A stretch of DNA of 64,000 nt from NCBI GenBank assembly GCA_001897535.1, contig MKTC01000040.1, forward strand, positions 124,001 to 188,000, written 5' to 3'. The notes under the pieces are model-generated. The model ran no database searches. It had not been told where the DNA came from and worked only from the letters and a program-made list of their open reading frames with translations. Numbering within the stretch: the stretch's first letter is position 1; every line of letters begins with the position of its first letter. Positions 1-64,000 of this stretch are shown piece by piece. Source of the DNA: Bacteroidetes bacterium 37-13. GTDB taxonomy: Bacteria; Bacteroidota; Bacteroidia; Chitinophagales; LD1. Made by a program: the position numbers and the translations under genes.

Positions 1-348
1 AGCTTGCTGATTGCTTGCTGTTAAAGCACTTAATTCAAAGCCATATTTTTGGGCAGTTCCTGTTAAGCCAACACTTAAATTATACTCGGTAGAAGCAGCC
101 GGTACGAAAGATGCAGTAGCAGGATTTAATAAATTGGGACTTGTGCCAATTTGTAATGCAATAGCAGAAGTTCCGTCTTGAGTTGTGGAGCCATGACAGC
201 CTGAACCCGAAGCGCAAGTTTGATTAGTTAATGGGTCTCCAGAATGTCCCGGATCGGGAACTGAGCTGTGCGTGTAAGTTTTGGTTGTAAAGAGCATTAC
301 TGCGCAAAATGTTGTAGCTACAGCAACAGAGTAGAGCTTTAACTTCAT
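1..348 (-). CDS. Secreted protein, partial (C-terminus off window); Reeler/choice-of-anchor V-like with CASGSGCHG motif
   Basis: Reverse-strand ATG at 346-348; translation begins MKLKLYSVAVATTFCAVMLFTTKTYTHSSVPDPGHSGDPLTNQTCASGSGCHGS, open to the window edge. Confidence 0.6.
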   Translation of the reverse strand, partial: MKLKLYSVAVATTFCAVMLFTTKTYTHSSVPDPGHSGDPLTNQTCASGSGCHGSTTQDGTSAIALQIGTSPNLLNPATASFVPAASTEYNLSVGLTGTAQKYGFELSALTASNQQA

Positions 349-430
349 AAAAGTAAAGATTGTTTTTTATTGTTTAAGTAATTGGAAAAAAAAATATGAT
401 GTGAGGCTTTGTAAAATGGTTGTAAAGAAA

Positions 431-940
431 TTAACGCACAGGAACTTTTAATTTTTGACCAATGCTGATGTTTGTATTGGTTAGCCCGTTCATTTCTTTT
501 AGCTTATCTACACTAATGCCGTAAATTACACTAATGCGGTAAAAAGTTTGCCCTTTTTCAACTGTGTGTGTACCTGAGTTTGTAACTGAATAGCCTGTTC
601 CGTTATAGTTAATGACTTCATTACTTGCTGCTGCTTTGGTTTCAGTTTTTGCGGCTTCAGTTTTCACTGGTTGGTATTCAGATTTTTCGATGAAACTCTT
701 GGTTTCTTTTGCAGGTTCTTCGCCTGGTTTTAGTTCGCGAATTAAAACTACATCACCGCCCGAAAGCCTAATATTATCAGGCAAGTTGTTTAGCATAAGT
801 AAAAACTTGGCATCTGTACCATATTTTGATGCGATGGTGTAAATAGTTTCACCCGGTAGTACAGTATGCTTTAAAAAACGAGTTTGCGAAAACAGTAATG
901 TTGAAGATAATAATACTGAAAAAAGTAAAGTTAATTTCAT
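431..940 (-). CDS. LysM domain-containing protein (two LysM repeats)
   Basis: ORF track; HTVLPGETIYTIASKYGTDAKFLLMLNNL and HTVEKGQTFYRISVIYGISVDKLKEMNGL repeats, signal peptide. Confidence 0.9.
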   Translation of the reverse strand: MKLTLLFSVLLSSTLLFSQTRFLKHTVLPGETIYTIASKYGTDAKFLLMLNNLPDNIRLSGGDVVLIRELKPGEEPAKETKSFIEKSEYQPVKTEAAKTETKAAASNEVINYNGTGYSVTNSGTHTVEKGQTFYRISVIYGISVDKLKEMNGLTNTNISIGQKLKVPVR

Positions 941-1010
941 GTTGTTTGAATTGAAAACATACGAATATAGAAAATCACATTTTGTAGAATGTTAAACTTT
1001 TTGGGTAAAG

Positions 1011-1463
1011 TTATTTGAGATTTAAAATTTGGTTAGCAGCATCGCTCACTTCAACTTTATCAATTATTTGTTGAATAATACCTTTTTCGTTTATTACAAA
1101 AGTTTTTCTGAAAGTACCCATGTATTCACGTCCCATAAATTTCTTCTTCCCCCACACGCTGTACTTCTCTACAATTTCCTTTGTTTCATCGCTGATAAGC
1201 GTAAATGGCAGTTCAAATTTTTCCTCAAATTTTTTGTGCGATTTCACACTATCTACACTCACACCTAAAATTTCAAAACCTGCTTTTTTTAACTGCGAAT
1301 AGCCATCGCGTAAGCTGCATGCCTGCTTAGTGCAGCCGGGGGTATTGTCTTTTGGATAGAAATAAAGAATCACTTTCTTGCCTTTAAAATCTTTAAGTGA
1401 AACGGTTTCTCCATCTTGATTTAGAGCTGAAAAATCAGGCGCTTTATCTCCTGTTTGTAGCAT
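1011..1463 (-). CDS. bcp: Thioredoxin-dependent peroxiredoxin (BCP family)
   Basis: GDKAPDFSALNQDGETVSLKDFKGKKVILYFYPKDNTPGCTKQAC signature. Confidence 0.93.
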   Translation of the reverse strand: MLQTGDKAPDFSALNQDGETVSLKDFKGKKVILYFYPKDNTPGCTKQACSLRDGYSQLKKAGFEILGVSVDSVKSHKKFEEKFELPFTLISDETKEIVEKYSVWGKKKFMGREYMGTFRKTFVINEKGIIQQIIDKVEVSDAANQILNLK

Positions 1464-1592
1464 AAGTTTTTTTGTTATTGAATGGTGAATGTATGATTTG
1501 TGCTTTTAATTGGAGATGGCGAATAATAAAATAGTTACATTTTGTACAGAAATTAGATTCATAAAAGAATTTGAAAGCTGTAATCTTGTTTT

Positions 1593-2807
1593 TTAATTCA
1601 ATAAACTAACAGTACTTTTTAAACCAACAAGAGATAATAAGGAAATACAAAGAACAATTGCTAATAAAAGTAGAGTAGGCATTAACCAAAAAATAAGTAT
1701 TGGCAACAGAATCAACCGCACTATTTCTGCGATAGTTCCCCATTGTTTTTTCTCTAAAAGTGCTCCAATGTTCACGATAGAAAAAATGATGTATGCAATT
1801 ACTGTAAATTTTAGAAAAATATTTTGGCTGAATGGCGGTTTTGTTTCAGAGAAAAGAAAAATGGAAGTTCCAATAATGAGTAAAATATATTGCAGCAAAA
1901 CGTAGTAACTCAAAGCATTGGAAACAGGAGGATTGTATTTGTTGAATTGTTGTGGGGTTATTTCTTTAAAAGGCTCTACTCCGCCAAGTTCTGCGGGTTT
2001 CCAGCCGGGATTTAAAATCAACATTTTAATGGTGTTTGAAACAGAATTTGAAACACTCAAGTTTTTGAAAAGTTGTGCCCAATAATTAAAATTCAACCAT
2101 AAAGGATTCCAGCTTTTAGGCTGCGTTGTAATGCCGTAAACCACTTCTTCTTCCTCTGCTTGAAATGTGCCAAACAACCTATCGTAAACAATGAAAGTGC
2201 CACCATGGTTTTTATCAATATATTTTGGATTAATTCCGTGATGAACGCGGTGGTGTGATGGTGTATTGAAGATAAATTCAATTGCCGGATGCAACTTTCC
2301 AATTAGGCGTGTGTGAATCCAAAATTGATATAGTGTATTGATGGCAGCAATGGTGAAAAACATTTGTGGCTCAAATCCAATAATTGCCAATGGCAAATAA
2401 AAAACCCACGAAAATGCACCTTGTAACCATGCTTGGCGCAGTGCAACTGTTAAGTTGTATTCTTCACTTTGGTGGTGAACTTCGTGGCTTCCCCATAAAA
2501 TACTTACTTGATGCGCTAACCGATGAAACCAGTAGTAGAAAAAATCTACCGCAAACCAAAGTAAAATCCACATCCACCAATCGGTAGAAATTTTTCCTTT
2601 CCAGGGAGAATAATTGTAAATAAAAATATAACCGCCAACAGTAAGAGCTTTAATAAGAATTCCAATTACTTGCGACCCAATTCCGCAACTCAAATTTGTA
2701 ATGGCATCATTGAACCTATAATAAGGTAGATGTTTTAATTTACTTATGAGTAATTCAATTCCAATGAGAAGGAAAAAAATTGGGATTGATAGAACGATTA
2801 AGCCCAT
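1593..2807 (-). CDS. Sterol desaturase / fatty acid hydroxylase family protein
   Basis: Histidine clusters HRLAH, HEVHH, HRVHH in a multi-TM protein. Confidence 0.88.
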   Translation of the reverse strand: MGLIVLSIPIFFLLIGIELLISKLKHLPYYRFNDAITNLSCGIGSQVIGILIKALTVGGYIFIYNYSPWKGKISTDWWMWILLWFAVDFFYYWFHRLAHQVSILWGSHEVHHQSEEYNLTVALRQAWLQGAFSWVFYLPLAIIGFEPQMFFTIAAINTLYQFWIHTRLIGKLHPAIEFIFNTPSHHRVHHGINPKYIDKNHGGTFIVYDRLFGTFQAEEEEVVYGITTQPKSWNPLWLNFNYWAQLFKNLSVSNSVSNTIKMLILNPGWKPAELGGVEPFKEITPQQFNKYNPPVSNALSYYVLLQYILLIIGTSIFLFSETKPPFSQNIFLKFTVIAYIIFSIVNIGALLEKKQWGTIAEIVRLILLPILIFWLMPTLLLLAIVLCISLLSLVGLKSTVSLLN

Positions 2808-3050
2808 AACTCTGTTTTAATTCATGTTGAAGAAAAAATTACAGCGCAAAACTTTGGGGTGAAACGCACACTTCGTAAAAGTATAAATTTTGAAAATTTA
2901 TGCGCAAAAGTATTTCTGGAAATGTCATTGATTACTAAACTTTTATGATAATTATTTTAATATGTTTTTATTTAAAACACTTTAAAATGTGCTATTAAAA
3001 AAAGTTATTTTCTTAAAAAGTTACGTATCGGTAATATTTTCGCAGTTCTA

Positions 3051-3512
3051 ATGAAAGACGCAAGAAGTTCGTGCAGCGGTGCTACTTACAAGTATCACTT
3101 AAAACCACTCTTCTATTTATTTTTGCCGTTATTATTCTTGTTGCAAACAATTTCCACAAGTAGTTTGGCAACAGAAGAGCCAACAATATGTACTCAACAT
3201 TGCTCTTTAGAAACTATACAACAAGGCACATTTATTACTTCTGCCATTGAGCAGTATAAAGAATATTTCAGTTTTCAATTTTTATTGGAATCGCTTATTC
3301 TTCCTGAGGAGCCAAATATTCTTGGAAAGGAAAAAGTGGATAGCAATATTGGTGTTTTTCATTCTCTATCGAGCTATTTAAGTATTGATATTTTACAATA
3401 TTTTCCTACTGTTTCAAACATATTAGAAACGCAAATCGAAACTCCTGTTTCTGAATTAAGTGAGGTGCCCCTTTTTGTGCTTCACCACGCTTGGAAAGTG
3501 TATTGTATCTAA
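3051..3512 (+). CDS. Hypothetical protein with N-terminal hydrophobic segment, upstream of RND operon
   Basis: ORF, 153 aa, hydrophobic N-terminus; no family recognised. Confidence 0.5.
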   Translation: MKDARSSCSGATYKYHLKPLFYLFLPLLFLLQTISTSSLATEEPTICTQHCSLETIQQGTFITSAIEQYKEYFSFQFLLESLILPEEPNILGKEKVDSNIGVFHSLSSYLSIDILQYFPTVSNILETQIETPVSELSEVPLFVLHHAWKVYCI

Positions 3513-3681
3513 TTTTTTCTATTCTCTTTTTCTAAGAGAAAACTCGCTACGTTTTATAGTAGCATTCTCAGTTATTTTCAAAAAAATTTCAGTGAAGTTA
3601 AAATGATTTCTTAATAAAGAAATTGAAAAGGAAGTTTTCAAAGTAGTTTTTCAGACCATTAAAATATAAATTTCAAAAAAA

Positions 3682-4767
3682 ATGAAAAGGACGTTTGTTC
3701 TTGTAGGATTAGCAGCACTTTTAGTGTTTTCAAGTTGCCACAATAAAACTCAAGAAAAAGAAGAAGCCGCCAAATTTTTAGTAACCAAACCGGTTCAAAA
3801 AGATACAACGGTTTACAAAGATTATGTATGCCAAATTAGAGCCATTAGCCACATCGAAGTTCGCTCTCAAGAAAAAGGTTATTTGCAAAATATTTATGTG
3901 GATGAAGGGCAACTTGTAAAGAAAGGGCAGTTGATGTTTCAAATTATGCCTGTGGTTTACGAAGCAGAAGTAGAGAAAGCAAAAGCCAATGTAAGCTTTG
4001 CTGAAATTGAATATCAAAATACTAAGAGTTTGGCAGATAGCAACATCGTTTCTAAAAACGAATTAGCATTATCAAAAGCACGATTGCAGAAGGAAAAAGC
4101 CGAGTTGGCACTTGCGCAGGCTCACTTATCATTTACTCAAATTCGCGCACCTTTCGATGGAATTATGGATAGATTTTACCAGCGATTAGGCAGTTTGGTT
4201 GAAGAAGGCGAATTGCTTACGACACTTTCAGATAACAGCAAAATGTGGGTCTATTTTAATGTGCCTGAAGCTGAATATTTAAGTTATGCAGCAGAAGAAA
4301 AGAAACAAGGCAAACCGAAAGTGAAATTGATAATGGCAAATAATGAACACTTTGACCATACCGGAATAGTGGAAACTATTGAAGCCGACTTTAATAATGA
4401 AACAGGAAACATTGCCTTTCGTGCTACATTTCCTAATCCTGATAAGTTGCTACGACATGGAGAAACAGGCACCATTCAAATGCCGATTTTACTTAAAAAT
4501 GCTGTGTTGATTCCGCAAGAAGCAACCTTTGAAATTTTAGATAGAAGATATGTTTTTGTTATAGATAAAAATGGTGTGGTTGGTTTAAGAGAAGTAACCA
4601 TTGAGCAAGAAATGCCGCATATATATGTAATATCAAAAGGATTAAGTACCGATGATATGGTGCTTGTTGATGGTATTCGTAAAGTGAAAAATGGCGATAA
4701 AATTAAAACAGAGTTTGAGCCGTTTGAGCAAGTATTAACTAAACTACAACAGTTACACGCTGAATAG
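3682..4767 (+). CDS. RND efflux periplasmic adaptor subunit (AcrA/MexA family)
   Basis: Lipoprotein signal FSSCHN; membrane-fusion protein architecture; operon with RND pump and TolC-like gene. Confidence 0.93.
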   Translation: MKRTFVLVGLAALLVFSSCHNKTQEKEEAAKFLVTKPVQKDTTVYKDYVCQIRAISHIEVRSQEKGYLQNIYVDEGQLVKKGQLMFQIMPVVYEAEVEKAKANVSFAEIEYQNTKSLADSNIVSKNELALSKARLQKEKAELALAQAHLSFTQIRAPFDGIMDRFYQRLGSLVEEGELLTTLSDNSKMWVYFNVPEAEYLSYAAEEKKQGKPKVKLIMANNEHFDHTGIVETIEADFNNETGNIAFRATFPNPDKLLRHGETGTIQMPILLKNAVLIPQEATFEILDRRYVFVIDKNGVVGLREVTIEQEMPHIYVISKGLSTDDMVLVDGIRKVKNGDKIKTEFEPFEQVLTKLQQLHAE

Positions 4768-4790
4768 TGAACCCTTAAATTTAGCAACTC

Positions 4791-7700
4791 ATGTTTAAAA
4801 AATTCATACAAAGACCGGTATTGGCAATTGCCATATCGCTCGGAATAATACTATTGGGATTATTAGCAATATTCTCACTGCCAATTTCACAATTTCCATC
4901 TATTGCGCCACCGCGCGTAATGGTGTTTATGGCTTATCCTGGTGCAAGTGCCGATGTGTTAGTAACAACTACACTCACACCTTTAGAAAGAGCAATAAAC
5001 GGTGTTCAGGGAATGCAATACATTATTTCGGATGCTACAAGTGCTGGTGAAGCAACAATACAAATTGTGTTTGAACCGGGTACTGACCCAAATGCTGCTG
5101 TGGTAAACGTAAAAACTCGTGTAGACCAAATTATGAATAACCTTCCAGTTTTGGTACAGCGCGAAGGTATCATCATCACGCCAATTCAACCGAGTATGTT
5201 GATGTACGTGAACCTTTTCAGTACAGATAAAAATGCGGATGAAAAGTTCTTATACAATTATGCGAATGTTCACCTCTTGCCAGAGCTGCAGCGTATTAGC
5301 GGTATGGGACGCGCCAAGATTTTGGGTAGTCGTAGTTTTGCCATGCGCGTATGGTTAAAGCCGGATAGAATGCGCGCTTACAATGTTTCCACCGAAGAAG
5401 TGATGGAAGCTATGCAAGAACAAAGTATTATCGGAAGACCTGGGCGTATCGGACAAGCATCTGGCAAAGCAGCTCAATCGCTCGAATATGTTTTGGTTTA
5501 CAAAGGTCGCTATAATAAACCGGAGGAATACGAAAACATTATCATTAGAGCAAATCCCAAAGGCGAAAGCTTAAAACTTAAAGATATTGCAGAAGTAGAA
5601 TTGGGTAGTGAGTTTTTTGATATTTATTCAAACAAAGATGGCTATCCGGCAGCGTCTATCGTTTTAAAACAAAATTTTGGAAGTAATGCACGAAAAGTAA
5701 TTGATGGTACGAAGGAAAAGTTAGAAGAACTTAAAAAAGATTTTCCTCCCGGTATGGATTACGAAATTGATTATGACGTATCAAAATTCGTAGATGCATC
5801 AATTGATAAAGTACTGCATACCTTATTGGAAGCTTTCATTTTGGTGGCATTGGTGGTGTTTATTTTCTTAGGAGATTTTCGTTCCACACTCATTCCAATT
5901 ATTGCCGTTCCAGTTTCTTTGATTGGTGCATTTTTATTTATGCAACTTTTGGGCTTAACCATCAACTTGGTTACACTCTTTGCGCTGGTACTTGCCATTG
6001 GTATTGTGGTAGATGATGCTATTGTGGTGGTAGAAGCAGTGCATGCAAAAATGGAAGAGAAAGGGCTTTCGCCATACCATGCCGTGAGAGAAGTTTTGGG
6101 CGAAATTAGTGGTGCCATCATTGCCATCACATTGGTAATGACTACGGTGTTTATTCCTGCATCATTTATGAGTGGTCCGGTTGGTGTTTTCTATCGTCAG
6201 TTTTCAATCACTATGGCGAGCTCAATTGTGCTTTCAGGTGTGGTAGCACTTACGCTTACTCCGGTATTGTGTGCTATGATTTTAAAAAATACACACGGGC
6301 ATCATAAGAGCCATTCTCCTATTCAACTTTTTATCAATTGGTTTAATAAAAAGTTTGAAGTAGCAACGAGAAAATACACTTGGCTGCTAAAGATTATCAC
6401 GCATAGAAGATTTGTAACATTTGGAGTATTGATAGTGTTTGCTTTTTCAATTGTAGGTATAAATGAAAAACTTCCTACAGGTTTTATTCCAAATGAAGAC
6501 CAAGGTATGATTTACGCTATTGTGCAAACACCTCCGGGCTCTACATTGGAAAGAACAAACGATGTAACGCGTGAGCTTCAAAAAATTGCTGAAGGTGTAG
6601 AAGGTGTGCAATCGGTTTCTTCATTAGCAGGATATGAAGTACTCACAGAAGGTCGTGGTTCAAATGCAGGAACTTGTATTATCAACTTAAAAGATTGGTC
6701 TTTAAGAAAACATTCTGTGAAACAAGTAATTGAAGAACTTGAAGAAAAAACAAAAGACATTGGTGCGGTAATTGAATATTTTGAACCGCCTGCAGTACCG
6801 GGCTATGGTTCTTCTGATGGCTTCTCTTTGCGTTTAATTGATAAGCACCCAACCATTGATTATCAAGAATTCGATAAGGTGAACAAAGAATTTATGGAAG
6901 AGCTTAAAAAGCGCAAAGAACTTAGTGGTTTGTTTACATTTTTTGCTGCAAATTATCCGCAATACGAATTGGTGATAGATAACGAACGCGCTATGCAGAA
7001 AGGTGTTTCTATAGGGAAGGCAATGGAGAATTTGAATATTTTAATTGGGAGTACTTATGAGCAAGGTTTTGTGCGCTTTAATAACTTCTTTAAAGTTTAC
7101 ACACAAAGCGGGCCTGAATACAGAAAAGTACCAAGCGATATTCTTAATCTCTTTATCAAGAATGACCAAGGAGAAATGGTTCCATATTCTTCATTTATGA
7201 CGATGAGAAAAACAATGGGACCAAATGAGATTACGCGTTTCAACCTTTACATGTCTGCATCAATTAGAGGCGTGCCTGCAAAAGGTTACACCAGCGGTGA
7301 TGCTATTAAAGTAATACGTGAAGTTGCAGAAAAAACATTGCCACACGGCTATGATATTGCTTGGGAAGGTCTTTCGTATGACGAAGCAAAAAGAGGTAAT
7401 GAAGCAATTTACATTCTATTAGTTGTATTAGTTTTCGTGTATCTTGTTTTGGCAGCACAGTACGAAAGTTTTGTTATTCCGGTTGCTGTTTTGCTTTCGT
7501 TGCCTCCGGGTATTTTTGGCTCGTTCTTGTTGCTTAAATTAATGGGACTTGCCAATGATATTTATGCGCAAATGGGCTTGATTATGCTTGTTGGGTTGCT
7601 GGGTAAAAATGCCATATTGATTGTAGAATTTGCTGTGCAAAAACAACAACAAGGCGTAGCCATTCTTGATGCTGCCATTGAAGGTGCACAAATCAGATTT

Positions 7701-8018
7701 AGGCCAATCTTAATGACTTCATTTGCCTTTATCGCAGGCTTAATCCCGTTGGCGCGTGCCACAGGGCCTGGCGCTGTGGGCAACAGAACCATTGGTTCTT
7801 CGGCTTTAGGCGGTATGATTTTTGGAACAATTTTCGGAGTAATTATTGTGCCAGGTCTGTACTATATTTTTGCGAAACTTTCTGAAGGTAAAAAATTGAT
7901 TAGAGACCAAGAAGAAGTTCCATTAAGCGAAGATTTTGTAGAGAGCCAAGAAGAAGCGGCACTCACAAGCACAATAAGAAAAATGGTAAACAAATTTTTA
8001 AAGAGAAACAAGAAGTAA
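4791..8018 (+). CDS. RND efflux permease (HAE1/AcrB family)
   Basis: 1075 aa; typical N-terminus MFKKFIQRPVLAIAISLGIILLGLLAIFSLPISQFPSIAPP and TM core GIVVDDAIVVVEAV. Confidence 0.96.
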   Translation: MFKKFIQRPVLAIAISLGIILLGLLAIFSLPISQFPSIAPPRVMVFMAYPGASADVLVTTTLTPLERAINGVQGMQYIISDATSAGEATIQIVFEPGTDPNAAVVNVKTRVDQIMNNLPVLVQREGIIITPIQPSMLMYVNLFSTDKNADEKFLYNYANVHLLPELQRISGMGRAKILGSRSFAMRVWLKPDRMRAYNVSTEEVMEAMQEQSIIGRPGRIGQASGKAAQSLEYVLVYKGRYNKPEEYENIIIRANPKGESLKLKDIAEVELGSEFFDIYSNKDGYPAASIVLKQNFGSNARKVIDGTKEKLEELKKDFPPGMDYEIDYDVSKFVDASIDKVLHTLLEAFILVALVVFIFLGDFRSTLIPIIAVPVSLIGAFLFMQLLGLTINLVTLFALVLAIGIVVDDAIVVVEAVHAKMEEKGLSPYHAVREVLGEISGAIIAITLVMTTVFIPASFMSGPVGVFYRQFSITMASSIVLSGVVALTLTPVLCAMILKNTHGHHKSHSPIQLFINWFNKKFEVATRKYTWLLKIITHRRFVTFGVLIVFAFSIVGINEKLPTGFIPNEDQGMIYAIVQTPPGSTLERTNDVTRELQKIAEGVEGVQSVSSLAGYEVLTEGRGSNAGTCIINLKDWSLRKHSVKQVIEELEEKTKDIGAVIEYFEPPAVPGYGSSDGFSLRLIDKHPTIDYQEFDKVNKEFMEELKKRKELSGLFTFFAANYPQYELVIDNERAMQKGVSIGKAMENLNILIGSTYEQGFVRFNNFFKVYTQSGPEYRKVPSDILNLFIKNDQGEMVPYSSFMTMRKTMGPNEITRFNLYMSASIRGVPAKGYTSGDAIKVIREVAEKTLPHGYDIAWEGLSYDEAKRGNEAIYILLVVLVFVYLVLAAQYESFVIPVAVLLSLPPGIFGSFLLLKLMGLANDIYAQMGLIMLVGLLGKNAILIVEFAVQKQQQGVAILDAAIEGAQIRFRPILMTSFAFIAGLIPLARATGPGAVGNRTIGSSALGGMIFGTIFGVIIVPGLYYIFAKLSEGKKLIRDQEEVPLSEDFVESQEEAALTSTIRKMVNKFLKRNKK

Positions 8019-9448
8019 TGTATAAGAGAATCATAAGTTATATAATTGTTGTGTCAATGCTGGTTTCGGTTGGCGGCTGCAAACTTTTTAAAGAGCCGAT
8101 AAAAACTGAAAACAAAAGCGTGCCAGAGGGTTTTAATACTTCTTCGCAAGACACCACAAACTCTGCCAAAGTGAAGTGGCGAAATTATTTTAATGATGTA
8201 AATTTAATTGCGCTCATTGATACTGCTTTAAGCAAAAACCAAGAGTTGAATATTGTGAAGCAAGAAATAGAAATTGCTCGCAGCGAAGTAAGAACCAGAA
8301 AAGGGGAGTACTTGCCATTTCTAAATATAGGCGCAGGTGTTGGTGTAGATAAGGTTGGGAAGTACACTCGCAATGGTGCAGTAGAGGAAAATCTTAATAT
8401 TCAGCCGCACACAAAATTTCCTGAGCCATTGGGCGATTTTATGGTTGGTGTAAATTTTTCGTGGGAGTTAGATGTGTGGAAGAAACTTCGCAATAGCAAA
8501 AATGCTGCTGTACAACGCTATTTGGCAAGTGTAGAAGGTAGAAACTTTATGGTAACAAAGTTGGTTGCAGAAATAGCCAATTCGTATTATGAATTGCTTG
8601 CTTTGGATAATGAATTGGAAATGATTCAAAGAAATATTGAACTTCAACAGAATGCACTCAATATTGTGAAGCAACAAAAAGAAGCGGCACAGGTTACACA
8701 ACTTGCCGTAAATCGTTTCGAAGCTCAACTGCTCAATACTCAAAATTTACAATACCAAGTAAAACAAGAAATTATTGAAACAGAGAATAAAATCAATTTT
8801 CTTACCGGTCGTTTTCCTACGCCAATTAAGCGCGATGCCGGTTCGTTTTATAGTATGGTATTTGATTCTATTTCCTCTGGCGTTCCAAGTCAGTTACTAC
8901 AAAACAGACCAGATATTCGCCAAGCAGAATATGAATTAGCTGCTTCCAAATTGGATATTAAAGTTGCAAAAGCCAATTTCTATCCATCGTTCAAAATTAC
9001 TGCTGCTGCTGGGTTTCAAGCATTTAATCCGGTTGTGTGGTTTAATCCTTGGTCTTTACTTTACAACGTTTTGGGTGATATGGTTGCTCCGCTTATCAAT
9101 AGAAATGCTTTGGTTGCTGCTTACAAAACCTCTCGCGCAAAACAAGTGCAAGCAGTTTACAATTACGAACGTTCTATTTTAAATGCTTACAATGAAGTAG
9201 TAAATCAACTTTCCGGTATTGATAATTATACCAAAAGCCATGATACAAAAGCAAAAGAAGTGGATATTCTCTCTCAATCTATTTCAATATCAAACAACCT
9301 CTTTAAATCGGCAAGAGCAGATTATATTGAAGTATTGCTTACACAGCGCGAAGCACTAAATTCCAGAATGGAACTGATAGAAATTAAAAAGAAACAATTA
9401 GCTGCCGAAATTGATATTTACAAAGCACTTGGCGGTGGTTGGAATTAG
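8018..9448 (+). CDS. TolC-family outer-membrane efflux lipoprotein
   Basis: NodT-like repeats; C-terminus ...IDIYKALGGGWN; start overlaps the RND permease stop. Confidence 0.93.
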   Translation: MYKRIISYIIVVSMLVSVGGCKLFKEPIKTENKSVPEGFNTSSQDTTNSAKVKWRNYFNDVNLIALIDTALSKNQELNIVKQEIEIARSEVRTRKGEYLPFLNIGAGVGVDKVGKYTRNGAVEENLNIQPHTKFPEPLGDFMVGVNFSWELDVWKKLRNSKNAAVQRYLASVEGRNFMVTKLVAEIANSYYELLALDNELEMIQRNIELQQNALNIVKQQKEAAQVTQLAVNRFEAQLLNTQNLQYQVKQEIIETENKINFLTGRFPTPIKRDAGSFYSMVFDSISSGVPSQLLQNRPDIRQAEYELAASKLDIKVAKANFYPSFKITAAAGFQAFNPVVWFNPWSLLYNVLGDMVAPLINRNALVAAYKTSRAKQVQAVYNYERSILNAYNEVVNQLSGIDNYTKSHDTKAKEVDILSQSISISNNLFKSARADYIEVLLTQREALNSRMELIEIKKKQLAAEIDIYKALGGGWN

Positions 9449-9472
9449 TAACTGAGTACTTTATGTTTTTTT

Positions 9473-9512
9473 AAAAGAGGCTGTTTTTTATGAAACAGCC
9501 TCTTTTTATTTT
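9473..9512 (+). terminator. Intrinsic terminator of the RND operon
   Basis: aaaagaggctgttt-ttatgaa-aaacagcctctttt followed by a T-rich tract. Confidence 0.85.
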
Positions 9513-9525
9513 ATAGGTTTTATCG

Positions 9526-9623
9526 TTATACCGATTATATATCTATAATGTTTACTTCCGTGTAAACGGAAAGCCCAATTTGATTTCATCTCGTTGGACT
9601 AAATAGCTATTATATCGGTATAA
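9526..9623. repeat. ~98-bp segment bounded by perfect 10-bp inverted repeats TTATACCGAT/ATCGGTATAA
   Basis: ttataccgat 9526-9535 and atcggtataa 9614-9623; internal ttccgtgtaaacggaa hairpin. Confidence 0.55.
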
Positions 9624-9707
9624 ACCATTCTAAAAATATTAAATATTGGACTATTTAATATTTAGAATTGGTATTAATTGTGATTGCACATCTGTGATAG
9701 TTCAATC

Positions 9708-9806
9708 TTATACCATTTTGAAATACAAATTAGTCCATTTCTAAACGGTATCCCGATTTACGGGAGTAAACAATGCCGATGTGATAGTCGTTTAGAACAA
9801 TTTTAT
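9708..9806. repeat. 99-bp repeat copy A (identical copy at 15958-16056)
   Basis: ttataccattttgaaatacaaattagtccatttctaaacggtatcccgatttacgggagtaaacaatgccgatgtgatagtcgtttagaacaattttat. Confidence 0.92.
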
Positions 9807-9966
9807 ACCATTTTTGAAATACAAATTAGTCCATTTCTAAACAGTATAATGCCGATGTGATAGTCGTTTAGAACAATTTTATTGGTTTATTACGAATATC
9901 CAATCGGTATTATTGGTCTTTCCGATTTATGCGGAAGTAAACATTACGAATATCCAATCGGTATTA
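9805..9966. repeat. Partial and degenerate additional copies of the same repeat modules
   Basis: ataccatttttgaaatacaaattagtccatttctaaac 9805-9842; aatgccgatgtgatagtcgtttagaacaattttat 9848-9882; tacgaatatccaatcggtatta twice, ending ~9912 and 9966. Confidence 0.8.
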
Positions 9967-10112
9967 GTTTCTCAAGATTGAACTATCAGTTATTACATCG
10001 GATTATAGTGTAGAAAACAGCCACACTTCCAAATTTAGTTTTGTTAATTATTTTGAAATAAAACAAAAAAGTGTTTACATTCGTTCATCCATTCACTTTA
10101 AAACTTTATTCC

Positions 10113-11713
10113 ATGAAAAAACATTCCAATTCAAAAATCTCGGGGGGGGGGGGAGCAGACTTGTAAAGACTGCTTTTTTCGCAATTAGTTTAATGCTGCT
10201 TATGCCTCCTGCATTAAAAGCACAAACGCCCGTTCTGTTAGCTCCAGACACTTCTCCGGTAGAATCAACCGTTTTATCGGAATACAGTGGCAATTTGGGA
10301 ATAGGTGTTGCCTCGCCCACCGTAAAGTTAGATGTAGATGGTGCCGGCAAATTTACAGGCACCATAGAAGCGCAAAAGCTAAAACTTACAGACGGGGTAA
10401 TAGACGGTACGGGAACACTCTATTTATCCCCTACTGGCAGCGGAAGCCTAAAAATGATAATTGGCGCCAATGCTAATGTTGCTATTGGTCAGTCAAATAC
10501 TTTTGGCAGTGGTGCAAATAATTTAATTGTGGGTACAAGTAATGTTTTGAGCAGCGCGGCAAGCCATCATTTTATTACAGGCATTTCAAATACGGTATCG
10601 GGTTTACTTGGTTTTACGCATGGTTATGGCAACAATATAAATGCAGGTGTTCTTGCGGGTTTTAATTATGCCATAGGCAAAGAAAATACAATCAATTTTA
10701 ACGAAACAATTGCATTAGACGGTTTTAATTATGCTTTGGGAATGAGCAATGAAATTACCTCCAACAGTAAATACGGTGGTAATTTTGTGTTTGGAGGCAG
10801 CAATAAAATCACTTTTACATCAAGCGAAAACTCATCGGGTTTGAATTATATATTGGGCTTATCTAACAAAATAAATGTTAATACATCAAGTGCCGACATA
10901 GATATGGGCTTAAACTATATAAACGGGGTTGCAAACTCAATTTCGGGAAATAGTACATTATGCTTTCAATCAGGCTTATTCCTCAGCTCAACCAATTCAA
11001 ATTTATCTTTTACGATGGGGCATGGAGATGTTGATAATATGCAGCCGCTTGTAAATAACCACCCCAGCAGCCTGATGGTGGGTTTTGGTATTCAGCCAAC
11101 ATTTTTTGTACAGGATAACCATGCAGGAATAAATACTACATCAACAGAAGATGCAGCATTGCGTATTAGTTCAAAAGATGGTTACGGCACAAAATTGGAT
11201 ATAAAAGCCGGAGGCACAAATGGCTGGCAAAACCAAATCAGGTTTGTGGATAGCATGAACAATTTCAGGCATTTGATAGTGGATAATTTTGAAAAAAATC
11301 ACTTGGTAATAATGCCGGGTTACTGGAATGACGGCAACCCAGTGGCAAATAATATTCTTCAGGTTGAAGGTAAAATGTTTATTGGGAATGAACAACCCAA
11401 TGGTTCCTTTGCTGATTACAAGTTAGGTATTGACGGAATGATAGTTGCCAAACGATATGTGGTGCAAGTGAATAGTTGGGCAGATAATGTTTTTGAAGAA
11501 AGCTATCCTTTGGCAACGCTAAGTGAAGTTGAAAATTTTGTAAAAGAGAATAAGCACTTGCCGGAAATACCAAGTGAAAAAGAGGTTTTGGCAAATGGGG
11601 TAAGTTTAGAGGAAATGAACCGCTTGCTACTGCAAAAAGTAGAGGAGTTAACACTTCACCTTATCAGGCATCAGAAGGAAATTGAGTTGTTGAAATCTAA
11701 TAACTGCAAATAG
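10113..11713 (+). CDS. Secreted adhesin/tail-fibre-like protein; reading frame interrupted by a poly-G tract in this assembly (intact ORF 10193-11713)
   Basis: ATG at 10113, G12 tract 10142-10153, signal peptide AFFAISLMLLMPPALKAQ in another frame; C-terminus HLPEIPSEKEVLANGVSLEEMNRLLLQKVEELTLHLI typical of Bacteroidetes tail-fibre-like proteins; head-like GxxN repeats. Confidence 0.7.
10142..10153 (+). repeat. Homopolymeric G12 tract, candidate slippage site
   Basis: ctcGGGGGGGGGGGGagcag read directly. Confidence 0.9.
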
Positions 11714-11734
11714 TTAACACTTAAAAATGGAGCT

Positions 11735-14233
11735 ATGAACAAGCATTTAAAGTTATTGGGTTATCTGTTTGCCTGCCTGTATGCGGCTTATGTTGATGCA
11801 CAATACATAACGCTTAATGGCAACAGGTTTCATGACCAAACCGGAGAGCCGTTTTATCCGGTGATATGTAATTATGGTGTAAGGTTATCGTGCCAAAACT
11901 GCAACACAGGCACTTTGATTTCTGGCTTTAGTAGCGGCAGAATAAACTGTACCCCTTCAGATTACACGCTACATCCCAATCCCTATTATGGCTCTACCCG
12001 AGAGTTTGAAGAACCGTTTAATAAAGGTTTGGAAAAAATTAGTGCAGACCTCACTAAAATAAAAGAGATGGGTTTTAACACCGTGCGTGTTATGATGGAA
12101 TTTCATGAAAACAAGCATTTTAAAATGGATAACGGCAATGTTGTGTCCGATGAACCGGGTGGCAGGGTGATATGCCTAAAGTATGACAATGCGGAGAGCG
12201 ATTACAATAGCTGGTGGGGTAACTTTTTCAGGATAATGCCGCCATATACATCCGACAGCAACCTGCACCATATTTTACTGCCTGCTATTCATAATTTTTT
12301 AGATGTTGCAAATAATGTTGGCTTGCAGGTAATTCTTGTTACCGGAGGCAGTTGCATTTCGGCTTCGGGTGATGCTTCTTACCAAAGAGACGGCTCTGTT
12401 GAAAACCTTGCACAGGCAGAGGATTATAGAGATTATATGGAAGTACTTACAGCTAATCTCAAAAACCGTACGGAATTGTTAGCTTATGATTTATATAATG
12501 AGATGTCTTATGGTATAAAAATATGGAATCCAAACGACCCTATCCCCAGTAACCGCTCATGGGGACCCAGTACAACCGATAAAAAAGAAGAAATATGTAA
12601 CTTTACCGCTATGTGGTATGATGCTATTAAAGCGGTTGACTCCAATCACCTTATTTCTATATCATCCGGAAATATATTTGGCGTGTTTGATTACGACCCC
12701 GCTATAATAAAAACGGACTTGCACGATTATCACGAATATCCTTACAATTATATACAGGGCTTTGAACTGTGGGGTAATTTCTTTACACCTGCCCAAATAC
12801 GGGAGCGTTGGCTTAGCAGGTACGAAATTATGTTTTACTGGCAAAAAAACAACAACCCCACATCTTGGATACTTAGCGAAACTGCTGCCAGTGCGTGGAC
12901 GGCACAGGGGCAGGATGTTTTCGGGCAAAGTACCAATACAAACGCTCCCGGCTACACGACCAATGCTGAATTTGTAGGCGAAAATTTCAGCCAGCCGCCA
13001 TTTTCTTATGGCTCTTACCAAGACCAACTTGATTTTGCAAGGCAAACACAGCAGATGGTGTTGAACCATTCGGGTGCAGGCTACGGGTGGTGGGAGTTTA
13101 TGTGGAATGAACGAAACGCACCTTTTAACAGTGCAAAAGAATTTTCCGAACAATTTATAGGGCTGTTAGATAGAGGCGACCCTGCCGCACAAGGCAGTGG
13201 CTATGTGTATAACAACTCGCTCGACCGCCCTGTGGTGGCAGCCTTTAATACAAACCCCATTACCAAGCCCCAGCCCGGTTCCGGCACAATGCCCGACAAT
13301 TATTACAACCCATTCGGTGGAGATTCTCAAACTAACTACACCATTACAGGAAAAATTGTTGACCAAATTGGCAATCCTATAAAAGATGCTGTGTTAATGG
13401 CAAGAAACTATTGGGATGAAGATGATTCATTTCCAAAAAAGTACAAATGTTTCCCGTTTACATTTTCTAAACCTGACGGCACTTTTCAATTGACTGCACC
13501 GATTGAACACTACTATTCATCAACATCACCTGTTATTGATTACAGCAAATTTTTGATGCTTGAATACACCGCCCCCGCAGCAAGCAAGGATAAAATTTTT
13601 GCATGGGCATTACCTGACGGAAATGGGGGCAACATAGGCAACCTGACATTGCAGCGCGGGGTAAACATATTCGATAAAAAGGTTGAGAACCTTGTTATTA
13701 ACTCCGGCAACTCGCCTATTGAAATCACCGCCCGCAACAAGCTCACGCTGCAAAATGTAACGGTGGAAAGCACAGGCATTGCCGATTTCCATGCCTCAGA
13801 CATGGTAGAATTGCTGCCGGGTTTTGAAGCAGCAGAAGGTAGTTTTGTGGATATTTACATTGCTCCGGTTGGTTTTAACTGCGATTCGCTTACTAATCTT
13901 TCTTACAAAACAGATGAAACACGCTTCTATAAAACAGATGGAGAAGAAGTAGTTACCGAAAAGAGGATTGAGGTGCGCTATATGCCGGCAGCTTCAACTA
14001 TAAAACTACTCCCCAACCCTGCAACCAATATAGTGTTTGTTGAATCTGAAACAGATGGAATCTGCACTTTGATTATTACCGACATGAACGGCAGGCAGGT
14101 TTATTCAAATACCTTTATGCTACGGGGGCGGTATGCTGTTGATGTATCTGCCTTTGCTCCGGGTAACTACCTTGTAAAAGCCATAACTCAATCACAAACT
14201 GAAATCTTTAAACTTTTTGTAAACAAAAAATAA
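11735..14233 (+). CDS. GH5-like (cellulase-type) glycoside hydrolase with T9SS type A sorting domain
   Basis: LLAYDLYNEMSYG and WILSETAAS as likely catalytic Glu motifs; carboxypeptidase-regulatory-like TGKIVDQIGNPIKDAVLMA; C-terminal IKLLPNPATNIVFVE...GNYLVKAIT...FKLFVNKK. Confidence 0.8.
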   Translation: MNKHLKLLGYLFACLYAAYVDAQYITLNGNRFHDQTGEPFYPVICNYGVRLSCQNCNTGTLISGFSSGRINCTPSDYTLHPNPYYGSTREFEEPFNKGLEKISADLTKIKEMGFNTVRVMMEFHENKHFKMDNGNVVSDEPGGRVICLKYDNAESDYNSWWGNFFRIMPPYTSDSNLHHILLPAIHNFLDVANNVGLQVILVTGGSCISASGDASYQRDGSVENLAQAEDYRDYMEVLTANLKNRTELLAYDLYNEMSYGIKIWNPNDPIPSNRSWGPSTTDKKEEICNFTAMWYDAIKAVDSNHLISISSGNIFGVFDYDPAIIKTDLHDYHEYPYNYIQGFELWGNFFTPAQIRERWLSRYEIMFYWQKNNNPTSWILSETAASAWTAQGQDVFGQSTNTNAPGYTTNAEFVGENFSQPPFSYGSYQDQLDFARQTQQMVLNHSGAGYGWWEFMWNERNAPFNSAKEFSEQFIGLLDRGDPAAQGSGYVYNNSLDRPVVAAFNTNPITKPQPGSGTMPDNYYNPFGGDSQTNYTITGKIVDQIGNPIKDAVLMARNYWDEDDSFPKKYKCFPFTFSKPDGTFQLTAPIEHYYSSTSPVIDYSKFLMLEYTAPAASKDKIFAWALPDGNGGNIGNLTLQRGVNIFDKKVENLVINSGNSPIEITARNKLTLQNVTVESTGIADFHASDMVELLPGFEAAEGSFVDIYIAPVGFNCDSLTNLSYKTDETRFYKTDGEEVVTEKRIEVRYMPAASTIKLLPNPATNIVFVESETDGICTLIITDMNGRQVYSNTFMLRGRYAVDVSAFAPGNYLVKAITQSQTEIFKLFVNKK

Positions 14234-14240
14234 TGAACTT

Positions 14241-15905
14241 ATGAAAACAATTAATCAAACATGCCTGATTTTGCTATTGCTGTTTATGGCTGTTTCTGCT
14301 TATGCTCAAAAATGGCAGTGGGCACATAGTGGAGGGAATTCTGAATTTGTTCCACCTGATGCAGGTTATAAAGTAGTTGCTGGTGAAAACGACACTATTT
14401 TCACTCATGGTGCGTTTTACAATAAATTAAAATTAGATGTAAATTATAGTATTCCAAGTGCCAGATTTATAGCTAAGTACACTCCTAATGGAACACCGAT
14501 ATCATCTTCGCTGATTATGAAAGCAACTGCTTATGCAGGATTAACAACACCACTATTCTGTACTTCGGATAAGAAAAATTTTTACTTGAGTGGAGAAATT
14601 TCTGATAGTTACTATTTTGATACCATATTAGCGAAGGGAGTAGGTGGAGGTTATATTGCCAAATTTGACGAAAATACCCGTTGCAAGTGGATAAAAGCAG
14701 GAATATCTAATAATATTCAATCAATGGCTTTTGATAATAGAGGCAATATGTATATCACAGGTTCAATCGAAAACAGCATAGCAATGATAGATACATTTAG
14801 GATGTATAATAATTCAATAACTATTGGGGGTGGTTCCAGTCCTTGGGCATATATGGCTAAGTTAGATTCCAACGGTAAATGTATTTGGGTAAAGCAAAGC
14901 TATGGACGTATGGGATTTGGACGCACTGCGATGGTCAATAACAATTTGTATGGTATAGTCAGCATAGACAGTTGCGTAATCTTTGGCAGCGAAACCTATT
15001 GCCCTACTGGCTCTTTCCTGATGCAATTGGATACATCAGGGAAGGCGAAGTGGTTTAGTCCTTTGAAACAATTAAGCGGGGGTAGTGTCTATAGCGGAAT
15101 AGGAGTTGATAAAATCGGAAACTGCTATGTAGCAGGTAATTTTGATGGCAACATTGGTTTATTGAAAGATACCATATATAAGAGTGGAAAGGGAACGTTA
15201 GAAGTATTTTTAATAAAATATAAGCCAGACGGCTCAGTTGCATGGCATCGCCAAATATATAGCGATAGCATAGTTGGTATTAGGGGCATTCACACCAATG
15301 ATGCAGGATATACATATATAGTGGGAATATTCTCAGGCACTGCTGTTTTTGGTAATGATGTGATTAGAGCAAAACCAGGTACTGATACTGTGAAAACAGC
15401 AGCGAGAAATATGTTTATAGCCCGTTATGATGCCGATGGCAATTATTTGGGTGTAAAAACAGTTTACAATGCCATAGCCAATAATATCACTACGGATGAT
15501 TCAGGCAGCGCAATTGTTACAGGCAGTATTCACTTAGGCACAACCCATTTTGATGATATAGAGCGCACATCCAACGGAGGTGATGATTACTTTGTTGCCA
15601 AGCTGAGCGCCATTACAGGCAATAATAATACCATAAAAGAGGCAACGCTTAATGATAAACTGCTAATATATACTAACCCAAACAGCGGCACATTTACCAT
15701 TGAGGTACCTGCAAGCATAGCAGCCAACACAACCGCTCATTTGCAGATATACAATACGGCAGGCAGCCTCATCAAAAGCGAAACCGTGTATATCAGCAAT
15801 TCAACTATTGGCGTGGATATAGGAACCGTACAAAAAGGGCTTTATACCGTTACCATCACGGGCAGCGATGCAAAGAAATTTACAGGCAAAGTGATGGTGG
15901 AGTAG
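14241..15905 (+). CDS. Secreted SBBP/beta-propeller-like protein with T9SS type A sorting domain
   Basis: Repeats such as GNMYITGSI, GNCYVAGNFDG, GYTYIVGIFSG; C-terminal LLIYTNPNSGTFTIEVP...GLYTVTITGSDAKKFTGKVMVE. Confidence 0.78.
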   Translation: MKTINQTCLILLLLFMAVSAYAQKWQWAHSGGNSEFVPPDAGYKVVAGENDTIFTHGAFYNKLKLDVNYSIPSARFIAKYTPNGTPISSSLIMKATAYAGLTTPLFCTSDKKNFYLSGEISDSYYFDTILAKGVGGGYIAKFDENTRCKWIKAGISNNIQSMAFDNRGNMYITGSIENSIAMIDTFRMYNNSITIGGGSSPWAYMAKLDSNGKCIWVKQSYGRMGFGRTAMVNNNLYGIVSIDSCVIFGSETYCPTGSFLMQLDTSGKAKWFSPLKQLSGGSVYSGIGVDKIGNCYVAGNFDGNIGLLKDTIYKSGKGTLEVFLIKYKPDGSVAWHRQIYSDSIVGIRGIHTNDAGYTYIVGIFSGTAVFGNDVIRAKPGTDTVKTAARNMFIARYDADGNYLGVKTVYNAIANNITTDDSGSAIVTGSIHLGTTHFDDIERTSNGGDDYFVAKLSAITGNNNTIKEATLNDKLLIYTNPNSGTFTIEVPASIAANTTAHLQIYNTAGSLIKSETVYISNSTIGVDIGTVQKGLYTVTITGSDAKKFTGKVMVE

Positions 15906-15957
15906 CAGAGAAATTGTTTATGCTGCCTTGCAGTTGCGAGATTGGAACACAGACAAA

Positions 15958-16056
15958 TTATACCATTTTGAAATACAAATTAGTCCATTTCTAAACGGTA
16001 TCCCGATTTACGGGAGTAAACAATGCCGATGTGATAGTCGTTTAGAACAATTTTAT
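15958..16056. repeat. 99-bp repeat copy B (identical to 9708-9806)
   Basis: Base-by-base identity read from the sequence; followed to 16109 by a diverged copy of 9910-9966. Confidence 0.92.
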
Positions 16057-16198
16057 TGGTCTTTTCGATTTATGCGGAAGTAAACATTACGAGTATCCAA
16101 TTGGTATTAAAGACGTTGATGTTGCTTGATAAAACAGAAGAACAAAATGGCTATTAGCACTATTTTGAACTTTTGAGTGTCCTCTTGATGAAGTCGGG

Positions 16199-16256
16199 AG
16201 AAACAATTAGCTGCCGAAATTGATATTTACAAAGCACTTGGCGGTGGTTGGAACTA
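16199..16256 (+). pseudogene. Duplicated 3' end of the TolC-like gene (fragment)
   Basis: 16199-16253 identical to 9390-9444; encodes ...KQLAAEIDIYKALGGGWN then TAA, with no upstream coding portion. Confidence 0.9.
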
Positions 16257-16277
16257 AAATCTGAGAACGAAAAAATG

Positions 16278-16303
16278 CTTGGAGGTTATTAATAATCTCC
16301 AAG
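16278..16303. terminator. Palindrome at the transketolase 3' end, probable bidirectional terminator
   Basis: cttggaggttatt/aataatctccaag near-perfect inverted repeat overlapping the stop codon. Confidence 0.55.
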
Positions 16304-17134
16304 TGTTTCTTCTAACTGACCCAAAGCATTTGCTAATTGCTCATCGTTTGGTGCAACACCGTGCCATTTATGACTGTTTAGCATAAAATCTACTCCGGCT
16401 CCCATTGCAGTTTTCATAATAATACCAATAGGTTTTCCTTTTCCGGTTTTAGATTTTGCATCGCCTAAAGTTTGCAGAACTTGCTGCATATCGTTGCCGT
16501 TTTCTAAATATAAAACTTCCCAACCAAAAGCTGTAAGCTTCGCATTCAAATCGCCTAAGGAAAGCACATTGTCTGTAGTGCCATCAATTTGCTGGCCGTT
16601 GTAATCTATGGCAGCAATCAAATTATCTACTTTGTTGTGTGCAGCAAACATCAATGCTTCCCAAATTTGTCCTTCTTGCAATTCGCCATCACCATGCAAA
16701 GTATAAACTAAGGCATTATCCTTATTCATTTTTTTAGTTAATGCTGCGCCAATTGCCACACTTAAACCTTGCCCAAGTGAACCAGAGGCAACACGAATGC
16801 CCGGCAAATGCTCATGTGTGGTTGGGTGTCCTTGCAATCTTGAATTTAGTTTTCTAAAAGTAGCCAATTCGCTTACCGAAAAATAACCTGCACGCGCCAA
16901 CACGCTGTACCAAAGTGGTGAAATATGTCCGTTTGAAAGAAAGAAAACATCTTCGCCAACAGCATTTTCATTAAACTTATTGCTGTGTTTCATGGCATCA
17001 AAATAAAGTGCTACCAAGTATTCTGTGCAGCCGAGAGAACCTCCCGGATGCCCGCTTTGTGGTGCATGAACCATACGTAAAATATCTCTGCGCACTTGCG
17101 AACAAATCTTCTTTAATTCCTCAATGTTAGCCAT
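16289..17134 (-). CDS. Transketolase, N-terminal subunit
   Basis: ThDP-binding GDGELQEGQIWEALMFAAHNKVDNLIAAIDYNGQQIDG; HPGGSLG motif. Confidence 0.92.
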   Translation of the reverse strand: MANIEELKKICSQVRRDILRMVHAPQSGHPGGSLGCTEYLVALYFDAMKHSNKFNENAVGEDVFFLSNGHISPLWYSVLARAGYFSVSELATFRKLNSRLQGHPTTHEHLPGIRVASGSLGQGLSVAIGAALTKKMNKDNALVYTLHGDGELQEGQIWEALMFAAHNKVDNLIAAIDYNGQQIDGTTDNVLSLGDLNAKLTAFGWEVLYLENGNDMQQVLQTLGDAKSKTGKGKPIGIIMKTAMGAGVDFMLNSHKWHGVAPNDEQLANALGQLEETLGDY

Positions 17135-17208
17135 TCTATATTCTTTTTCGCAAAGGTATTTTTATTGCTCAATATTGTATAAACGCTTGTTGAAAAGCAC
17201 TTTTTTTA

Positions 17209-18765
17209 TTACTTAACTATAGCCATGCGCTGCACAACTTTGTTTCCATCTTTCTCAATTACGCCAAGATAAATACCCTTATTAAGGTTAGAAACATTTA
17301 AGTTGAATGAACTGTTTTCAGCTTGTGTCTGTAGTATAATTCTTCCATCAATACTATAAAGAGTGAAATTTAATTTACCGTTAAAACAGTTGCCTGCATC
17401 AATATGGAATAGTGAGCTGGTAGGATTTGGTGAAATAGTAACTTCGCAATTTTGGTTATTTGTAGGAATGCTATTCGGCAATACAGAACTTTGGTAATAA
17501 CTGCTGTGTTGCAACTCTGCAAGCGTGGCGATGGTTGCTACTGTGGCTTTCACCACACGGCTCATAAAAGTAAAGTTAATAGTAGAAATATCATCGGTTG
17601 TTGTGTGGTAGTTATGATTTCTAAAATTAGCACCATCGGTAATCATTAAAGCCGGAATGTTTTTATCCCAAAAGTGAGCGTGGTCGCTGCGTCTAAAATC
17701 AGGAGAAATAGTTCCTTTACCGGGAAGAGTGAAAGAGATAATTTTTAAATCGGGAACGTATTGCTTGGTAAGCGTATCAAAATCTTTTACAAACCTATCA
17801 GAAGAGTCGGCACCGACACTAATAATAAAATTTCCTCTAAAGCTATCTTGCGCTAATTGGTTGTATTGGTTAGGATAAAGTAAATTGAACCCTGTAGGAA
17901 CTTGCTGTGAATTAACGGCTTCGGTGTAGTAGCCAATCATTTCGAAATTGGCAACGCCCAAGATTTTTTCCCATGTTGGAATTTGCGATTGAGCGTAAAG
18001 GTAACTTCCCCAAGTACCGGAGCCGCCCACCGATTCTTCAAAATCAAAACCAATAAATTTTATTGTTTTCTTAAAGTTGTAAGGAGCTAAAACACGTAGT
18101 GCTTCCCACACGCCAACAGTTCCGCTGCCATTATCATCTGCTCCGGGAGCATCTTCTACACTATCAAAATGTGCATCAATAATGAGCGTTTTTTCTTCGC
18201 TGGCTAAGCCCGCTTTTTTACCAATAATATTTTGCCCTAAATAGTTATCGCGCATAAAATCTTGGCGGTAAGTAGCTAAACCATAAGCTTTATAGCGGTT
18301 TTCAATAGAATCTTTTACCGCCTCTAAGTGAGTTGGATTAGTAATGTGGTTTCTGTTTCCGGTTACAAATTGCAAATCGTTGTGCAGCAAGTTGCTATCT
18401 ACAGCATCTACAATACTTTGTATAGAAGGAACTTGGCGGTCGTCTGCTACAATTTTAAATGCATAGCTGGCCAAATTTGAAATTGTATCTGTGTTCCATG
18501 TAATTTGCTTATTTCCATTGGGTTGAACAGGGTAGCCGATATCTCCACTTACTGTTCCTGCTTTAGAAATAAAGTTTTTCCCGTTATCGTCAGATACTAA
18601 AAAATAAACTTCTACATTGTCATTTTCAGCATCGCTTAAAGTGTAATTTATAGTGGCAGTTGCTCCACTAAAAGAGATGTTTACATTAGAAATTTGCGGT
18701 ACTTGATTTTGTGCAAAAGTGCTTAACGAAATAAGCATTGTTAGAATAGGTAAAATTGATTTCAT
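17209..18765 (-). CDS. M28 family metallopeptidase with T9SS type A sorting domain
   Basis: IIDAHFDSVEDAPGADDNGSGTVGVWEALRVL; DFEESVGGSGTWGS; C-terminal VTISPNPTSSLFHID... Confidence 0.88.
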   Translation of the reverse strand: MKSILPILTMLISLSTFAQNQVPQISNVNISFSGATATINYTLSDAENDNVEVYFLVSDDNGKNFISKAGTVSGDIGYPVQPNGNKQITWNTDTISNLASYAFKIVADDRQVPSIQSIVDAVDSNLLHNDLQFVTGNRNHITNPTHLEAVKDSIENRYKAYGLATYRQDFMRDNYLGQNIIGKKAGLASEEKTLIIDAHFDSVEDAPGADDNGSGTVGVWEALRVLAPYNFKKTIKFIGFDFEESVGGSGTWGSYLYAQSQIPTWEKILGVANFEMIGYYTEAVNSQQVPTGFNLLYPNQYNQLAQDSFRGNFIISVGADSSDRFVKDFDTLTKQYVPDLKIISFTLPGKGTISPDFRRSDHAHFWDKNIPALMITDGANFRNHNYHTTTDDISTINFTFMSRVVKATVATIATLAELQHSSYYQSSVLPNSIPTNNQNCEVTISPNPTSSLFHIDAGNCFNGKLNFTLYSIDGRIILQTQAENSSFNLNVSNLNKGIYLGVIEKDGNKVVQRMAIVK

Positions 18766-18866
18766 ATTCTGTAGAATTTGTTTTGTATAACTAAGAAAAG
18801 TAAAAGTGGTTTCAAATAAAAATTTGAAGCGAAAAATGTTTTTCTCAAATTTAATGTGTGAACATT

Positions 18867-19874
18867 TTATAGTTTTTCTAAAACGCTACATACTCTCTTT
18901 ATTTCATTTTCTGAAATATCTAAATGAGTAACCATGCGCACTTGAGTAGGAGAAAACGGTTGCACGCGAATATTATTTTGCAAGAGTAATTGCGCAAAGG
19001 TTTGTGAGTTATCAACTTCAAAAATTACAATATTAGTTTGAGTGGGAAGCACTGATTTCACAAGGCTGCAATTTTGTAAAGCAGTTCCTAATTTTTGCGC
19101 ATTCAAATGGTCTTGTTGCAATCGCTCAATGTGATTGTCTAAGGCATAAATACAAGCAGCTGCTAAGTAGCCGCTCTGCCTCATTCCTCCGCCTAATGCT
19201 TTGCGTATTTTTCTACACTTTTTTATGAAATCTTTTTTGCCGGCAAGCAGCGAACCAACTGGTGCGCCTAAGCCTTTTGATATGCAAACAGAAATGCTAT
19301 CGAAGATGCCGTGAAGTACATTTGCATTACTTTGTGTGGTAGTAAGAGCATTAAAAATTCTTGCGCCATCGCAATGCAGCAGCAAGTTGTTTTGTTTGCA
19401 AGCGGCACTAATTTCTTTGAGTGTTTCAATAGGGTAAACTGCTCCACCACCTTTGTTTACGGTGTTTTCCACACACACTAATTTTGTATTGGGATTCCAA
19501 TCAAAATCGGGTAAAATATTTGCTGTAATATCACTTGCTTGCAAAATACCATTTGTGCCATTTGCCAATCGCAAGCTTACGCCAGAAAGCATTGCCCAAG
19601 CTCCGGTTTCGTAGTTGTAAATGTGAGAAAGTTTATCGCAAATTACCTCGTCTAAAGGTTGTGTGTGCGCTTTTATGGCGGTTTGGTTTGCCATGGTTCC
19701 GGAAGGCAAAAAAAGTGCCGCTTCCATTCCAAACATGGCAGCCGTTTTTTCTTCTAATTCACATACGGTTTTATTTTCGCCAAACACATCATCTCCGGCA
19801 TCGGCCGCAAACATTGCTTTTAGCATTTCTGGAGTTGGTTTGGTTAAGGTGTCGCTTCGTAAATCAACTATCAT
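18867..19874 (-). CDS. Low-specificity L-threonine aldolase
   Basis: [34 protein letters not shown]-type N-terminus; internal start at 19872-19874 chosen over the 20066 extension. Confidence 0.9.
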   Translation of the reverse strand: [335 protein letters not shown]

Positions 19875-19962
19875 AGTGCTTGTTGTTGTAATTCGGAAAT
19901 AAAAATAAGCCAAAAGAGTAAAGGTGAAAATTGCCTTAAACCCTTTAGTGAGGTAATTAAAC

Positions 19963-22113
19963 TTACTCTTTCTTTTTAAAGATAGAGCCAATGCCTTTTC
20001 CAATCTTTTGAACAGCTTCAATACCTTTTGAAAGTGGCTCTCCTGAAATATCGCTGAAGCGTTCAATCTCTACCACATCAAGATTTTGGTGTGGGTAAAC
20101 AATAATCCTATTATTTGTAGTGAAGTGTTTTGCGAGTTTTGAAGGCATATTTTCTAATTGCGATATATAAGAGGTGGATCCCTTTCTAGCAGAAGCCAAT
20201 ACGATTAAATCATCTTTTTGTATATCTTTTGAAATAATTAAAAAATCTTCCCATTCGGTAAGTATTTGTGTGCGAAGAGTGGCGGAAAGCTTAGCATTTT
20301 CAAACAAAAATTCTACAGCTTTTTGTGTTGCTTCATTACAATATAGTTGAATTGAAGCGCTTAGTTCTTGCGCGAGTTGTGCAACTTTGGTAAGCCATAA
20401 GCTAAACCCGTTTTCGTGTTCTGCCAAAGGTGGAATGGCTATTAAAATTCGCTTGGTTAGTGGCAGTGGTTGTGCAAAATGGCAAACAAATAAGGTTTTG
20501 TCGGTATTATTCAAAATACTATCAAATTTTTCACCCATTAGTTTATCAATAAAATCGGAACGGCTAGGCCAGCCGATTACAATAATATCTGCCATCACTT
20601 CTCGCGAAATTCGGCTTATGCCGCTTGCTGCATTATAGTCAATAGTTGTAATTACATTTACCTTAGTTTCTGAAGCTGAGGCTTGTTTTGTAAACTCTTC
20701 TAATTTGGCACGTGCTTTAAGGATATTTGTTTCTGCATCATTATCATTAGAAACCACAGAGAGAACAGAAATTGGGGTGGTAGATTTTTTTTCTTTTATT
20801 AAAGTAACAAACTCTAATGTTTTTTCGATATTTAAAAAGTTGGCAATAGGCAAAAGGATATTTTCGTTTTTTCTATTGTTGGCTTGCAAAAGTTCTGTGG
20901 GTAAACCATCAGATTCAACAATAATTTTTTTTGCGGCTTGTTCAGTAGCAAATGAAGCAACAATGCAAGTAATCAATATAAGTACTATGGTTCCGTTTAA
21001 AATGTTTTCATCTAATATTTTTGCTTCATAGCCAACCAAAATCACTGCAAGTGTGGCAGCCGCGTGTGCACTGCTTAATCCAAAAATTAGCTGCCTTTGT
21101 GCTTTAGAATATTTAAAAACAATTTGGGTAAAAAATGCAGCTAACCATTTGCCAAAGATGGCAACAGTAGTCAGAGCGCCCGCGATAATAAGTGCAGTTG
21201 GCCCTTGTGCAAGAACACTCACATTCACAATCATACCTACGCTGATTAGAAAAAAAGGTATAAAAAGTGAATTGCCAATAAATTCTATGCGGTTCATTAA
21301 GGCAGAAGATTGCGGTATGAGTTTGTTTAGTGCTAAACCTGCAACGAAAGCTCCAATTATTGGTTCTATTCCTGCTACTTCTGCTAAAAATGCTGCAAAG
21401 AAAACAACTGAAAGTACAAAGATATAATGTGAGTGTTTTTCACTTTCTAATTTCTTAAAAAACCATTGTGCAATACGAGGTATTATCAAAAACATAATTG
21501 CCGAAAACACAAGTAGAGAAATTCCGAGCCGTATCCAAAATTCCTGCGTTAAATTACCTTGGCTTTTGCCAATTATTACCGCCAAGATAATCAGTACTGC
21601 CGTGTCGGTTAGTATTGTGCCTCCAACTGTTACGGCAACCGCTTGGTTTTTAGAAACACCTAACTTGCTTACAATAGGATAGGCAACCAAAGTATGTGTT
21701 GCAAACATACTTGCAGTAAGAAAGCTTGCATCAAAATCGAAGCCTAAAAGATAATAACAAACGGGAAAACCGACACTTAAGGGAATTGCAAAAGTGAAGA
21801 GTCCAAATAGTAAACTTTTGTTGCGGTTTACTTTAAATTCATTCATGTCTAATTCTAAACCGGCAATGAACATGATGTAAAGCAAACCGATAGTGGAGAA
21901 TAGATTGATGGCGGAGTTTTTTTCTAAGATGTTTAAACCGTGCGGACCGATAATTACACCTGCAATAATTAAGCCGATAATGCCCGGTATGTTTAATTTT
22001 CTAAGCAGTATTGGCGATAGAAGAATTATGAATAATATAAGTGAAAAAATGAGTACAGGATTTTGCAATGGAAGAGCAAATTCATGTGTAATATGTTCAA
22101 TGAAATCGGTCAT
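19963..22113 (-). CDS. Kef/CPA2-type cation:proton antiporter with C-terminal cytosolic (USP-like) region
   Basis: Multi-TM Na+/H+ exchanger domain (LNIPGIIGLIIAGVIIGPHGLNIL; IEPIIGAFVAGLALNKLIP) and soluble C-terminus. Confidence 0.9.
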   Translation of the reverse strand: MTDFIEHITHEFALPLQNPVLIFSLILFIILLSPILLRKLNIPGIIGLIIAGVIIGPHGLNILEKNSAINLFSTIGLLYIMFIAGLELDMNEFKVNRNKSLLFGLFTFAIPLSVGFPVCYYLLGFDFDASFLTASMFATHTLVAYPIVSKLGVSKNQAVAVTVGGTILTDTAVLIILAVIIGKSQGNLTQEFWIRLGISLLVFSAIMFLIIPRIAQWFFKKLESEKHSHYIFVLSVVFFAAFLAEVAGIEPIIGAFVAGLALNKLIPQSSALMNRIEFIGNSLFIPFFLISVGMIVNVSVLAQGPTALIIAGALTTVAIFGKWLAAFFTQIVFKYSKAQRQLIFGLSSAHAAATLAVILVGYEAKILDENILNGTIVLILITCIVASFATEQAAKKIIVESDGLPTELLQANNRKNENILLPIANFLNIEKTLEFVTLIKEKKSTTPISVLSVVSNDNDAETNILKARAKLEEFTKQASASETKVNVITTIDYNAASGISRISREVMADIIVIGWPSRSDFIDKLMGEKFDSILNNTDKTLFVCHFAQPLPLTKRILIAIPPLAEHENGFSLWLTKVAQLAQELSASIQLYCNEATQKAVEFLFENAKLSATLRTQILTEWEDFLIISKDIQKDDLIVLASARKGSTSYISQLENMPSKLAKHFTTNNRIIVYPHQNLDVVEIERFSDISGEPLSKGIEAVQKIGKGIGSIFKKKE

Positions 22114-22260
22114 TTGTTTTTAGTTGGTTTTAGTGTGCTATTTCTTGAAAAATGAAGCAACACTTTATTTGCGAAATAGCTATTCGCTTAAAATAACTGA
22201 AAACAAAATTAAAAGAAAATGGGAAAAAATCAGTAGAAGTTAATAGCCACGCAAATTAAC

Positions 22261-23226
22261 TTATTGCAGAAATTTGCTTTTGAGCAAAGCTGCACACACA
22301 TCTACGTCTAAAGGATTGGCTGCTGCTCCGGCTCCCATTTCGCTTCCGGCATACCATTTTATTTTGTCTTTGGCGCGCAGTGGCGGATAAAATTCTATGT
22401 GAAAAGAATAGTAGCTTGCACAGTCTTTAAACTTTGGTGTGTTCACAGGACTTTGGTGAATACACATCATGTAAGGAAATTTTCGGTCGTAAATTTTATC
22501 GAAAGCTGCTACTAATTTTTTGAGCATTTCAGCTAAATCTTTTTTCTCTGCCAAAGTAAATTCTGTAAAGTTTTGCTTTAAGTTTTTGCTCACAATAAAT
22601 ACTCCAAAAGGATAATCTGTAAAGTATGGAATGTAGCACAGAAAAGATTTGTTTTCTGCTATAATTCGTTTCTTGTATTGCTTCTCGGCAGCATTCATAT
22701 CGGCAAACAAATTGCTGCCGTTTTGCTTAAAATAATTCTTGCAATTGGTGAGCTCGGTTTCAATTTTTTGTGGTAGCCAACTGTAAGCATATAGTTGCCC
22801 ATGTGGATGATGAATAGTTACGCCAACTTCCTCTCCTCTGTTTTCAAATTCAAAAATGTATTTTATACGTTTATTCTTACTCAATTCACGATAGCGCTCT
22901 GTCCATAATTCCACTAATTTAAGCACATGCTCATCGCTTAAATGGTAAAGTTCTTTAGCAGGATTATCGGTGTATAAAATTACTTCACATTTGCCATAAG
23001 CAGCTTTGTTTTTAAAGAAAGAACTTGCCTCTTCTTTTATCTCGTTTGGTGCTAAACATAAAGTCGGGAAATCGTTTTCATAAGCCAATACATCGTAGCT
23101 TGCAGGGAGCTTGCCTTGCCCTGGCGCAAATGGATTATAGTTAGTGGGCAAGTGTGGACGGTTTTGGCGGTTTGTAGCAACCATTGTCCAAGTATTTATG
23201 AGTGGATTCCAACGAAGTTCCGGCAT
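22261..23226 (-). CDS. galT: Galactose-1-phosphate uridylyltransferase
   Basis: MPELRWNPLINTWTMVATNRQNRP; EVGVTIHHPHGQLYAYSWLP active-site HPH. Confidence 0.93.
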   Translation of the reverse strand: MPELRWNPLINTWTMVATNRQNRPHLPTNYNPFAPGQGKLPASYDVLAYENDFPTLCLAPNEIKEEASSFFKNKAAYGKCEVILYTDNPAKELYHLSDEHVLKLVELWTERYRELSKNKRIKYIFEFENRGEEVGVTIHHPHGQLYAYSWLPQKIETELTNCKNYFKQNGSNLFADMNAAEKQYKKRIIAENKSFLCYIPYFTDYPFGVFIVSKNLKQNFTEFTLAEKKDLAEMLKKLVAAFDKIYDRKFPYMMCIHQSPVNTPKFKDCASYYSFHIEFYPPLRAKDKIKWYAGSEMGAGAAANPLDVDVCAALLKSKFLQ

Positions 23227-23288
23227 TGATATATATGAATTTAGTGAATGAACTTTTATTGAAAAGTAAGGTGTTGCGGCATTATATT

Positions 23289-24506
23289 CTATTTGAAGTT
23301 TTTGCTTATTGCTTCAGATGCAACCCATGCTGTGGACCAAGCTGCTTGAAAGTTAAAGCCTCCGGTAATTGCATCAATATCTAATACTTCACCTGCAAAA
23401 TAAAGATTGGGAAACTGTTTTGCTTGCATAGTTTTAAAATCAATTTGTTTTAAACTTACACCTCCGGCAGTTACAAATTCATCTTTAAAAGTACTTTTAC
23501 CGGTAATCTGAAATTTAGCAACAGCAATACTTTCACTTATTTTAATCAAATCTTTTTTGCTTAAATCAGCCCATTTTTTCTCTTGAATTTCGAGTGGAAT
23601 TATTTGCTGCCAGAGCCTTTCTGGAATATCAAAAAACGAATGTGTGCTTATTTGTTTTTTAGGATTATTGGTTTTGAAATTTTCTAATTGTTGCTGTACT
23701 TCATTTAAGCCCAAGCCGGAAAAATCTATCACAATTTCAAATTTGTAACCACATTCATTTAGTTTTCTTGCGCCCCAAGCAGAGAGCCGCAAAATGGCAG
23801 GTCCGCTTAATCCCCAATGCGTAATAAGCATTGGTCCGGTTTCTTTTAGTTTTAAATTTTTTATCTCAACTGAAGCGGTTTTTAAAGAAACTCCCGCAAG
23901 GTTTCTTAGCCGTTCATCTTTGGTGTTGAAAGTAAAAAGCGAAGGCACTGAAGGCACAATATCACAGCCAATTTCGTTTAATATTTGCCAAGGTTTCACA
24001 GCGCTGCCGGTACATATTACAACAGCATCAGCAGAAATATTTTTATTGTTTCCGCTTGTTATTTTCCAAGTTTTGTCTGCTTCGTTAAAGTGTAGTCTTT
24101 CTATTCCGTCATGTAGTTGAACTTCAATGCCTGATTGTGTTGCAGCGTGTAAAAAACAATTTACAATAGTTTCGGAGTTATCACTTACAGGAAACATTCT
24201 ACCGTCTTTTTCCCGTTTTAGTTTTACTCCTTTTTTTTCAAACCATTGTATGGTGTTTGTTGGGCTAAATTGCATGAAAACGCTAAGCAATTCGCGCTCT
24301 CCACGCGGATAAAATTTTACTAACTGCTTAGGTTCAAAACAAGCATGCGTAACGTTGCATCTTCCTCCTCCGCTTATGCGTACTTTTTCTAAAAGTTTTG
24401 ACGATTTTTCAAGAATAATTACACGAGCCTTTGGGAGCTTTTCTGCAATATTTATTGCCGCAAAAAAACCTGCTGCACCGCCTCCTGCAATTACTATGGT
24501 TTTCAA
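23289..24506 (-). CDS. NAD(P)/FAD-dependent oxidoreductase (HI0933/BaiN-like flavoprotein)
   Basis: GGGAAGFFAAINIAEKLPKARVIILEKSSKLLEKVRISGGGRCNVTH; C-terminal GGFNFQAAWSTAWVA. Confidence 0.92.
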   Translation of the reverse strand: MKTIVIAGGGAAGFFAAINIAEKLPKARVIILEKSSKLLEKVRISGGGRCNVTHACFEPKQLVKFYPRGERELLSVFMQFSPTNTIQWFEKKGVKLKREKDGRMFPVSDNSETIVNCFLHAATQSGIEVQLHDGIERLHFNEADKTWKITSGNNKNISADAVVICTGSAVKPWQILNEIGCDIVPSVPSLFTFNTKDERLRNLAGVSLKTASVEIKNLKLKETGPMLITHWGLSGPAILRLSAWGARKLNECGYKFEIVIDFSGLGLNEVQQQLENFKTNNPKKQISTHSFFDIPERLWQQIIPLEIQEKKWADLSKKDLIKISESIAVAKFQITGKSTFKDEFVTAGGVSLKQIDFKTMQAKQFPNLYFAGEVLDIDAITGGFNFQAAWSTAWVASEAISKNFK

Positions 24507-24508
24507 AA

Positions 24509-25414
24509 TTATTTTCCGGTTAGTTGTTTAAATACTTCTTCGAGTGAATATTTTTCGCGCTGCAAACCGAGCATGGTAAGTTGGTTTTGCTTGGCAAATT
24601 CAAACACCGATTCGCGAATATCTTCTTTGCCTGTAGCGGTTAATTGCCAAGTATTTCCTTGCTGTTGAGCCAATTTTACACCTTTTATTTTTAGCAACAA
24701 TTCTCGGTGAACCGATTGTTTAAACTCTACCGATACTACCATTTCGTTGTTCAAGCGCGATTGCAATTCTGCGGCAGTATCGTCTGCAACAATTTTCCCG
24801 CGATTGATAATAATTACACGATCGGCAACCGCTTGCACTTCTTGCATAATATGCGAAGAAAAAATTACGGTTTTGTCTTTGCCTAATTGCTTAATCAGCG
24901 AGCGAATTTCTATCAATTGATTTGGGTCTAAGCCGCTAGTAGGCTCATCTAAAATAAGCACTTCCGGGTTGTGAAGCATCGCTTGCGCCAAACCAACTCT
25001 TTGTTTGTAGCCTTTAGAAAGTTGCCCAATTTTTTTCTTCTGCTCCACGCTTAATCCGGTTATGCCAATCATTTCTGCAATTCGCTTTTGCGGGTTGGGA
25101 ATTTGGTAAAGCGAAGCACAAAATTCAAGGTATTCTTTCACATACATTTCAGGATAAAGTGGGTTGCTTTCGGGCAAGTAGCCGATGTGCTTTTTTAGTT
25201 CCACATTTTCTTCGGAAACGCTAATGCCGTTTACGGTAACAGTTCCTGATGATTGTGGCAAAAAGCCGGTGATAATTTTCATGGTAGTGCTTTTTCCTGC
25301 ACCGTTTGGACCTAAAAACCCTAACACTTCACCCTTTTTTACTTCAAACGAAATGGAATTTACGGCTTTTTGTTCACCGTATATTTTGGTTAAATCTTTT
25401 ACCGTTACCGACAT
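24509..25414 (-). CDS. gldA: ABC transporter ATP-binding protein, GldA-like
   Basis: Walker A GPNGAGKST, LSKGYKQRVGLAQAMLHNPEVLILDEPTSGLDP; overall GldA-type architecture. Confidence 0.8.
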   Translation of the reverse strand: MSVTVKDLTKIYGEQKAVNSISFEVKKGEVLGFLGPNGAGKSTTMKIITGFLPQSSGTVTVNGISVSEENVELKKHIGYLPESNPLYPEMYVKEYLEFCASLYQIPNPQKRIAEMIGITGLSVEQKKKIGQLSKGYKQRVGLAQAMLHNPEVLILDEPTSGLDPNQLIEIRSLIKQLGKDKTVIFSSHIMQEVQAVADRVIIINRGKIVADDTAAELQSRLNNEMVVSVEFKQSVHRELLLKIKGVKLAQQQGNTWQLTATGKEDIRESVFEFAKQNQLTMLGLQREKYSLEEVFKQLTGK

Positions 25415-25523
25415 ATTGCTTTTTACTTTCGCTGCAAACCTATTGAATATTCCTTGAAAATTTTTCGATGCAACTTGCGTTTTAAAATAATCGTCTTTAT
25501 TTTTAGAACCTTAATTGTTTGGT

Positions 25524-26090
25524 ATGGGAACAACAGAAATATTGCCAGATTACGACATAATAGATGGCTGCATTCGCGGAGAACGCAAGTATCAAAAAGC
25601 TTTGTACGATAAATTTTCCGGCAAAATGTTTGCTGTTTGCCTTCGCTATTCTGCCGATGCCAACAAAGCCGAAGATATGATGCAAGATGGTTTCATAAAA
25701 GTTTTTAGAAACATTGAAAAATTTCGCAGAGAAGGCTCTTTTGAAGGTTGGATTCGTAGAATATTTGTGAATTCTTGCATTGAAAATCTTCGTAAAAAAA
25801 CAACGCTTTATGCTATTCAAGAAACTACAATTGCTAGTGTAGAATATAATGAAACCAATGCTTTTGAAAACTTGAAAGCTGATGATTTATTGAAAATGAT
25901 AAGTGAACTTGCAACCGGCTATAGAACTGTTTTTAACCTTTATGCTATTGAAGGCTATTCGCACAAAGAGATTGGCGAAATGCTAAATATTTCTGAAGGA
26001 ACATCGAAATCGCAGTTGGCAAGAGCACGATATTTATTACAGCAAAAATTGGCCGAAACTTCTAAAACCCTGTTAAGTGTGGCGAAGTAA
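25524..26090 (+). CDS. ECF-type RNA polymerase sigma factor
   Basis: Sigma-70 region 2 (YSADANKAEDMMQDGFIKVFRNI) and region 4 (YAIEGYSHKEIGEMLNISEGTSKSQLARAR); ATG at 25524 preferred over TTG 25515. Confidence 0.9.
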   Translation: MGTTEILPDYDIIDGCIRGERKYQKALYDKFSGKMFAVCLRYSADANKAEDMMQDGFIKVFRNIEKFRREGSFEGWIRRIFVNSCIENLRKKTTLYAIQETTIASVEYNETNAFENLKADDLLKMISELATGYRTVFNLYAIEGYSHKEIGEMLNISEGTSKSQLARARYLLQQKLAETSKTLLSVAK

Positions 26091-26137
26091 TGCAACTTTA
26101 TTTTAACAAATACGTCTAAATTTATAGTGAAGAAAAA

Positions 26138-26797
26138 GTGAAAATAGTTATGGAAAACAATTTTGATAAACACATAAAAGCCAAACTGGAACGTGCAGAA
26201 GTACGCTCTCCAGATGAACTTTGGCTAAAATTAGAAGGCAAGTTAGATGCTTTCGAAAAGCCGATTGAAGTGGAAAAATCTGTTGCTAAGTTATTTTTAA
26301 AGTATGGTGTGGCAGCCGCAGTAGTTGGCTTGTTTGCAACCTTGTCTTTTATGTTTTTGAATAACTCCGAGCATAAAACAGTTGCTGTTCAAACCAAATT
26401 GCCTACACAGAAAACAGAAATCAATTTGGGTGGAGAAATAAAACCTGCTGTGAATGTAATAACTGTTGCAACAGTGAAGCCGGAAGTAAAACCAAAAACT
26501 AAATTGGTTAAAAAGCATATAGAAAATGTGGAGCTGGAAGCAAAACCTGAATTGTTGCTTGCCGAGAGTAGCGACTTAAAAGCAGACTTAGAAAGCGCAC
26601 AAATTCCAGTTTATGCCTTAAAGTTATCAACCAAGAAATTTTCGCCTTCGCTAAATGACAAAATCACCATTATATCCGGTGAGCCTAAAAATGTGGAGAT
26701 AAATGAAGCCCTTAACAAAAAGCAGATAAATATTTATGAGCGCTTGCAACTGTTGCAAAGCAATAAACATCATAATAAAAGTTCCTTGTTGGAATAA
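26138..26797 (+). CDS. Single-TM hypothetical protein, possible regulator of the adjacent sigma factor
   Basis: Cytosolic N-terminus, TM KYGVAAAVVGLFATLSFMFL, directly downstream of the ECF sigma gene. Confidence 0.6.
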   Translation: MKIVMENNFDKHIKAKLERAEVRSPDELWLKLEGKLDAFEKPIEVEKSVAKLFLKYGVAAAVVGLFATLSFMFLNNSEHKTVAVQTKLPTQKTEINLGGEIKPAVNVITVATVKPEVKPKTKLVKKHIENVELEAKPELLLAESSDLKADLESAQIPVYALKLSTKKFSPSLNDKITIISGEPKNVEINEALNKKQINIYERLQLLQSNKHHNKSSLLE

Positions 26798-26831
26798 AGT
26801 TTTGTTTGCTCTTGGATTTTTTTTTGAAGAT

Positions 26832-26868
26832 AAGTCCTGTTTTCACCGAGCAGGACTTTTTTATTTTA
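26832..26868 (+). terminator. Intrinsic terminator
   Basis: aagtcctg...caggactt followed by ttttttatttt. Confidence 0.8.
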
Positions 26869-26908
26869 ATCCATATTTTGCAATAGATATTCTTCTATGA
26901 AATAGGGA

Positions 26909-27883
26909 TTATACCTTTCTTTCGATAGTAAAATGTATCATGTTTGTAATAGCTGTTTTCACTGCTCCTTCAGAATATATTTGTAGTAAAGACAACGCTT
27001 CATCTCGGTATTCAAGCATTTTATTGCGTGCATAATCTAAGCCTCCGGCTTGTTTTACTTGCTCAATAACCCAACGCACTTTTTCAGCTTTGGTGTTTTC
27101 GTTTTTCACAATGTTGATGATAGTTTTGCGAGTGCTTTTGTTAGTTTGGTTGAGCGTGTAAATAAGAGGAAGTGTCATTTTTCGCTCTTTAATATCTATT
27201 CCTCTCGGTTTGCCAATTTCTGCTTCCTCATAATCAAAAAGGTCATCTTTAATTTGGAAAGCAATGCCAATTTTTTCGCCTAATAAACGCGCATTTTCAA
27301 TTAAAGTTTCATCGTTTGTAACAGTTGCTGTGCCACACGCACAAGCAGAAGCAATTAGCGAAGCCGTTTTCTTTTGTATAATTTCAAAATAAATGGATTC
27401 TTCTATATCTAATCTGCGTGCTTTTTCTAATTGGAGCAGTTCTCCTTCACTCATTTCGCGAATGGTGTTGCTTAATATTTGCAGTAATCGGAATTGGTTG
27501 TTTTCTACGCTAAGCAGTAAACCTTTTGCAAGTAAATAATCGCCAACCAACACGGCAATTTTATTTTTCCAAAGTGCATTTATCGAAAAAAAACCTCTGC
27601 GCAAATAACTATCGTCCACCACATCATCGTGCACCAATGTTGCGGTATGCAAAATTTCAACCAAAGATGCTGCAACATAAGTAGCATCAGTAGTTTCGCC
27701 ATGCAACTTGGCAGCAAGAAATACAAACATCGGGCGCATTTGTTTGCCTTTTCTACTCACAATGTAGTGCATTATTCGGTCGAGCAATGGCGTATTTGAA
27801 CGCATAGACTCTCGAAACTTTTCTTCAAAAGAATCGAGCTCTGCAGTAATCGGTTTTTTAATTTCTTCTAATGAAAGAGACAT
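26909..27883 (-). CDS. Polyprenyl diphosphate synthase
   Basis: LVHDDVVDDSYLRRG and FQIKDDLFDYE Asp-rich motifs. Confidence 0.94.
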   Translation of the reverse strand: MSLSLEEIKKPITAELDSFEEKFRESMRSNTPLLDRIMHYIVSRKGKQMRPMFVFLAAKLHGETTDATYVAASLVEILHTATLVHDDVVDDSYLRRGFFSINALWKNKIAVLVGDYLLAKGLLLSVENNQFRLLQILSNTIREMSEGELLQLEKARRLDIEESIYFEIIQKKTASLIASACACGTATVTNDETLIENARLLGEKIGIAFQIKDDLFDYEEAEIGKPRGIDIKERKMTLPLIYTLNQTNKSTRKTIINIVKNENTKAEKVRWVIEQVKQAGGLDYARNKMLEYRDEALSLLQIYSEGAVKTAITNMIHFTIERKV

Positions 27884-27917
27884 GGTTTAAAGGCGCAATT
27901 AAGCAAACTATTCTTGG

Positions 27918-28133
27918 TTATGATGCTTGATTTTCTTTTCCATGAAGTTTTTCGTAGAACTTTCGTTGTCCTCGAAGGTTTCTCCAAATTACGGTGCAAA
28001 ATATACCGCAAAAAAAAGGAAAGTAAACACGGTAATCGAAAGTAAAGAGTGTGAAAAAATTAAAGATGGCAACAGCAAATGCGCAAATAAGTGCAGCTAT
28101 CCACGCTTTTTCAAACAGTCTTAAAATTTTCAT
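27918..28133 (-). CDS. Small membrane protein, hypothetical
   Basis: 71-aa ORF with two predicted TM segments next to the polyprenyl synthase gene. Confidence 0.45.
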   Translation of the reverse strand: MKILRLFEKAWIAALICAFAVAIFNFFTLFTFDYRVYFPFFCGIFCTVIWRNLRGQRKFYEKLHGKENQAS

Positions 28134-28343
28134 GGTAGTAAAATTTTACCTTTCTTAGTTTCGATATTAACGACAAAAGCAAAAGTAGTTTTAAATGCGG
28201 AAGTGCCAATTGTAAGTTTTCTATACTCAGATTTGAATTCATAAAATATTGTATATATTATGAAAGCTCAATAAAATGAAAATCAATCAATTATCATATT
28301 TGCTATATTCTACTATTTTTGCTTCTTCAAAATAAGAAAAATC

Positions 28344-28919
28344 ATGCTAAATATTGTTCTTTTTGGTCCTCCGGGCAGTGGCAAAGGCACTCAAGCGCAA
28401 AACATTATTGAGAAATATAAATTAGTGCATCTTTCTACCGGAGATATGCTTCGCGCAGAAATTGCAGGGCAAACCGAGTTAGGCTTAGAAGCTAAGAAGC
28501 TGATGGATAAAGGCGAATTGGTTCCAGATAGCGTGGTAATTGGAATGATTGAAAATAAACTTGCAGGAAACAAAGAAGCAAAAGGTTTTGTTTTCGATGG
28601 CTTTCCGCGCACTGTGGCACAAGCTTCGGCTTTAGATGATTTATTAGAAAAATATGGCAATCCGATTAAGGTAGTTTTATCGTTAGTTGTTAGTGAAGAG
28701 GAACTTACACGCAGAATTTTAGAGCGAGGCAAAACGAGTGGCAGAGCAGATGACCAAAATGAATCTATTGTGCGCAATCGCGTAGTGGAATACAGAACTA
28801 AAACTGAGCCTTTGGCAAGCTTTTATGCTGCACAAAGCAAATTGGTGAATATTGCAGGCGAAGGTTCTATCGAAGAAATTTTTGCTGCATTATCTGCTGA
28901 AATAAACAAGCATTCTTAA
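28344..28919 (+). CDS. adk: Adenylate kinase
   Basis: MLNIVLFGPPGSGKGTQAQNI; FVFDGFPRTVAQA. Confidence 0.97.
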   Translation: MLNIVLFGPPGSGKGTQAQNIIEKYKLVHLSTGDMLRAEIAGQTELGLEAKKLMDKGELVPDSVVIGMIENKLAGNKEAKGFVFDGFPRTVAQASALDDLLEKYGNPIKVVLSLVVSEEELTRRILERGKTSGRADDQNESIVRNRVVEYRTKTEPLASFYAAQSKLVNIAGEGSIEEIFAALSAEINKHS

Positions 28920-28951
28920 TTTTGTTTTAAACCGTTTTCGGCAGTACTATA

Positions 28952-29962
28952 ATGGATAATTTTATTGATTACGTAAAAGTTTGTTGCCGTAGCGGAAAGG
29001 GCGGAGCAGGAAGTGCGCATTTTCGTAGAGAAAAATTTATACCGCGTGGTGGACCCGATGGTGGCGATGGCGGCAGAGGTGGACACATTATTTTACGCGG
29101 AAACAAACAGCTTTGGACGTTGCTGCATTTAAAATATCGCAAGCACATTATTGCCGAAGATGGCTCAAATGGCAGTAAACAATTATGTACCGGAAAAAGT
29201 GGTTATGATGAAATTTTAGAAGTGCCACTTGGAACGGTTGCCAAAGATGCTGAAACCGGAGAAGTAGCAGTTGAAATTACTGAAGACGGACAAGAATTTA
29301 TTTTGGTAAGCGGTGGAAGAGGAGGTAAGGGAAATAACTTTTTTAAAACTTCTACAAATCAAGCTCCATCTTATGCGCAGCCTGGTGAAGAAGGAAAAGA
29401 AGAGTGGAAAATTTTAGAACTTAAATTGCTTGCCGATGTTGGCTTAGTGGGCTTTCCGAATGCAGGAAAATCTACTTTGCTTTCGGTGGTAAGTGCTGCC
29501 AAACCGGAAATTGCAGATTATCCTTTCACAACTTTAGTACCTAATTTAGGCATGGTGAGTTATCGCGGTAAAGCAAGTTTTGTAATGGCAGATATTCCCG
29601 GAATTATCGAAGGCGCATCTGCCGGAAAAGGCTTGGGAATCAGGTTTCTACGCCATATTGAACGCAATGCTTGTTTATTGTTTTTAGTGCCTTTTGATGC
29701 TGCCGACATTGTTGAGCAATATCAAATTTTATTGAATGAATTAGAACAGTACAATCCGGAATTACTCACTAAAAAGAGAATGTTGGGCATTTCAAAATGC
29801 GATTTGGCTGATGATGAATTATTAAAATTGGTAGAAAAAGATTTAAAGAAAAAACTAAGTAAAAAGAACACAGTTGACTTTACTTTCTTTTCTGCTGCAA
29901 CTGGTTTTGGCATTGATAAACTAAAGGACAAACTTTGGGAATTGATGCAGCAACCGGAGTAA
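28952..29962 (+). CDS. obgE: GTPase ObgE/CgtA
   Basis: Gly-rich Obg domain [40 protein letters not shown]. Confidence 0.97.
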
Positions 29963-30046
29963 TTTTTATATCAATATTTTCTATCTGCTCAAGTTTAACT
30001 TTGGTAGAAAGTTACTTTTTCCCTAAAACATTTTCATCTTCACTCC

Positions 30047-31387
30047 ATGCAAAATATAGTTGTATTTGGTGCAGGAAAATCAAGTGGTGCTTTAATTGAA
30101 TTTTTGTGGAAGCACGCTGCGAGCGACAATTTCTTAGTTACGGTTGCTGATGCAAGCAAACCCAATTTGGCTGAAATTACAAAAAGTTATGTTGGTATTG
30201 AAACCGTTTATATAAACGGTGTTGAAGATATTCAAGTGAAAAGTTTGATTGAAAAAAGCACACTTGTAATTTCAATGCTACCTGCTTTTTTACATATTGA
30301 AATTGCAAAGCATTGTTTAGCAGAAAAGAAAAATTTGATAACGCCATCTTACATTTCTCCCGAAATGGAAGCAATGAAAAGCGAGGTTGAAAAAGCCGGA
30401 TTATTGTTTTTGAACGAAATGGGATTAGACCCCGGCATTGACCATTTGAGCGCTTGCGAAATGATACACGCTGCACAAGAAAAAGGAGCAACAATAGAAA
30501 GTTTTAAATCGCATTGCGGTGGTTTGGTAGCGAAAGAAAGCAATGATAATCCTTGGGGCTACAAATTTTCGTGGAATCCGCGCAATGTAGTATTGGCAGG
30601 GCAGGGCAGCGATTTTATTAAGTGGAAAGAGAATGGAAGAATACAATTTTTACCCTATCACCGTTTATTTGCTTCGGCCGAAATTATTGCTTTTGAAAGT
30701 GAAAAATTGGAGTCGTATCCCAATCGCGATTCTTTAGTTTTTATTGAACCTTACGGTTTGCAAAATGCTCAAACCGTTTATAGGGGAACATTGCGTTACG
30801 AAAATTATTGCCAATCATGGAATCTGTTGGTGCAGCTTGGTTTGTGCAATAATTATACCGAAATTGAATTGAGTGAGAATGAAACAAAAATGTCTTTTCT
30901 TTCCAAATTTGTACAAGGTGCAAGTGGCAGTAATTTAGAACTTCAAACCACTAAAATTTTGGCCGTTGATGTGGGTAGTAAACCATTTCAAAATTTGAAG
31001 TGGCTTGGACTTTTTACTAATGAAAAAATTTCACTCTCAGGAAAGCAAACAGCAGCTGCGGTTTTGCAAAGTATTTTAGAAGAAAAATGGAAATTAAAAG
31101 AAGGCGATAAAGATAGAGTGGTAATGGTGCATGAAATGATTTATGAACTTGCCGGAAAGCAATATTTAGCAACTGCGGTTTTAGATAGAAATGGAAATGA
31201 AAATCACACCGCAATGGCAGAAACAGTTGGCTTGCCAATTGGCATTGCCGCACGCATGATTTTGAAAAATCAAATTGAATTAGTTGGAGTAGTTCGCCCT
31301 GTGATGAAAGAAATTTATGAGCCTGTTTTAGCGGAGTTGGCAATTTTGGGTGTTTCTTTTAAGCATTTTGAAAAGTGCTTAAACTAA
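30047..31387 (+). CDS. Saccharopine dehydrogenase family protein
   Basis: Rossmann VVFGAGKSSGALIEFL; NEMGLDPGIDHLSACEMIH; C-terminal saccharopine reductase-like region. Confidence 0.88.
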   Translation: MQNIVVFGAGKSSGALIEFLWKHAASDNFLVTVADASKPNLAEITKSYVGIETVYINGVEDIQVKSLIEKSTLVISMLPAFLHIEIAKHCLAEKKNLITPSYISPEMEAMKSEVEKAGLLFLNEMGLDPGIDHLSACEMIHAAQEKGATIESFKSHCGGLVAKESNDNPWGYKFSWNPRNVVLAGQGSDFIKWKENGRIQFLPYHRLFASAEIIAFESEKLESYPNRDSLVFIEPYGLQNAQTVYRGTLRYENYCQSWNLLVQLGLCNNYTEIELSENETKMSFLSKFVQGASGSNLELQTTKILAVDVGSKPFQNLKWLGLFTNEKISLSGKQTAAAVLQSILEEKWKLKEGDKDRVVMVHEMIYELAGKQYLATAVLDRNGNENHTAMAETVGLPIGIAARMILKNQIELVGVVRPVMKEIYEPVLAELAILGVSFKHFEKCLN

Positions 31388-31418
31388 AAATGCCTCTCAT
31401 AATTGAAAGGCATTTTTT
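31386..31418. terminator. Bidirectional terminator between convergent genes
   Basis: aaaaatgcct-ctcataattgaa-aggcattttt. Confidence 0.75.
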
Positions 31419-31435
31419 AAAATATAAGTGTATTC

Positions 31436-32005
31436 TTACTGCCCTAAAAGTCCTGCCTTTAATTTTGCATCTACAGGATTTGAACCTAACCAAATTCCGT
31501 ATAAAGCAGTTTTAAAATCTAAGCCGGGAATTACATCAACATACTGGTGGTTTCTATAAACTTTCACACCTTCCATTGGTAAAAAAGTTAAGTCGTAAAC
31601 ATCGCCTTTGGCGATAGCATATTTTAAAAATAGCTTTAAGAACTTATCAATTTTTTCTTGAATTGGCTTGGTGTTTCCGGCAGTTGATTTTTGAAAACCT
31701 TCTTTAGTAGATTCAATAAAATTATTTGAATTAACTAAGCTGGAAGTAATTACAATACGCACGTTTTGCGGTTCGTTTGCTTTTGAAATTGCATTTCCGT
31801 CTTTAGTGCTTTTAGGTAAGTATAAACCTTCTACATACACATCAATAAATAATTTTTTCCGTATTCCGCCTCCATTCAAATGCAATTCTGTATCACCGGC
31901 TTTAAATGTGGTAGGGAATTTTACATCACCAATTTTAGTTTGTGCATAAGAAAAATCTAAGCCTAAAATGGCTACTGCTATAAAAGCTAAAATCAAGTTT
32001 TTCAT
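31436..32005 (-). CDS. Chalcone isomerase-like family protein
   Basis: GGGIRKKLFIDVYVEGLYLPK...ALYGIWLGSNPVDAKLKAGLLG. Confidence 0.82.
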   Translation of the reverse strand: MKNLILAFIAVAILGLDFSYAQTKIGDVKFPTTFKAGDTELHLNGGGIRKKLFIDVYVEGLYLPKSTKDGNAISKANEPQNVRIVITSSLVNSNNFIESTKEGFQKSTAGNTKPIQEKIDKFLKLFLKYAIAKGDVYDLTFLPMEGVKVYRNHQYVDVIPGLDFKTALYGIWLGSNPVDAKLKAGLLGQ

Positions 32006-32098
32006 TGTTTGTTATTTCCGTTGAAACACATAAATACGGTATGAAGTTTAATTTACCTAATTGCAACTTCATTTTTCGGTATAAGTTTGTGTTTCCTA

Positions 32099-32839
32099 AA
32101 AGTAAATAGAATGGAACTTAAAAGCGAATTGATAGAGCAATATAGAGAAACTATTAAAGAGCGTTATCAATTTAAAAGTATTAAGAAAGATGAGAACTTA
32201 CCCTCCTTTTTTACAAAAGAGAAAACTGATGAATTACTATATTTCTTTTTAGATAATTTGTATCCGGAGGTTGAAAAACGCGAAGCGTTAGATGCTGCTT
32301 TCGAACGTTTGGCAGGCTATGTAAATCATCCCAAAAAAATTTGGGGAATATTAGGAAATCTTACTGCCGCTATTTTTAAGTTCGGCATACAATTTCCCAA
32401 AGCAGTTGTTGCCGGAATAGAAACCTTGAAAACCCATACTGAAGCCAGAAATTTTGAGGCAAAGCTTTTAAAGGCAGCCGAGCACAGAAAACTTAAATCT
32501 CCAATAACAAGGGAGGATTTGCTTTTGTGTATTGCCGATTTGGAAGAAGAGGATATTCGAACTTTTTTAGATTCACTCCAAAACTTATTTCTATCAATTG
32601 CCAATACCAAAATGCTTGAAAAAACCATTTTGATTTTGAAAGATGTGGCAACACAAATGGAAAAGCGCAAAAGCACCTATGGCAAAGAAGATATTGATGC
32701 CATACTTTTAGGTGTTGAAATTTTAGAAAAGGGAAATGAGTTGATGAAGCAATATTCAGATTCCGAAAAAAAGGAAATAGTTGATTTTGTTGCCTACAAC
32801 GAAATGAAATTTGTGAAGGCAACCAAGAAATTATTTTAA
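32099..32839 (+). CDS. Hypothetical soluble protein (approximate start)
   Basis: ORF 32087-32839, ~246 aa, no family recognised; start probably MELKSEL. Confidence 0.5.
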   Translation, partial: KVNRMELKSELIEQYRETIKERYQFKSIKKDENLPSFFTKEKTDELLYFFLDNLYPEVEKREALDAAFERLAGYVNHPKKIWGILGNLTAAIFKFGIQFPKAVVAGIETLKTHTEARNFEAKLLKAAEHRKLKSPITREDLLLCIADLEEEDIRTFLDSLQNLFLSIANTKMLEKTILILKDVATQMEKRKSTYGKEDIDAILLGVEILEKGNELMKQYSDSEKKEIVDFVAYNEMKFVKATKKLF

Positions 32840-33090
32840 AATAGTTTTAGGTGTTTATTTATAATGCTATCAACAGGAGTTTATTCATAATAAAGCATAA
32901 AAATTATCTAATTTAATTATGTGTTTAATATTTGTAATCTTTAGTGTATTGAATTTCAACAATATAAATTAAAGTTTTCTTTCATCTTATTTATTCTTAA
33001 AAAGAAGGCGTTAATGATATTGCTAAATGCTTACATTTGTGGCGACTATTGTGTTCATATTTTTATCAATTTGTTGAAAAACAATTACTA

Positions 33091-33492
33091 ATGAAAAAGA
33101 TTTGTTTGGTACTCACTCTTTTTATTGCTGTGCAATGCACGCTTAATGCCGCTTCAGGCAAAACCTCATCAAAAAATACGAGTTTTTTTGAAAGAATGGA
33201 TGTTGTTTATCATTATTTGCAATTGCCCGAAACAAAAGGCGATGCAGATTTAAAAGGGCTTTACAAAGCACTTTATGCTGATATAAACATTTTTCACGCA
33301 GAATTAGATAGCAAAACTAAAATGCTTACTGTTATCTCTCGCCCACAAGTAACTGATGATAAAATAGTAGAAATGCTGAAAGATAGCGGAATTAAAGCAG
33401 TTGTTTTAAGAGCTGAAAAGAAAGATGCAAACTCTTATGATATAGAACAGAAAGCATTGGAAAGAAACAGAATAATAAAGGCATTGAATTGA
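33091..33492 (+). CDS. Small secreted hypothetical protein
   Basis: Internal ATG at 33091 gives signal peptide MKKICLVLTLFIAVQCTLNAASG. Confidence 0.6.
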   Translation: MKKICLVLTLFIAVQCTLNAASGKTSSKNTSFFERMDVVYHYLQLPETKGDADLKGLYKALYADINIFHAELDSKTKMLTVISRPQVTDDKIVEMLKDSGIKAVVLRAEKKDANSYDIEQKALERNRIIKALN

Positions 33493-33521
33493 TTTGTTGA
33501 ACAGAGAAAACATAAATAAGT

Positions 33522-36500
33522 ATGAAAAATTTATTTACGATTATATGCAGCGCATTTCTAACGGTTAGCAGTTTTGCTCAGATAAATTGTCCTAACTTTG
33601 GGAACTTTCAAACAATTATATTTAATGGTTGCACACCACTGCCGTACAATTATTCAACAGTAAACGGAGTAATAACTACCACACCGTTGGTAACTGCACT
33701 TTCGAATTATGCAAGTTGTGGTGCATCAATAGAAAACAATCAATTTTTTGCATTTAATGCAACTGCTACAACCATGGCATTTACAATAAATCCGGGAACT
33801 GTTTCCGGAGGGCTGCAGGCGTGGATTTATAGCACAAATGATTGTATTACACCAACTGTATTAGCATGTAATAGCAATGGTTTTACTACGCCAACAACTT
33901 TAAGTTCAAGTAGTTTTATTCCAGGACAAACCTATTACATAATGATTGATGGATTTGCAGGAGCAACCGGAAACTACTCGTTTTCCAACATTACACCTGC
34001 ACCGGGCAGCGGTGGCCAAAATGGTAGCACATTTCCATTAGCTTTTAATATTGATTCAGCCTCATGTGGGCTCACAGATGGTAGTTTGGAAATAACAGCA
34101 ACAGGTGCAACGGCTCCATACACTTATTCGGTAAATGGAAGCCCGTTTCAATCGAGTAACATTTTTACCGGTTTAGCTGGTGGAGTTTACAATATAGTAG
34201 TAAAAGATAATAGTTCTTGTTCTTCTTTGGATACAATTAGTGTACCGGCTCGTGATACACGTGCTTCTGAAGATTTAATTTATTGTGCAAGTGCCGGACC
34301 TGTAACTATTACTGCAGTTGGTGGTACACAGTTTACATGGACACCGCAAACGGGAATTGTTTCCTCTTCACAAAACGGAGCTACAATTGTAGTTGCACCT
34401 TCACAATCTACAACTTATGTGGTTTCCAGCAACGAACCTCAGCAGCAATGTAAATATTTAGATACTGTGCATGTAACAGTAGCCGGTAGTTTTGCAACCG
34501 CTGTTTCAGCAACCAAAACAACAATTTGTTTAAATGAAAGTTCAACACTTAGTGTAGTGGCTACACCCTCTACAGAAGGACCGTTTACTTATAGTTGGAC
34601 TCCGGTGTTGAATAACGCTTCTCCAAGCGCTGCAACAACTATTGTTCGCCCAACAACTACTACACAGTACAACTTGTTAGTTACTTCAAGAGATGGTTGT
34701 AAAATGAATGATAGTATTTCAATTGATGTACAAGGTTTTGGACCCAAAGTGAAAATAACACCAAGTGCAAATTATGTTTGTCCGGGCACAACTGTTCAAC
34801 TAAACTCAGAGATTGTAGCAATACAAACAGGACCGAGTCAAGATCCGGGTAATGCTTGCCCTAATTGCAATTTCCCTTTTCCTTTTCCTCAAATTGGAAC
34901 AGGAACAGCAACTTCTTCAAGCAACCCTACTCCATTTAAATCATTGTGGCACGATGGCAGAACTCAATATATCTATTTAGCGAGCGAAATGCAGAATGCC
35001 GGTATGACAGCCGGAGTTATTACTGATTTGCAATTCTATGTAGCAAGTAAAGGAAGTGGCACAACTCCGTTTTCGGGATTTACAGTTAAAATGGGAGGTA
35101 CAACATTAACTCAGTTGCCTAATAGCTTTGTAACTCAAAATATGTATGTAGTTCACACCAGTAACTATACAACTACTGCAAATTCATGGAACAATATACC
35201 ATTAAATATTCCTTTTAATTGGGACGGGCAAACCAATTTAATTATTGAAGTTTGTTACGATAACACTACATGGACAGGCTATGATTATATTCAATACAGC
35301 ACAGCATTTACTAATGCCACTATCTATAACTATAAAGATAACGATGTTGGATGTACATTGCCTTACCAATACAATACAAATCTTCGCCCCAATTTAAAAA
35401 TGGTTTATGGTGAATTGCCGTTAAATAATGTTTCGCTTTTGTGGACTCCTTCACAAGGTTTAAGCAGCGATACTGCACAGAACCCATTTGCAACAATTAC
35501 TAGTGATATTTCGTATAAACTTACAGTTGTTGATGGAACTTGTTCGGGCGATACAACAATTCAAATGTTTGTTGATACAGGAACAAAAATTAAAGCTGTT
35601 GATGATATGATTGTATGTAACACAAGCGAGGCAATGCTTACGGCTCAAGTGCTTAATAAAGTTCAGCCAACTTGTGTAGCAGATTATTCGGTTGTATCTA
35701 CTGCTGCTAATTATTTAAGTGGAACGGGAAAAGTGCCTGTGCCATTTTCAACAGCTTCAACAGGGAATAATAGAAATGCCACAATACAATTGCCATTTAA
35801 GTTTAATTACTACTGTGCAGGCTATGATTCATTTGTGGTAAATGAAAATGGATTTATTACTTTTTCAAACTTTAATGGTTCTGGAGCTACTCCTGTAGCA
35901 ATGCCTGCAGCCGGAACACCTAATAATACTATTGCAGGTTTGTGGTTCGATTTGAATGCAAATGCAAATGGCGGAGGAAGTGGAACTGTTTCTACTTTTG
36001 TAACAGGCTCTTATCCATATCGTACCTACACAATTGAGTGGGATAATGTATTGGCACAAGGGTTAGGAACAACAGTTAGCTTCCAAATTCAACTTTTTGA
36101 AACAACAAATAATGTGGAAGTACATGTAAATCCATTTTCTGCAGCTTCCAATAAAGTTATTGGTATTGAAAATGTAGGAGGCACGGTAGGCACTACGCCA
36201 ACTGGGCGAAATGCTGTTAATTTCTCATTAGCAGCCGCAGAAGGTTGGAAGTTTATTCCAAATGTACAAGGTGCAGGTTTTGTGGCTTTCCAATGGAGCC
36301 CCACAAGTACTTTAAGCTCTGAATTTGGAGATACAGTATATGCTACGCCAAATGGCAAAACAGAGTATGTTGTTTCCGGCTTATTCTCAAATGGCTGTAT
36401 AACTACAGACACAGTAAGCGTAGATGTAAAACATTTTCCTTACACACTTACTGCGGTTGCAGATACTTTGTGTCCGGGAGAAACCAGTACATTAACGTTT

Positions 36501-38105
36501 ACAGGAGGTGGACTTTCTTCTATTTCATGGAGTCCGGCCAATTTGGTTAGTTCTCCAAATGCAGCAGTTACCACGGCTTCACCTACAGCACCAACTAATT
36601 TTGTAGTAGTAGCTGCGGATACTGCCGGTTGTGTAGTTAGAGACACTTTGCCTGTTTTTGTAAAATCAAATGGGGCAGTTTCTTTAGGTAACGATACTTC
36701 AATTTGCTATAATCAATCATTAACATTAAACCCGGGAAGCGGTTTTGTACAACATACTTGGAATCCTGGTGGAGAAACTACACAGACTTTAACTGTTAAT
36801 ACCAATGGTAATTATTTTGTAGTGCTTTCTGATGGAAAATGCACATTTAATTCCGATACAATAAATGTAAAGGTAATACCGTCAATTACACTGCAAGCAT
36901 ATAGTGATACAACTTTGTGTGCCGGGCAAACAGCTAATTTGAGTGCAGAAATCGGCTATACAAATTACTTGTGGAGTACAGGAGCACAAACAAACAACAT
37001 CAATGTAAATGCTGCCGGATTTTACACTTATTCTGTAGTAGATTCATTTGGTTGTAAACAATTTTCAGATACTGCGGAAGTAAAAGTTACCAATGCTCCG
37101 GTGATAAATTTGGTAGCAACTCCACAGAGAATTTGTTCTGGTGAGTCTTCTGTGTTAAATGCAGGCAGTTTACAAGGCGTTACTTATACATGGACCAAAC
37201 CAAATGATAATAATCAATACCAAGGCGATACAACTATTGCACCAAGCGTAGGAACTTACACTGTAACGGCAAGCGATCATGGTTGTGCTTCTTCGGGCTC
37301 AATAGATATTTTGGCAGCAAGCAATCCTGTGGTTTCAGTTGGAGGAGATGTGAATGTATGTGCTTGTGATACCTCAATCACATTAAATAGCGGCAGCACC
37401 GATGCGTTGGATTCATTCTTGTGGAATACAGGAGAAACATCTTCTTCGGTATCTGTTTCAAGTTCAAATGAATATGTTGTAGCAGTAATTTCACAGTATG
37501 GTTGCATAAGCCGCGATACCGTAAATGTTGGTATTCGCTGTTTAAAAGTTGTAGCTACAGCTGATAAACATGAAATAATAAAAGGGCAATCTGCTACTAT
37601 TTCTGCTGATAGCATTTCCTATAATGGCACTTTTGGATATGCTTGGCAACCTGAAAGTTTCTTGGCAGACCCAACTGCAAGTTCAACTGCTGCAACTCCG
37701 GATAGTTCAATTACTTACTTGGTGAAAATTACTGATACAGAAAACGGCTGCGTAGCAACTGATACGGTTAGAATTTCTGTAACACTGCCGGGAGTTTATG
37801 CATTCCCAAGTGTATTCTCTCCAAATGGAGATGGTAAAAATGACCGTTTTGGACCATATCTGCCAGCAGGTTCTTCAGCTAAGTTCTCTTATTTTAAAGT
37901 ATATAACAAGTGGGGACAAATGGTGTATGAGTGCAACGATTGTGATTTTACACAATCTACAACTGGCTGGGACGGTGTATTTAAAGGTTCTGAACAACCT
38001 GTTGGTTCTTACCTATTTGTAACCGAAGTGAAGGTGCCAAACAACAATGACCCAACCAAGTATGATACTCAGGTAATTAATAAATCATTTACCTTAGTTA
38101 AATAA
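33522..38105 (+). CDS. Large adhesin-like surface protein with Ig-like/PKD repeats and gliding-motility-associated C-terminal (T9SS type B) domain
   Basis: 1527 aa; C-terminal FPSVFSPNGDGKNDRFGPYL...FKVYNKWGQMVYE...GWDGVFKGSEQPVGSYLFVTEV. Confidence 0.93.
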   Translation: MKNLFTIICSAFLTVSSFAQINCPNFGNFQTIIFNGCTPLPYNYSTVNGVITTTPLVTALSNYASCGASIENNQFFAFNATATTMAFTINPGTVSGGLQAWIYSTNDCITPTVLACNSNGFTTPTTLSSSSFIPGQTYYIMIDGFAGATGNYSFSNITPAPGSGGQNGSTFPLAFNIDSASCGLTDGSLEITATGATAPYTYSVNGSPFQSSNIFTGLAGGVYNIVVKDNSSCSSLDTISVPARDTRASEDLIYCASAGPVTITAVGGTQFTWTPQTGIVSSSQNGATIVVAPSQSTTYVVSSNEPQQQCKYLDTVHVTVAGSFATAVSATKTTICLNESSTLSVVATPSTEGPFTYSWTPVLNNASPSAATTIVRPTTTTQYNLLVTSRDGCKMNDSISIDVQGFGPKVKITPSANYVCPGTTVQLNSEIVAIQTGPSQDPGNACPNCNFPFPFPQIGTGTATSSSNPTPFKSLWHDGRTQYIYLASEMQNAGMTAGVITDLQFYVASKGSGTTPFSGFTVKMGGTTLTQLPNSFVTQNMYVVHTSNYTTTANSWNNIPLNIPFNWDGQTNLIIEVCYDNTTWTGYDYIQYSTAFTNATIYNYKDNDVGCTLPYQYNTNLRPNLKMVYGELPLNNVSLLWTPSQGLSSDTAQNPFATITSDISYKLTVVDGTCSGDTTIQMFVDTGTKIKAVDDMIVCNTSEAMLTAQVLNKVQPTCVADYSVVSTAANYLSGTGKVPVPFSTASTGNNRNATIQLPFKFNYYCAGYDSFVVNENGFITFSNFNGSGATPVAMPAAGTPNNTIAGLWFDLNANANGGGSGTVSTFVTGSYPYRTYTIEWDNVLAQGLGTTVSFQIQLFETTNNVEVHVNPFSAASNKVIGIENVGGTVGTTPTGRNAVNFSLAAAEGWKFIPNVQGAGFVAFQWSPTSTLSSEFGDTVYATPNGKTEYVVSGLFSNGCITTDTVSVDVKHFPYTLTAVADTLCPGETSTLTFTGGGLSSISWSPANLVSSPNAAVTTASPTAPTNFVVVAADTAGCVVRDTLPVFVKSNGAVSLGNDTSICYNQSLTLNPGSGFVQHTWNPGGETTQTLTVNTNGNYFVVLSDGKCTFNSDTINVKVIPSITLQAYSDTTLCAGQTANLSAEIGYTNYLWSTGAQTNNINVNAAGFYTYSVVDSFGCKQFSDTAEVKVTNAPVINLVATPQRICSGESSVLNAGSLQGVTYTWTKPNDNNQYQGDTTIAPSVGTYTVTASDHGCASSGSIDILAASNPVVSVGGDVNVCACDTSITLNSGSTDALDSFLWNTGETSSSVSVSSSNEYVVAVISQYGCISRDTVNVGIRCLKVVATADKHEIIKGQSATISADSISYNGTFGYAWQPESFLADPTASSTAATPDSSITYLVKITDTENGCVATDTVRISVTLPGVYAFPSVFSPNGDGKNDRFGPYLPAGSSAKFSYFKVYNKWGQMVYECNDCDFTQSTTGWDGVFKGSEQPVGSYLFVTEVKVPNNNDPTKYDTQVINKSFTLVK

Positions 38106-38174
38106 ATTGTTGAGAATAAAAAATTATCCCTAATATAGCGCCCCGTAAGACGAAAAAAATTAAAATAAACTGTA

Positions 38175-39254
38175 ATGACGCGAAAATTACTATCTGCATT
38201 TGCATTTTCTGCTGCTGTACTTACAAGCTTTGCACAAGACATCCACTTTTCACAGTTTTATGCTGCACCATTAACGTTAAACCCTGCACAAACAGGCGAT
38301 TTTGACGGCTTGTTTCGTATCACAGGTATTTATAGAAACCAATGGTTAGGAGTGGCAAATGTGCGCCCGTTTTTCTCTACACCTTCAGTAGGTGTAGATT
38401 TTGCTCTTTTGAACGATAAGTTTGAAGGAACAAAAATTGAAGGAAGCAAATTAGGTGTTGGTTTGCATTTTACAAATGACCAGCAAAACGAAAAAACTTT
38501 CAGCACCAACCAAATTATGGCAAGTGTGGCATGGCAACAAGCTTTAGCGAAAAATAGAGTTACAATCGGAATCGGTTTGCAAGGAGGAGTTTACTTAAAG
38601 AATTTAAACTCTAGTAACTTCCAATTTGGCTCTGGTTTCTTACCTGATTTATCTTACGATAAAAGTATTGAAGGAGAAGGAATTAACTCTGCAAAACTTA
38701 CCAGATTTAACCTTAATGCGGGATTGAACATTAGCTTGCGTTTAATTAAAAACATGAGTTACTCAATGGGCTTTTCTGCAATGAACTTAACTCGCCCGAA
38801 AGAGCAGTATTTAAGCTCAAGCAACAATGCAAAATTGCCAATGCGCTTTCAAGTTAATGGAGGATTCCAATTCGATATTAAGCGTGTAGTTTTATTGCCC
38901 GGCTATTTGTTTCAAACACAAGCAAAAGCACATGAAGGAACATTTGGCTTAACAGCAGGTATTCACTTCATAAACAAGCCTGAAGATAAAGCAACCTTAT
39001 TCTTAGGACTTTGGAGTCGTTTAAATACTGGTGTGTCTAGCACTTTAACTTCAGCAATTATTCCTAAAGCAGGAATCGAATTTAAAAAAGTTCGTTTAGG
39101 ATTTGCTTATGATATTGGTTTGGGTCCAATTAAAAAAGATATTGCTGCAGCAACCAGCGGACGTGCGCCAAATGCATTTGAAATATCATTATCGTATGTG
39201 TTTAAGCCGGTTCCACCGAAAGAATACAACTGGTTGTTTAACCCACGTTTCTAA
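38175..39254 (+). CDS. PorP/SprF family type IX secretion membrane protein
   Basis: QDIHFSQFYAAPLTLNPAQTGDFDGLFRITGIYRNQW signature. Confidence 0.95.
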   Translation: MTRKLLSAFAFSAAVLTSFAQDIHFSQFYAAPLTLNPAQTGDFDGLFRITGIYRNQWLGVANVRPFFSTPSVGVDFALLNDKFEGTKIEGSKLGVGLHFTNDQQNEKTFSTNQIMASVAWQQALAKNRVTIGIGLQGGVYLKNLNSSNFQFGSGFLPDLSYDKSIEGEGINSAKLTRFNLNAGLNISLRLIKNMSYSMGFSAMNLTRPKEQYLSSSNNAKLPMRFQVNGGFQFDIKRVVLLPGYLFQTQAKAHEGTFGLTAGIHFINKPEDKATLFLGLWSRLNTGVSSTLTSAIIPKAGIEFKKVRLGFAYDIGLGPIKKDIAAATSGRAPNAFEISLSYVFKPVPPKEYNWLFNPRF

Positions 39255-39317
39255 TAGTATAAATTTAATAGTCAATAATCATTCTGTAACCAACAATTCA
39301 GATAAACAAAGCCTAAC

Positions 39318-41393
39318 ATGAGATTTTTATTTCTCGCATTATTTCCGATGTTCCTTTTCGCACAGAGCGAAACAGAATCTACAATGCCTAAGGTTGAAAA
39401 ATATCCAAAGGCGAGTACTTCTAAAAAGTATCGTATAGCAAAATCTAAAATTAAAGATGGAAGCTATTATAACGCTGCTGAGTACCTAGAAGATGTGGTA
39501 ACCGATAAGCCTAACAAAATCAAAAGGGTTCATCAGTTAGCAGAGCTAAATATGCACCTTCGCGATTACGTTAAAGCGGAAAAGTATTACAAAGCAGTAG
39601 TTGAAAAAGATGCTGAAAAGTATCCTGAAGATAACTATTACTATGCTTTGATGCTTAAAGCAAATGGCAAGTACGAAGAGGCAAAAAAGAAATTCCAAGA
39701 ATTTCTAAAAATGAAAGATGCTAAAGATTATCCACAATTGAGAAGCTTAGCAAAGTCTGATATTGCTGGTTGCGATACGGCTATTTCACTTTTAGCAAGC
39801 CCAACTAAAATTAAAGTAAAACACGAAGAAGGTGTTATCAATAACCCACTTCAAGATTTTTCGCCAAAGCCTTTAAAAGACAACAAGATATTGTTCTCTT
39901 CTTTAAAGTCGGACACAGCAATAAATGTTGATTTGGCAACAAATGATTATTTTACCAGTGTTTTTGTAGCGGAGAAACAAGGTGGTGTTTGGAGCAATAA
40001 AACTGAATTGCCTTCACCTCCAAATGACCCAAAAACACACGTTGGTAATGCAGTTTTCTCTGCTGATGGAAATACAATTGTATTTACAAAATGCGATCAA
40101 AGTTTAATTGCTACAATGAAATGTAAACTTTACAAATCTACAAAAGAAGGGAACGATTGGAGCAATGCAGAAGAAATTAAGAGTTTAAACAAAGAAGAAG
40201 CAAGCACTACACAACCAGCTTTCGGTAAAGATAAAGATGGCAATACCATTCTATACTTTACAAGCAATCGTGGCAAAAGTGGCGACTTCGATTTGTACTA
40301 CGCAAAATTGAATAATGATGGAACTTTTGAAGCTGCTCAACGCTTAGGAAACGAAGTGAATACAGCAGGTGACGAACTTTCTCCTTACTACAATGCAAAA
40401 ACAAATACTTTCTATTTCTCTTCAAACGGGCATCCTGGATTTGGCGGTTTAGATGTTTTCAAAACTGTAGGAACTCCTGGTAGCTTTGGAGAAGTTAGAA
40501 ACTTGGGAACACCAATAAACACCGGAGCAGATGATTTATACTTTGCTTTAGATGAAAAAGGAAGCAAAGGATTTTTAGTATCCAACAGAGAAGGTTCAAT
40601 CTCTCAAAGAGGTTCTACTTGCTGCGATGATATTTGGACTGTAATCATTAGAGGTGATGTTTTCTTAAAAGGTGTATTTGTTAAACGCGATGATCCAACT
40701 CAAACACCAGTTGAAGGTGTAGATGCATCTCTTTACAAAGTGAATGGCACAAATTTTGAATTGCAAACTAATGAAGTTACCGGAACTTCAGCTTTTGTGA
40801 TGCCATTGCAAAGAGAATCTACTTACAAGTTGAACGGAACTAAAGAAGGTTTTTGGCCTTCTGTAGATAACTTCTCAGTAAGTGAGGACGAAGAAAGAGA
40901 TACCATAACAAGAGTATTCTTTATTGATCCAATTTTAAAGAAGAAAGTTAAAATTGAGAACGTTTACTTCCAATTCGATAAGAGCAATGTAATTGCATTC
41001 TATGGAACTAAAATTGATTCTGTGTATGCTTTATTAACTCAAAATCCAGGTTGGATAGTAGAAGTTCAAGGTCATACAGACTCTAAAGGTACTGATGAAT
41101 ACAACGAAAAACTATCTCAAAGACGTGCTCAAGAAGTTGCAAAATTCTTAGTTAAAAAAGGATTAGCAAAAGAAAGAGTTACAGCAAAATGGTTTGGTAA
41201 GAAGCAACCTGCTGTGCCGAATGAATTACCTGATGGCAGCGATGACCCAGAAGGTAGAGCAAAAAACAGAAGAGTTGAGTTTAAGATTATCGTAGATAAT
41301 ATGCAAGACGCTCCTGAGTTTGAAGTAGGCGGTGAAGTAGTGAAAGAGGTTAAAACAGGACCTGGATTCACAACATCTACAAAGAAAAAATAG
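39318..41393 (+). CDS. OmpA-family protein with TPR/PD40 regions (PorE-like)
   Basis: PD40-like repeats (ILYFTSNRGKSGDFDLYYA, FYFSSNGHPGFGGLDVF) and OmpA domain VEVQGHTDSKGTDEYNEKLSQRRAQEVAKFLVKKG. Confidence 0.92.
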   Translation: MRFLFLALFPMFLFAQSETESTMPKVEKYPKASTSKKYRIAKSKIKDGSYYNAAEYLEDVVTDKPNKIKRVHQLAELNMHLRDYVKAEKYYKAVVEKDAEKYPEDNYYYALMLKANGKYEEAKKKFQEFLKMKDAKDYPQLRSLAKSDIAGCDTAISLLASPTKIKVKHEEGVINNPLQDFSPKPLKDNKILFSSLKSDTAINVDLATNDYFTSVFVAEKQGGVWSNKTELPSPPNDPKTHVGNAVFSADGNTIVFTKCDQSLIATMKCKLYKSTKEGNDWSNAEEIKSLNKEEASTTQPAFGKDKDGNTILYFTSNRGKSGDFDLYYAKLNNDGTFEAAQRLGNEVNTAGDELSPYYNAKTNTFYFSSNGHPGFGGLDVFKTVGTPGSFGEVRNLGTPINTGADDLYFALDEKGSKGFLVSNREGSISQRGSTCCDDIWTVIIRGDVFLKGVFVKRDDPTQTPVEGVDASLYKVNGTNFELQTNEVTGTSAFVMPLQRESTYKLNGTKEGFWPSVDNFSVSEDEERDTITRVFFIDPILKKKVKIENVYFQFDKSNVIAFYGTKIDSVYALLTQNPGWIVEVQGHTDSKGTDEYNEKLSQRRAQEVAKFLVKKGLAKERVTAKWFGKKQPAVPNELPDGSDDPEGRAKNRRVEFKIIVDNMQDAPEFEVGGEVVKEVKTGPGFTTSTKKK

Positions 41394-41414
41394 AACTTTT
41401 AAAATCAAATAATT

Positions 41415-41447
41415 AAGAGGCTGTAATTTTACAGCCTCTTTTTGTTT
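41415..41447 (+). terminator. Intrinsic terminator
   Basis: aagaggctgta-attt-tacagcctctt followed by a T-rich run. Confidence 0.85.
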
Positions 41448-41468
41448 TATAGCCATTATGTTTGTTTA

Positions 41469-42065
41469 ATGTTGCTAAGTAATTACCAATCATTATTTCC
41501 CGAAGCAGGTTGCGATGAAGCCGGAAGAGGCTGCTTGGCAGGACCTGTGGTTGCAGCAGCAGTTATTTTTCCAAAGAATTATGAGAACGAACTTCTAAAT
41601 GATTCTAAAAAGCTAAGTGAAGAAAAACGAGAACATTTAGCTATTCAAGTTAAGGCTGATGCTTTGGCTTATGCTGTTGCGTTTGTAGATGAAAAAACAA
41701 TTGATTCTATAAACATACTTAATGCTTCCATTTTGGCAATGCACAACGCCTTAAAATCGCTTGCAGTGCAACCGCAATTTATTATAGTAGATGGAAACAA
41801 ATTTAAGCCTTATCAGAATATTCCGCACCAAACAATAGTGCAAGGTGATGGAAAGTATTTGAGTATTGCAGCGGCATCAATTTTAGCTAAAACTGCCCGT
41901 GATGAATACATGCAAAATCTTCATGCAGAATTTCCTTTGTACCAATGGAATAAAAACAAAGGCTATGCAACAGAAGTTCACCGAAATGCAGTGATAAAAT
42001 ATGGGCAAACTCCTTACCACAGAAAGAGTTTTGTGTTGAAATCGCAGTTAAGTTTGTTTAGCTAA
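41469..42065 (+). CDS. rnhB: Ribonuclease HII
   Basis: AGCDEAGRGCLAGPVVAAAVIFP; ATG at 41469 preferred. Confidence 0.96.
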   Translation: MLLSNYQSLFPEAGCDEAGRGCLAGPVVAAAVIFPKNYENELLNDSKKLSEEKREHLAIQVKADALAYAVAFVDEKTIDSINILNASILAMHNALKSLAVQPQFIIVDGNKFKPYQNIPHQTIVQGDGKYLSIAAASILAKTARDEYMQNLHAEFPLYQWNKNKGYATEVHRNAVIKYGQTPYHRKSFVLKSQLSLFS

Positions 42066-42070
42066 GAATA

Positions 42071-43690
42071 TTATGCTTCTGTTGGCACTTTTGGTGCAGC
42101 AGCTTTCATTTCTTCGCTTGCTTTTCCTTCAAATTTTTTGAAGTTTTTAGCGAATGCTTTAGCCAAATCTAATGCTTTTGTATCGTAAGCGTCTTTATTT
42201 TCCCAAGTGTTTCTTGGATTTAAAACTTGCGCAGGAACTGCATCGCAGGCGGTAGGGAATTTTAATCCAAATACCGGATGTGTTTCGTAAGTTACGTTAT
42301 TTAAGTTGCCGCTTAGAGCAGATTTAATAAGTGCACGAGTGTGTGTTAAACTCATTCTCTTTCCTGTGCCATAAGCACCACCGGTGTATCCTGTATTTAG
42401 TAGCCAAACTTTAATGTCTGGATTTTTTTCAAGTTTTTCACCTAAAAGCTCTGCGTATTTGGTTGGGTGAAGTGGCAAAAATACCGCACCAAAACAAGCA
42501 GAGAAAGTAGTTTGTGGTTCAACTACGCCCACTTCAGTTCCTGCAACTTTTGATGTGAACCCTGAAAGAAAATAATACATAGCTTGCCCAACTGTGAGTT
42601 GTGAAATTGGAGGAAGCACACCAAATGCATCGTAAGTTAAGAAGAAAATATTTTTAGGTTCACCACCAACAGATTTTGGCAGTGCATTTTTGATGAAATG
42701 AAGCGGATAGCTAACACGTGTATTTTCGGTGTATGGCGTTGCTGCATAATCTACACTGCGTGTTCCGGGAATAAAACCAATATTTTCTAAGATAGCACCA
42801 TGTTTAATTGCTCCGTAAATATCCGGCTCTTTTTCGGCACTTAAATCAATACATTTTGCGTAGCAACCGCCTTCAAAATTAAATACTGAATTGCTGTCCC
42901 AGCCGTGCTCGTCATCGCCAATTAGTGGACGTTCAGGATCTGCGCTAAGAGTAGTTTTTCCTGTTCCTGATAAACCAAAAAATAATGCAACATCACCTTG
43001 TTCTCCGGCATTTGCTGAGCAGTGCATTGAAAGTACTTTGTGCTCGTGAGGTAATACCATATTTAACACAGAAAAAATACCTTTTTTAATTTCTCCGGTA
43101 TAAGCCGAACCACCGATAATGGCAATTTTTTTAGAAAGATTGATGATAGAAAAATTATGTTGTCTAATTCCATCTTCTGCACCATTTGCTTTAAATCCGG
43201 GAGCGTGCAAAATAAGCCAATCGGTTTGTGAAGATTCAATTTCGGCTTGTGTTGGTCGCAAAAACATGTTGCCGGCAAACATTGTTGCCCAAGGCAATTC
43301 TGATACTACACGCACATTTGTTCTGTATTCATCTTTTGCGCAAGCATAGCAGTCGCGTACAAAAACTTCTTTTCCCTCAAAATAGTTTGCGATTTTATTG
43401 TAAAGTTTTTCAAAAACTTCTGCACTAATTGGAATATTTATATCGCCCCAGTCTAGTACGTTTTCGGTATAGCTATCTTTTACAAAAAATTTGTCTTTAG
43501 GCGAGCGTCCGGTAAATTCTCCTGTGCAAACTGCCAAAGCGCCTGTGTCATTAAGTTGCCCCTGATTGCGCTTTATGGTTTCTTCTACTAATTCTTCTTG
43601 TGTAAGATTCCAATATTGGCTTAAAGTATTTTTAATTCCTAAGTCTTCTAAATTTGCACTTGAGTTCTTAATTCCGATTACTTTTCCCAT
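42071..43690 (-). CDS. pckA: Phosphoenolpyruvate carboxykinase (ATP)
   Basis: FFGLSGTGKTTLSADPERPLIGDDEHGW; start MGKVIGIKN at 43690. Confidence 0.96.
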   Translation of the reverse strand: MGKVIGIKNSSANLEDLGIKNTLSQYWNLTQEELVEETIKRNQGQLNDTGALAVCTGEFTGRSPKDKFFVKDSYTENVLDWGDINIPISAEVFEKLYNKIANYFEGKEVFVRDCYACAKDEYRTNVRVVSELPWATMFAGNMFLRPTQAEIESSQTDWLILHAPGFKANGAEDGIRQHNFSIINLSKKIAIIGGSAYTGEIKKGIFSVLNMVLPHEHKVLSMHCSANAGEQGDVALFFGLSGTGKTTLSADPERPLIGDDEHGWDSNSVFNFEGGCYAKCIDLSAEKEPDIYGAIKHGAILENIGFIPGTRSVDYAATPYTENTRVSYPLHFIKNALPKSVGGEPKNIFFLTYDAFGVLPPISQLTVGQAMYYFLSGFTSKVAGTEVGVVEPQTTFSACFGAVFLPLHPTKYAELLGEKLEKNPDIKVWLLNTGYTGGAYGTGKRMSLTHTRALIKSALSGNLNNVTYETHPVFGLKFPTACDAVPAQVLNPRNTWENKDAYDTKALDLAKAFAKNFKKFEGKASEEMKAAAPKVPTEA

Positions 43691-43800
43691 AATATATATT
43701 TTAAAATAAGGTAGCTTTATTGAGCGCAAACCTAATATTTTTCACTTTAGTTTTTTGTGAAAAATATCATAGAAATTGATTGAATGATTTGGTAGTGCGT

Positions 43801-44520
43801 TTAAAACTTATTCCAAATAAATTCGGGTAGGTTTCGCATAATAAATGCCGCAAATCGCCATTTGCCAGGAATGTAAGCAATATGTTTTTTTGCTACGATG
43901 GCATTGTAAATTAGGGTGCTGGCACGTTCACTTTTTATTATCCAAAACATTCCTTTTTGTCCGGTTGTCATGGGCGTTTCTACAAAACCGGGGCGAATAT
44001 CTGTGATAGTAATCGGCAGCTTTTTAAATGCTGCTTGTTGTCTTAATCCTTGCATATAATTGCTCATAAAAGCTTTTGTGGCGCCATAGCCGATAGACAT
44101 TCTGCTGCCGCGCTGTGAAGCGACACTTGAAATACCTACAATTTGTCCGATTTTGTTTTCAGATTTAAAGTAATAAAACATGGCATTTGCTAATGCAGCA
44201 AAGCCAACAGCATTTACTTGTAGCATGTTGTTTTCTTTTTCCCATTTGCTGCTGCTATCGCCAATACCTGCGTTATATATAAAAATATCTACTCCATTCA
44301 TTTCATAAATAAGTTGAGAAAGTGCTTCGCGGGCAGCATCGTGCTGTGCTACATCCATTGCTTTAATATGCCATTTTGCAGCAGGAATTTCTGCGGCTAA
44401 ATTTTCTAAGAGCTCTTGTCTGCGTGCGGTTATGCCTACTTCGTAGCCGTGTTTTGCAAACGTGCGTGCAAGTTCGCTTCCAATACCTGTAGAGGCACCA
44501 ATTATTATCACTTTTTTCAT
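43801..44520 (-). CDS. SDR family oxidoreductase
   Basis: IIGASTGIGSELARTFAKHG; YGATK active site. Confidence 0.93.
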   Translation of the reverse strand: MKKVIIIGASTGIGSELARTFAKHGYEVGITARRQELLENLAAEIPAAKWHIKAMDVAQHDAAREALSQLIYEMNGVDIFIYNAGIGDSSSKWEKENNMLQVNAVGFAALANAMFYYFKSENKIGQIVGISSVASQRGSRMSIGYGATKAFMSNYMQGLRQQAAFKKLPITITDIRPGFVETPMTTGQKGMFWIIKSERASTLIYNAIVAKKHIAYIPGKWRFAAFIMRNLPEFIWNKF

Positions 44521-44640
44521 GTGGTGAAAAAAGAAAAATTCACCCTATTTGAAAAACACTAAGTTGGTATTGTTAATTACAAACTTTAAAAGTTGTTTCT
44601 TAGAATTGATTATTTAGTTTTGGCGATTACAAACGAAAAT

Positions 44641-46521
44641 ATGTTAAAGAAAATTTTATCCATTTTTATTACAGTTGCATTTATTGCAAACTCTTATTCG
44701 CAATCCGGATGTCCGGGTTGTAACATTGATAATACGTGCCAAAAAACACGCGATGTTACCATTTGCCCACCGGCATTGCCCGATGCTTGTTTTAATGCTC
44801 CTTATAGTGAAGATCTTACTTTTTATGTTCCAAAAGATATGGATTATCAAGGAACAGCAATTACACTTGGCAGCATTCAATTGGTAAGTATTACGAATGT
44901 TCCTGCCGGAATGAGCTGGGAATTGAATGACCCAAGCGGACTCTATTCGGTTACAGCTCCGGCAATTAGAGGATGTATTAAAATTTGTGGCACACCAACA
45001 GTTTTTGGTACTTTCTACATTACTGTTACGGTGAACGCAAATGTTACTTCTCCAATTTCTACTTCAAGAACTCAATCTTTTACTTTGCCATTGATAGTTA
45101 AGAATTGCGGAGGTGGAAATCCGTTTTTCAGCTACAACACAAATGTTGGTTGTGATACTTTAGGAGTTGATTTTGAAGGCTTATACTCTGCTGCTGCGCC
45201 TAAACAAACTGAATTTGAATGGGATTTTGGCAATGGCACTACCGGCACTGGAAAAACTCCTGCAAAAGTAATGTATTCACAACCTGATACATACTTGGTA
45301 ACACTAAACACTAAGTTTTACGATTTAACTTTAGACAGCGTAACCGCTACAGTTACCGGTGATTGGTTTTGTGGAGATATAGAAGAACCCAACTATCCAA
45401 TTGTAGGTTGCACAGGCTTACCCGATCCTCAATTTAAGTTTACGAGTGGTAATGCAACCATGTCTGCCAGTTACAAAAGCGATACTAGAACCGCAAAATG
45501 GTCTGCTTCAGATTTGTTGCAGAGCGGAAAACCATTTAGATTAAAAGATCAAGCCAATGTAATTAAATTTGAAGATTACGATCCAACCAGTGCAAATGAC
45601 GATGGAGGTACAACGGCATTACTAATTAGCGCACCGGGCATTTATACTTATACTACAAATTCTCCTAATGGCGGTGGAGTTTCCGGTAGTATTTATATTG
45701 GTAAAACCTTAGATACTGTTTATTCTTTTACAGATACGGTTTTTGTAAATCCGCTTCCTCCGGCAACCGTAATCAATTATATTCCAGATACTGTTTTATG
45801 TGGTAATAACGAAGTGGTGCTTTCAGTTTATGATGGCTACCGCTACACTTGGTATAAAAACGATACTTCGGTAATTCCTTTGGAAGTAGATTCTTTCTAC
45901 ACCATTGCCGGAGATCCATATATTGTAATTGATACTATTTCAACCATTCGCGTTGAAATATCTGATACTGTAACTGGCTGTATTCAAAAAACTGAAAACA
46001 TTAGCGTGCGCCAAATGCCTCCAATTCCAGGCTTTATTGAATACTCCGGTATTTACCAATCTGATGCAACAACTATCGTTGCAGAGCAAGGTTACAACTA
46101 CCAATGGTTGTTAGATGGATTGCCAATTGCAGGTGCTGATTCTTTCTTGTTTAATCCTCCGGTTGATGGAAATTACTCTTGCATATTTACAAACGCAAGT
46201 GGCTGTGTGGACACAAGTAATGTAGTTGCATTTGTGGTATCCGGCATTGGAGAAATAAAAGACTTTAGCAATTTGGTACAAGTGATGCCAAATCCAAGCA
46301 ACGGCTCTTTAACTTTGTATGTAGCATCGAGCGAAGCAGAAACTATGCGCGTTTCAATCTACAACAACATGGGCCAAGAACTTAGAAATGAAATAGTAAC
46401 CCGCACAGGAAACAGTTTCAAAAAATTCTTTGACTTGCAGAACTTTGCAGCAGGAAATTATGTGTTCCATTTGAACTTAAATGGACAAAGCGCTACAAAA
46501 CGCTTTATGATTGCGAAATAG
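44641..46521 (+). CDS. Secreted PKD-domain protein with T9SS type A sorting domain
   Basis: PKD-like FEWDFGNGTTGTG...YSQPDTYLVTL; C-terminal QVMPNPSNGSLTLYV...GNYVFHLNLNGQSATKRFMIAK. Confidence 0.85.
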   Translation: MLKKILSIFITVAFIANSYSQSGCPGCNIDNTCQKTRDVTICPPALPDACFNAPYSEDLTFYVPKDMDYQGTAITLGSIQLVSITNVPAGMSWELNDPSGLYSVTAPAIRGCIKICGTPTVFGTFYITVTVNANVTSPISTSRTQSFTLPLIVKNCGGGNPFFSYNTNVGCDTLGVDFEGLYSAAAPKQTEFEWDFGNGTTGTGKTPAKVMYSQPDTYLVTLNTKFYDLTLDSVTATVTGDWFCGDIEEPNYPIVGCTGLPDPQFKFTSGNATMSASYKSDTRTAKWSASDLLQSGKPFRLKDQANVIKFEDYDPTSANDDGGTTALLISAPGIYTYTTNSPNGGGVSGSIYIGKTLDTVYSFTDTVFVNPLPPATVINYIPDTVLCGNNEVVLSVYDGYRYTWYKNDTSVIPLEVDSFYTIAGDPYIVIDTISTIRVEISDTVTGCIQKTENISVRQMPPIPGFIEYSGIYQSDATTIVAEQGYNYQWLLDGLPIAGADSFLFNPPVDGNYSCIFTNASGCVDTSNVVAFVVSGIGEIKDFSNLVQVMPNPSNGSLTLYVASSEAETMRVSIYNNMGQELRNEIVTRTGNSFKKFFDLQNFAAGNYVFHLNLNGQSATKRFMIAK

Positions 46522-46539
46522 TTTTTCTTTTCGTTTAGA

Positions 46540-46576
46540 AAGGGCTAAGCATTACTTTTGCTTAGCCCTTTTTTAT
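46540..46576 (+). terminator. Intrinsic terminator
   Basis: aagggctaagca...tgcttagccctt followed by tttt. Confidence 0.85.
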
Positions 46577-46586
46577 TTTGTGAAAC

Positions 46587-47594
46587 ATGAAAATTACATT
46601 TAAGAAATACGAACTGAAATTCTCGCGACCAATCCTTACTTCGCGCGGTGGCATGAACGTAAAAAATGGCTATTTTGTTTATTTGGAAGAAGCAGGAAAA
46701 GTAGGAGTGGGAGAGTGCAGTTTTATTGAAGGATTAAGCTGTGATAATTTAGAAAACTACGAAGAGAAATTAGAAGAAATTGCTGCTGCTCCACAAAGCT
46801 ATATAGCAAATTTAGAAAGCCTCCAAAGTGAATTTCCATCTATTCGTTTTGGAATTGAAACAGCATTGCTTTCTTTAAAAAGTTCTGATGATATTTTGTT
46901 TCAAAGTGATTTTGCTTTTGGCAAATGCGGAATACCAATAAATGGATTGGTGTGGATGGGGAAAGAAGATTTTTTACAACAACAAATTGAGGAAAAATTA
47001 GCAGCAGGTTTTAGGTGTATAAAATTGAAGGTTGGCGCATTAGATTTTTCAATAGAATTAAAACTAATCGAAGGAATACGGAAACAATTTTCTGCCAAAG
47101 AAATTGAGCTTAGATTAGATGCTAACGGAGCTTTCAATGCACAAGATGTTTTTGAAAAATTGAAAGCATTTTCAGCTTTTGAAATACACTCGATTGAGCA
47201 ACCCGTGCAGCCAAAACAGTTTAATTTAATGCGAGAAATTTGCGCTTCAAATATCATTCCGGTTGCTTTAGATGAAGAATTGATTGGCGTAAATGCTCAA
47301 AAAGAAAGAGCCAAAGTTTTAGATGCTATTTTGCCGACTTACATTATTTTAAAACCAAGTTTATTAGGTGGCTTGCAGCCTTGTAACGAATGGATTTCGC
47401 TTGCAGAAAAGCGAGCAATAAAATGGTGGGCAACTTCAGCATTAGAAAGTAATATTGGTTTAAATGCTATAGCGCAGTGGGTTGCAGAAAAAGAAAATTT
47501 ATTGCCGCAAGGATTGGGCACGGGAAGTTTGTACCAAAACAATGTGCCAAGCAAACTTGAAATTAGAAATGGAGCGCTTTGGAATTGTGTTTAG
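46587..47594 (+). CDS. menC: o-Succinylbenzoate synthase (enolase superfamily)
   Basis: CIKLKVGALDF, LRLDANGAF, SIEQPVQPKQF, PVALDEEL motifs. Confidence 0.85.
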   Translation: MKITFKKYELKFSRPILTSRGGMNVKNGYFVYLEEAGKVGVGECSFIEGLSCDNLENYEEKLEEIAAAPQSYIANLESLQSEFPSIRFGIETALLSLKSSDDILFQSDFAFGKCGIPINGLVWMGKEDFLQQQIEEKLAAGFRCIKLKVGALDFSIELKLIEGIRKQFSAKEIELRLDANGAFNAQDVFEKLKAFSAFEIHSIEQPVQPKQFNLMREICASNIIPVALDEELIGVNAQKERAKVLDAILPTYIILKPSLLGGLQPCNEWISLAEKRAIKWWATSALESNIGLNAIAQWVAEKENLLPQGLGTGSLYQNNVPSKLEIRNGALWNCV

Positions 47595-47596
47595 GT

Positions 47597-48538
47597 TTAG
47601 CCCAAATATTGAATTAGTGCTTTTAAATAACTGATTTGCTGTAGAACCCAAATAGTCATCACAGCAAACGGAACAGCAACAAAAAAGGCATCAAAACGGT
47701 CTAAGAAACCACCGTGTCCAGGTAAAATTGTTCCGGTATCTTTTATTTGTAAACTTCGTTTTAAAAGCGACTCGGCTAAATCCCCAAACACAGCAGCAGC
47801 AGACATTACAAGCGCAATTATCGCCCATTGCATGGGTGTGAAAAATTGCAATTCAGGAATTGGCAACTTGGTAAAAAAATAGCCTGCAACAACTGTTAAT
47901 GCTATTCCGCCAACTAAACCTTCAACTGTTTTTTTAGGGCTTAATCTTTCAAACATTTTTGTTCTGCCCAATAAAATTCCACTCATATAAGCTGCGGCAT
48001 CGTTTATCCATACCAAGCCAATAATGGCAAACAAAATCCACTTTCCGCTTTCAGAATAAATTTGGAAACTGAGCAAAATTGGAAGTGTGATATAAACTAT
48101 TGCAAGCAAATTCCATGCGATATTGTTGAATGGTTTTTCAGCTTTGGAAAACAACTCGTGCACAAACACAAGCATGGTAATTGCCGGGAAAAATACAGCA
48201 ACATCAGCAAAGGTAAACTTGCGACTCAATAGCGAATTAAGTATTCGCGCAATCCAACTTTCTCCTGTGGCAAAATCTTTAAGCCCGCCATTCAAAAAAA
48301 ATGAAATAATTAAAAGAAAAATACTGATTGCAATTACAAAATTTCTACTTTTTGTAGAGGCAAAAGGTGAGAAAGATTTTCTCGCATCATTTGTGATTTT
48401 GTATAGTTCGTGTAGGGAGCCAACCAAAACCAGTGCCATTACCAAGGCAAAACTCCAGATGTTCCAAAGTATGCCACCTGCCATAATAGCAACAAACACC
48501 AAAGCGCTAAGTGAGCGCGTAATAAAACTTTTTATCAT
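47597..48538 (-). CDS. cdsA: Phosphatidate cytidylyltransferase
   Basis: RLSPKKTVEGLVGGI...FGDLAESLLKRSLQIKDTGTILPGHGGFLDRFDAFF signature. Confidence 0.95.
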   Translation of the reverse strand: MIKSFITRSLSALVFVAIMAGGILWNIWSFALVMALVLVGSLHELYKITNDARKSFSPFASTKSRNFVIAISIFLLIISFFLNGGLKDFATGESWIARILNSLLSRKFTFADVAVFFPAITMLVFVHELFSKAEKPFNNIAWNLLAIVYITLPILLSFQIYSESGKWILFAIIGLVWINDAAAYMSGILLGRTKMFERLSPKKTVEGLVGGIALTVVAGYFFTKLPIPELQFFTPMQWAIIALVMSAAAVFGDLAESLLKRSLQIKDTGTILPGHGGFLDRFDAFFVAVPFAVMTIWVLQQISYLKALIQYLG

Positions 48539-49488
48539 GCTGTAGTTGTTGTGTTTGTTGAATCTAAATTTGGTAATTTTTCTTCAATAGGAGCGGACTT
48601 ATTTTTGCACAACAACCAAAGTAAAGCAAATGTAAATACTCCTACAGTAATAGTTAGATAAAGTGGCAGATGTTCACTTGTGGTTATATCTGTAGCCAAT
48701 ACACCAGTTGCAAACAAATATTTTAATAAAACTTGTAGAAAATTATTGACAAAATGCGCAGCAATGCTAGCCCAAATACTTTGTGTGAAATAGTAAATAT
48801 AACCAAGTACCAAACCCATAAAAAAGATGGCAAAAGTATTGTAAAACTCAAAGTGCATCAACGAAAATGCCAAAGCGGAAAAAACTACCGCACCGTGAAT
48901 TCCTAAGCGAGTTTCTGATAATATTTTCAATACAGAACCTCTAAAAAAAAGCTCTTCGCCAATGGCGGGCATCACCGCAAGAACTAAAGTAATAAAAGCA
49001 AATCGAAGCGGTGTAACATCTTTAAAAAAAGCATTTAAAAGTGTATCGTATTTCTGTTGAAAATCTTTTAGCGAAGAAAGAGATTCGGGCAGAGGAATAA
49101 GCTTGTTTATATCTACTAAAAGTGCAATAAAAATACCGCTGCATAAAATTAGCCCAATAGTGATAAGAAATTGTTTTGCATTTGGGAAGTAAACTAATTT
49201 GAGAGGTTTGCCAATAGCGCCATAAGTGAGCGCGCTAAACATTAGTGAGGGTAGTAAAAAACCACCCAACCCTGTGCCGATAAATTGCATGAGTAATGCT
49301 GCCATCGGGTGAGCAGCTTGTAATCCTATATCGCTCGAAAATGCTTCTGTATCAACAACTCCGAGATATTGATGAATGATATACGCAGCACTAAAAAACA
49401 TCATTTGCATACATATAAGCATGAGTGCAAACAAGGTGAGTATTTTTAAAAATGGCGGCAAATACCGCAATGGTGGTTGTTGAATCAT
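48535..49488 (-). CDS. CPBP family intramembrane metalloprotease
   Basis: AIGEELFFRGSVLKIL and SLMHFEFYN motifs. Confidence 0.9.
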   Translation of the reverse strand: MIQQPPLRYLPPFLKILTLFALMLICMQMMFFSAAYIIHQYLGVVDTEAFSSDIGLQAAHPMAALLMQFIGTGLGGFLLPSLMFSALTYGAIGKPLKLVYFPNAKQFLITIGLILCSGIFIALLVDINKLIPLPESLSSLKDFQQKYDTLLNAFFKDVTPLRFAFITLVLAVMPAIGEELFFRGSVLKILSETRLGIHGAVVFSALAFSLMHFEFYNTFAIFFMGLVLGYIYYFTQSIWASIAAHFVNNFLQVLLKYLFATGVLATDITTSEHLPLYLTITVGVFTFALLWLLCKNKSAPIEEKLPNLDSTNTTTTA

Positions 49489-49892
49489 TAAGTCAAACGT
49501 AAGATTTCAATATTGAACTACAAACTTATAGTTTGCAGTTGGTTTGTAACACAATGCCAATGAGGCACTAAAGATGATGGGTTGAAAATTATTTGTAGAA
49601 AAATATTCGCTATATATATTTTTTTGAGTAATATATATTTGCTCACATATCCACACTATTAAGTTTAAATAACTACTTCTGTCTATTTTTTCTCAATTCT
49701 TAAATGTCATTTAGTTTTGTTTGTTTTTTTTGGCAAATGGTTTGTTTCAAAACCTACTCTTTCGCGCCCCGATTCTAAATACGGCAAACGCAAAATTTAG
49801 TGTTTATTAAGGATACCTTAATTAAACTTTAAACACACAAAATACATTTAAGAAGTAACAAAAATAAAATGAATACGTATTACAATAAACCT

Positions 49893-50303
49893 ATGAAAAC
49901 TATTAAATCCCTATTCGCAGCGGTAGCTGTATTAGCTACGCTTGTATTCTCGAGTTGCAGTAAGCCAAACGACACTCCGTTTAATGTCTATTTCTTATCA
50001 TCTCAACCAACGTTTCCAACTGAGATTCATGTTGTTTACAATAACAACTTTATTGGCGACATTAAGAAAGTTGATACTGAAAATACGGCAGAAATTGCCA
50101 GAATGCGTTCAGGTTTAAACACTATTGAAAAGCAAATTGGTTTAAAAGTTGTAGATAATAAAGGTACAGTACTTTCTGAAATGCGCTTTTCTTTATTGCC
50201 AGACGGAACTTACAAAAAAGTGAGCAGCAGCGGAAGTTTGAGCTATGAACTCAAAACTATCGAAAGCCATAAATTTGCAATCTTCTTTACTAAGTTGAAC
50301 TAA
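49893..50303 (+). CDS. Putative lipoprotein
   Basis: MKTIKSLFAAVAVLATLVFSSCSK lipobox; ORF begins at 49869, internal ATG preferred. Confidence 0.6.
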   Translation: MKTIKSLFAAVAVLATLVFSSCSKPNDTPFNVYFLSSQPTFPTEIHVVYNNNFIGDIKKVDTENTAEIARMRSGLNTIEKQIGLKVVDNKGTVLSEMRFSLLPDGTYKKVSSSGSLSYELKTIESHKFAIFFTKLN

Positions 50304-50423
50304 GTTTATCAACTAATAACTTTTAGATTTACAATAAATCGCAACTTTGTTCGTGTAAAATTGACAGACAAAATGTTTTGGCATTTTGTTTGCTATTACA
50401 ACTAAGAATAAATATTAAAAACT

Positions 50424-51098
50424 ATGTGGATTATTTTAATGGTGGTGATTTTTGGCGCGAGCGCATTAGTAAGCTGGCGACTGAAAAGCAAATTTTCTGA
50501 ATACTCGCAAATTTCATTTAGAGGCAATCTTTCAGGTGCAGAAATTGCAGATAAGATGCTTAAAGACAATGGCATTACAGACGTAAAAATTATTTGTGTA
50601 GAAGGTCAATTAACCGATCACTACAACCCTGCAGATAAAACTGTAAACCTTTCAACGGATGTTTATCATGGAAGGAGTGTGGCTTCGGCTGCTGTGGCAG
50701 CGCACGAGTGCGGTCATGCCGTGCAGCATGCCAGAGCTTATGCTTGGTTGGGAATGCGCTCTGCATTAGTTCCCGCAGTAAGTTTTTCTTCAAAATATAT
50801 GCAATGGATATTGCTTGCCGGGGTTTTAACCATAAATGTGTTCCCATATTTATTACTTGCAGGAATAGTGCTGTTTGCTATGACAACAATTTTCTCGTTC
50901 GTAACTTTGCCGGTTGAGTTTGACGCTTCAAAAAGAGCCTTAAATTGGTTAGAAACTTCAGGGGTTACCACTTCGCAAGAGCACGATTTAGCTTATGACG
51001 CTTTAAAATGGGCAGCTATGACTTATGTAGTTGCAGCATTAGGTTCTTTAGCCACATTGCTTTATTATGTTTCTATCTTTATGAGAAGAAGAGATTAG
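50424..51098 (+). CDS. Zinc metallopeptidase (YugP-like)
   Basis: VAAHECGHAVQHARAYAWLGMRSALVP. Confidence 0.9.
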   Translation: MWIILMVVIFGASALVSWRLKSKFSEYSQISFRGNLSGAEIADKMLKDNGITDVKIICVEGQLTDHYNPADKTVNLSTDVYHGRSVASAAVAAHECGHAVQHARAYAWLGMRSALVPAVSFSSKYMQWILLAGVLTINVFPYLLLAGIVLFAMTTIFSFVTLPVEFDASKRALNWLETSGVTTSQEHDLAYDALKWAAMTYVVAALGSLATLLYYVSIFMRRRD

Positions 51099-51121
51099 TA
51101 AAATATTATTTTCAATACGAG

Positions 51122-51164
51122 ATCCCGATTAGGCAAAAGCAAAAAGTCAATCGGGATTTTTAAT
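51122..51164 (+). terminator. Probable intrinsic terminator
   Basis: atcccgatt...aatcgggat followed by ttttaattt. Confidence 0.6.
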
Positions 51165-51184
51165 TTCAGGATTACCAAAAAAAA

Positions 51185-51549
51185 GTTGCACACCTATAAG
51201 CCGGATTCTGTTTTTGCCAAAGCAAACCTCTACCATTTATCTGCAGTTGCGCTCGCGCGAAACCTTTAGCACTCAACCCCCTTGCATCGAGCGAGTAGCC
51301 CTCAAGCGCAAGTGTACATGAGCTTTCAACCCGTGAGGTTTACCCTTCTACCAATTTACATTGGCAGAACGTGCGCTCTTACCGCACATTTTCACCTTTT
51401 CCTTGCGGCAAAAAATTGCTGCCAGGTAGTTATTTTCTGTGGCACTCTCTTTTTTGCTATTGCAAAAACCACCCGTTAGGTGGCACGGTACTCTTTGTTG
51501 TCCGGACTTTCCTCACCAAGTAAATTGGAGCGGCAGAGCGGTGTGCAAC
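51185..51549 (-). ncRNA. rnpB: RNase P RNA
   Basis: Reverse complement carries GAGGAAAGTCCGGACAAC near the 5' end and ACAGAATCCGGCTTATAGG near the 3' end; P1 arms gttgcacacc/ggtgtgcaac. Confidence 0.95.
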
Positions 51550-51627
51550 CATTGCAAAAATAGAATTATCGCACGCCATTTTTTTATTTTATTTTTTAGT
51601 TCCTAAATTTCATACCTTATTTGCTTT

Positions 51628-52752
51628 ATGCGAATTGCTTTCGATGCCAAACGTGCTTTCAATAATTTTTCAGGCTTAGGAAATTATAGCCGTTTGCTCA
51701 TTTCTGCACTCGAAGAAAATTTTCCTGAAAATGATTATTTTCTTTTCACACCAAAAGTGCAGTATCCTTTATTAGAGAACTTTCCCAAAGTCGGCAAAAT
51801 AATTTTGCCTGAAACTACTTACCAAAAACTATTTTCATTCTATTGGCGCTCGTGGGCATTGCAAAAGCAGCTAAGCGAAAATAGGATTGATATTTTTCAC
51901 GGTTTATCAAATGAATTACCTTTTAATGCACACCGGTTTAAGTGCAAAAATGTAGTTACTATTCATGATTTGTTATATCTAAAACATCCTGAAGATTTTC
52001 CTGCATTTGATAGATTTTTCTACCAACAAAAAACAGCGTATGCAGTTAAAACCGCTGATATTATTACAGTAAACAGCCAGCAGACAAAACAGGATTTAAT
52101 CAGCTATTTTAAAATTTCCGAAAAGAAAATTGATGTAACTCCACACGCCATTGGCAATCATTTTTACACTGCAAAAAGCAAAGAAGAAAGAGAGAAAGTT
52201 TTAAAAAAATATCAATTACCTAAGAAGTTCGTTTTGCAACCGGGAAGTTTTTTGGGGCGGAAAAATCATGCTCTTTCAATAGCTGCATTTTCTTCTATTT
52301 CTAAAAAGTATAGTGATTTGAATTTAGTGTTTACCGGCAGTGGTGGAAACCTTGAGAATAAACTCCGCACACAAATTGAACACAGCGGATTAAGTTCAAA
52401 AATAATTATTAGAAAAAACATTGAAGCATTTGATATGCCTACCGTTTACCAAGCATCTGAAATGGTGCTCTATCCATCGCTAAACGAAGGTTTTGGATTG
52501 CCAATTTTGGAAGCTTTTGCAAGCAATGTTCCAGTAATTACTTCTAATATAAATGTGTTTAAAGAAACAGGAGGAAGTGCAGCATTATACATCAATCCTA
52601 AATTAGTTTCAGAATTAGAAAATGCTATTTCATTACTTATTGAAGATAATGTGCAACGGCAGTTGTTAATTAAAGAAGGAGAGTTGCAGCTCAGTAAATT
52701 TTCTTCAAAGGCTATTGCCGAAAGAATGATGCAGCTTTATAGAAGCTTGTAG
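51628..52752 (+). CDS. Glycosyltransferase family 1/4 protein
   Basis: GSFLGRKNHALSIAAF; MVLYPSLNEGFGLPILEAFASNVPVITSNI. Confidence 0.92.
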   Translation: MRIAFDAKRAFNNFSGLGNYSRLLISALEENFPENDYFLFTPKVQYPLLENFPKVGKIILPETTYQKLFSFYWRSWALQKQLSENRIDIFHGLSNELPFNAHRFKCKNVVTIHDLLYLKHPEDFPAFDRFFYQQKTAYAVKTADIITVNSQQTKQDLISYFKISEKKIDVTPHAIGNHFYTAKSKEEREKVLKKYQLPKKFVLQPGSFLGRKNHALSIAAFSSISKKYSDLNLVFTGSGGNLENKLRTQIEHSGLSSKIIIRKNIEAFDMPTVYQASEMVLYPSLNEGFGLPILEAFASNVPVITSNINVFKETGGSAALYINPKLVSELENAISLLIEDNVQRQLLIKEGELQLSKFSSKAIAERMMQLYRSL

Positions 52753-52765
52753 CCATGTAAACAAA

Positions 52766-52797
52766 AAAGCCGCTAAAAGCGGCTTCTCTAATTTTAT
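52766..52797 (+). terminator. Intrinsic terminator
   Basis: aagccgct-aaa-agcggctt followed by ctctaatttta. Confidence 0.7.
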
Positions 52798-52812
52798 TCT
52801 AAGAAATTGATA

Positions 52813-53004
52813 CTATTTATTTTCCTGAGTCTTTGCTCTTGAATCTTTTATGCGTTTTATGCCATAAGCAGCACCTGCGCCTAAAAGCAATAATGCACCT
52901 CCATCAATTGGAACTCCTGCCGGTGGAGGACCTCCGGGACCTGCTAAAAGGATTGTAGCATTGGCAAAAAACAGTGCAACTAATGATGAAATTTTGTATT
53001 TCAT
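52813..53004 (-). CDS. Small PID-CTERM-like surface/sorted protein
   Basis: MKYKISSLVALFFANATILLAGPGGPPPAGVPIDGGALLLLGAGAAYGIKRIKDSRAKTQENK: signal peptide, PID-GG, TM, basic tail. Confidence 0.75.
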   Translation of the reverse strand: MKYKISSLVALFFANATILLAGPGGPPPAGVPIDGGALLLLGAGAAYGIKRIKDSRAKTQENK

Positions 53005-53066
53005 AATAGTATTTTGTTGTGTGTTTATGTTACAATAATAAAGTTTTTTCTTTTTAAGAAAAAAAA

Positions 53067-53951
53067 TTAAGCAGTTACTCCTTTTAAAACCTTTGCAACG
53101 GTTTCGCCAATTTCTGCCGGAGAGGCTACAACGTGTAAGCCGCATTGTTGCATAATAGCCATTTTGGCTGCTGCGGTATCTTCAGCACCACCAATAATTG
53201 CACCTGCGTGTCCCATTCTTCTTCCTGCCGGAGCTGTTTGGCCTGCAATAAAACCAATCACTGGTTTTTTATTTCCTCCCGCTTGAATCCAACGAGCGGC
53301 ATCGGCTTCTAAGTTTCCTCCAATTTCACCGATCATTACAATGGCTTCTGTTTCAGGGTCGTTCATAAATAATTCAACAGCTTCTTTGGTTGTGGTGCCA
53401 ATAATTGGGTCGCCACCAATACCAATTGCGGTTGTAACGCCCAAGCCTGCTTTTGCCACTTGGTCTGCTGCTTCGTAAGTTAAAGTTCCAGATTTTGAAA
53501 CTATACCAACTGAGCCTTTTTTAAATACAAAACCTGGCATAATACCTACTTTTGCTTCATCAGGGGTAATTACTCCCGGGCAATTTGGGCCAATCAATCT
53601 TGATTTTTTTGTGCTTAGAAAGTTCTTTACTTTCACCATATCTTGTACTGGAATGCCTTCGGTGATTGCAACAATCAACTCAATGCCGGCATCGGCTGCT
53701 TCCATAATGGCATCGGCTGCAAATGCAGGTGGCACAAATATGATGCTTACATTTGCTCCTGCTTGGTTTCTCGCATCTAAAACGGTATTGAAAATTGGTT
53801 TTTCTAAGTGCAAAGAACCTCCTTTTCCTGGAGTTACGCCACCAACTACGTTAGTGCCATAAGCTATCATTTGCTCAGCGTGAAAGGTTCCTTCTTTACC
53901 TGTGAAACCTTGCACTATTACTCTTGAATTTTTGTTTACTAAAACGCTCAT
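53067..53951 (-). CDS. sucD: Succinate-CoA ligase alpha subunit
   Basis: [32 protein letters not shown]. Confidence 0.95.
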
Positions 53952-53993
53952 CTTTTATTCTGTATTTTAAATTATAGTTTCAAATCAATGTGT

Positions 53994-54752
53994 TTAATAA
54001 GTTGCTCTGCGCCTCAAATCTTTTAGAAAGTCTGATGCGAATATAAAATCAAAAAGTTCTCCTTCGGTTATTTGAAGAATATCTTTGTTGGTTCCTTCCC
54101 AATATTTTAAACCTTCGTGTAAAAATATCACTTTATCACCTATTCCCATCACACTATTCATATCGTGTGTGTTAATAACAGTTGTCATATTGTACTCCGC
54201 AGTAATTTCCTGTATCAATTGGTCTATTACCAAAGATGTTTTTGGGTCTAAACCGGAGTTTGGTTCATCGCAAAATAAATACTTTGGATTATTCACAATA
54301 GCGCGAGCGATTCCCACTCTTTTTTTCATACCTCCGGAAAGTTCTCCCGGAAATTTTTTGTTTGTGTCTGTCATGTTTACACGTTTCAAACAAAAATTCA
54401 CTCTATCAGCTTTTTCGCTGTCGCTCATATCGGTAAACATATCTAATGGGAAGCGAATGTTGGATTCAACTGAAAGTGAATCGAACAAAGCTGTGCCTTG
54501 AAATAACATTCCAAACTCTTGACGAATTTTTTTCTTTTCGTCAAATTCCATTTTGGTTATATCGCGTTTGTGATAAAAAATGCTGCCTTCATCGGGTTCA
54601 AATAAACCTACCAAGCATTTTAGTGTAACCGTTTTTCCCGAGCCTGATTTGCCAATTATTAAATTGCATTTGCCGGATTCGAAAACGGCACTAACCCCGC
54701 GTAGAACTTCATTGTTGCCAAAGCTCTTTTTTACATTTTGCATTTCTATCAT
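53994..54752 (-). CDS. ABC transporter ATP-binding protein, MlaF-like
   Basis: GKSGSGKTVTLKCLVGLFEPDEG; LSGGMKKRVGIARAIVNNPKYLFCDEPNSGLDP. Confidence 0.9.
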   Translation of the reverse strand: MIEMQNVKKSFGNNEVLRGVSAVFESGKCNLIIGKSGSGKTVTLKCLVGLFEPDEGSIFYHKRDITKMEFDEKKKIRQEFGMLFQGTALFDSLSVESNIRFPLDMFTDMSDSEKADRVNFCLKRVNMTDTNKKFPGELSGGMKKRVGIARAIVNNPKYLFCDEPNSGLDPKTSLVIDQLIQEITAEYNMTTVINTHDMNSVMGIGDKVIFLHEGLKYWEGTNKDILQITEGELFDFIFASDFLKDLRRRATY

Positions 54753-55492
54753 AACATCAAAAAGGCTACTAAGAAGTTTACAATAATTACGATTACGCTA
54801 CTTTGCACAACTGCTTGTGTGCTTGCCATTCCAATTTCTATAGCACCGCCTTCAACCGTGTACCCTTTAAAGCAAGAAATGGAAGAAATGGTGAAAGCAA
54901 ACAAAACAGATTTAATGAACATGATAAAAATATCATAGCTTTTCATGGCATCTTGCAAGCCACGTACATATTCGCTGGTTGAATAAAAATTACCCAATAT
55001 TCCTGCGAGCCAACCACCTGAAATTCCAAGAAAAACACTGAGTACTACTAACATTGGAAACATTAATAGCGAAGCAATAATTTTGGGGCCAATAAGATAA
55101 GAGCGTGTGTTTACACCCATTATTTCGTAAGCATCAATTTGTTCGCTAATACGCATGGTACCTAATTCTGAAGCAATATTTGAACCCACTTTTCCTGCCA
55201 ATAATAAAGCAGAAAGCGTAGGTGCTAATTCCAATATCATACTCTTACGAACGATAGAACCCATCCACCACATTGGCACCAAGCCAATTCCGCGTAACTG
55301 ATACGAAAACTGAACTGCGGTAACAGCTCCCATAAATAATGAAATAATAGCAATAATTGGTAAGGAACCTACGCCTATTGAATAGCATTGCCGCATGGCT
55401 TCTATCCAATACATTCGCGCTTTTTCGGGGCGCGAAACGGTTGCTCGCATCAACAATAAATATTCACCTAACGACTGAAAAATTTTTATCAT
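54749..55492 (-). CDS. ABC transporter permease, MlaE-like
   Basis: LAPTLSALLLAGKVGSNIASELGTMRISEQIDAYEIMGVN. Confidence 0.93.
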   Translation of the reverse strand: MIKIFQSLGEYLLLMRATVSRPEKARMYWIEAMRQCYSIGVGSLPIIAIISLFMGAVTAVQFSYQLRGIGLVPMWWMGSIVRKSMILELAPTLSALLLAGKVGSNIASELGTMRISEQIDAYEIMGVNTRSYLIGPKIIASLLMFPMLVVLSVFLGISGGWLAGILGNFYSTSEYVRGLQDAMKSYDIFIMFIKSVLFAFTISSISCFKGYTVEGGAIEIGMASTQAVVQSSVIVIIVNFLVAFLML

Positions 55493-55511
55493 CTACGCCA
55501 AATCTAAATGT

Positions 55512-56456
55512 TTAATCGGCAATGCCTATTTTTTTGGTAATGTCGTACTCATTTCTGTTGGAAGCACTGCGCGAAATAAGTTCTGCTAAAAAACCTGCCA
55601 AGAACAATTGCACACCAATAATTATTGAAATTAAACCAAAATAAAATATTGGTCGCTCTGTCATTCTATACACCTCAAATGCATACTTTGCAAATGTAAG
55701 ATATAGCAAAATGCAAAATCCAATAAAGAAACTCAATACTCCTAATCCACCGAATATGTGCATGGGACGTTTAGCAAATCGGGTAATAAATATTACGCTC
55801 AACAGATCTAAAAAGCCATATAGAAAGCGTTCAATTCCAAACTTGGTTGAGCCATATTTTCTTGCTTGGTGATGCACTACTTTTTCCCCGATTTTTCCAT
55901 AGCCTGCACGCTTTGCAAGTACAGGAATGTAGCGGTGCATTTCGCCATATACTTCTATACTCTTTACCACTTCGTTTTTGTACGATTTAAGTCCGCAGTT
56001 CATATCGTGAAGTTGGATACCGGTGAGTAAGCGAGTGGTTCCATTGTAAATTTTAGTTGGAATGGTTTTTGAAATAGGATCGTATCGTTTTTGTTTCCAG
56101 CCGCTAATTAAATCGTAGTTCTCTTCTGTAATTAAGCGATAAAGTTCTGGAATTTCGTCAGGGCTATCTTGCAAATCTGCATCCATTGTGATCACCACAT
56201 CGCCTTGCGCAGCTTCAAAACCTTTAAACAAGGCTGCACTTTTGCCATAGTTTCTTTTAAACTTAATGCCTTTGAAATTGCTATTGCTTTGGCTTATTTC
56301 TTGAATTATTTTCCATGAATTGTCTTTGCTGCCATCGTCCACAAAAATTACTTCAAAAGTAAAGTTATTTTCAAGCATTACGCGCTCAATCCACTTTGCC
56401 AACTCCGGCAGCGATTCTTCTTCGTTTAATAAAGGTACAATTACAGAAATATTCAT
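55512..56456 (-). CDS. Glycosyltransferase family 2 (DPM1/ArnC-like)
   Basis: SVIVPLLNEEESLPEL; MDADLQDSPDEIPEL; two C-terminal TMs. Confidence 0.93.
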   Translation of the reverse strand: MNISVIVPLLNEEESLPELAKWIERVMLENNFTFEVIFVDDGSKDNSWKIIQEISQSNSNFKGIKFKRNYGKSAALFKGFEAAQGDVVITMDADLQDSPDEIPELYRLITEENYDLISGWKQKRYDPISKTIPTKIYNGTTRLLTGIQLHDMNCGLKSYKNEVVKSIEVYGEMHRYIPVLAKRAGYGKIGEKVVHHQARKYGSTKFGIERFLYGFLDLLSVIFITRFAKRPMHIFGGLGVLSFFIGFCILLYLTFAKYAFEVYRMTERPIFYFGLISIIIGVQLFLAGFLAELISRSASNRNEYDITKKIGIAD

Positions 56457-56992
56457 TACATTATCTCTTTATTAGTTTTATCACCTCTCTTTACAAAGAG
56501 TGCAATAAGTGCAGAAAGCACTACGCCAACTGCAAAAGAGCTTCCCATTCTCATTGCTTGCGATTTTAGCGTGGGTGTGAAATCGGTATATTTTAAAACT
56601 TTTAGTTGCTTCTCAATTTGGTCTTCAGGCAAATTCATTTTTTCATAAATGGCTTCGGATTTTTCTATGGTAGATTGTTTTATTATTTCAACCAAACTTG
56701 GGTCTATCACTTTATACAGCAAGTAGCCAAACCAATCAATACAAAGCGAAGCAACGAAAGCAATGATCAGTACAATTAAAAATGCTTCACCGTAGCTTTT
56801 AAAGCCGTTATGTTCCTTGCGGTAAGTGATGCCACCAAATACCATAAAATAAATAGGGAAAACATAAAGCAGTAAGGTAAAAAATGATGCTAACAAGGTT
56901 GCGTCAATCAAGTAAAGCAAAGTATATCCGGCAATCATAAGCATGCCGGCAAGAATGCCAAACTTTATAGGTGTAATATATTTCATCAGCAA
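56456..56992 (-). CDS. DUF4199-like membrane protein
   Basis: Multi-TM, GGITYRKEHNGFKSYGEAF motif typical of this Bacteroidetes family. Confidence 0.75.
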   Translation of the reverse strand: MLMKYITPIKFGILAGMLMIAGYTLLYLIDATLLASFFTLLLYVFPIYFMVFGGITYRKEHNGFKSYGEAFLIVLIIAFVASLCIDWFGYLLYKVIDPSLVEIIKQSTIEKSEAIYEKMNLPEDQIEKQLKVLKYTDFTPTLKSQAMRMGSSFAVGVVLSALIALFVKRGDKTNKEIM

Positions 56993-56994
56993 AT

Positions 56995-58275
56995 TTATTG
57001 AAGTTCTGAACTTAAAAATACTTGATTATTATTTACAATTCCCAATGGTTTACCAACAAACTGTTTACCAATAAATGGTGTGTTTTTAGATTGAGAAAAA
57101 ATATCTTTTTCTGTAAACGTCCATTTTGTATCAGTGGAGAATAGTGTGAGGTCTGCACGATTGCCTTCGTTGATACTGTTCTCTTCTAATTTTAATATTT
57201 TTCTTGCATTGGTTGAAAACAATTTTACTAGAGTTTCTGTATCTACCTTGTTGTTTAAGGCGGTATTGGCAACGGCAAAAGAAGTTTCTAATCCAATCAT
57301 TCCGAAGTCTGCTTTGTCGAACTCTAATTTTTTACAATCTTCTTCGTGTGGCTGGTGCTGCGATGTAATAGTATCAACTGTTCCTTCTTGAATTGCTTTT
57401 ACCATTGCTGCAATATCTTCACTTAATCGTAAAGGTGGATTTAGTTTAAATTGTGTGTTGTAGCTGCCAACTGCTTCATCAGTAAAAAGTAAATTATACG
57501 CATTTACAGAAACTGTAAGTTTTCCATTTTTCTTTTTAGCATTCTTAATTAACTCCAACGATTTTTTGAGTGAAATATCTAAAAAATGTAAGCGTGATTG
57601 TGTATAATCCAAAACGAACAAATCTCTTGCTACTGCGAGTGTTTCAGCAAATGCAGGCATAGCAGGCAGCCCAAGTTTTGTACTAAAAATACCTTCGTGC
57701 ATCACACCGTGTTTGGCTATGCTTTTATCTTCTGGGTGAACCAATAAAATGCCATCAAAAGCTTTGATATAATCTAAGGCTCTTTCTAACAATCCTGCAT
57801 TGAGCGAAGGATTTCCACCATCTGAAAAAGCCACCGCTCCGGCATGAAACATATCGTATAACTCTGCTAACTCTTTGCCTTCGCATTTTTGCGTAACTGC
57901 GCCAACGGGAAGTAAATTCACAATGTTGTCTTTAGCTTTGGAAAGCATATATTCCACCATGCTTTTGTTGTGCATAATCGGCATTGTATTGGGCATTGCA
58001 CAAACATGTGTGAAACCACCTGCGGCAGCAGCTTTGCAACCACTTTCTATAGTTTCTTTGTGCTCAAAACCAGGGTCGGCAAAATAGCTATTCATATCCA
58101 CCCAGCCTAAACTGAGTTGCAGTCCTTTTAATTTTACTTCTGTGTATTTTCCCGTAGGTTTTAAATTGCTTCCGATTTTGGCAATTACACCATTTTGAAT
58201 AAAAACATCTTTAACGGTGTTGTGATGTTTGGAACCGGTGTCAATAATCTTAGCTAATCGAATAAGAATGTTCAT
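56995..58275 (-). CDS. Dihydroorotase-like amidohydrolase with degenerate metal-binding motifs
   Basis: GWVDMNSYFADPGFEHKETIESGCKAAAAGGFTHVCAMPNTMP; TSQHQPHEEDCK. Confidence 0.85.
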   Translation of the reverse strand: MNILIRLAKIIDTGSKHHNTVKDVFIQNGVIAKIGSNLKPTGKYTEVKLKGLQLSLGWVDMNSYFADPGFEHKETIESGCKAAAAGGFTHVCAMPNTMPIMHNKSMVEYMLSKAKDNIVNLLPVGAVTQKCEGKELAELYDMFHAGAVAFSDGGNPSLNAGLLERALDYIKAFDGILLVHPEDKSIAKHGVMHEGIFSTKLGLPAMPAFAETLAVARDLFVLDYTQSRLHFLDISLKKSLELIKNAKKKNGKLTVSVNAYNLLFTDEAVGSYNTQFKLNPPLRLSEDIAAMVKAIQEGTVDTITSQHQPHEEDCKKLEFDKADFGMIGLETSFAVANTALNNKVDTETLVKLFSTNARKILKLEENSINEGNRADLTLFSTDTKWTFTEKDIFSQSKNTPFIGKQFVGKPLGIVNNNQVFLSSELQ

Positions 58276-58359
58276 GGGCTTGTTTACCGGAACTCAAAAA
58301 TATAAATGCGCGGCAAACTTTTGTAAGGAAGTTTTAAAACAAGGTTAAAAACAGAAAAA

Positions 58360-58399
58360 CAGGGTGTGAGGAAACCCTCTCTAAAACCTCAGCACCCTG
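58360..58399 (-). other. Hairpin 1 of a paired structured element (15-nt loop, bulged G)
   Basis: cagggtgtgagg-AAACCCTCTCTAAAA-cctcaGcaccctg. Confidence 0.8.
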
Positions 58400-58460
58400 C
58401 ATAATCTTTAATATTTGTTTCTGTTCTGCTTCTTTTTTACAGTTTGTTTTTTTGTAAGAA

Positions 58461-58498
58461 AGCGGGATGGGAAACCCTCTCTAAAACCCATGCCCGCT
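58461..58498 (-). other. Hairpin 2 of a paired structured element (same loop and bulge, different stem)
   Basis: agcgggatggg-AAACCCTCTCTAAAA-cccatGcccgct. Confidence 0.8.
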
Positions 58499-58511
58499 CT
58501 ATAGTTTCAAA

Positions 58512-61500
58512 TTATTTTATCAATAGTTTTCGCACATAAATATCATCATTTGTTTTTATACTTACAATATAATTTCCACTTGCTAAATCTTCTACATTAA
58601 ACTCATAGTTTGCTAATTCTTTTCTTAAAATAATATCTATTGATTTTACAGTTTGTCCTGTAGCATTTCTAAAGCTGAAAGTAGCATCTTGTTCTGTAGC
58701 AACATCAATATCAATTTTAGTGGTAATGCTTGCCGGGTTAGGAATAAACTCCCCGATGCGAATAGCCTCTGTTTTATCGTTCAAAACAGCACTTGCTATT
58801 TTGGTGTATTCAAAACTTTCATCAAAATCCACTTGCTTTAAGCGGTAGTAGTAGCGTTTATTTAGCTCTACATTTTTATCGTTGTAAGTATAGTTTATGG
58901 TTTCTGTGCTATTTCCATTTCCTTGTACATAGCCAATGGCAGCAAACTCTTTTGCATCGGTGCTTCGTTCAACTGAAAAGCCGCGATTGTTGATTTCTGT
59001 TTCGGTAGTCCATTGCAGTTGTATAAATTTATTATCAACCGGAACAGCTTTAAAAGAAGACATTTTCACCGGAAGCAAACCACCACCGGAGCCAACGCCC
59101 CACTGTGAAAAGTGTGTGATTCCCGATACTACTATTTTACCATCTTGTACGGCAGCTCCGTTTTGTGTTCCTGCGAGTGTCCAATCGGAGGCAGAAGTTG
59201 AAGTATCGCCTCTGGTTAAGATATAGAAGTCATAATTTTCTAAGCCTGCAAAACTACTCACATCAAAAATTAATTCGTAATCACCACTCAGCTCGCCACC
59301 TACGCCAAAGTTAGGTTGCTGATCCGGCTCAATTAACCAAATGCCAGCCGGGTGTACTGTATTTATTTGCACATCTCCGTATTGTAAATTCAATCCATCG
59401 TCTGTACCGGGTTTGTTTATGAATTGAACTTTAATTTTAGTAACTCCTCCGGTAGTTCCACCGCGTGGGCGAATTTCACAAAGCGCATATACTATATCAT
59501 CGCCCACAGGGAAAGCAAACGAGCCGGTATCGCTAATAGTTCTTTCCAATGCTCCATTCACATAGTTATCTTCTCCATAGTTTGTAATGGCATTTACTGC
59601 TGGGTTAGTAACGCTGATTAGGTTTCCATTTGTTTTTACAATTCCATTATTAAGCGTTAGTGTGCCAGAAACTGTTACAGTATCTTGAATTGAAATTCCC
59701 TCAGGCGTAGTGTTGTTGATAGTTAAGTTGCTATAAATTCCGCCACTTATGAGGCTTACATCATTGCCTATAAAAGAAACCTTTGCATTGTTTGGGTGAA
59801 AACGACCATTGTTCACAAAATCGCCATACACATTTAATTCAGTAGTTGGGCCTATTAAAGTTAAATCTGCATCATAAGCAATTTCTAAGCGTTGTGTGTT
59901 TGCAATACCACTTGAAATAATTGGTTGAATGGAATCACTGTTTGGCTCAATTACTGTGTTTACGGTATCGGCAGGAACATTAAAATCAAACCAATTGTAG
60001 CAATCGTACCAATCTGCACTTTTTCTTCCAACCCATCTGGCACTTGTAATGGCACTTGGCAAAGAAACAACTGCTTGCACATTAGTAAAGTTAGTTGTAT
60101 GCGTAGCACAGCCGGTACTTGAAAGCTTTAATACTTTGTAAGTTGTAGTTACTGTTGGATTAACGGGGTAATAAAAAGTGGAGTTGGTAACATCTCTGAT
60201 AGTATCAATTTTTCCACTTACAGAATCTTGCAGAAAAATTTCAATAGGATAAGTTGTTTCACTAAAAGTAAACTTTAATTCAAATGGTTGAAATCTACAT
60301 TTTGTACCGCCTTCTAAAGTAACTGAAGCCGGAGAAGTAGCAGAAGCAAAATTCCAACCGGCATTTAGCACCGGTGCTTGGTTAAAACTACTGCTTATTG
60401 AATTCCACGAAGCTCCGCCAATTGCGCGTATTCCATTTATGTAAATATATCCTGCACAAACTATGCCACTTGGTTTAGAAAAATTTGCTGCATTTGAAGT
60501 AGAAGTGCTTTGTAAATATACGGGATAAGTTTGCGTAGCTGCTGAACTAAGTGTTGTACTTGCTCCAAAAAATTGAGTGGTTCCATATTTAAAGCGATGG
60601 CGGGCATTTGCTGCTAAAGAGACACTATTAACAAATGTATTATCTCCATTAAACAACAAGTTTCCTTTTGTGGCTACAAATGTATTGATTGTATTATTGC
60701 CTTCAATAGTAAGACTGCTAATAGCATTTGTTTTGGTTGGAGAAGAAATAGGCAGATTAACTGTAATTTTATTGTAGCTTAAATTTCCACCTTGCATAGA
60801 AACAACGCCATTACTTGAGGAGGAGTAAAACTCTATATTGCTGCTTCCTGCATTTAGCGTGAGCCCATTTGAGTTGCTCATATCCCACAGTGGCGTAGTA
60901 GATGAAACACAATACATTTTAATGTAAGAAGAACCCATGTTTAACACCCTGTTTTCTCCACTATTTGAAATAAAACTGCGAATACTTACGGTTTTGCCAT
61001 TTGTGTTTAGTGTACCTTTTTCTAAATAGATGTTTCCGGATGTTGAGGTTAAGTTACATACAAGTGTCCAAGTGCCACTATCTGAATTGAATTTTAAGTT
61101 TCCTGTTCCTGTAATTGCACTTGGAATGTTTAATGCTTTCGCGCCCGTGCCTTTAAAATATATATTGCTATTGTTTACGAATTTAAAAACTGATGTAGTA
61201 ATAATATCTCCAAAAATACTTAGTGAACTTTGCACTTTTAAACTTGGTGCATTTGAAGAACTTTTGTAAGTATAAGTTGCATTTCGGCAATCGATGGTTG
61301 CGCAAGTAGCAGCAACATCAACGGTAACAACTTGTAACGAACCAGTGAATGAATAGCGGTCAAAAATTACAATATCGTTGCTATCCGGCAATTCTTGAAA
61401 TGCGTGTCCGCTTCCATTAGAAGTTGCAGCCCAGTGATGTAAATCGCTCCAGTTTCCAGAGCCTTGTACCCAATAATATGTAGCCGCATTTGCAGAAAAA

Positions 61501-61583
61501 CTCCACATTGCCAACAAGAAACTAACAACGAGGGTTGTCCATTTTGTAATTTGTGGTTTCATAAGGTTAAAAATTGGGTTCAT
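58512..61583 (-). CDS. Large secreted surface protein with T9SS type A sorting domain
   Basis: Signal peptide, YYWVQGSGNWSDLHHWA repeats, C-terminal FIPNPASITTKIDIDV...GNYIVSIKTNDDIYVRKLLIK. Confidence 0.88.
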   Translation of the reverse strand: MNPIFNLMKPQITKWTTLVVSFLLAMWSFSANAATYYWVQGSGNWSDLHHWAATSNGSGHAFQELPDSNDIVIFDRYSFTGSLQVVTVDVAATCATIDCRNATYTYKSSSNAPSLKVQSSLSIFGDIITTSVFKFVNNSNIYFKGTGAKALNIPSAITGTGNLKFNSDSGTWTLVCNLTSTSGNIYLEKGTLNTNGKTVSIRSFISNSGENRVLNMGSSYIKMYCVSSTTPLWDMSNSNGLTLNAGSSNIEFYSSSSNGVVSMQGGNLSYNKITVNLPISSPTKTNAISSLTIEGNNTINTFVATKGNLLFNGDNTFVNSVSLAANARHRFKYGTTQFFGASTTLSSAATQTYPVYLQSTSTSNAANFSKPSGIVCAGYIYINGIRAIGGASWNSISSSFNQAPVLNAGWNFASATSPASVTLEGGTKCRFQPFELKFTFSETTYPIEIFLQDSVSGKIDTIRDVTNSTFYYPVNPTVTTTYKVLKLSSTGCATHTTNFTNVQAVVSLPSAITSARWVGRKSADWYDCYNWFDFNVPADTVNTVIEPNSDSIQPIISSGIANTQRLEIAYDADLTLIGPTTELNVYGDFVNNGRFHPNNAKVSFIGNDVSLISGGIYSNLTINNTTPEGISIQDTVTVSGTLTLNNGIVKTNGNLISVTNPAVNAITNYGEDNYVNGALERTISDTGSFAFPVGDDIVYALCEIRPRGGTTGGVTKIKVQFINKPGTDDGLNLQYGDVQINTVHPAGIWLIEPDQQPNFGVGGELSGDYELIFDVSSFAGLENYDFYILTRGDTSTSASDWTLAGTQNGAAVQDGKIVVSGITHFSQWGVGSGGGLLPVKMSSFKAVPVDNKFIQLQWTTETEINNRGFSVERSTDAKEFAAIGYVQGNGNSTETINYTYNDKNVELNKRYYYRLKQVDFDESFEYTKIASAVLNDKTEAIRIGEFIPNPASITTKIDIDVATEQDATFSFRNATGQTVKSIDIILRKELANYEFNVEDLASGNYIVSIKTNDDIYVRKLLIK

Positions 61584-61694
61584 GGTTCGTATGCTTATAC
61601 CGAAAAAGCATTCTATAATGTTTCAAATATTGGAACAAAAATTTCAATCACTTTTGTTAAACTCCCATTTCGCCTTACAGATAGAGTTAAATAA

Positions 61695-61726
61695 GAAAAG
61701 CCCGAGCGTTTTACTCGGGCTTTCTT
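61695..61726 (-). terminator. Intrinsic terminator downstream of dnaK
   Basis: aaagcccgag-cgtttta-ctcgggcttt hairpin. Confidence 0.8.
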
Positions 61727-61746
61727 CAAAATAAAGCAACAATTGC

Positions 61747-63660
61747 TTAGTTATCTTTTTTGTCTCTCACTTCTTCGTATTCTACATCGCTCACGGTATC
61801 AGAAGCTTGGCCGGCATTAGCATCTGCACCACCGTCAGTTGGAGCGCCTGCTTGTTGTTGTGCAGCATAAATATCTTGTGAAGCAGCTTGCCATGCAGTA
61901 TTCAATTTTTCTGTTGCTGGTTCTATGGAAGCCATATTATCTGTTTCTAATGCAGATTTTAATTCAGCCAAAGCACTTTCGATTGCAGACTTTTTATCGG
62001 CAGGAATTTTATCTCCGTATTCTTTTAATTGTTTTTCTGTTTGGAAAGCTAAGCTATCGGCAGCATTTTTCTTCTCTGCTTTTTCACGTGCTTCTTTATC
62101 GGCAGATTCATTGGCTTTTGCTTCGTTGCGCATTTTTTCAATTTCCTCTTTGCTCAATCCTGTTGAAGCTTCAATACGAATGCTTTGTTCTTTTCCAGTG
62201 CCTTTATCTTTTGCACTTACGTGAATAATACCGTTGCTATCAATATCGAAAGTAACTTCAATTTGAGGAACACCACGCGGAGCCACAGGAATATCGCCTA
62301 AGTGAAAACGACCAATGCTGCGGTTGTCTTTCGCCATAGAACGCTCACCTTGCAATACGTGAATTTCTACCGATGGTTGATTATCGGCAGCAGTAGTAAA
62401 CACTTGCGATTTTTTAGTTGGAATGGTTGCGTTAGATTCAATTAGTTTAGTGAATACGCCTCCGTAAGTTTCTAAGCCTAAAGAAAGTGGTGTTACATCA
62501 ACCAACACAATATCGTCTTTCACATCTCCGCTTAAAATACCACCTTGAATAGCAGCTCCAATAGCTACAACCTCATCTGGGTTCACACCTTTTGAAGGTT
62601 TTTTTCCGAAGAATTTTTCTACAACTTCCTGTATTTTTGGAATACGAGTTGAACCTCCAACCAAAATTACATCATCAATATCATTTGCAGTAAATCCGGC
62701 ATCTTTTAATGCTTGGCGGCAAGGCTCTAAAGTTCTTTGCACCAAATCATCGGTAAGTTGCTCAAACTTAGCACGAGAAAGTTTGCGCACTAAGTGCTTC
62801 GGCACACCATCAACAGCAGTAATATATGGCAAGTTTATTTCTGTTTCTTGCGAAGAACTTAATTCAATTTTAGCTTTCTCAGCAGCTTCTTTCAAACGTT
62901 GGTAAGCCATTGGATCTTTGCGTAAATCTACATTTTCTTCACGCTTAAATTCATCAGCAAGCCATTCGATAACTGCGTGGTCAAAATCATCACCACCCAA
63001 GTGTGTATCACCGTTGGTAGATTTTACTTCAAACACACCACCGCCTAATTCAAGAATAGAAACATCAAATGTTCCGCCACCTAAGTCGTAAACTGCAATC
63101 TTAATATCTTGACCTTTTTTTTCAAGACCGTAAGCTAAAGCTGCTGCGGTAGGTTCGTTTATTATTCTGCGAACTTTTAAACCAGCAATTTCTCCAGCTT
63201 CTTTGGTAGCTTGGCGTTGGCTGTCGTTAAAGTAAGCGGGAACAGTAATTACCGCTTCCGTAACGGGTTGCCCAAGATAATCTTCAGCAGTTTTTTTCAT
63301 TTTCTGCAATATCATTGCCGAAATTTCTTGCGGTGTGTACAAACGTCCGTCAATATCTACACGCACAGTATCGTTATCGCCTTTTACTAATTTGTAAGTA
63401 AAGCGGTGCGATTCTTTTTCAATTTCGCTAAATCTATGCCCCATAAAACGTTTAATTGATTGTACCGTTTTAGTTGGGTTGGTAATTGCCTGGCGCTTAG
63501 CCGGATCGCCAACTTTGCGCTCGCCATTAGCCAAAAATCCAATTATGGAAGGTGTTGTTCTGCGACCTTCATCGTTTGCGATTACAATTGGATCTGCGCC
63601 TTCCATCACGCTCACACAACTGTTGGTTGTACCCAGGTCAATTCCTATTATTTTTCCCAT
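61747..63660 (-). CDS. dnaK: Molecular chaperone DnaK (Hsp70)
   Basis: [21 protein letters not shown]; full 637-aa Hsp70. Confidence 0.98.
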
Positions 63661-63853
63661 GTTGATTAAATTTAAAAATTAAAGTTGCTATAGCTTTATC
63701 AACTGCTGTGCCAAGTACTTATTTTGCTAAGTGTGGCATACTTTTTAATTTCTGCAAGCCATAGTTTCTATTTTTATATGACAGAAAGGCAGTTTTAGGA
63801 GTTTGTGCATTAGCAATTTTACTTTCTAAATTTGCCCCAAACTTTTGTATTGA

Positions 63854-64000
63854 ATGAAGAACGCTACTCAAAAAAGTGTATCATTACTAGTATCTGTTCT
63901 TATCGCAATTTTTTTGCTGGTAGGCTTAGTTATTATTAAATTTTCGGTAGATGAAAATATGCCATTTTACATTATTGCCGCCCTTCCGCTATTGGTTTTT
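63854..64000 (+). CDS. Membrane protein N-terminus, truncated by window end
   Basis: MKNATQKSVSLLVSVLIAIFLLVGLVIIKFSVDENMPFYIIAALPLLVF open to the edge. Confidence 0.55.
   Translation, partial: MKNATQKSVSLLVSVLIAIFLLVGLVIIKFSVDENMPFYIIAALPLLVF

Follow-up and report, generated by a model that had tools for sequence, protein, structure and literature searches.

The window, the whole 64-kb stretch of DNA that was analyzed, contains on its plus strand a homopolymer of 12 guanines (G12, 10142–10153) between an ATG start codon (10113–10115), followed by AAAAAA, and a predicted signal peptide. Read directly, the frame that begins at this ATG encodes MKKHSNSKISGGGGADL and stops at TAA 10164–10166, giving the short product of the 12-G tract (10113–10166). 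The signal peptide SRLVKTAFFAISLMLLMPPALKAQ (10154–10225), recognized by inspection and a hydropathy of 2.55, lies in another frame and opens an intact ORF of 519 codons plus stop (10154–11713) for a probable surface protein. This second frame is open from ~9968 to the stop at 11713. By frame arithmetic, 12 Gs fail to join ATG 10113 to the signal peptide, while 10 or 13 would succeed. The initial annotation had described this arrangement, including both stop and tract lengths, and, reading back to ~10073, had found no ATG before 10193 in the signal-peptide frame; these readings were borne out, and GTG and TTG proved equally absent back to ~9968.

The tract is exceptional in its surroundings. 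All other G or C runs in the window are at most 5 nt long, and G12 is the sole G run of at least 9 nt in the 3.12-Mb genome (a 43-contig draft), which otherwise holds a single G8 plus four runs of G7. In shuffles of the window that preserve dinucleotide composition, G8 occurred at a mean of 0.26, and five overlapping hits were never reached. Under a first-order Markov model, ~0.01 runs of at least 12 nt are expected genome-wide, against the observed G12, while runs of at least 7 nt are far fewer than predicted (6 observed versus ~45 expected).

Downstream on the same strand, and in the same cluster, lie genes for a protein with a C-terminal T9SS sorting domain (11735–14233; PF18962/TIGR04183) and for a T9SS-sorted, beta-propeller-like protein (14241–15905; PF18962). 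Together with a scan using the neighboring RND pump, whose relatives were mostly Bacteroidota of mixed orders, the T9SS sorting domains place the genome in Bacteroidota. The cluster of three genes (10113–15905) is bracketed by duplications. A 99-nt intergenic repeat at 9708–9806 (plus strand) is identical to 15958–16056, the 3′ end of an upstream TolC-like gene (9390–9459, plus strand) recurs as a 70-nt copy at 16199–16268 (93%), and the flanks, spanning window positions 9390–16268, share a further 57-nt direct repeat (95%). Because of these duplicated flanks and the lack of a protein match in either same-genus genome, the cluster looks like an inserted module. The region also carries, at 9804–9912, one of ~30 genomic copies of a dispersed intergenic repeat of ~55–110 nt, whose window copies had no match in Rfam. 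A 15-nt perfect inverted repeat with arms 264 nt apart raised the possibility of an invertible promoter, but the region is made up of intergenic repeats that are scattered through the genome. Elsewhere, the window encodes an ordinary bacterial class A RNase P RNA (51181–51549, minus strand).

Paralogs and protein relatives

The start codon could be assigned from copies in the same genome. A paralog on contig C31 (6602–8293, minus strand) has a full-length open frame of 564 codons and shares with the window copy the 5′ untranslated region CATCCATTCACTTTAAAACTTT (10065–10112, plus strand, in the window), the ATG, the leader and the signal peptide, at 82% DNA identity over 119 nt; its signal peptide SRPAKTTILAISLMALMFGAKAQ is homologous to that in the window. 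The ATG of the window copy aligns with those of two paralogs, in both of which the 5′ untranslated region is conserved. The C31 paralog has an interrupted tract (GGGGGAGGGGG) that keeps it in frame; upstream of the tract, it is 2 nt longer than the window copy. The 5′ untranslated region, start and leader shared with this in-frame paralog identify ATG 10113 as the genuine start codon and show that the window copy is off-frame, which supports the earlier proposal that the gene is OFF as assembled. That a full-length paralog does without an uninterrupted tract was counted against phase variation. The C-terminal regions of the two proteins are 59% identical, and their C-terminal 168 codons show a dN of 0.32 with saturated dS, a sign of purifying selection that indicates that selection kept the protein.

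The third copy, on contig C10, has the only G8 of the genome at the corresponding position. It is out of frame and breaks off no more than ~70 codons from the tract. Fragments of the family occur as well. Two 61-codon ORFs in this genome (C20:1543–1725 and C31:3159–3341) comprise only the C-terminal coiled-coil end (HLPEIPSEKEVQESGVSLGEMNRLL); they adjoin unrelated genes and are apparent 3′ remnants of recombination. Conversely, leader-only remnants of tract-bearing genes were seen in two different families, at locus L204 (genome G236, contig C159) and at C10:169600–169870 of this genome, which suggests that the 5′ leader of such genes behaves as one unit that is either copied or left over.

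The window protein comprises an N-terminal IGTTxPxxKLDV motif, a C-terminal domain and a coiled coil, the latter two at approximately residues 415–516. This layout is common to a group of Bacteroidota surface proteins with the IGTTxPxxKLDV motif, which have no curated family match and most of which lack the leader tract. Three loci outside the order (L264, L271 and L272) encode the same motif. The C-terminal domain of L271 is 35% identical to that of the window protein over 103 residues (E = 3e-19), and this distant homolog has a G11 tract inside its signal peptide, in frame (ON). Relatives are present in 14 of 30 genomes of the family. A scan of the genome_contigs collection with the window protein found no relatives, and neither of two same-genus genomes matched it; the switch is thus not conserved in these two genomes, a second point counted against phase variation. 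The term ‘adhesin-like’ used in the initial annotation could not be established: the protein had no match in Pfam, PHROG, NCBIfam or the PDB, and a structure predicted without an alignment was of low confidence (pLDDT 37) and discarded.

Tract length, base and phase across genomes

Homologs in other genera carry tracts at the same place that differ in length, base and phase. In genus g121, these are G9, G10 or G11, and a remnant consisting of the leader alone has an interrupted tract. The tracts of genus g107 are G8, G9, G10, G11 or C10, except that the C tract of one homolog is interrupted and at least one homolog lacks a tract altogether. Frame offsets of 0, 1 and 2 are all represented. Thus, the variation in tract length between copies that characterizes contingency loci is seen in homologous systems of other genera (G8–G11 and C10, in all phases). 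It extends to a single genome, in which two loci with near-identical leaders have G9 in the OFF state (L198) and G10 in the ON state (L200). The amino acids encoded by the tract are not what is conserved, because C tracts encode prolines and G tracts glycines.

We searched 399 genomes of the order for the layout itself. The pattern ATGAAA-N6-36-G10 occurred in 20 genomes, compared to 5 for a reversed-pattern control, and its C10 counterpart in 36, compared to 9. Among the 39 distinct survey sites read, 16 had an ORF of at least 100 codons with a strongly hydrophobic start after the tract, versus 2 among 56 orientations of long tracts of a generic kind (Fisher p = 5e-6); neither of these two control hits resembles a signal peptide. 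The tract-bearing genes are mutually unrelated and include lipoprotein-like genes (L082, L083, L226, L227, L241 and L244), a peptidase-like gene (L094) and one whose secreted product is large (L098). The G pattern is sparser beyond the order, where 3 of 18 sites in a survey of the class satisfied the same ORF and hydrophobicity rule.

Several hits located at contig ends, such as G51 in genome G041 and G16 in G310, were taken as artefacts or as not interpretable. Contigs often end within ~200 nt of a leader tract (L196, L197, L207 and contigs C62 and C63 of G229); many genes of this kind may therefore be missing from short-read assemblies. In relatives, poly-G tracts were also observed in mid-gene positions, where they split secreted-protein genes (L007, L015 and L030) into halves in different frames.

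A candidate slippage switch

We consider it probable that G12 is a slipped-strand phase-variation (contingency) element controlling an exported protein. In this model, slipped-strand mispairing during replication would add Gs to the tract or remove them. Whenever the tract length n equals 1 modulo 3, ATG 10113 would be joined to the signal peptide and a full-length exported protein produced (ON); the other two length classes, including the assembled 12, would miss the signal peptide (OFF), and with 12 Gs the reading frame is only 17 codons long. A protein re-initiated at ATG 10193 would be devoid of a working signal peptide. The locus has features expected of contingency loci. Its G12 is a homopolymer long enough to slip, situated in the leader of an ORF, and a unit change would switch the frame of an otherwise intact gene, as judged from the open signal-peptide frame to 11713 and the in-frame paralog. 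The initial description as a candidate phase-variable gene is further supported by the recurrence of the start–tract–signal peptide layout across the order and by the differing tract lengths and phases of homologs. G12 would be expected to slip frequently in this organism, and the product, given a signal peptide predicted by inspection and hydropathy, is presumably displayed on the surface.

Three other explanations were weighed. A sequencing or assembly error in tract length, with the true tract fixed in frame and the gene simply ON, is unlikely, although 12-base homopolymers are error-prone and the genome is a draft. Genes that are normally in frame should mostly assemble in the ON state; in a pooled list of 33 genes, hand-assembled from the loci read and with members of the same family not fully independent, only 9 are ON, which is far from mostly in frame and close to the one-third of free slippage (p = 0.58 versus 1/3) and speaks against the idea that genes mostly in frame were misassembled. 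Moreover, even if 12 were wrong, G10 or G13 in the leader of a coding sequence would remain unstable. Very unlikely, too, is a one-way frameshift that has turned the gene into a recent pseudogene with a downstream ORF not yet decayed. The off-frame state of the assembled gene and the out-of-frame tract of the truncated C10 paralog would fit such decay, but the ORF runs for 519 codons without a stop, a single family holds both ON and OFF members and the same layout recurs, enriched, in unrelated exported proteins. A frameshift programmed at the G tract, or slippage of transcription there, would yield a fixed share of full-length product from unchanged DNA; this was raised because early survey cases looked almost all OFF, but it is highly improbable. 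RNA polymerase or the ribosome can slip on long homopolymers, but a programmed event would be expected to use a conserved slippery site with a single frame offset, whereas homologs, on G as well as C tracts, were then found in all three phases.

Beyond the window, slipped-strand switching seems, on balance, a likely explanation for the order as a whole: a poly-G or poly-C tract separating the start codon from the signal peptide would act as a general random ON/OFF module for lipoproteins, secreted enzymes and surface fibers, forming a slippage-based phasome that is sparser in other orders of the class. This order-wide recurrence of the module outweighs the single window gene in value. If the interpretation is correct, many exported proteins of Bacteroidota annotated as frameshifted or start-less are switchable genes. 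As for selective agents, our guess would be phages, grazers and surfaces.

Relation to known systems

The closest known kind of system is the poly-G/C contingency loci of Neisseria, Campylobacter and Helicobacter, in which homopolymers of ~8–14 bases in the 5′ part of the coding region switch mostly surface products ON and OFF by frameshifting. The 5′ coding homopolymer, a random mix of phases and, as proposed here, ON/OFF frameshifting of surface products are common to both, whereas the present system belongs to Bacteroidota, has its tract separating the start codon from the signal peptide of exported proteins and includes just one long tract in this genome. Tract-slippage phase variation has been studied mostly in host-adapted pathogens. 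Within the same phylum, the proposed phase variation of surface genes would be shared with the invertible promoters (invertons) of Bacteroides, where a recombinase inverts DNA at inverted repeats; here, by contrast, the switch would operate by tract slippage within the coding region. If true, this would add a slippage phasome to a phylum noted for inversion-based switching.

While the slippage mechanism is known, searches of the open literature turned up no account of its widespread use in Bacteroidota, and the open-licence papers covered contained no report of homopolymer phase variation in the phylum. A 2025 review mentions Bacteroides for inversion-based switching (PMC11868660), and a GeneTack study counted frameshifted genes in 22 Bacteroidetes genomes, with such a system not singled out in the parts consulted (PMC3711429). 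Orsi et al. (2010) described poly(A) and poly(T) tracts enriched at the 5′ ends of genes, in a main text that mentions neither Bacteroidetes nor signal peptides (PMC2831843). Those tracts, exemplified by the A7 of Listeria inlA, resemble the one in the window in their extreme 5′ position and in the tiny truncated product that results when out of frame, but differ from it in base, since the tracts reported here are runs of G and C in low-GC genomes.

Follow-up and report, generated by a model that had tools for sequence, protein, structure and literature searches.

Among the described systems closest to the hairpins studied here are intrinsic (Rho-independent) terminators, including their tandem clusters (PMC8355165), which share with them a GC-rich stem at the 3' end, in most cases a U-tract and often an arrangement in pairs. 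The loops of such terminators normally carry no conserved sequence. ANTAR target RNAs (PMC3369931) are bound by a protein and consist of two adjacent hairpins with conserved residues in short terminal loops, linked to termination. The FopS sRNAs of Bacteroides thetaiotaomicron (PMC11697453), likewise from the Bacteroidota, are multicopy RNAs with terminator hairpins that are bound by the RRM-1 protein RbpB; their conserved seed lies in a single-stranded 5' stretch. REP/BIME and other stem-loop families (PMC2267715) are intergenic hairpins, sometimes in tandem, whose repeats include the stem. In DNA-uptake-sequence terminators (cited in PMC2267715), a fixed sequence lies in the paired arms of terminator hairpins.

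Here, we study a hairpin pair from the window, i.e., the whole stretch of 64,000 nucleotides of Bacteroidetes bacterium 37-13, and its counterparts in the same genus. On the transcript strand, these are stable GC-rich hairpins that follow a gene, as in intrinsic terminators, and since most members have a U-tract they resemble these. In contrast to ordinary terminators, conservation resides in the loop, which two members keep even without a U-tract. Unlike ANTAR targets, the loops have 13-20 nt, the hairpins sit at 3' ends and some loci hold only one; ANTAR proteins gave zero matches in the three genomes of the genus, as they did in the control genomes. The FopS layout (5' single-stranded seed, then terminator) was not found; the conserved part is the terminator loop itself, and there was no match to an Rfam model, with the proviso that the library may lack FopS.

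The remaining candidates were rejected. REP/BIME elements require many copies and a conserved stem, but about 4-5 copies with different stems were found, the loop alone being conserved. For ends of IS200/IS605-type transposons, no transposase gene lies between or beside the hairpins among the neighbours examined. A DNA uptake sequence would be strongly over-represented, but the loop 8-mer GAGGGTTT occurs 12 times in about 854 kb, which is not above control 8-mers, and it lies in the unpaired loop. As a variety of intrinsic terminator, the element is new; it is real and lineage-restricted, and its function is what we infer below.

The hairpin pair in the window

The features of the locus are listed in Table 1. 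The earlier note had described two hairpins with identical loop and different but paired stems, located 3' of a T9SS gene and before a dihydroorotase-like gene; sequence, coordinates and position all proved correct. Both flanking genes are encoded on the minus strand, and hairpin 2 (hp2), the first on the transcript, starts 13 nt past the stop of the T9SS-cargo gene.

Table 1. Features of the hairpin locus, in window coordinates.
Feature	Position	Strand	Remark
Upstream gene	58512..61583	-	1023-aa protein with T9SS C-terminal sorting domain (Por_Secre_tail); hp1/hp2 in its 3' region
Hairpin 2 (hp2)	58461..58498	-	Stem AGCGGG/CCCGCT + ATGGG/CCCAT; U-tract not clear
hp2 bulge, single base	58492..58492	-	C on transcript, G on + strand
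hp2 loop	58472..58486	-	TTTTAGAGAGGGTTT on transcript strand
Hairpin 1 (hp1)	58360..58399	-	Stem CAGGGTG/CACCCTG + TGAGG/CCTCA; second on transcript; intrinsic-terminator-like
hp1 bulge, single base	58392..58392	-	
hp1 loop	58372..58386	-	Same as hp2 loop
hp1 U-tract on transcript	58347..58359	-	TTTTTCTGTTTTT
Downstream gene	56995..58275	-	Amidohydrolase / dihydroorotase-like; place not conserved in congeners

On the plus strand, hp1 reads CAGGGTG-TGAGG-AAACCCTCTCTAAAA-CCTCA-G-CACCCTG and hp2 reads AGCGGG-ATGGG-(same loop)-CCCAT-G-CCCGCT. The respective minus-strand RNAs are AGCGGG-C-AUGGG-UUUUAGAGAGGGUUU-CCCAU-CCCGCU for hp2 and CAGGGUG-C-UGAGG-(same loop)-CCUCA-CACCCUG for hp1. That is, two identical loops of 15 nt are carried by different stems. 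The folding energies of both hairpins range from -16.6 to -18.1 kcal/mol on either strand (z of -3.2 to -4.3 vs. shuffled sequences). Within the 3.1 Mb genome, the exact loop (0 mismatches) is found only at hp1 and hp2; one further site with a single mismatch does not form this hairpin. Rfam provided no relevant match for the hairpins, neither at or above gathering score nor at a permissive E-value.

The suggestion that hp1 acts as a terminator agrees with its sequence, given that its U-tract directly follows the stem on the minus strand, so that hp1 is probably terminator-like. For hp2, a clear U-run had been found lacking, and indeed its 3' flank on the minus strand is only TTTCTTAC.

Two side observations concern the surroundings of the pair. 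The motif TTTT(T/C)AACCT follows the last hairpin of the T9SS locus in all three species (58337-58347, minus strand, in the window); its AACCU might base-pair with the GGGUU in the loop. The motif was not seen at the other loci. Furthermore, the window encodes a bacterial class A RNase P RNA at 51181-51549 (minus strand, 238.5 bits).

Members of the class and their distribution

The genus set comprises three genomes, i.e., G000 (this genome), G001 (UBA7692) and G002. The earlier note had made its reading depend on further copies with varied stems in related genomes, and both congeneric genomes hold such copies. Two hairpins follow the orthologous T9SS gene of G002 (74% identical over the part searched), where they are followed by a different gene than in the window, in convergent orientation. 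In G001, two hairpins are found after another T9SS gene, with a third hairpin behind them that has a U-run but not the loop. Four more are intergenic, about 275 nt downstream of a DUF2752 gene, within repeated units of about 131 nt that are structured and end in a loop terminator with T7-T8. The covariance model search that had been proposed, done with a ten-hairpin model, and a loop-core pattern search added members with shorter loops, namely in contig C7 of G000 and in C31 of G000 with its orthologue in C1 of G002. A hairpin in C2 of G002 is more degenerate, and its loop UUUUUUUGGGAGGAUUUU retains only the U-purine-U plan. These additional members, C2 included, are independent and have stems of their own.

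Apart from the degenerate C2 member, the loops share a consensus that reads, on the transcript, U3-4, then 0-6 bases that are mostly purines, GAGGG and again U3-4. The class is small, with about 4-5 copies per genome (G000: about 4 hairpins at 3 loci), and several loci hold a single hairpin. The 100-bp spacing reported for the pair is true of the window but not of other loci, where the loops are 53 bp (G002) and 42 bp (G001) apart. A single bulge is shared by hp1, hp2, the two T9SS hairpins of G002 and three hairpins of the G001 array; in the rest it is absent, on the opposite side or enlarged. Bulge and spacing are therefore not general, and the spacing is incidental.

The ~131-nt units of G001 (L029:4013-4463, minus strand) deserve a description of their own. 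Between the four loop terminators, they show a conserved CCTGAC...GTCAGG stem as well as a variable inner hairpin that is apparently compensated, and they have no Rfam match. They may be tandem structured RNAs.

All loci lie downstream of a gene with GAGGG (C2: a purine run) on the mRNA-sense strand. The upstream genes encode T9SS cargo (three genomes), an ORF of 33-34 aa, a DUF2752 protein and the major head proteins of two prophages; neighbours examined were T9SS cargo, amidohydrolase, SUI1-like, DUF2752, VanZ-like and phage structural genes. A general tie to T9SS genes was rejected, since T9SS paralogues in C5 of G000 and C14 of G001 have ordinary short-loop terminators. In two unrelated prophages (L166, L283), a terminator with U-purine-U loop lies directly 3' of the major head protein gene, and the head proteins (phrog_267 and phrog_212) show no BLASTP similarity to each other. 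The 33-34-aa ORF is conserved with a hydrophobic core and is followed by loop terminators in both G000 and G002. It is located at L148:1305-1406 and at the orthologous position in L156 (MNTRTTINENYLKLVVVLVFASWLTMAILPLLY in G000), has no Pfam match and is possibly a small membrane protein.

A T5-T8 tract immediately follows the stem in most members, but is weak at hp2 and absent at both G001 T9SS hairpins. Because these two precede an ordinary terminator, the loop is separable from termination.

Beyond the genus, covariance-model searches in 399 genomes of the order and 396 of the class (stricter filters) found no loop-bearing relative with varied stems, and the exact pattern occurred in G000 only among 399 genomes of the phylum, where all three sets are samples and such big searches miss weak matches. 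The model matches obtained in order and class were rejected as ordinary terminators or as one locus of genus g168 with unchanged stem. A pattern scan of the genome collection gave 93 loci, with real hairpins of this kind only in UBA7692, and none of 22 matches in viral contigs had the hairpin. Within the samples searched, the hairpin class is thus most likely restricted to the genus.

Three sequences outside the genus were noted on the side. In four genomes of g168 (L354, L355, L357, L358), an orthologous terminator carries loop GAGGGTTTA on a stem that does not change. A different genus of the same family (L018, G006:C13:216773) shows tandem units of about 46 nt with arms like GGGGAGAGAG...CTCTCTCCCC and varying inner sequence. 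A tandem repeat of period 106 containing GAGAGGGTTTCCCGC in UWPOB_CHIT8 (Chitinophagales; L106:1-450) was discarded as unrelated.

Conservation of loop and stem

Compensatory change around a constant loop, as claimed for the window pair, was found to be strong across members. In the first 10 hairpins, 100% of the cells of the stem alignment are paired with 18 double-changed cells; for 14 hairpins, these values are 96.9% and 35. The respective covariation score for 14 hairpins is 0.635 compared to 0.206 +/- 0.034 for shuffled and at most 0.153 for slid alignments. All counts lean towards structure, as the alignments had been fitted to it and the relatedness among the sequences persists under shuffling. 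The stems are also evident in each sequence when folded singly.

As a control for the loop, we compared the first terminators after orthologous genes between about 854 kb of G000 and 1.19 Mb of G002, which provided 18 pairs with terminators in both genomes. In the ordinary terminators of these genomes, loop sequences drift: 17/18 pairs have at most 4 consecutive loop bases in common and usually differ in loop length, and in one of these the stem was retained but not the loop. Only the T9SS pair (1/18) keeps its loop (15 bases), with no more than 4 bases in common between the 5' arms.

The core 8-mer GAGGGTTT is found in the loop of a hairpin of at least 10 bp at 4/12 sites in G000 and 3/21 sites in G002. 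For control 8-mers, this holds for 1/~233 and 2/336 sites, respectively (Fisher p-values 1.6e-5 and 1.6e-3). Excluding the window pair that prompted the search, the enrichment in G000 has p=0.004. In addition, the ~854 kb of G000 contain six intergenic AACCCTC sites, 4/6 of which are the loops of these hairpins. On the other hand, in an unbiased count of recurring loop 8-mers in G000, GAGGGTTT is tied for the top but does not exceed the shuffled maximum of 5. Since the unbiased count does not single it out, the class has to be small genome-wide.

Candidate readers of the loop

A near-constant loop on freely changing stems suggests that the loop is read by some component of the cell. We therefore favour, with moderate confidence, hairpins at mRNA 3' ends that mostly double as intrinsic terminators, are restricted to the genus and present the loop as recognition site for a trans-acting factor. 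The loop would be recognised by its sequence and the stem would only need to pair. In vivo, the hairpins would terminate transcription, and binding of the factor to the loop would determine how efficiently termination occurs, how stable the 3' end is or how the mRNA is translated. Of the sequence-specific recognition proposed in the earlier note, the kept loop on varying stems is observed and recognition itself is what we infer from it. The targets, i.e., a large surface protein, the capsid proteins of two prophages and a small putative membrane protein, further suggest highly expressed mRNAs.

For the factor, we consider an RNA-binding protein more likely than a small RNA, given that the sample contained no conserved antisense match and that elements of the loop are only loosely spaced. 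Each of the three genomes encodes one RRM_1 protein (G000:C16:173897 in G000). RbpB, an RRM-1 protein of B. thetaiotaomicron, binds many RNAs with preference for single-stranded regions (PMC11697453), which makes the RRM_1 protein a reasonable first candidate for the loop reader and no more. Only tentatively do we go further to a genus-specific loop code, in which a dedicated factor would read U-GAGGG-U loops at 3' ends and coordinate termination or stability of a small mRNA regulon, and the unrelated prophages would have acquired the loop behind their capsid genes to use the host system.

Pairing of the loop with an RNA seems unlikely to us. Here, the partner would be a small or antisense RNA carrying AAACCCUC, or the tandem units of G001 would be multicopy small RNAs with a seed in the terminator loop. 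The loop is single-stranded and conserved, the array consists of ~131-nt structured units with loop terminator and T7-T8 at the end, and ACCCTC (the complement of GAGGGT) is present in 2/3 of the array spacers. However, ACCCTC is absent near the other loci, loop length and the bases preceding GAGGG vary, and of the two non-loop AACCCTC sites in the ~854 kb of G000 one is unmatched in the G002 sequence compared, whereas for the other the match is confined to the part upstream of the motif. Pairing of the loop with ACCCTC within one molecule was rejected as well, being found only in two array spacers.

Even less probable are ordinary intrinsic terminators whose loop likeness reflects common descent by duplication plus chance, without function. 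Stable GC-rich stems and U-tracts in most members fit this reading, and tandem terminator hairpins are common (PMC8355165). Yet, the 17 ordinary orthologous terminators lost their loop likeness over equal divergence, while here the stems changed and the loop stayed constant. Furthermore, two members without U-tract have a separate terminator behind them, and the loop core is common to unrelated prophage loci.

It is very improbable that the element acts as DNA, i.e., as a REP-like repeat, a transposon end or an uptake signal that is read as extruded or single-stranded hairpin DNA. While a bulged hairpin with conserved loop, tandem copies and the four-copy array in G001 would suit such an element, copies per genome are very few, stems are not conserved and no transposase is among the examined neighbours. 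Every locus follows a gene in sense orientation, and in most cases the same strand has a U-tract, such that an RNA reading fits better than the REP-like DNA that had been listed as an option.

Finally, we give hardly any credence to a Shine-Dalgarno-like loop that engages ribosomes, e.g. bS21-deficient ones: every loop contains GAGG or GGAGG and the predicted duplexes of -6.1 to -10.7 kcal/mol beat 94-99.7% of shuffled loops, but these values refer to a generic 16S tail rather than the genome's own, and any purine-rich loop pairs with this generic tail. Bacteroidia ribosomes do not normally recognise SD sequences (PMC9976891), and this reading accounts neither for the U-tracts on both sides nor for the GGGUUU side.

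Terminator loops are usually regarded as free to vary, whereas in the hairpins described here conservation of the loop exceeds that of the stem. If a trans-acting factor recognises it, the loop provides a concrete bait sequence with a built-in control, i.e., a scrambled loop on the same stem. To our knowledge, few RNA-binding regulators are known for Bacteroidota, and a loop class that chromosomal genes have in common with unrelated prophages suggests that mRNA 3' ends in this phylum are read by a trans-acting factor.
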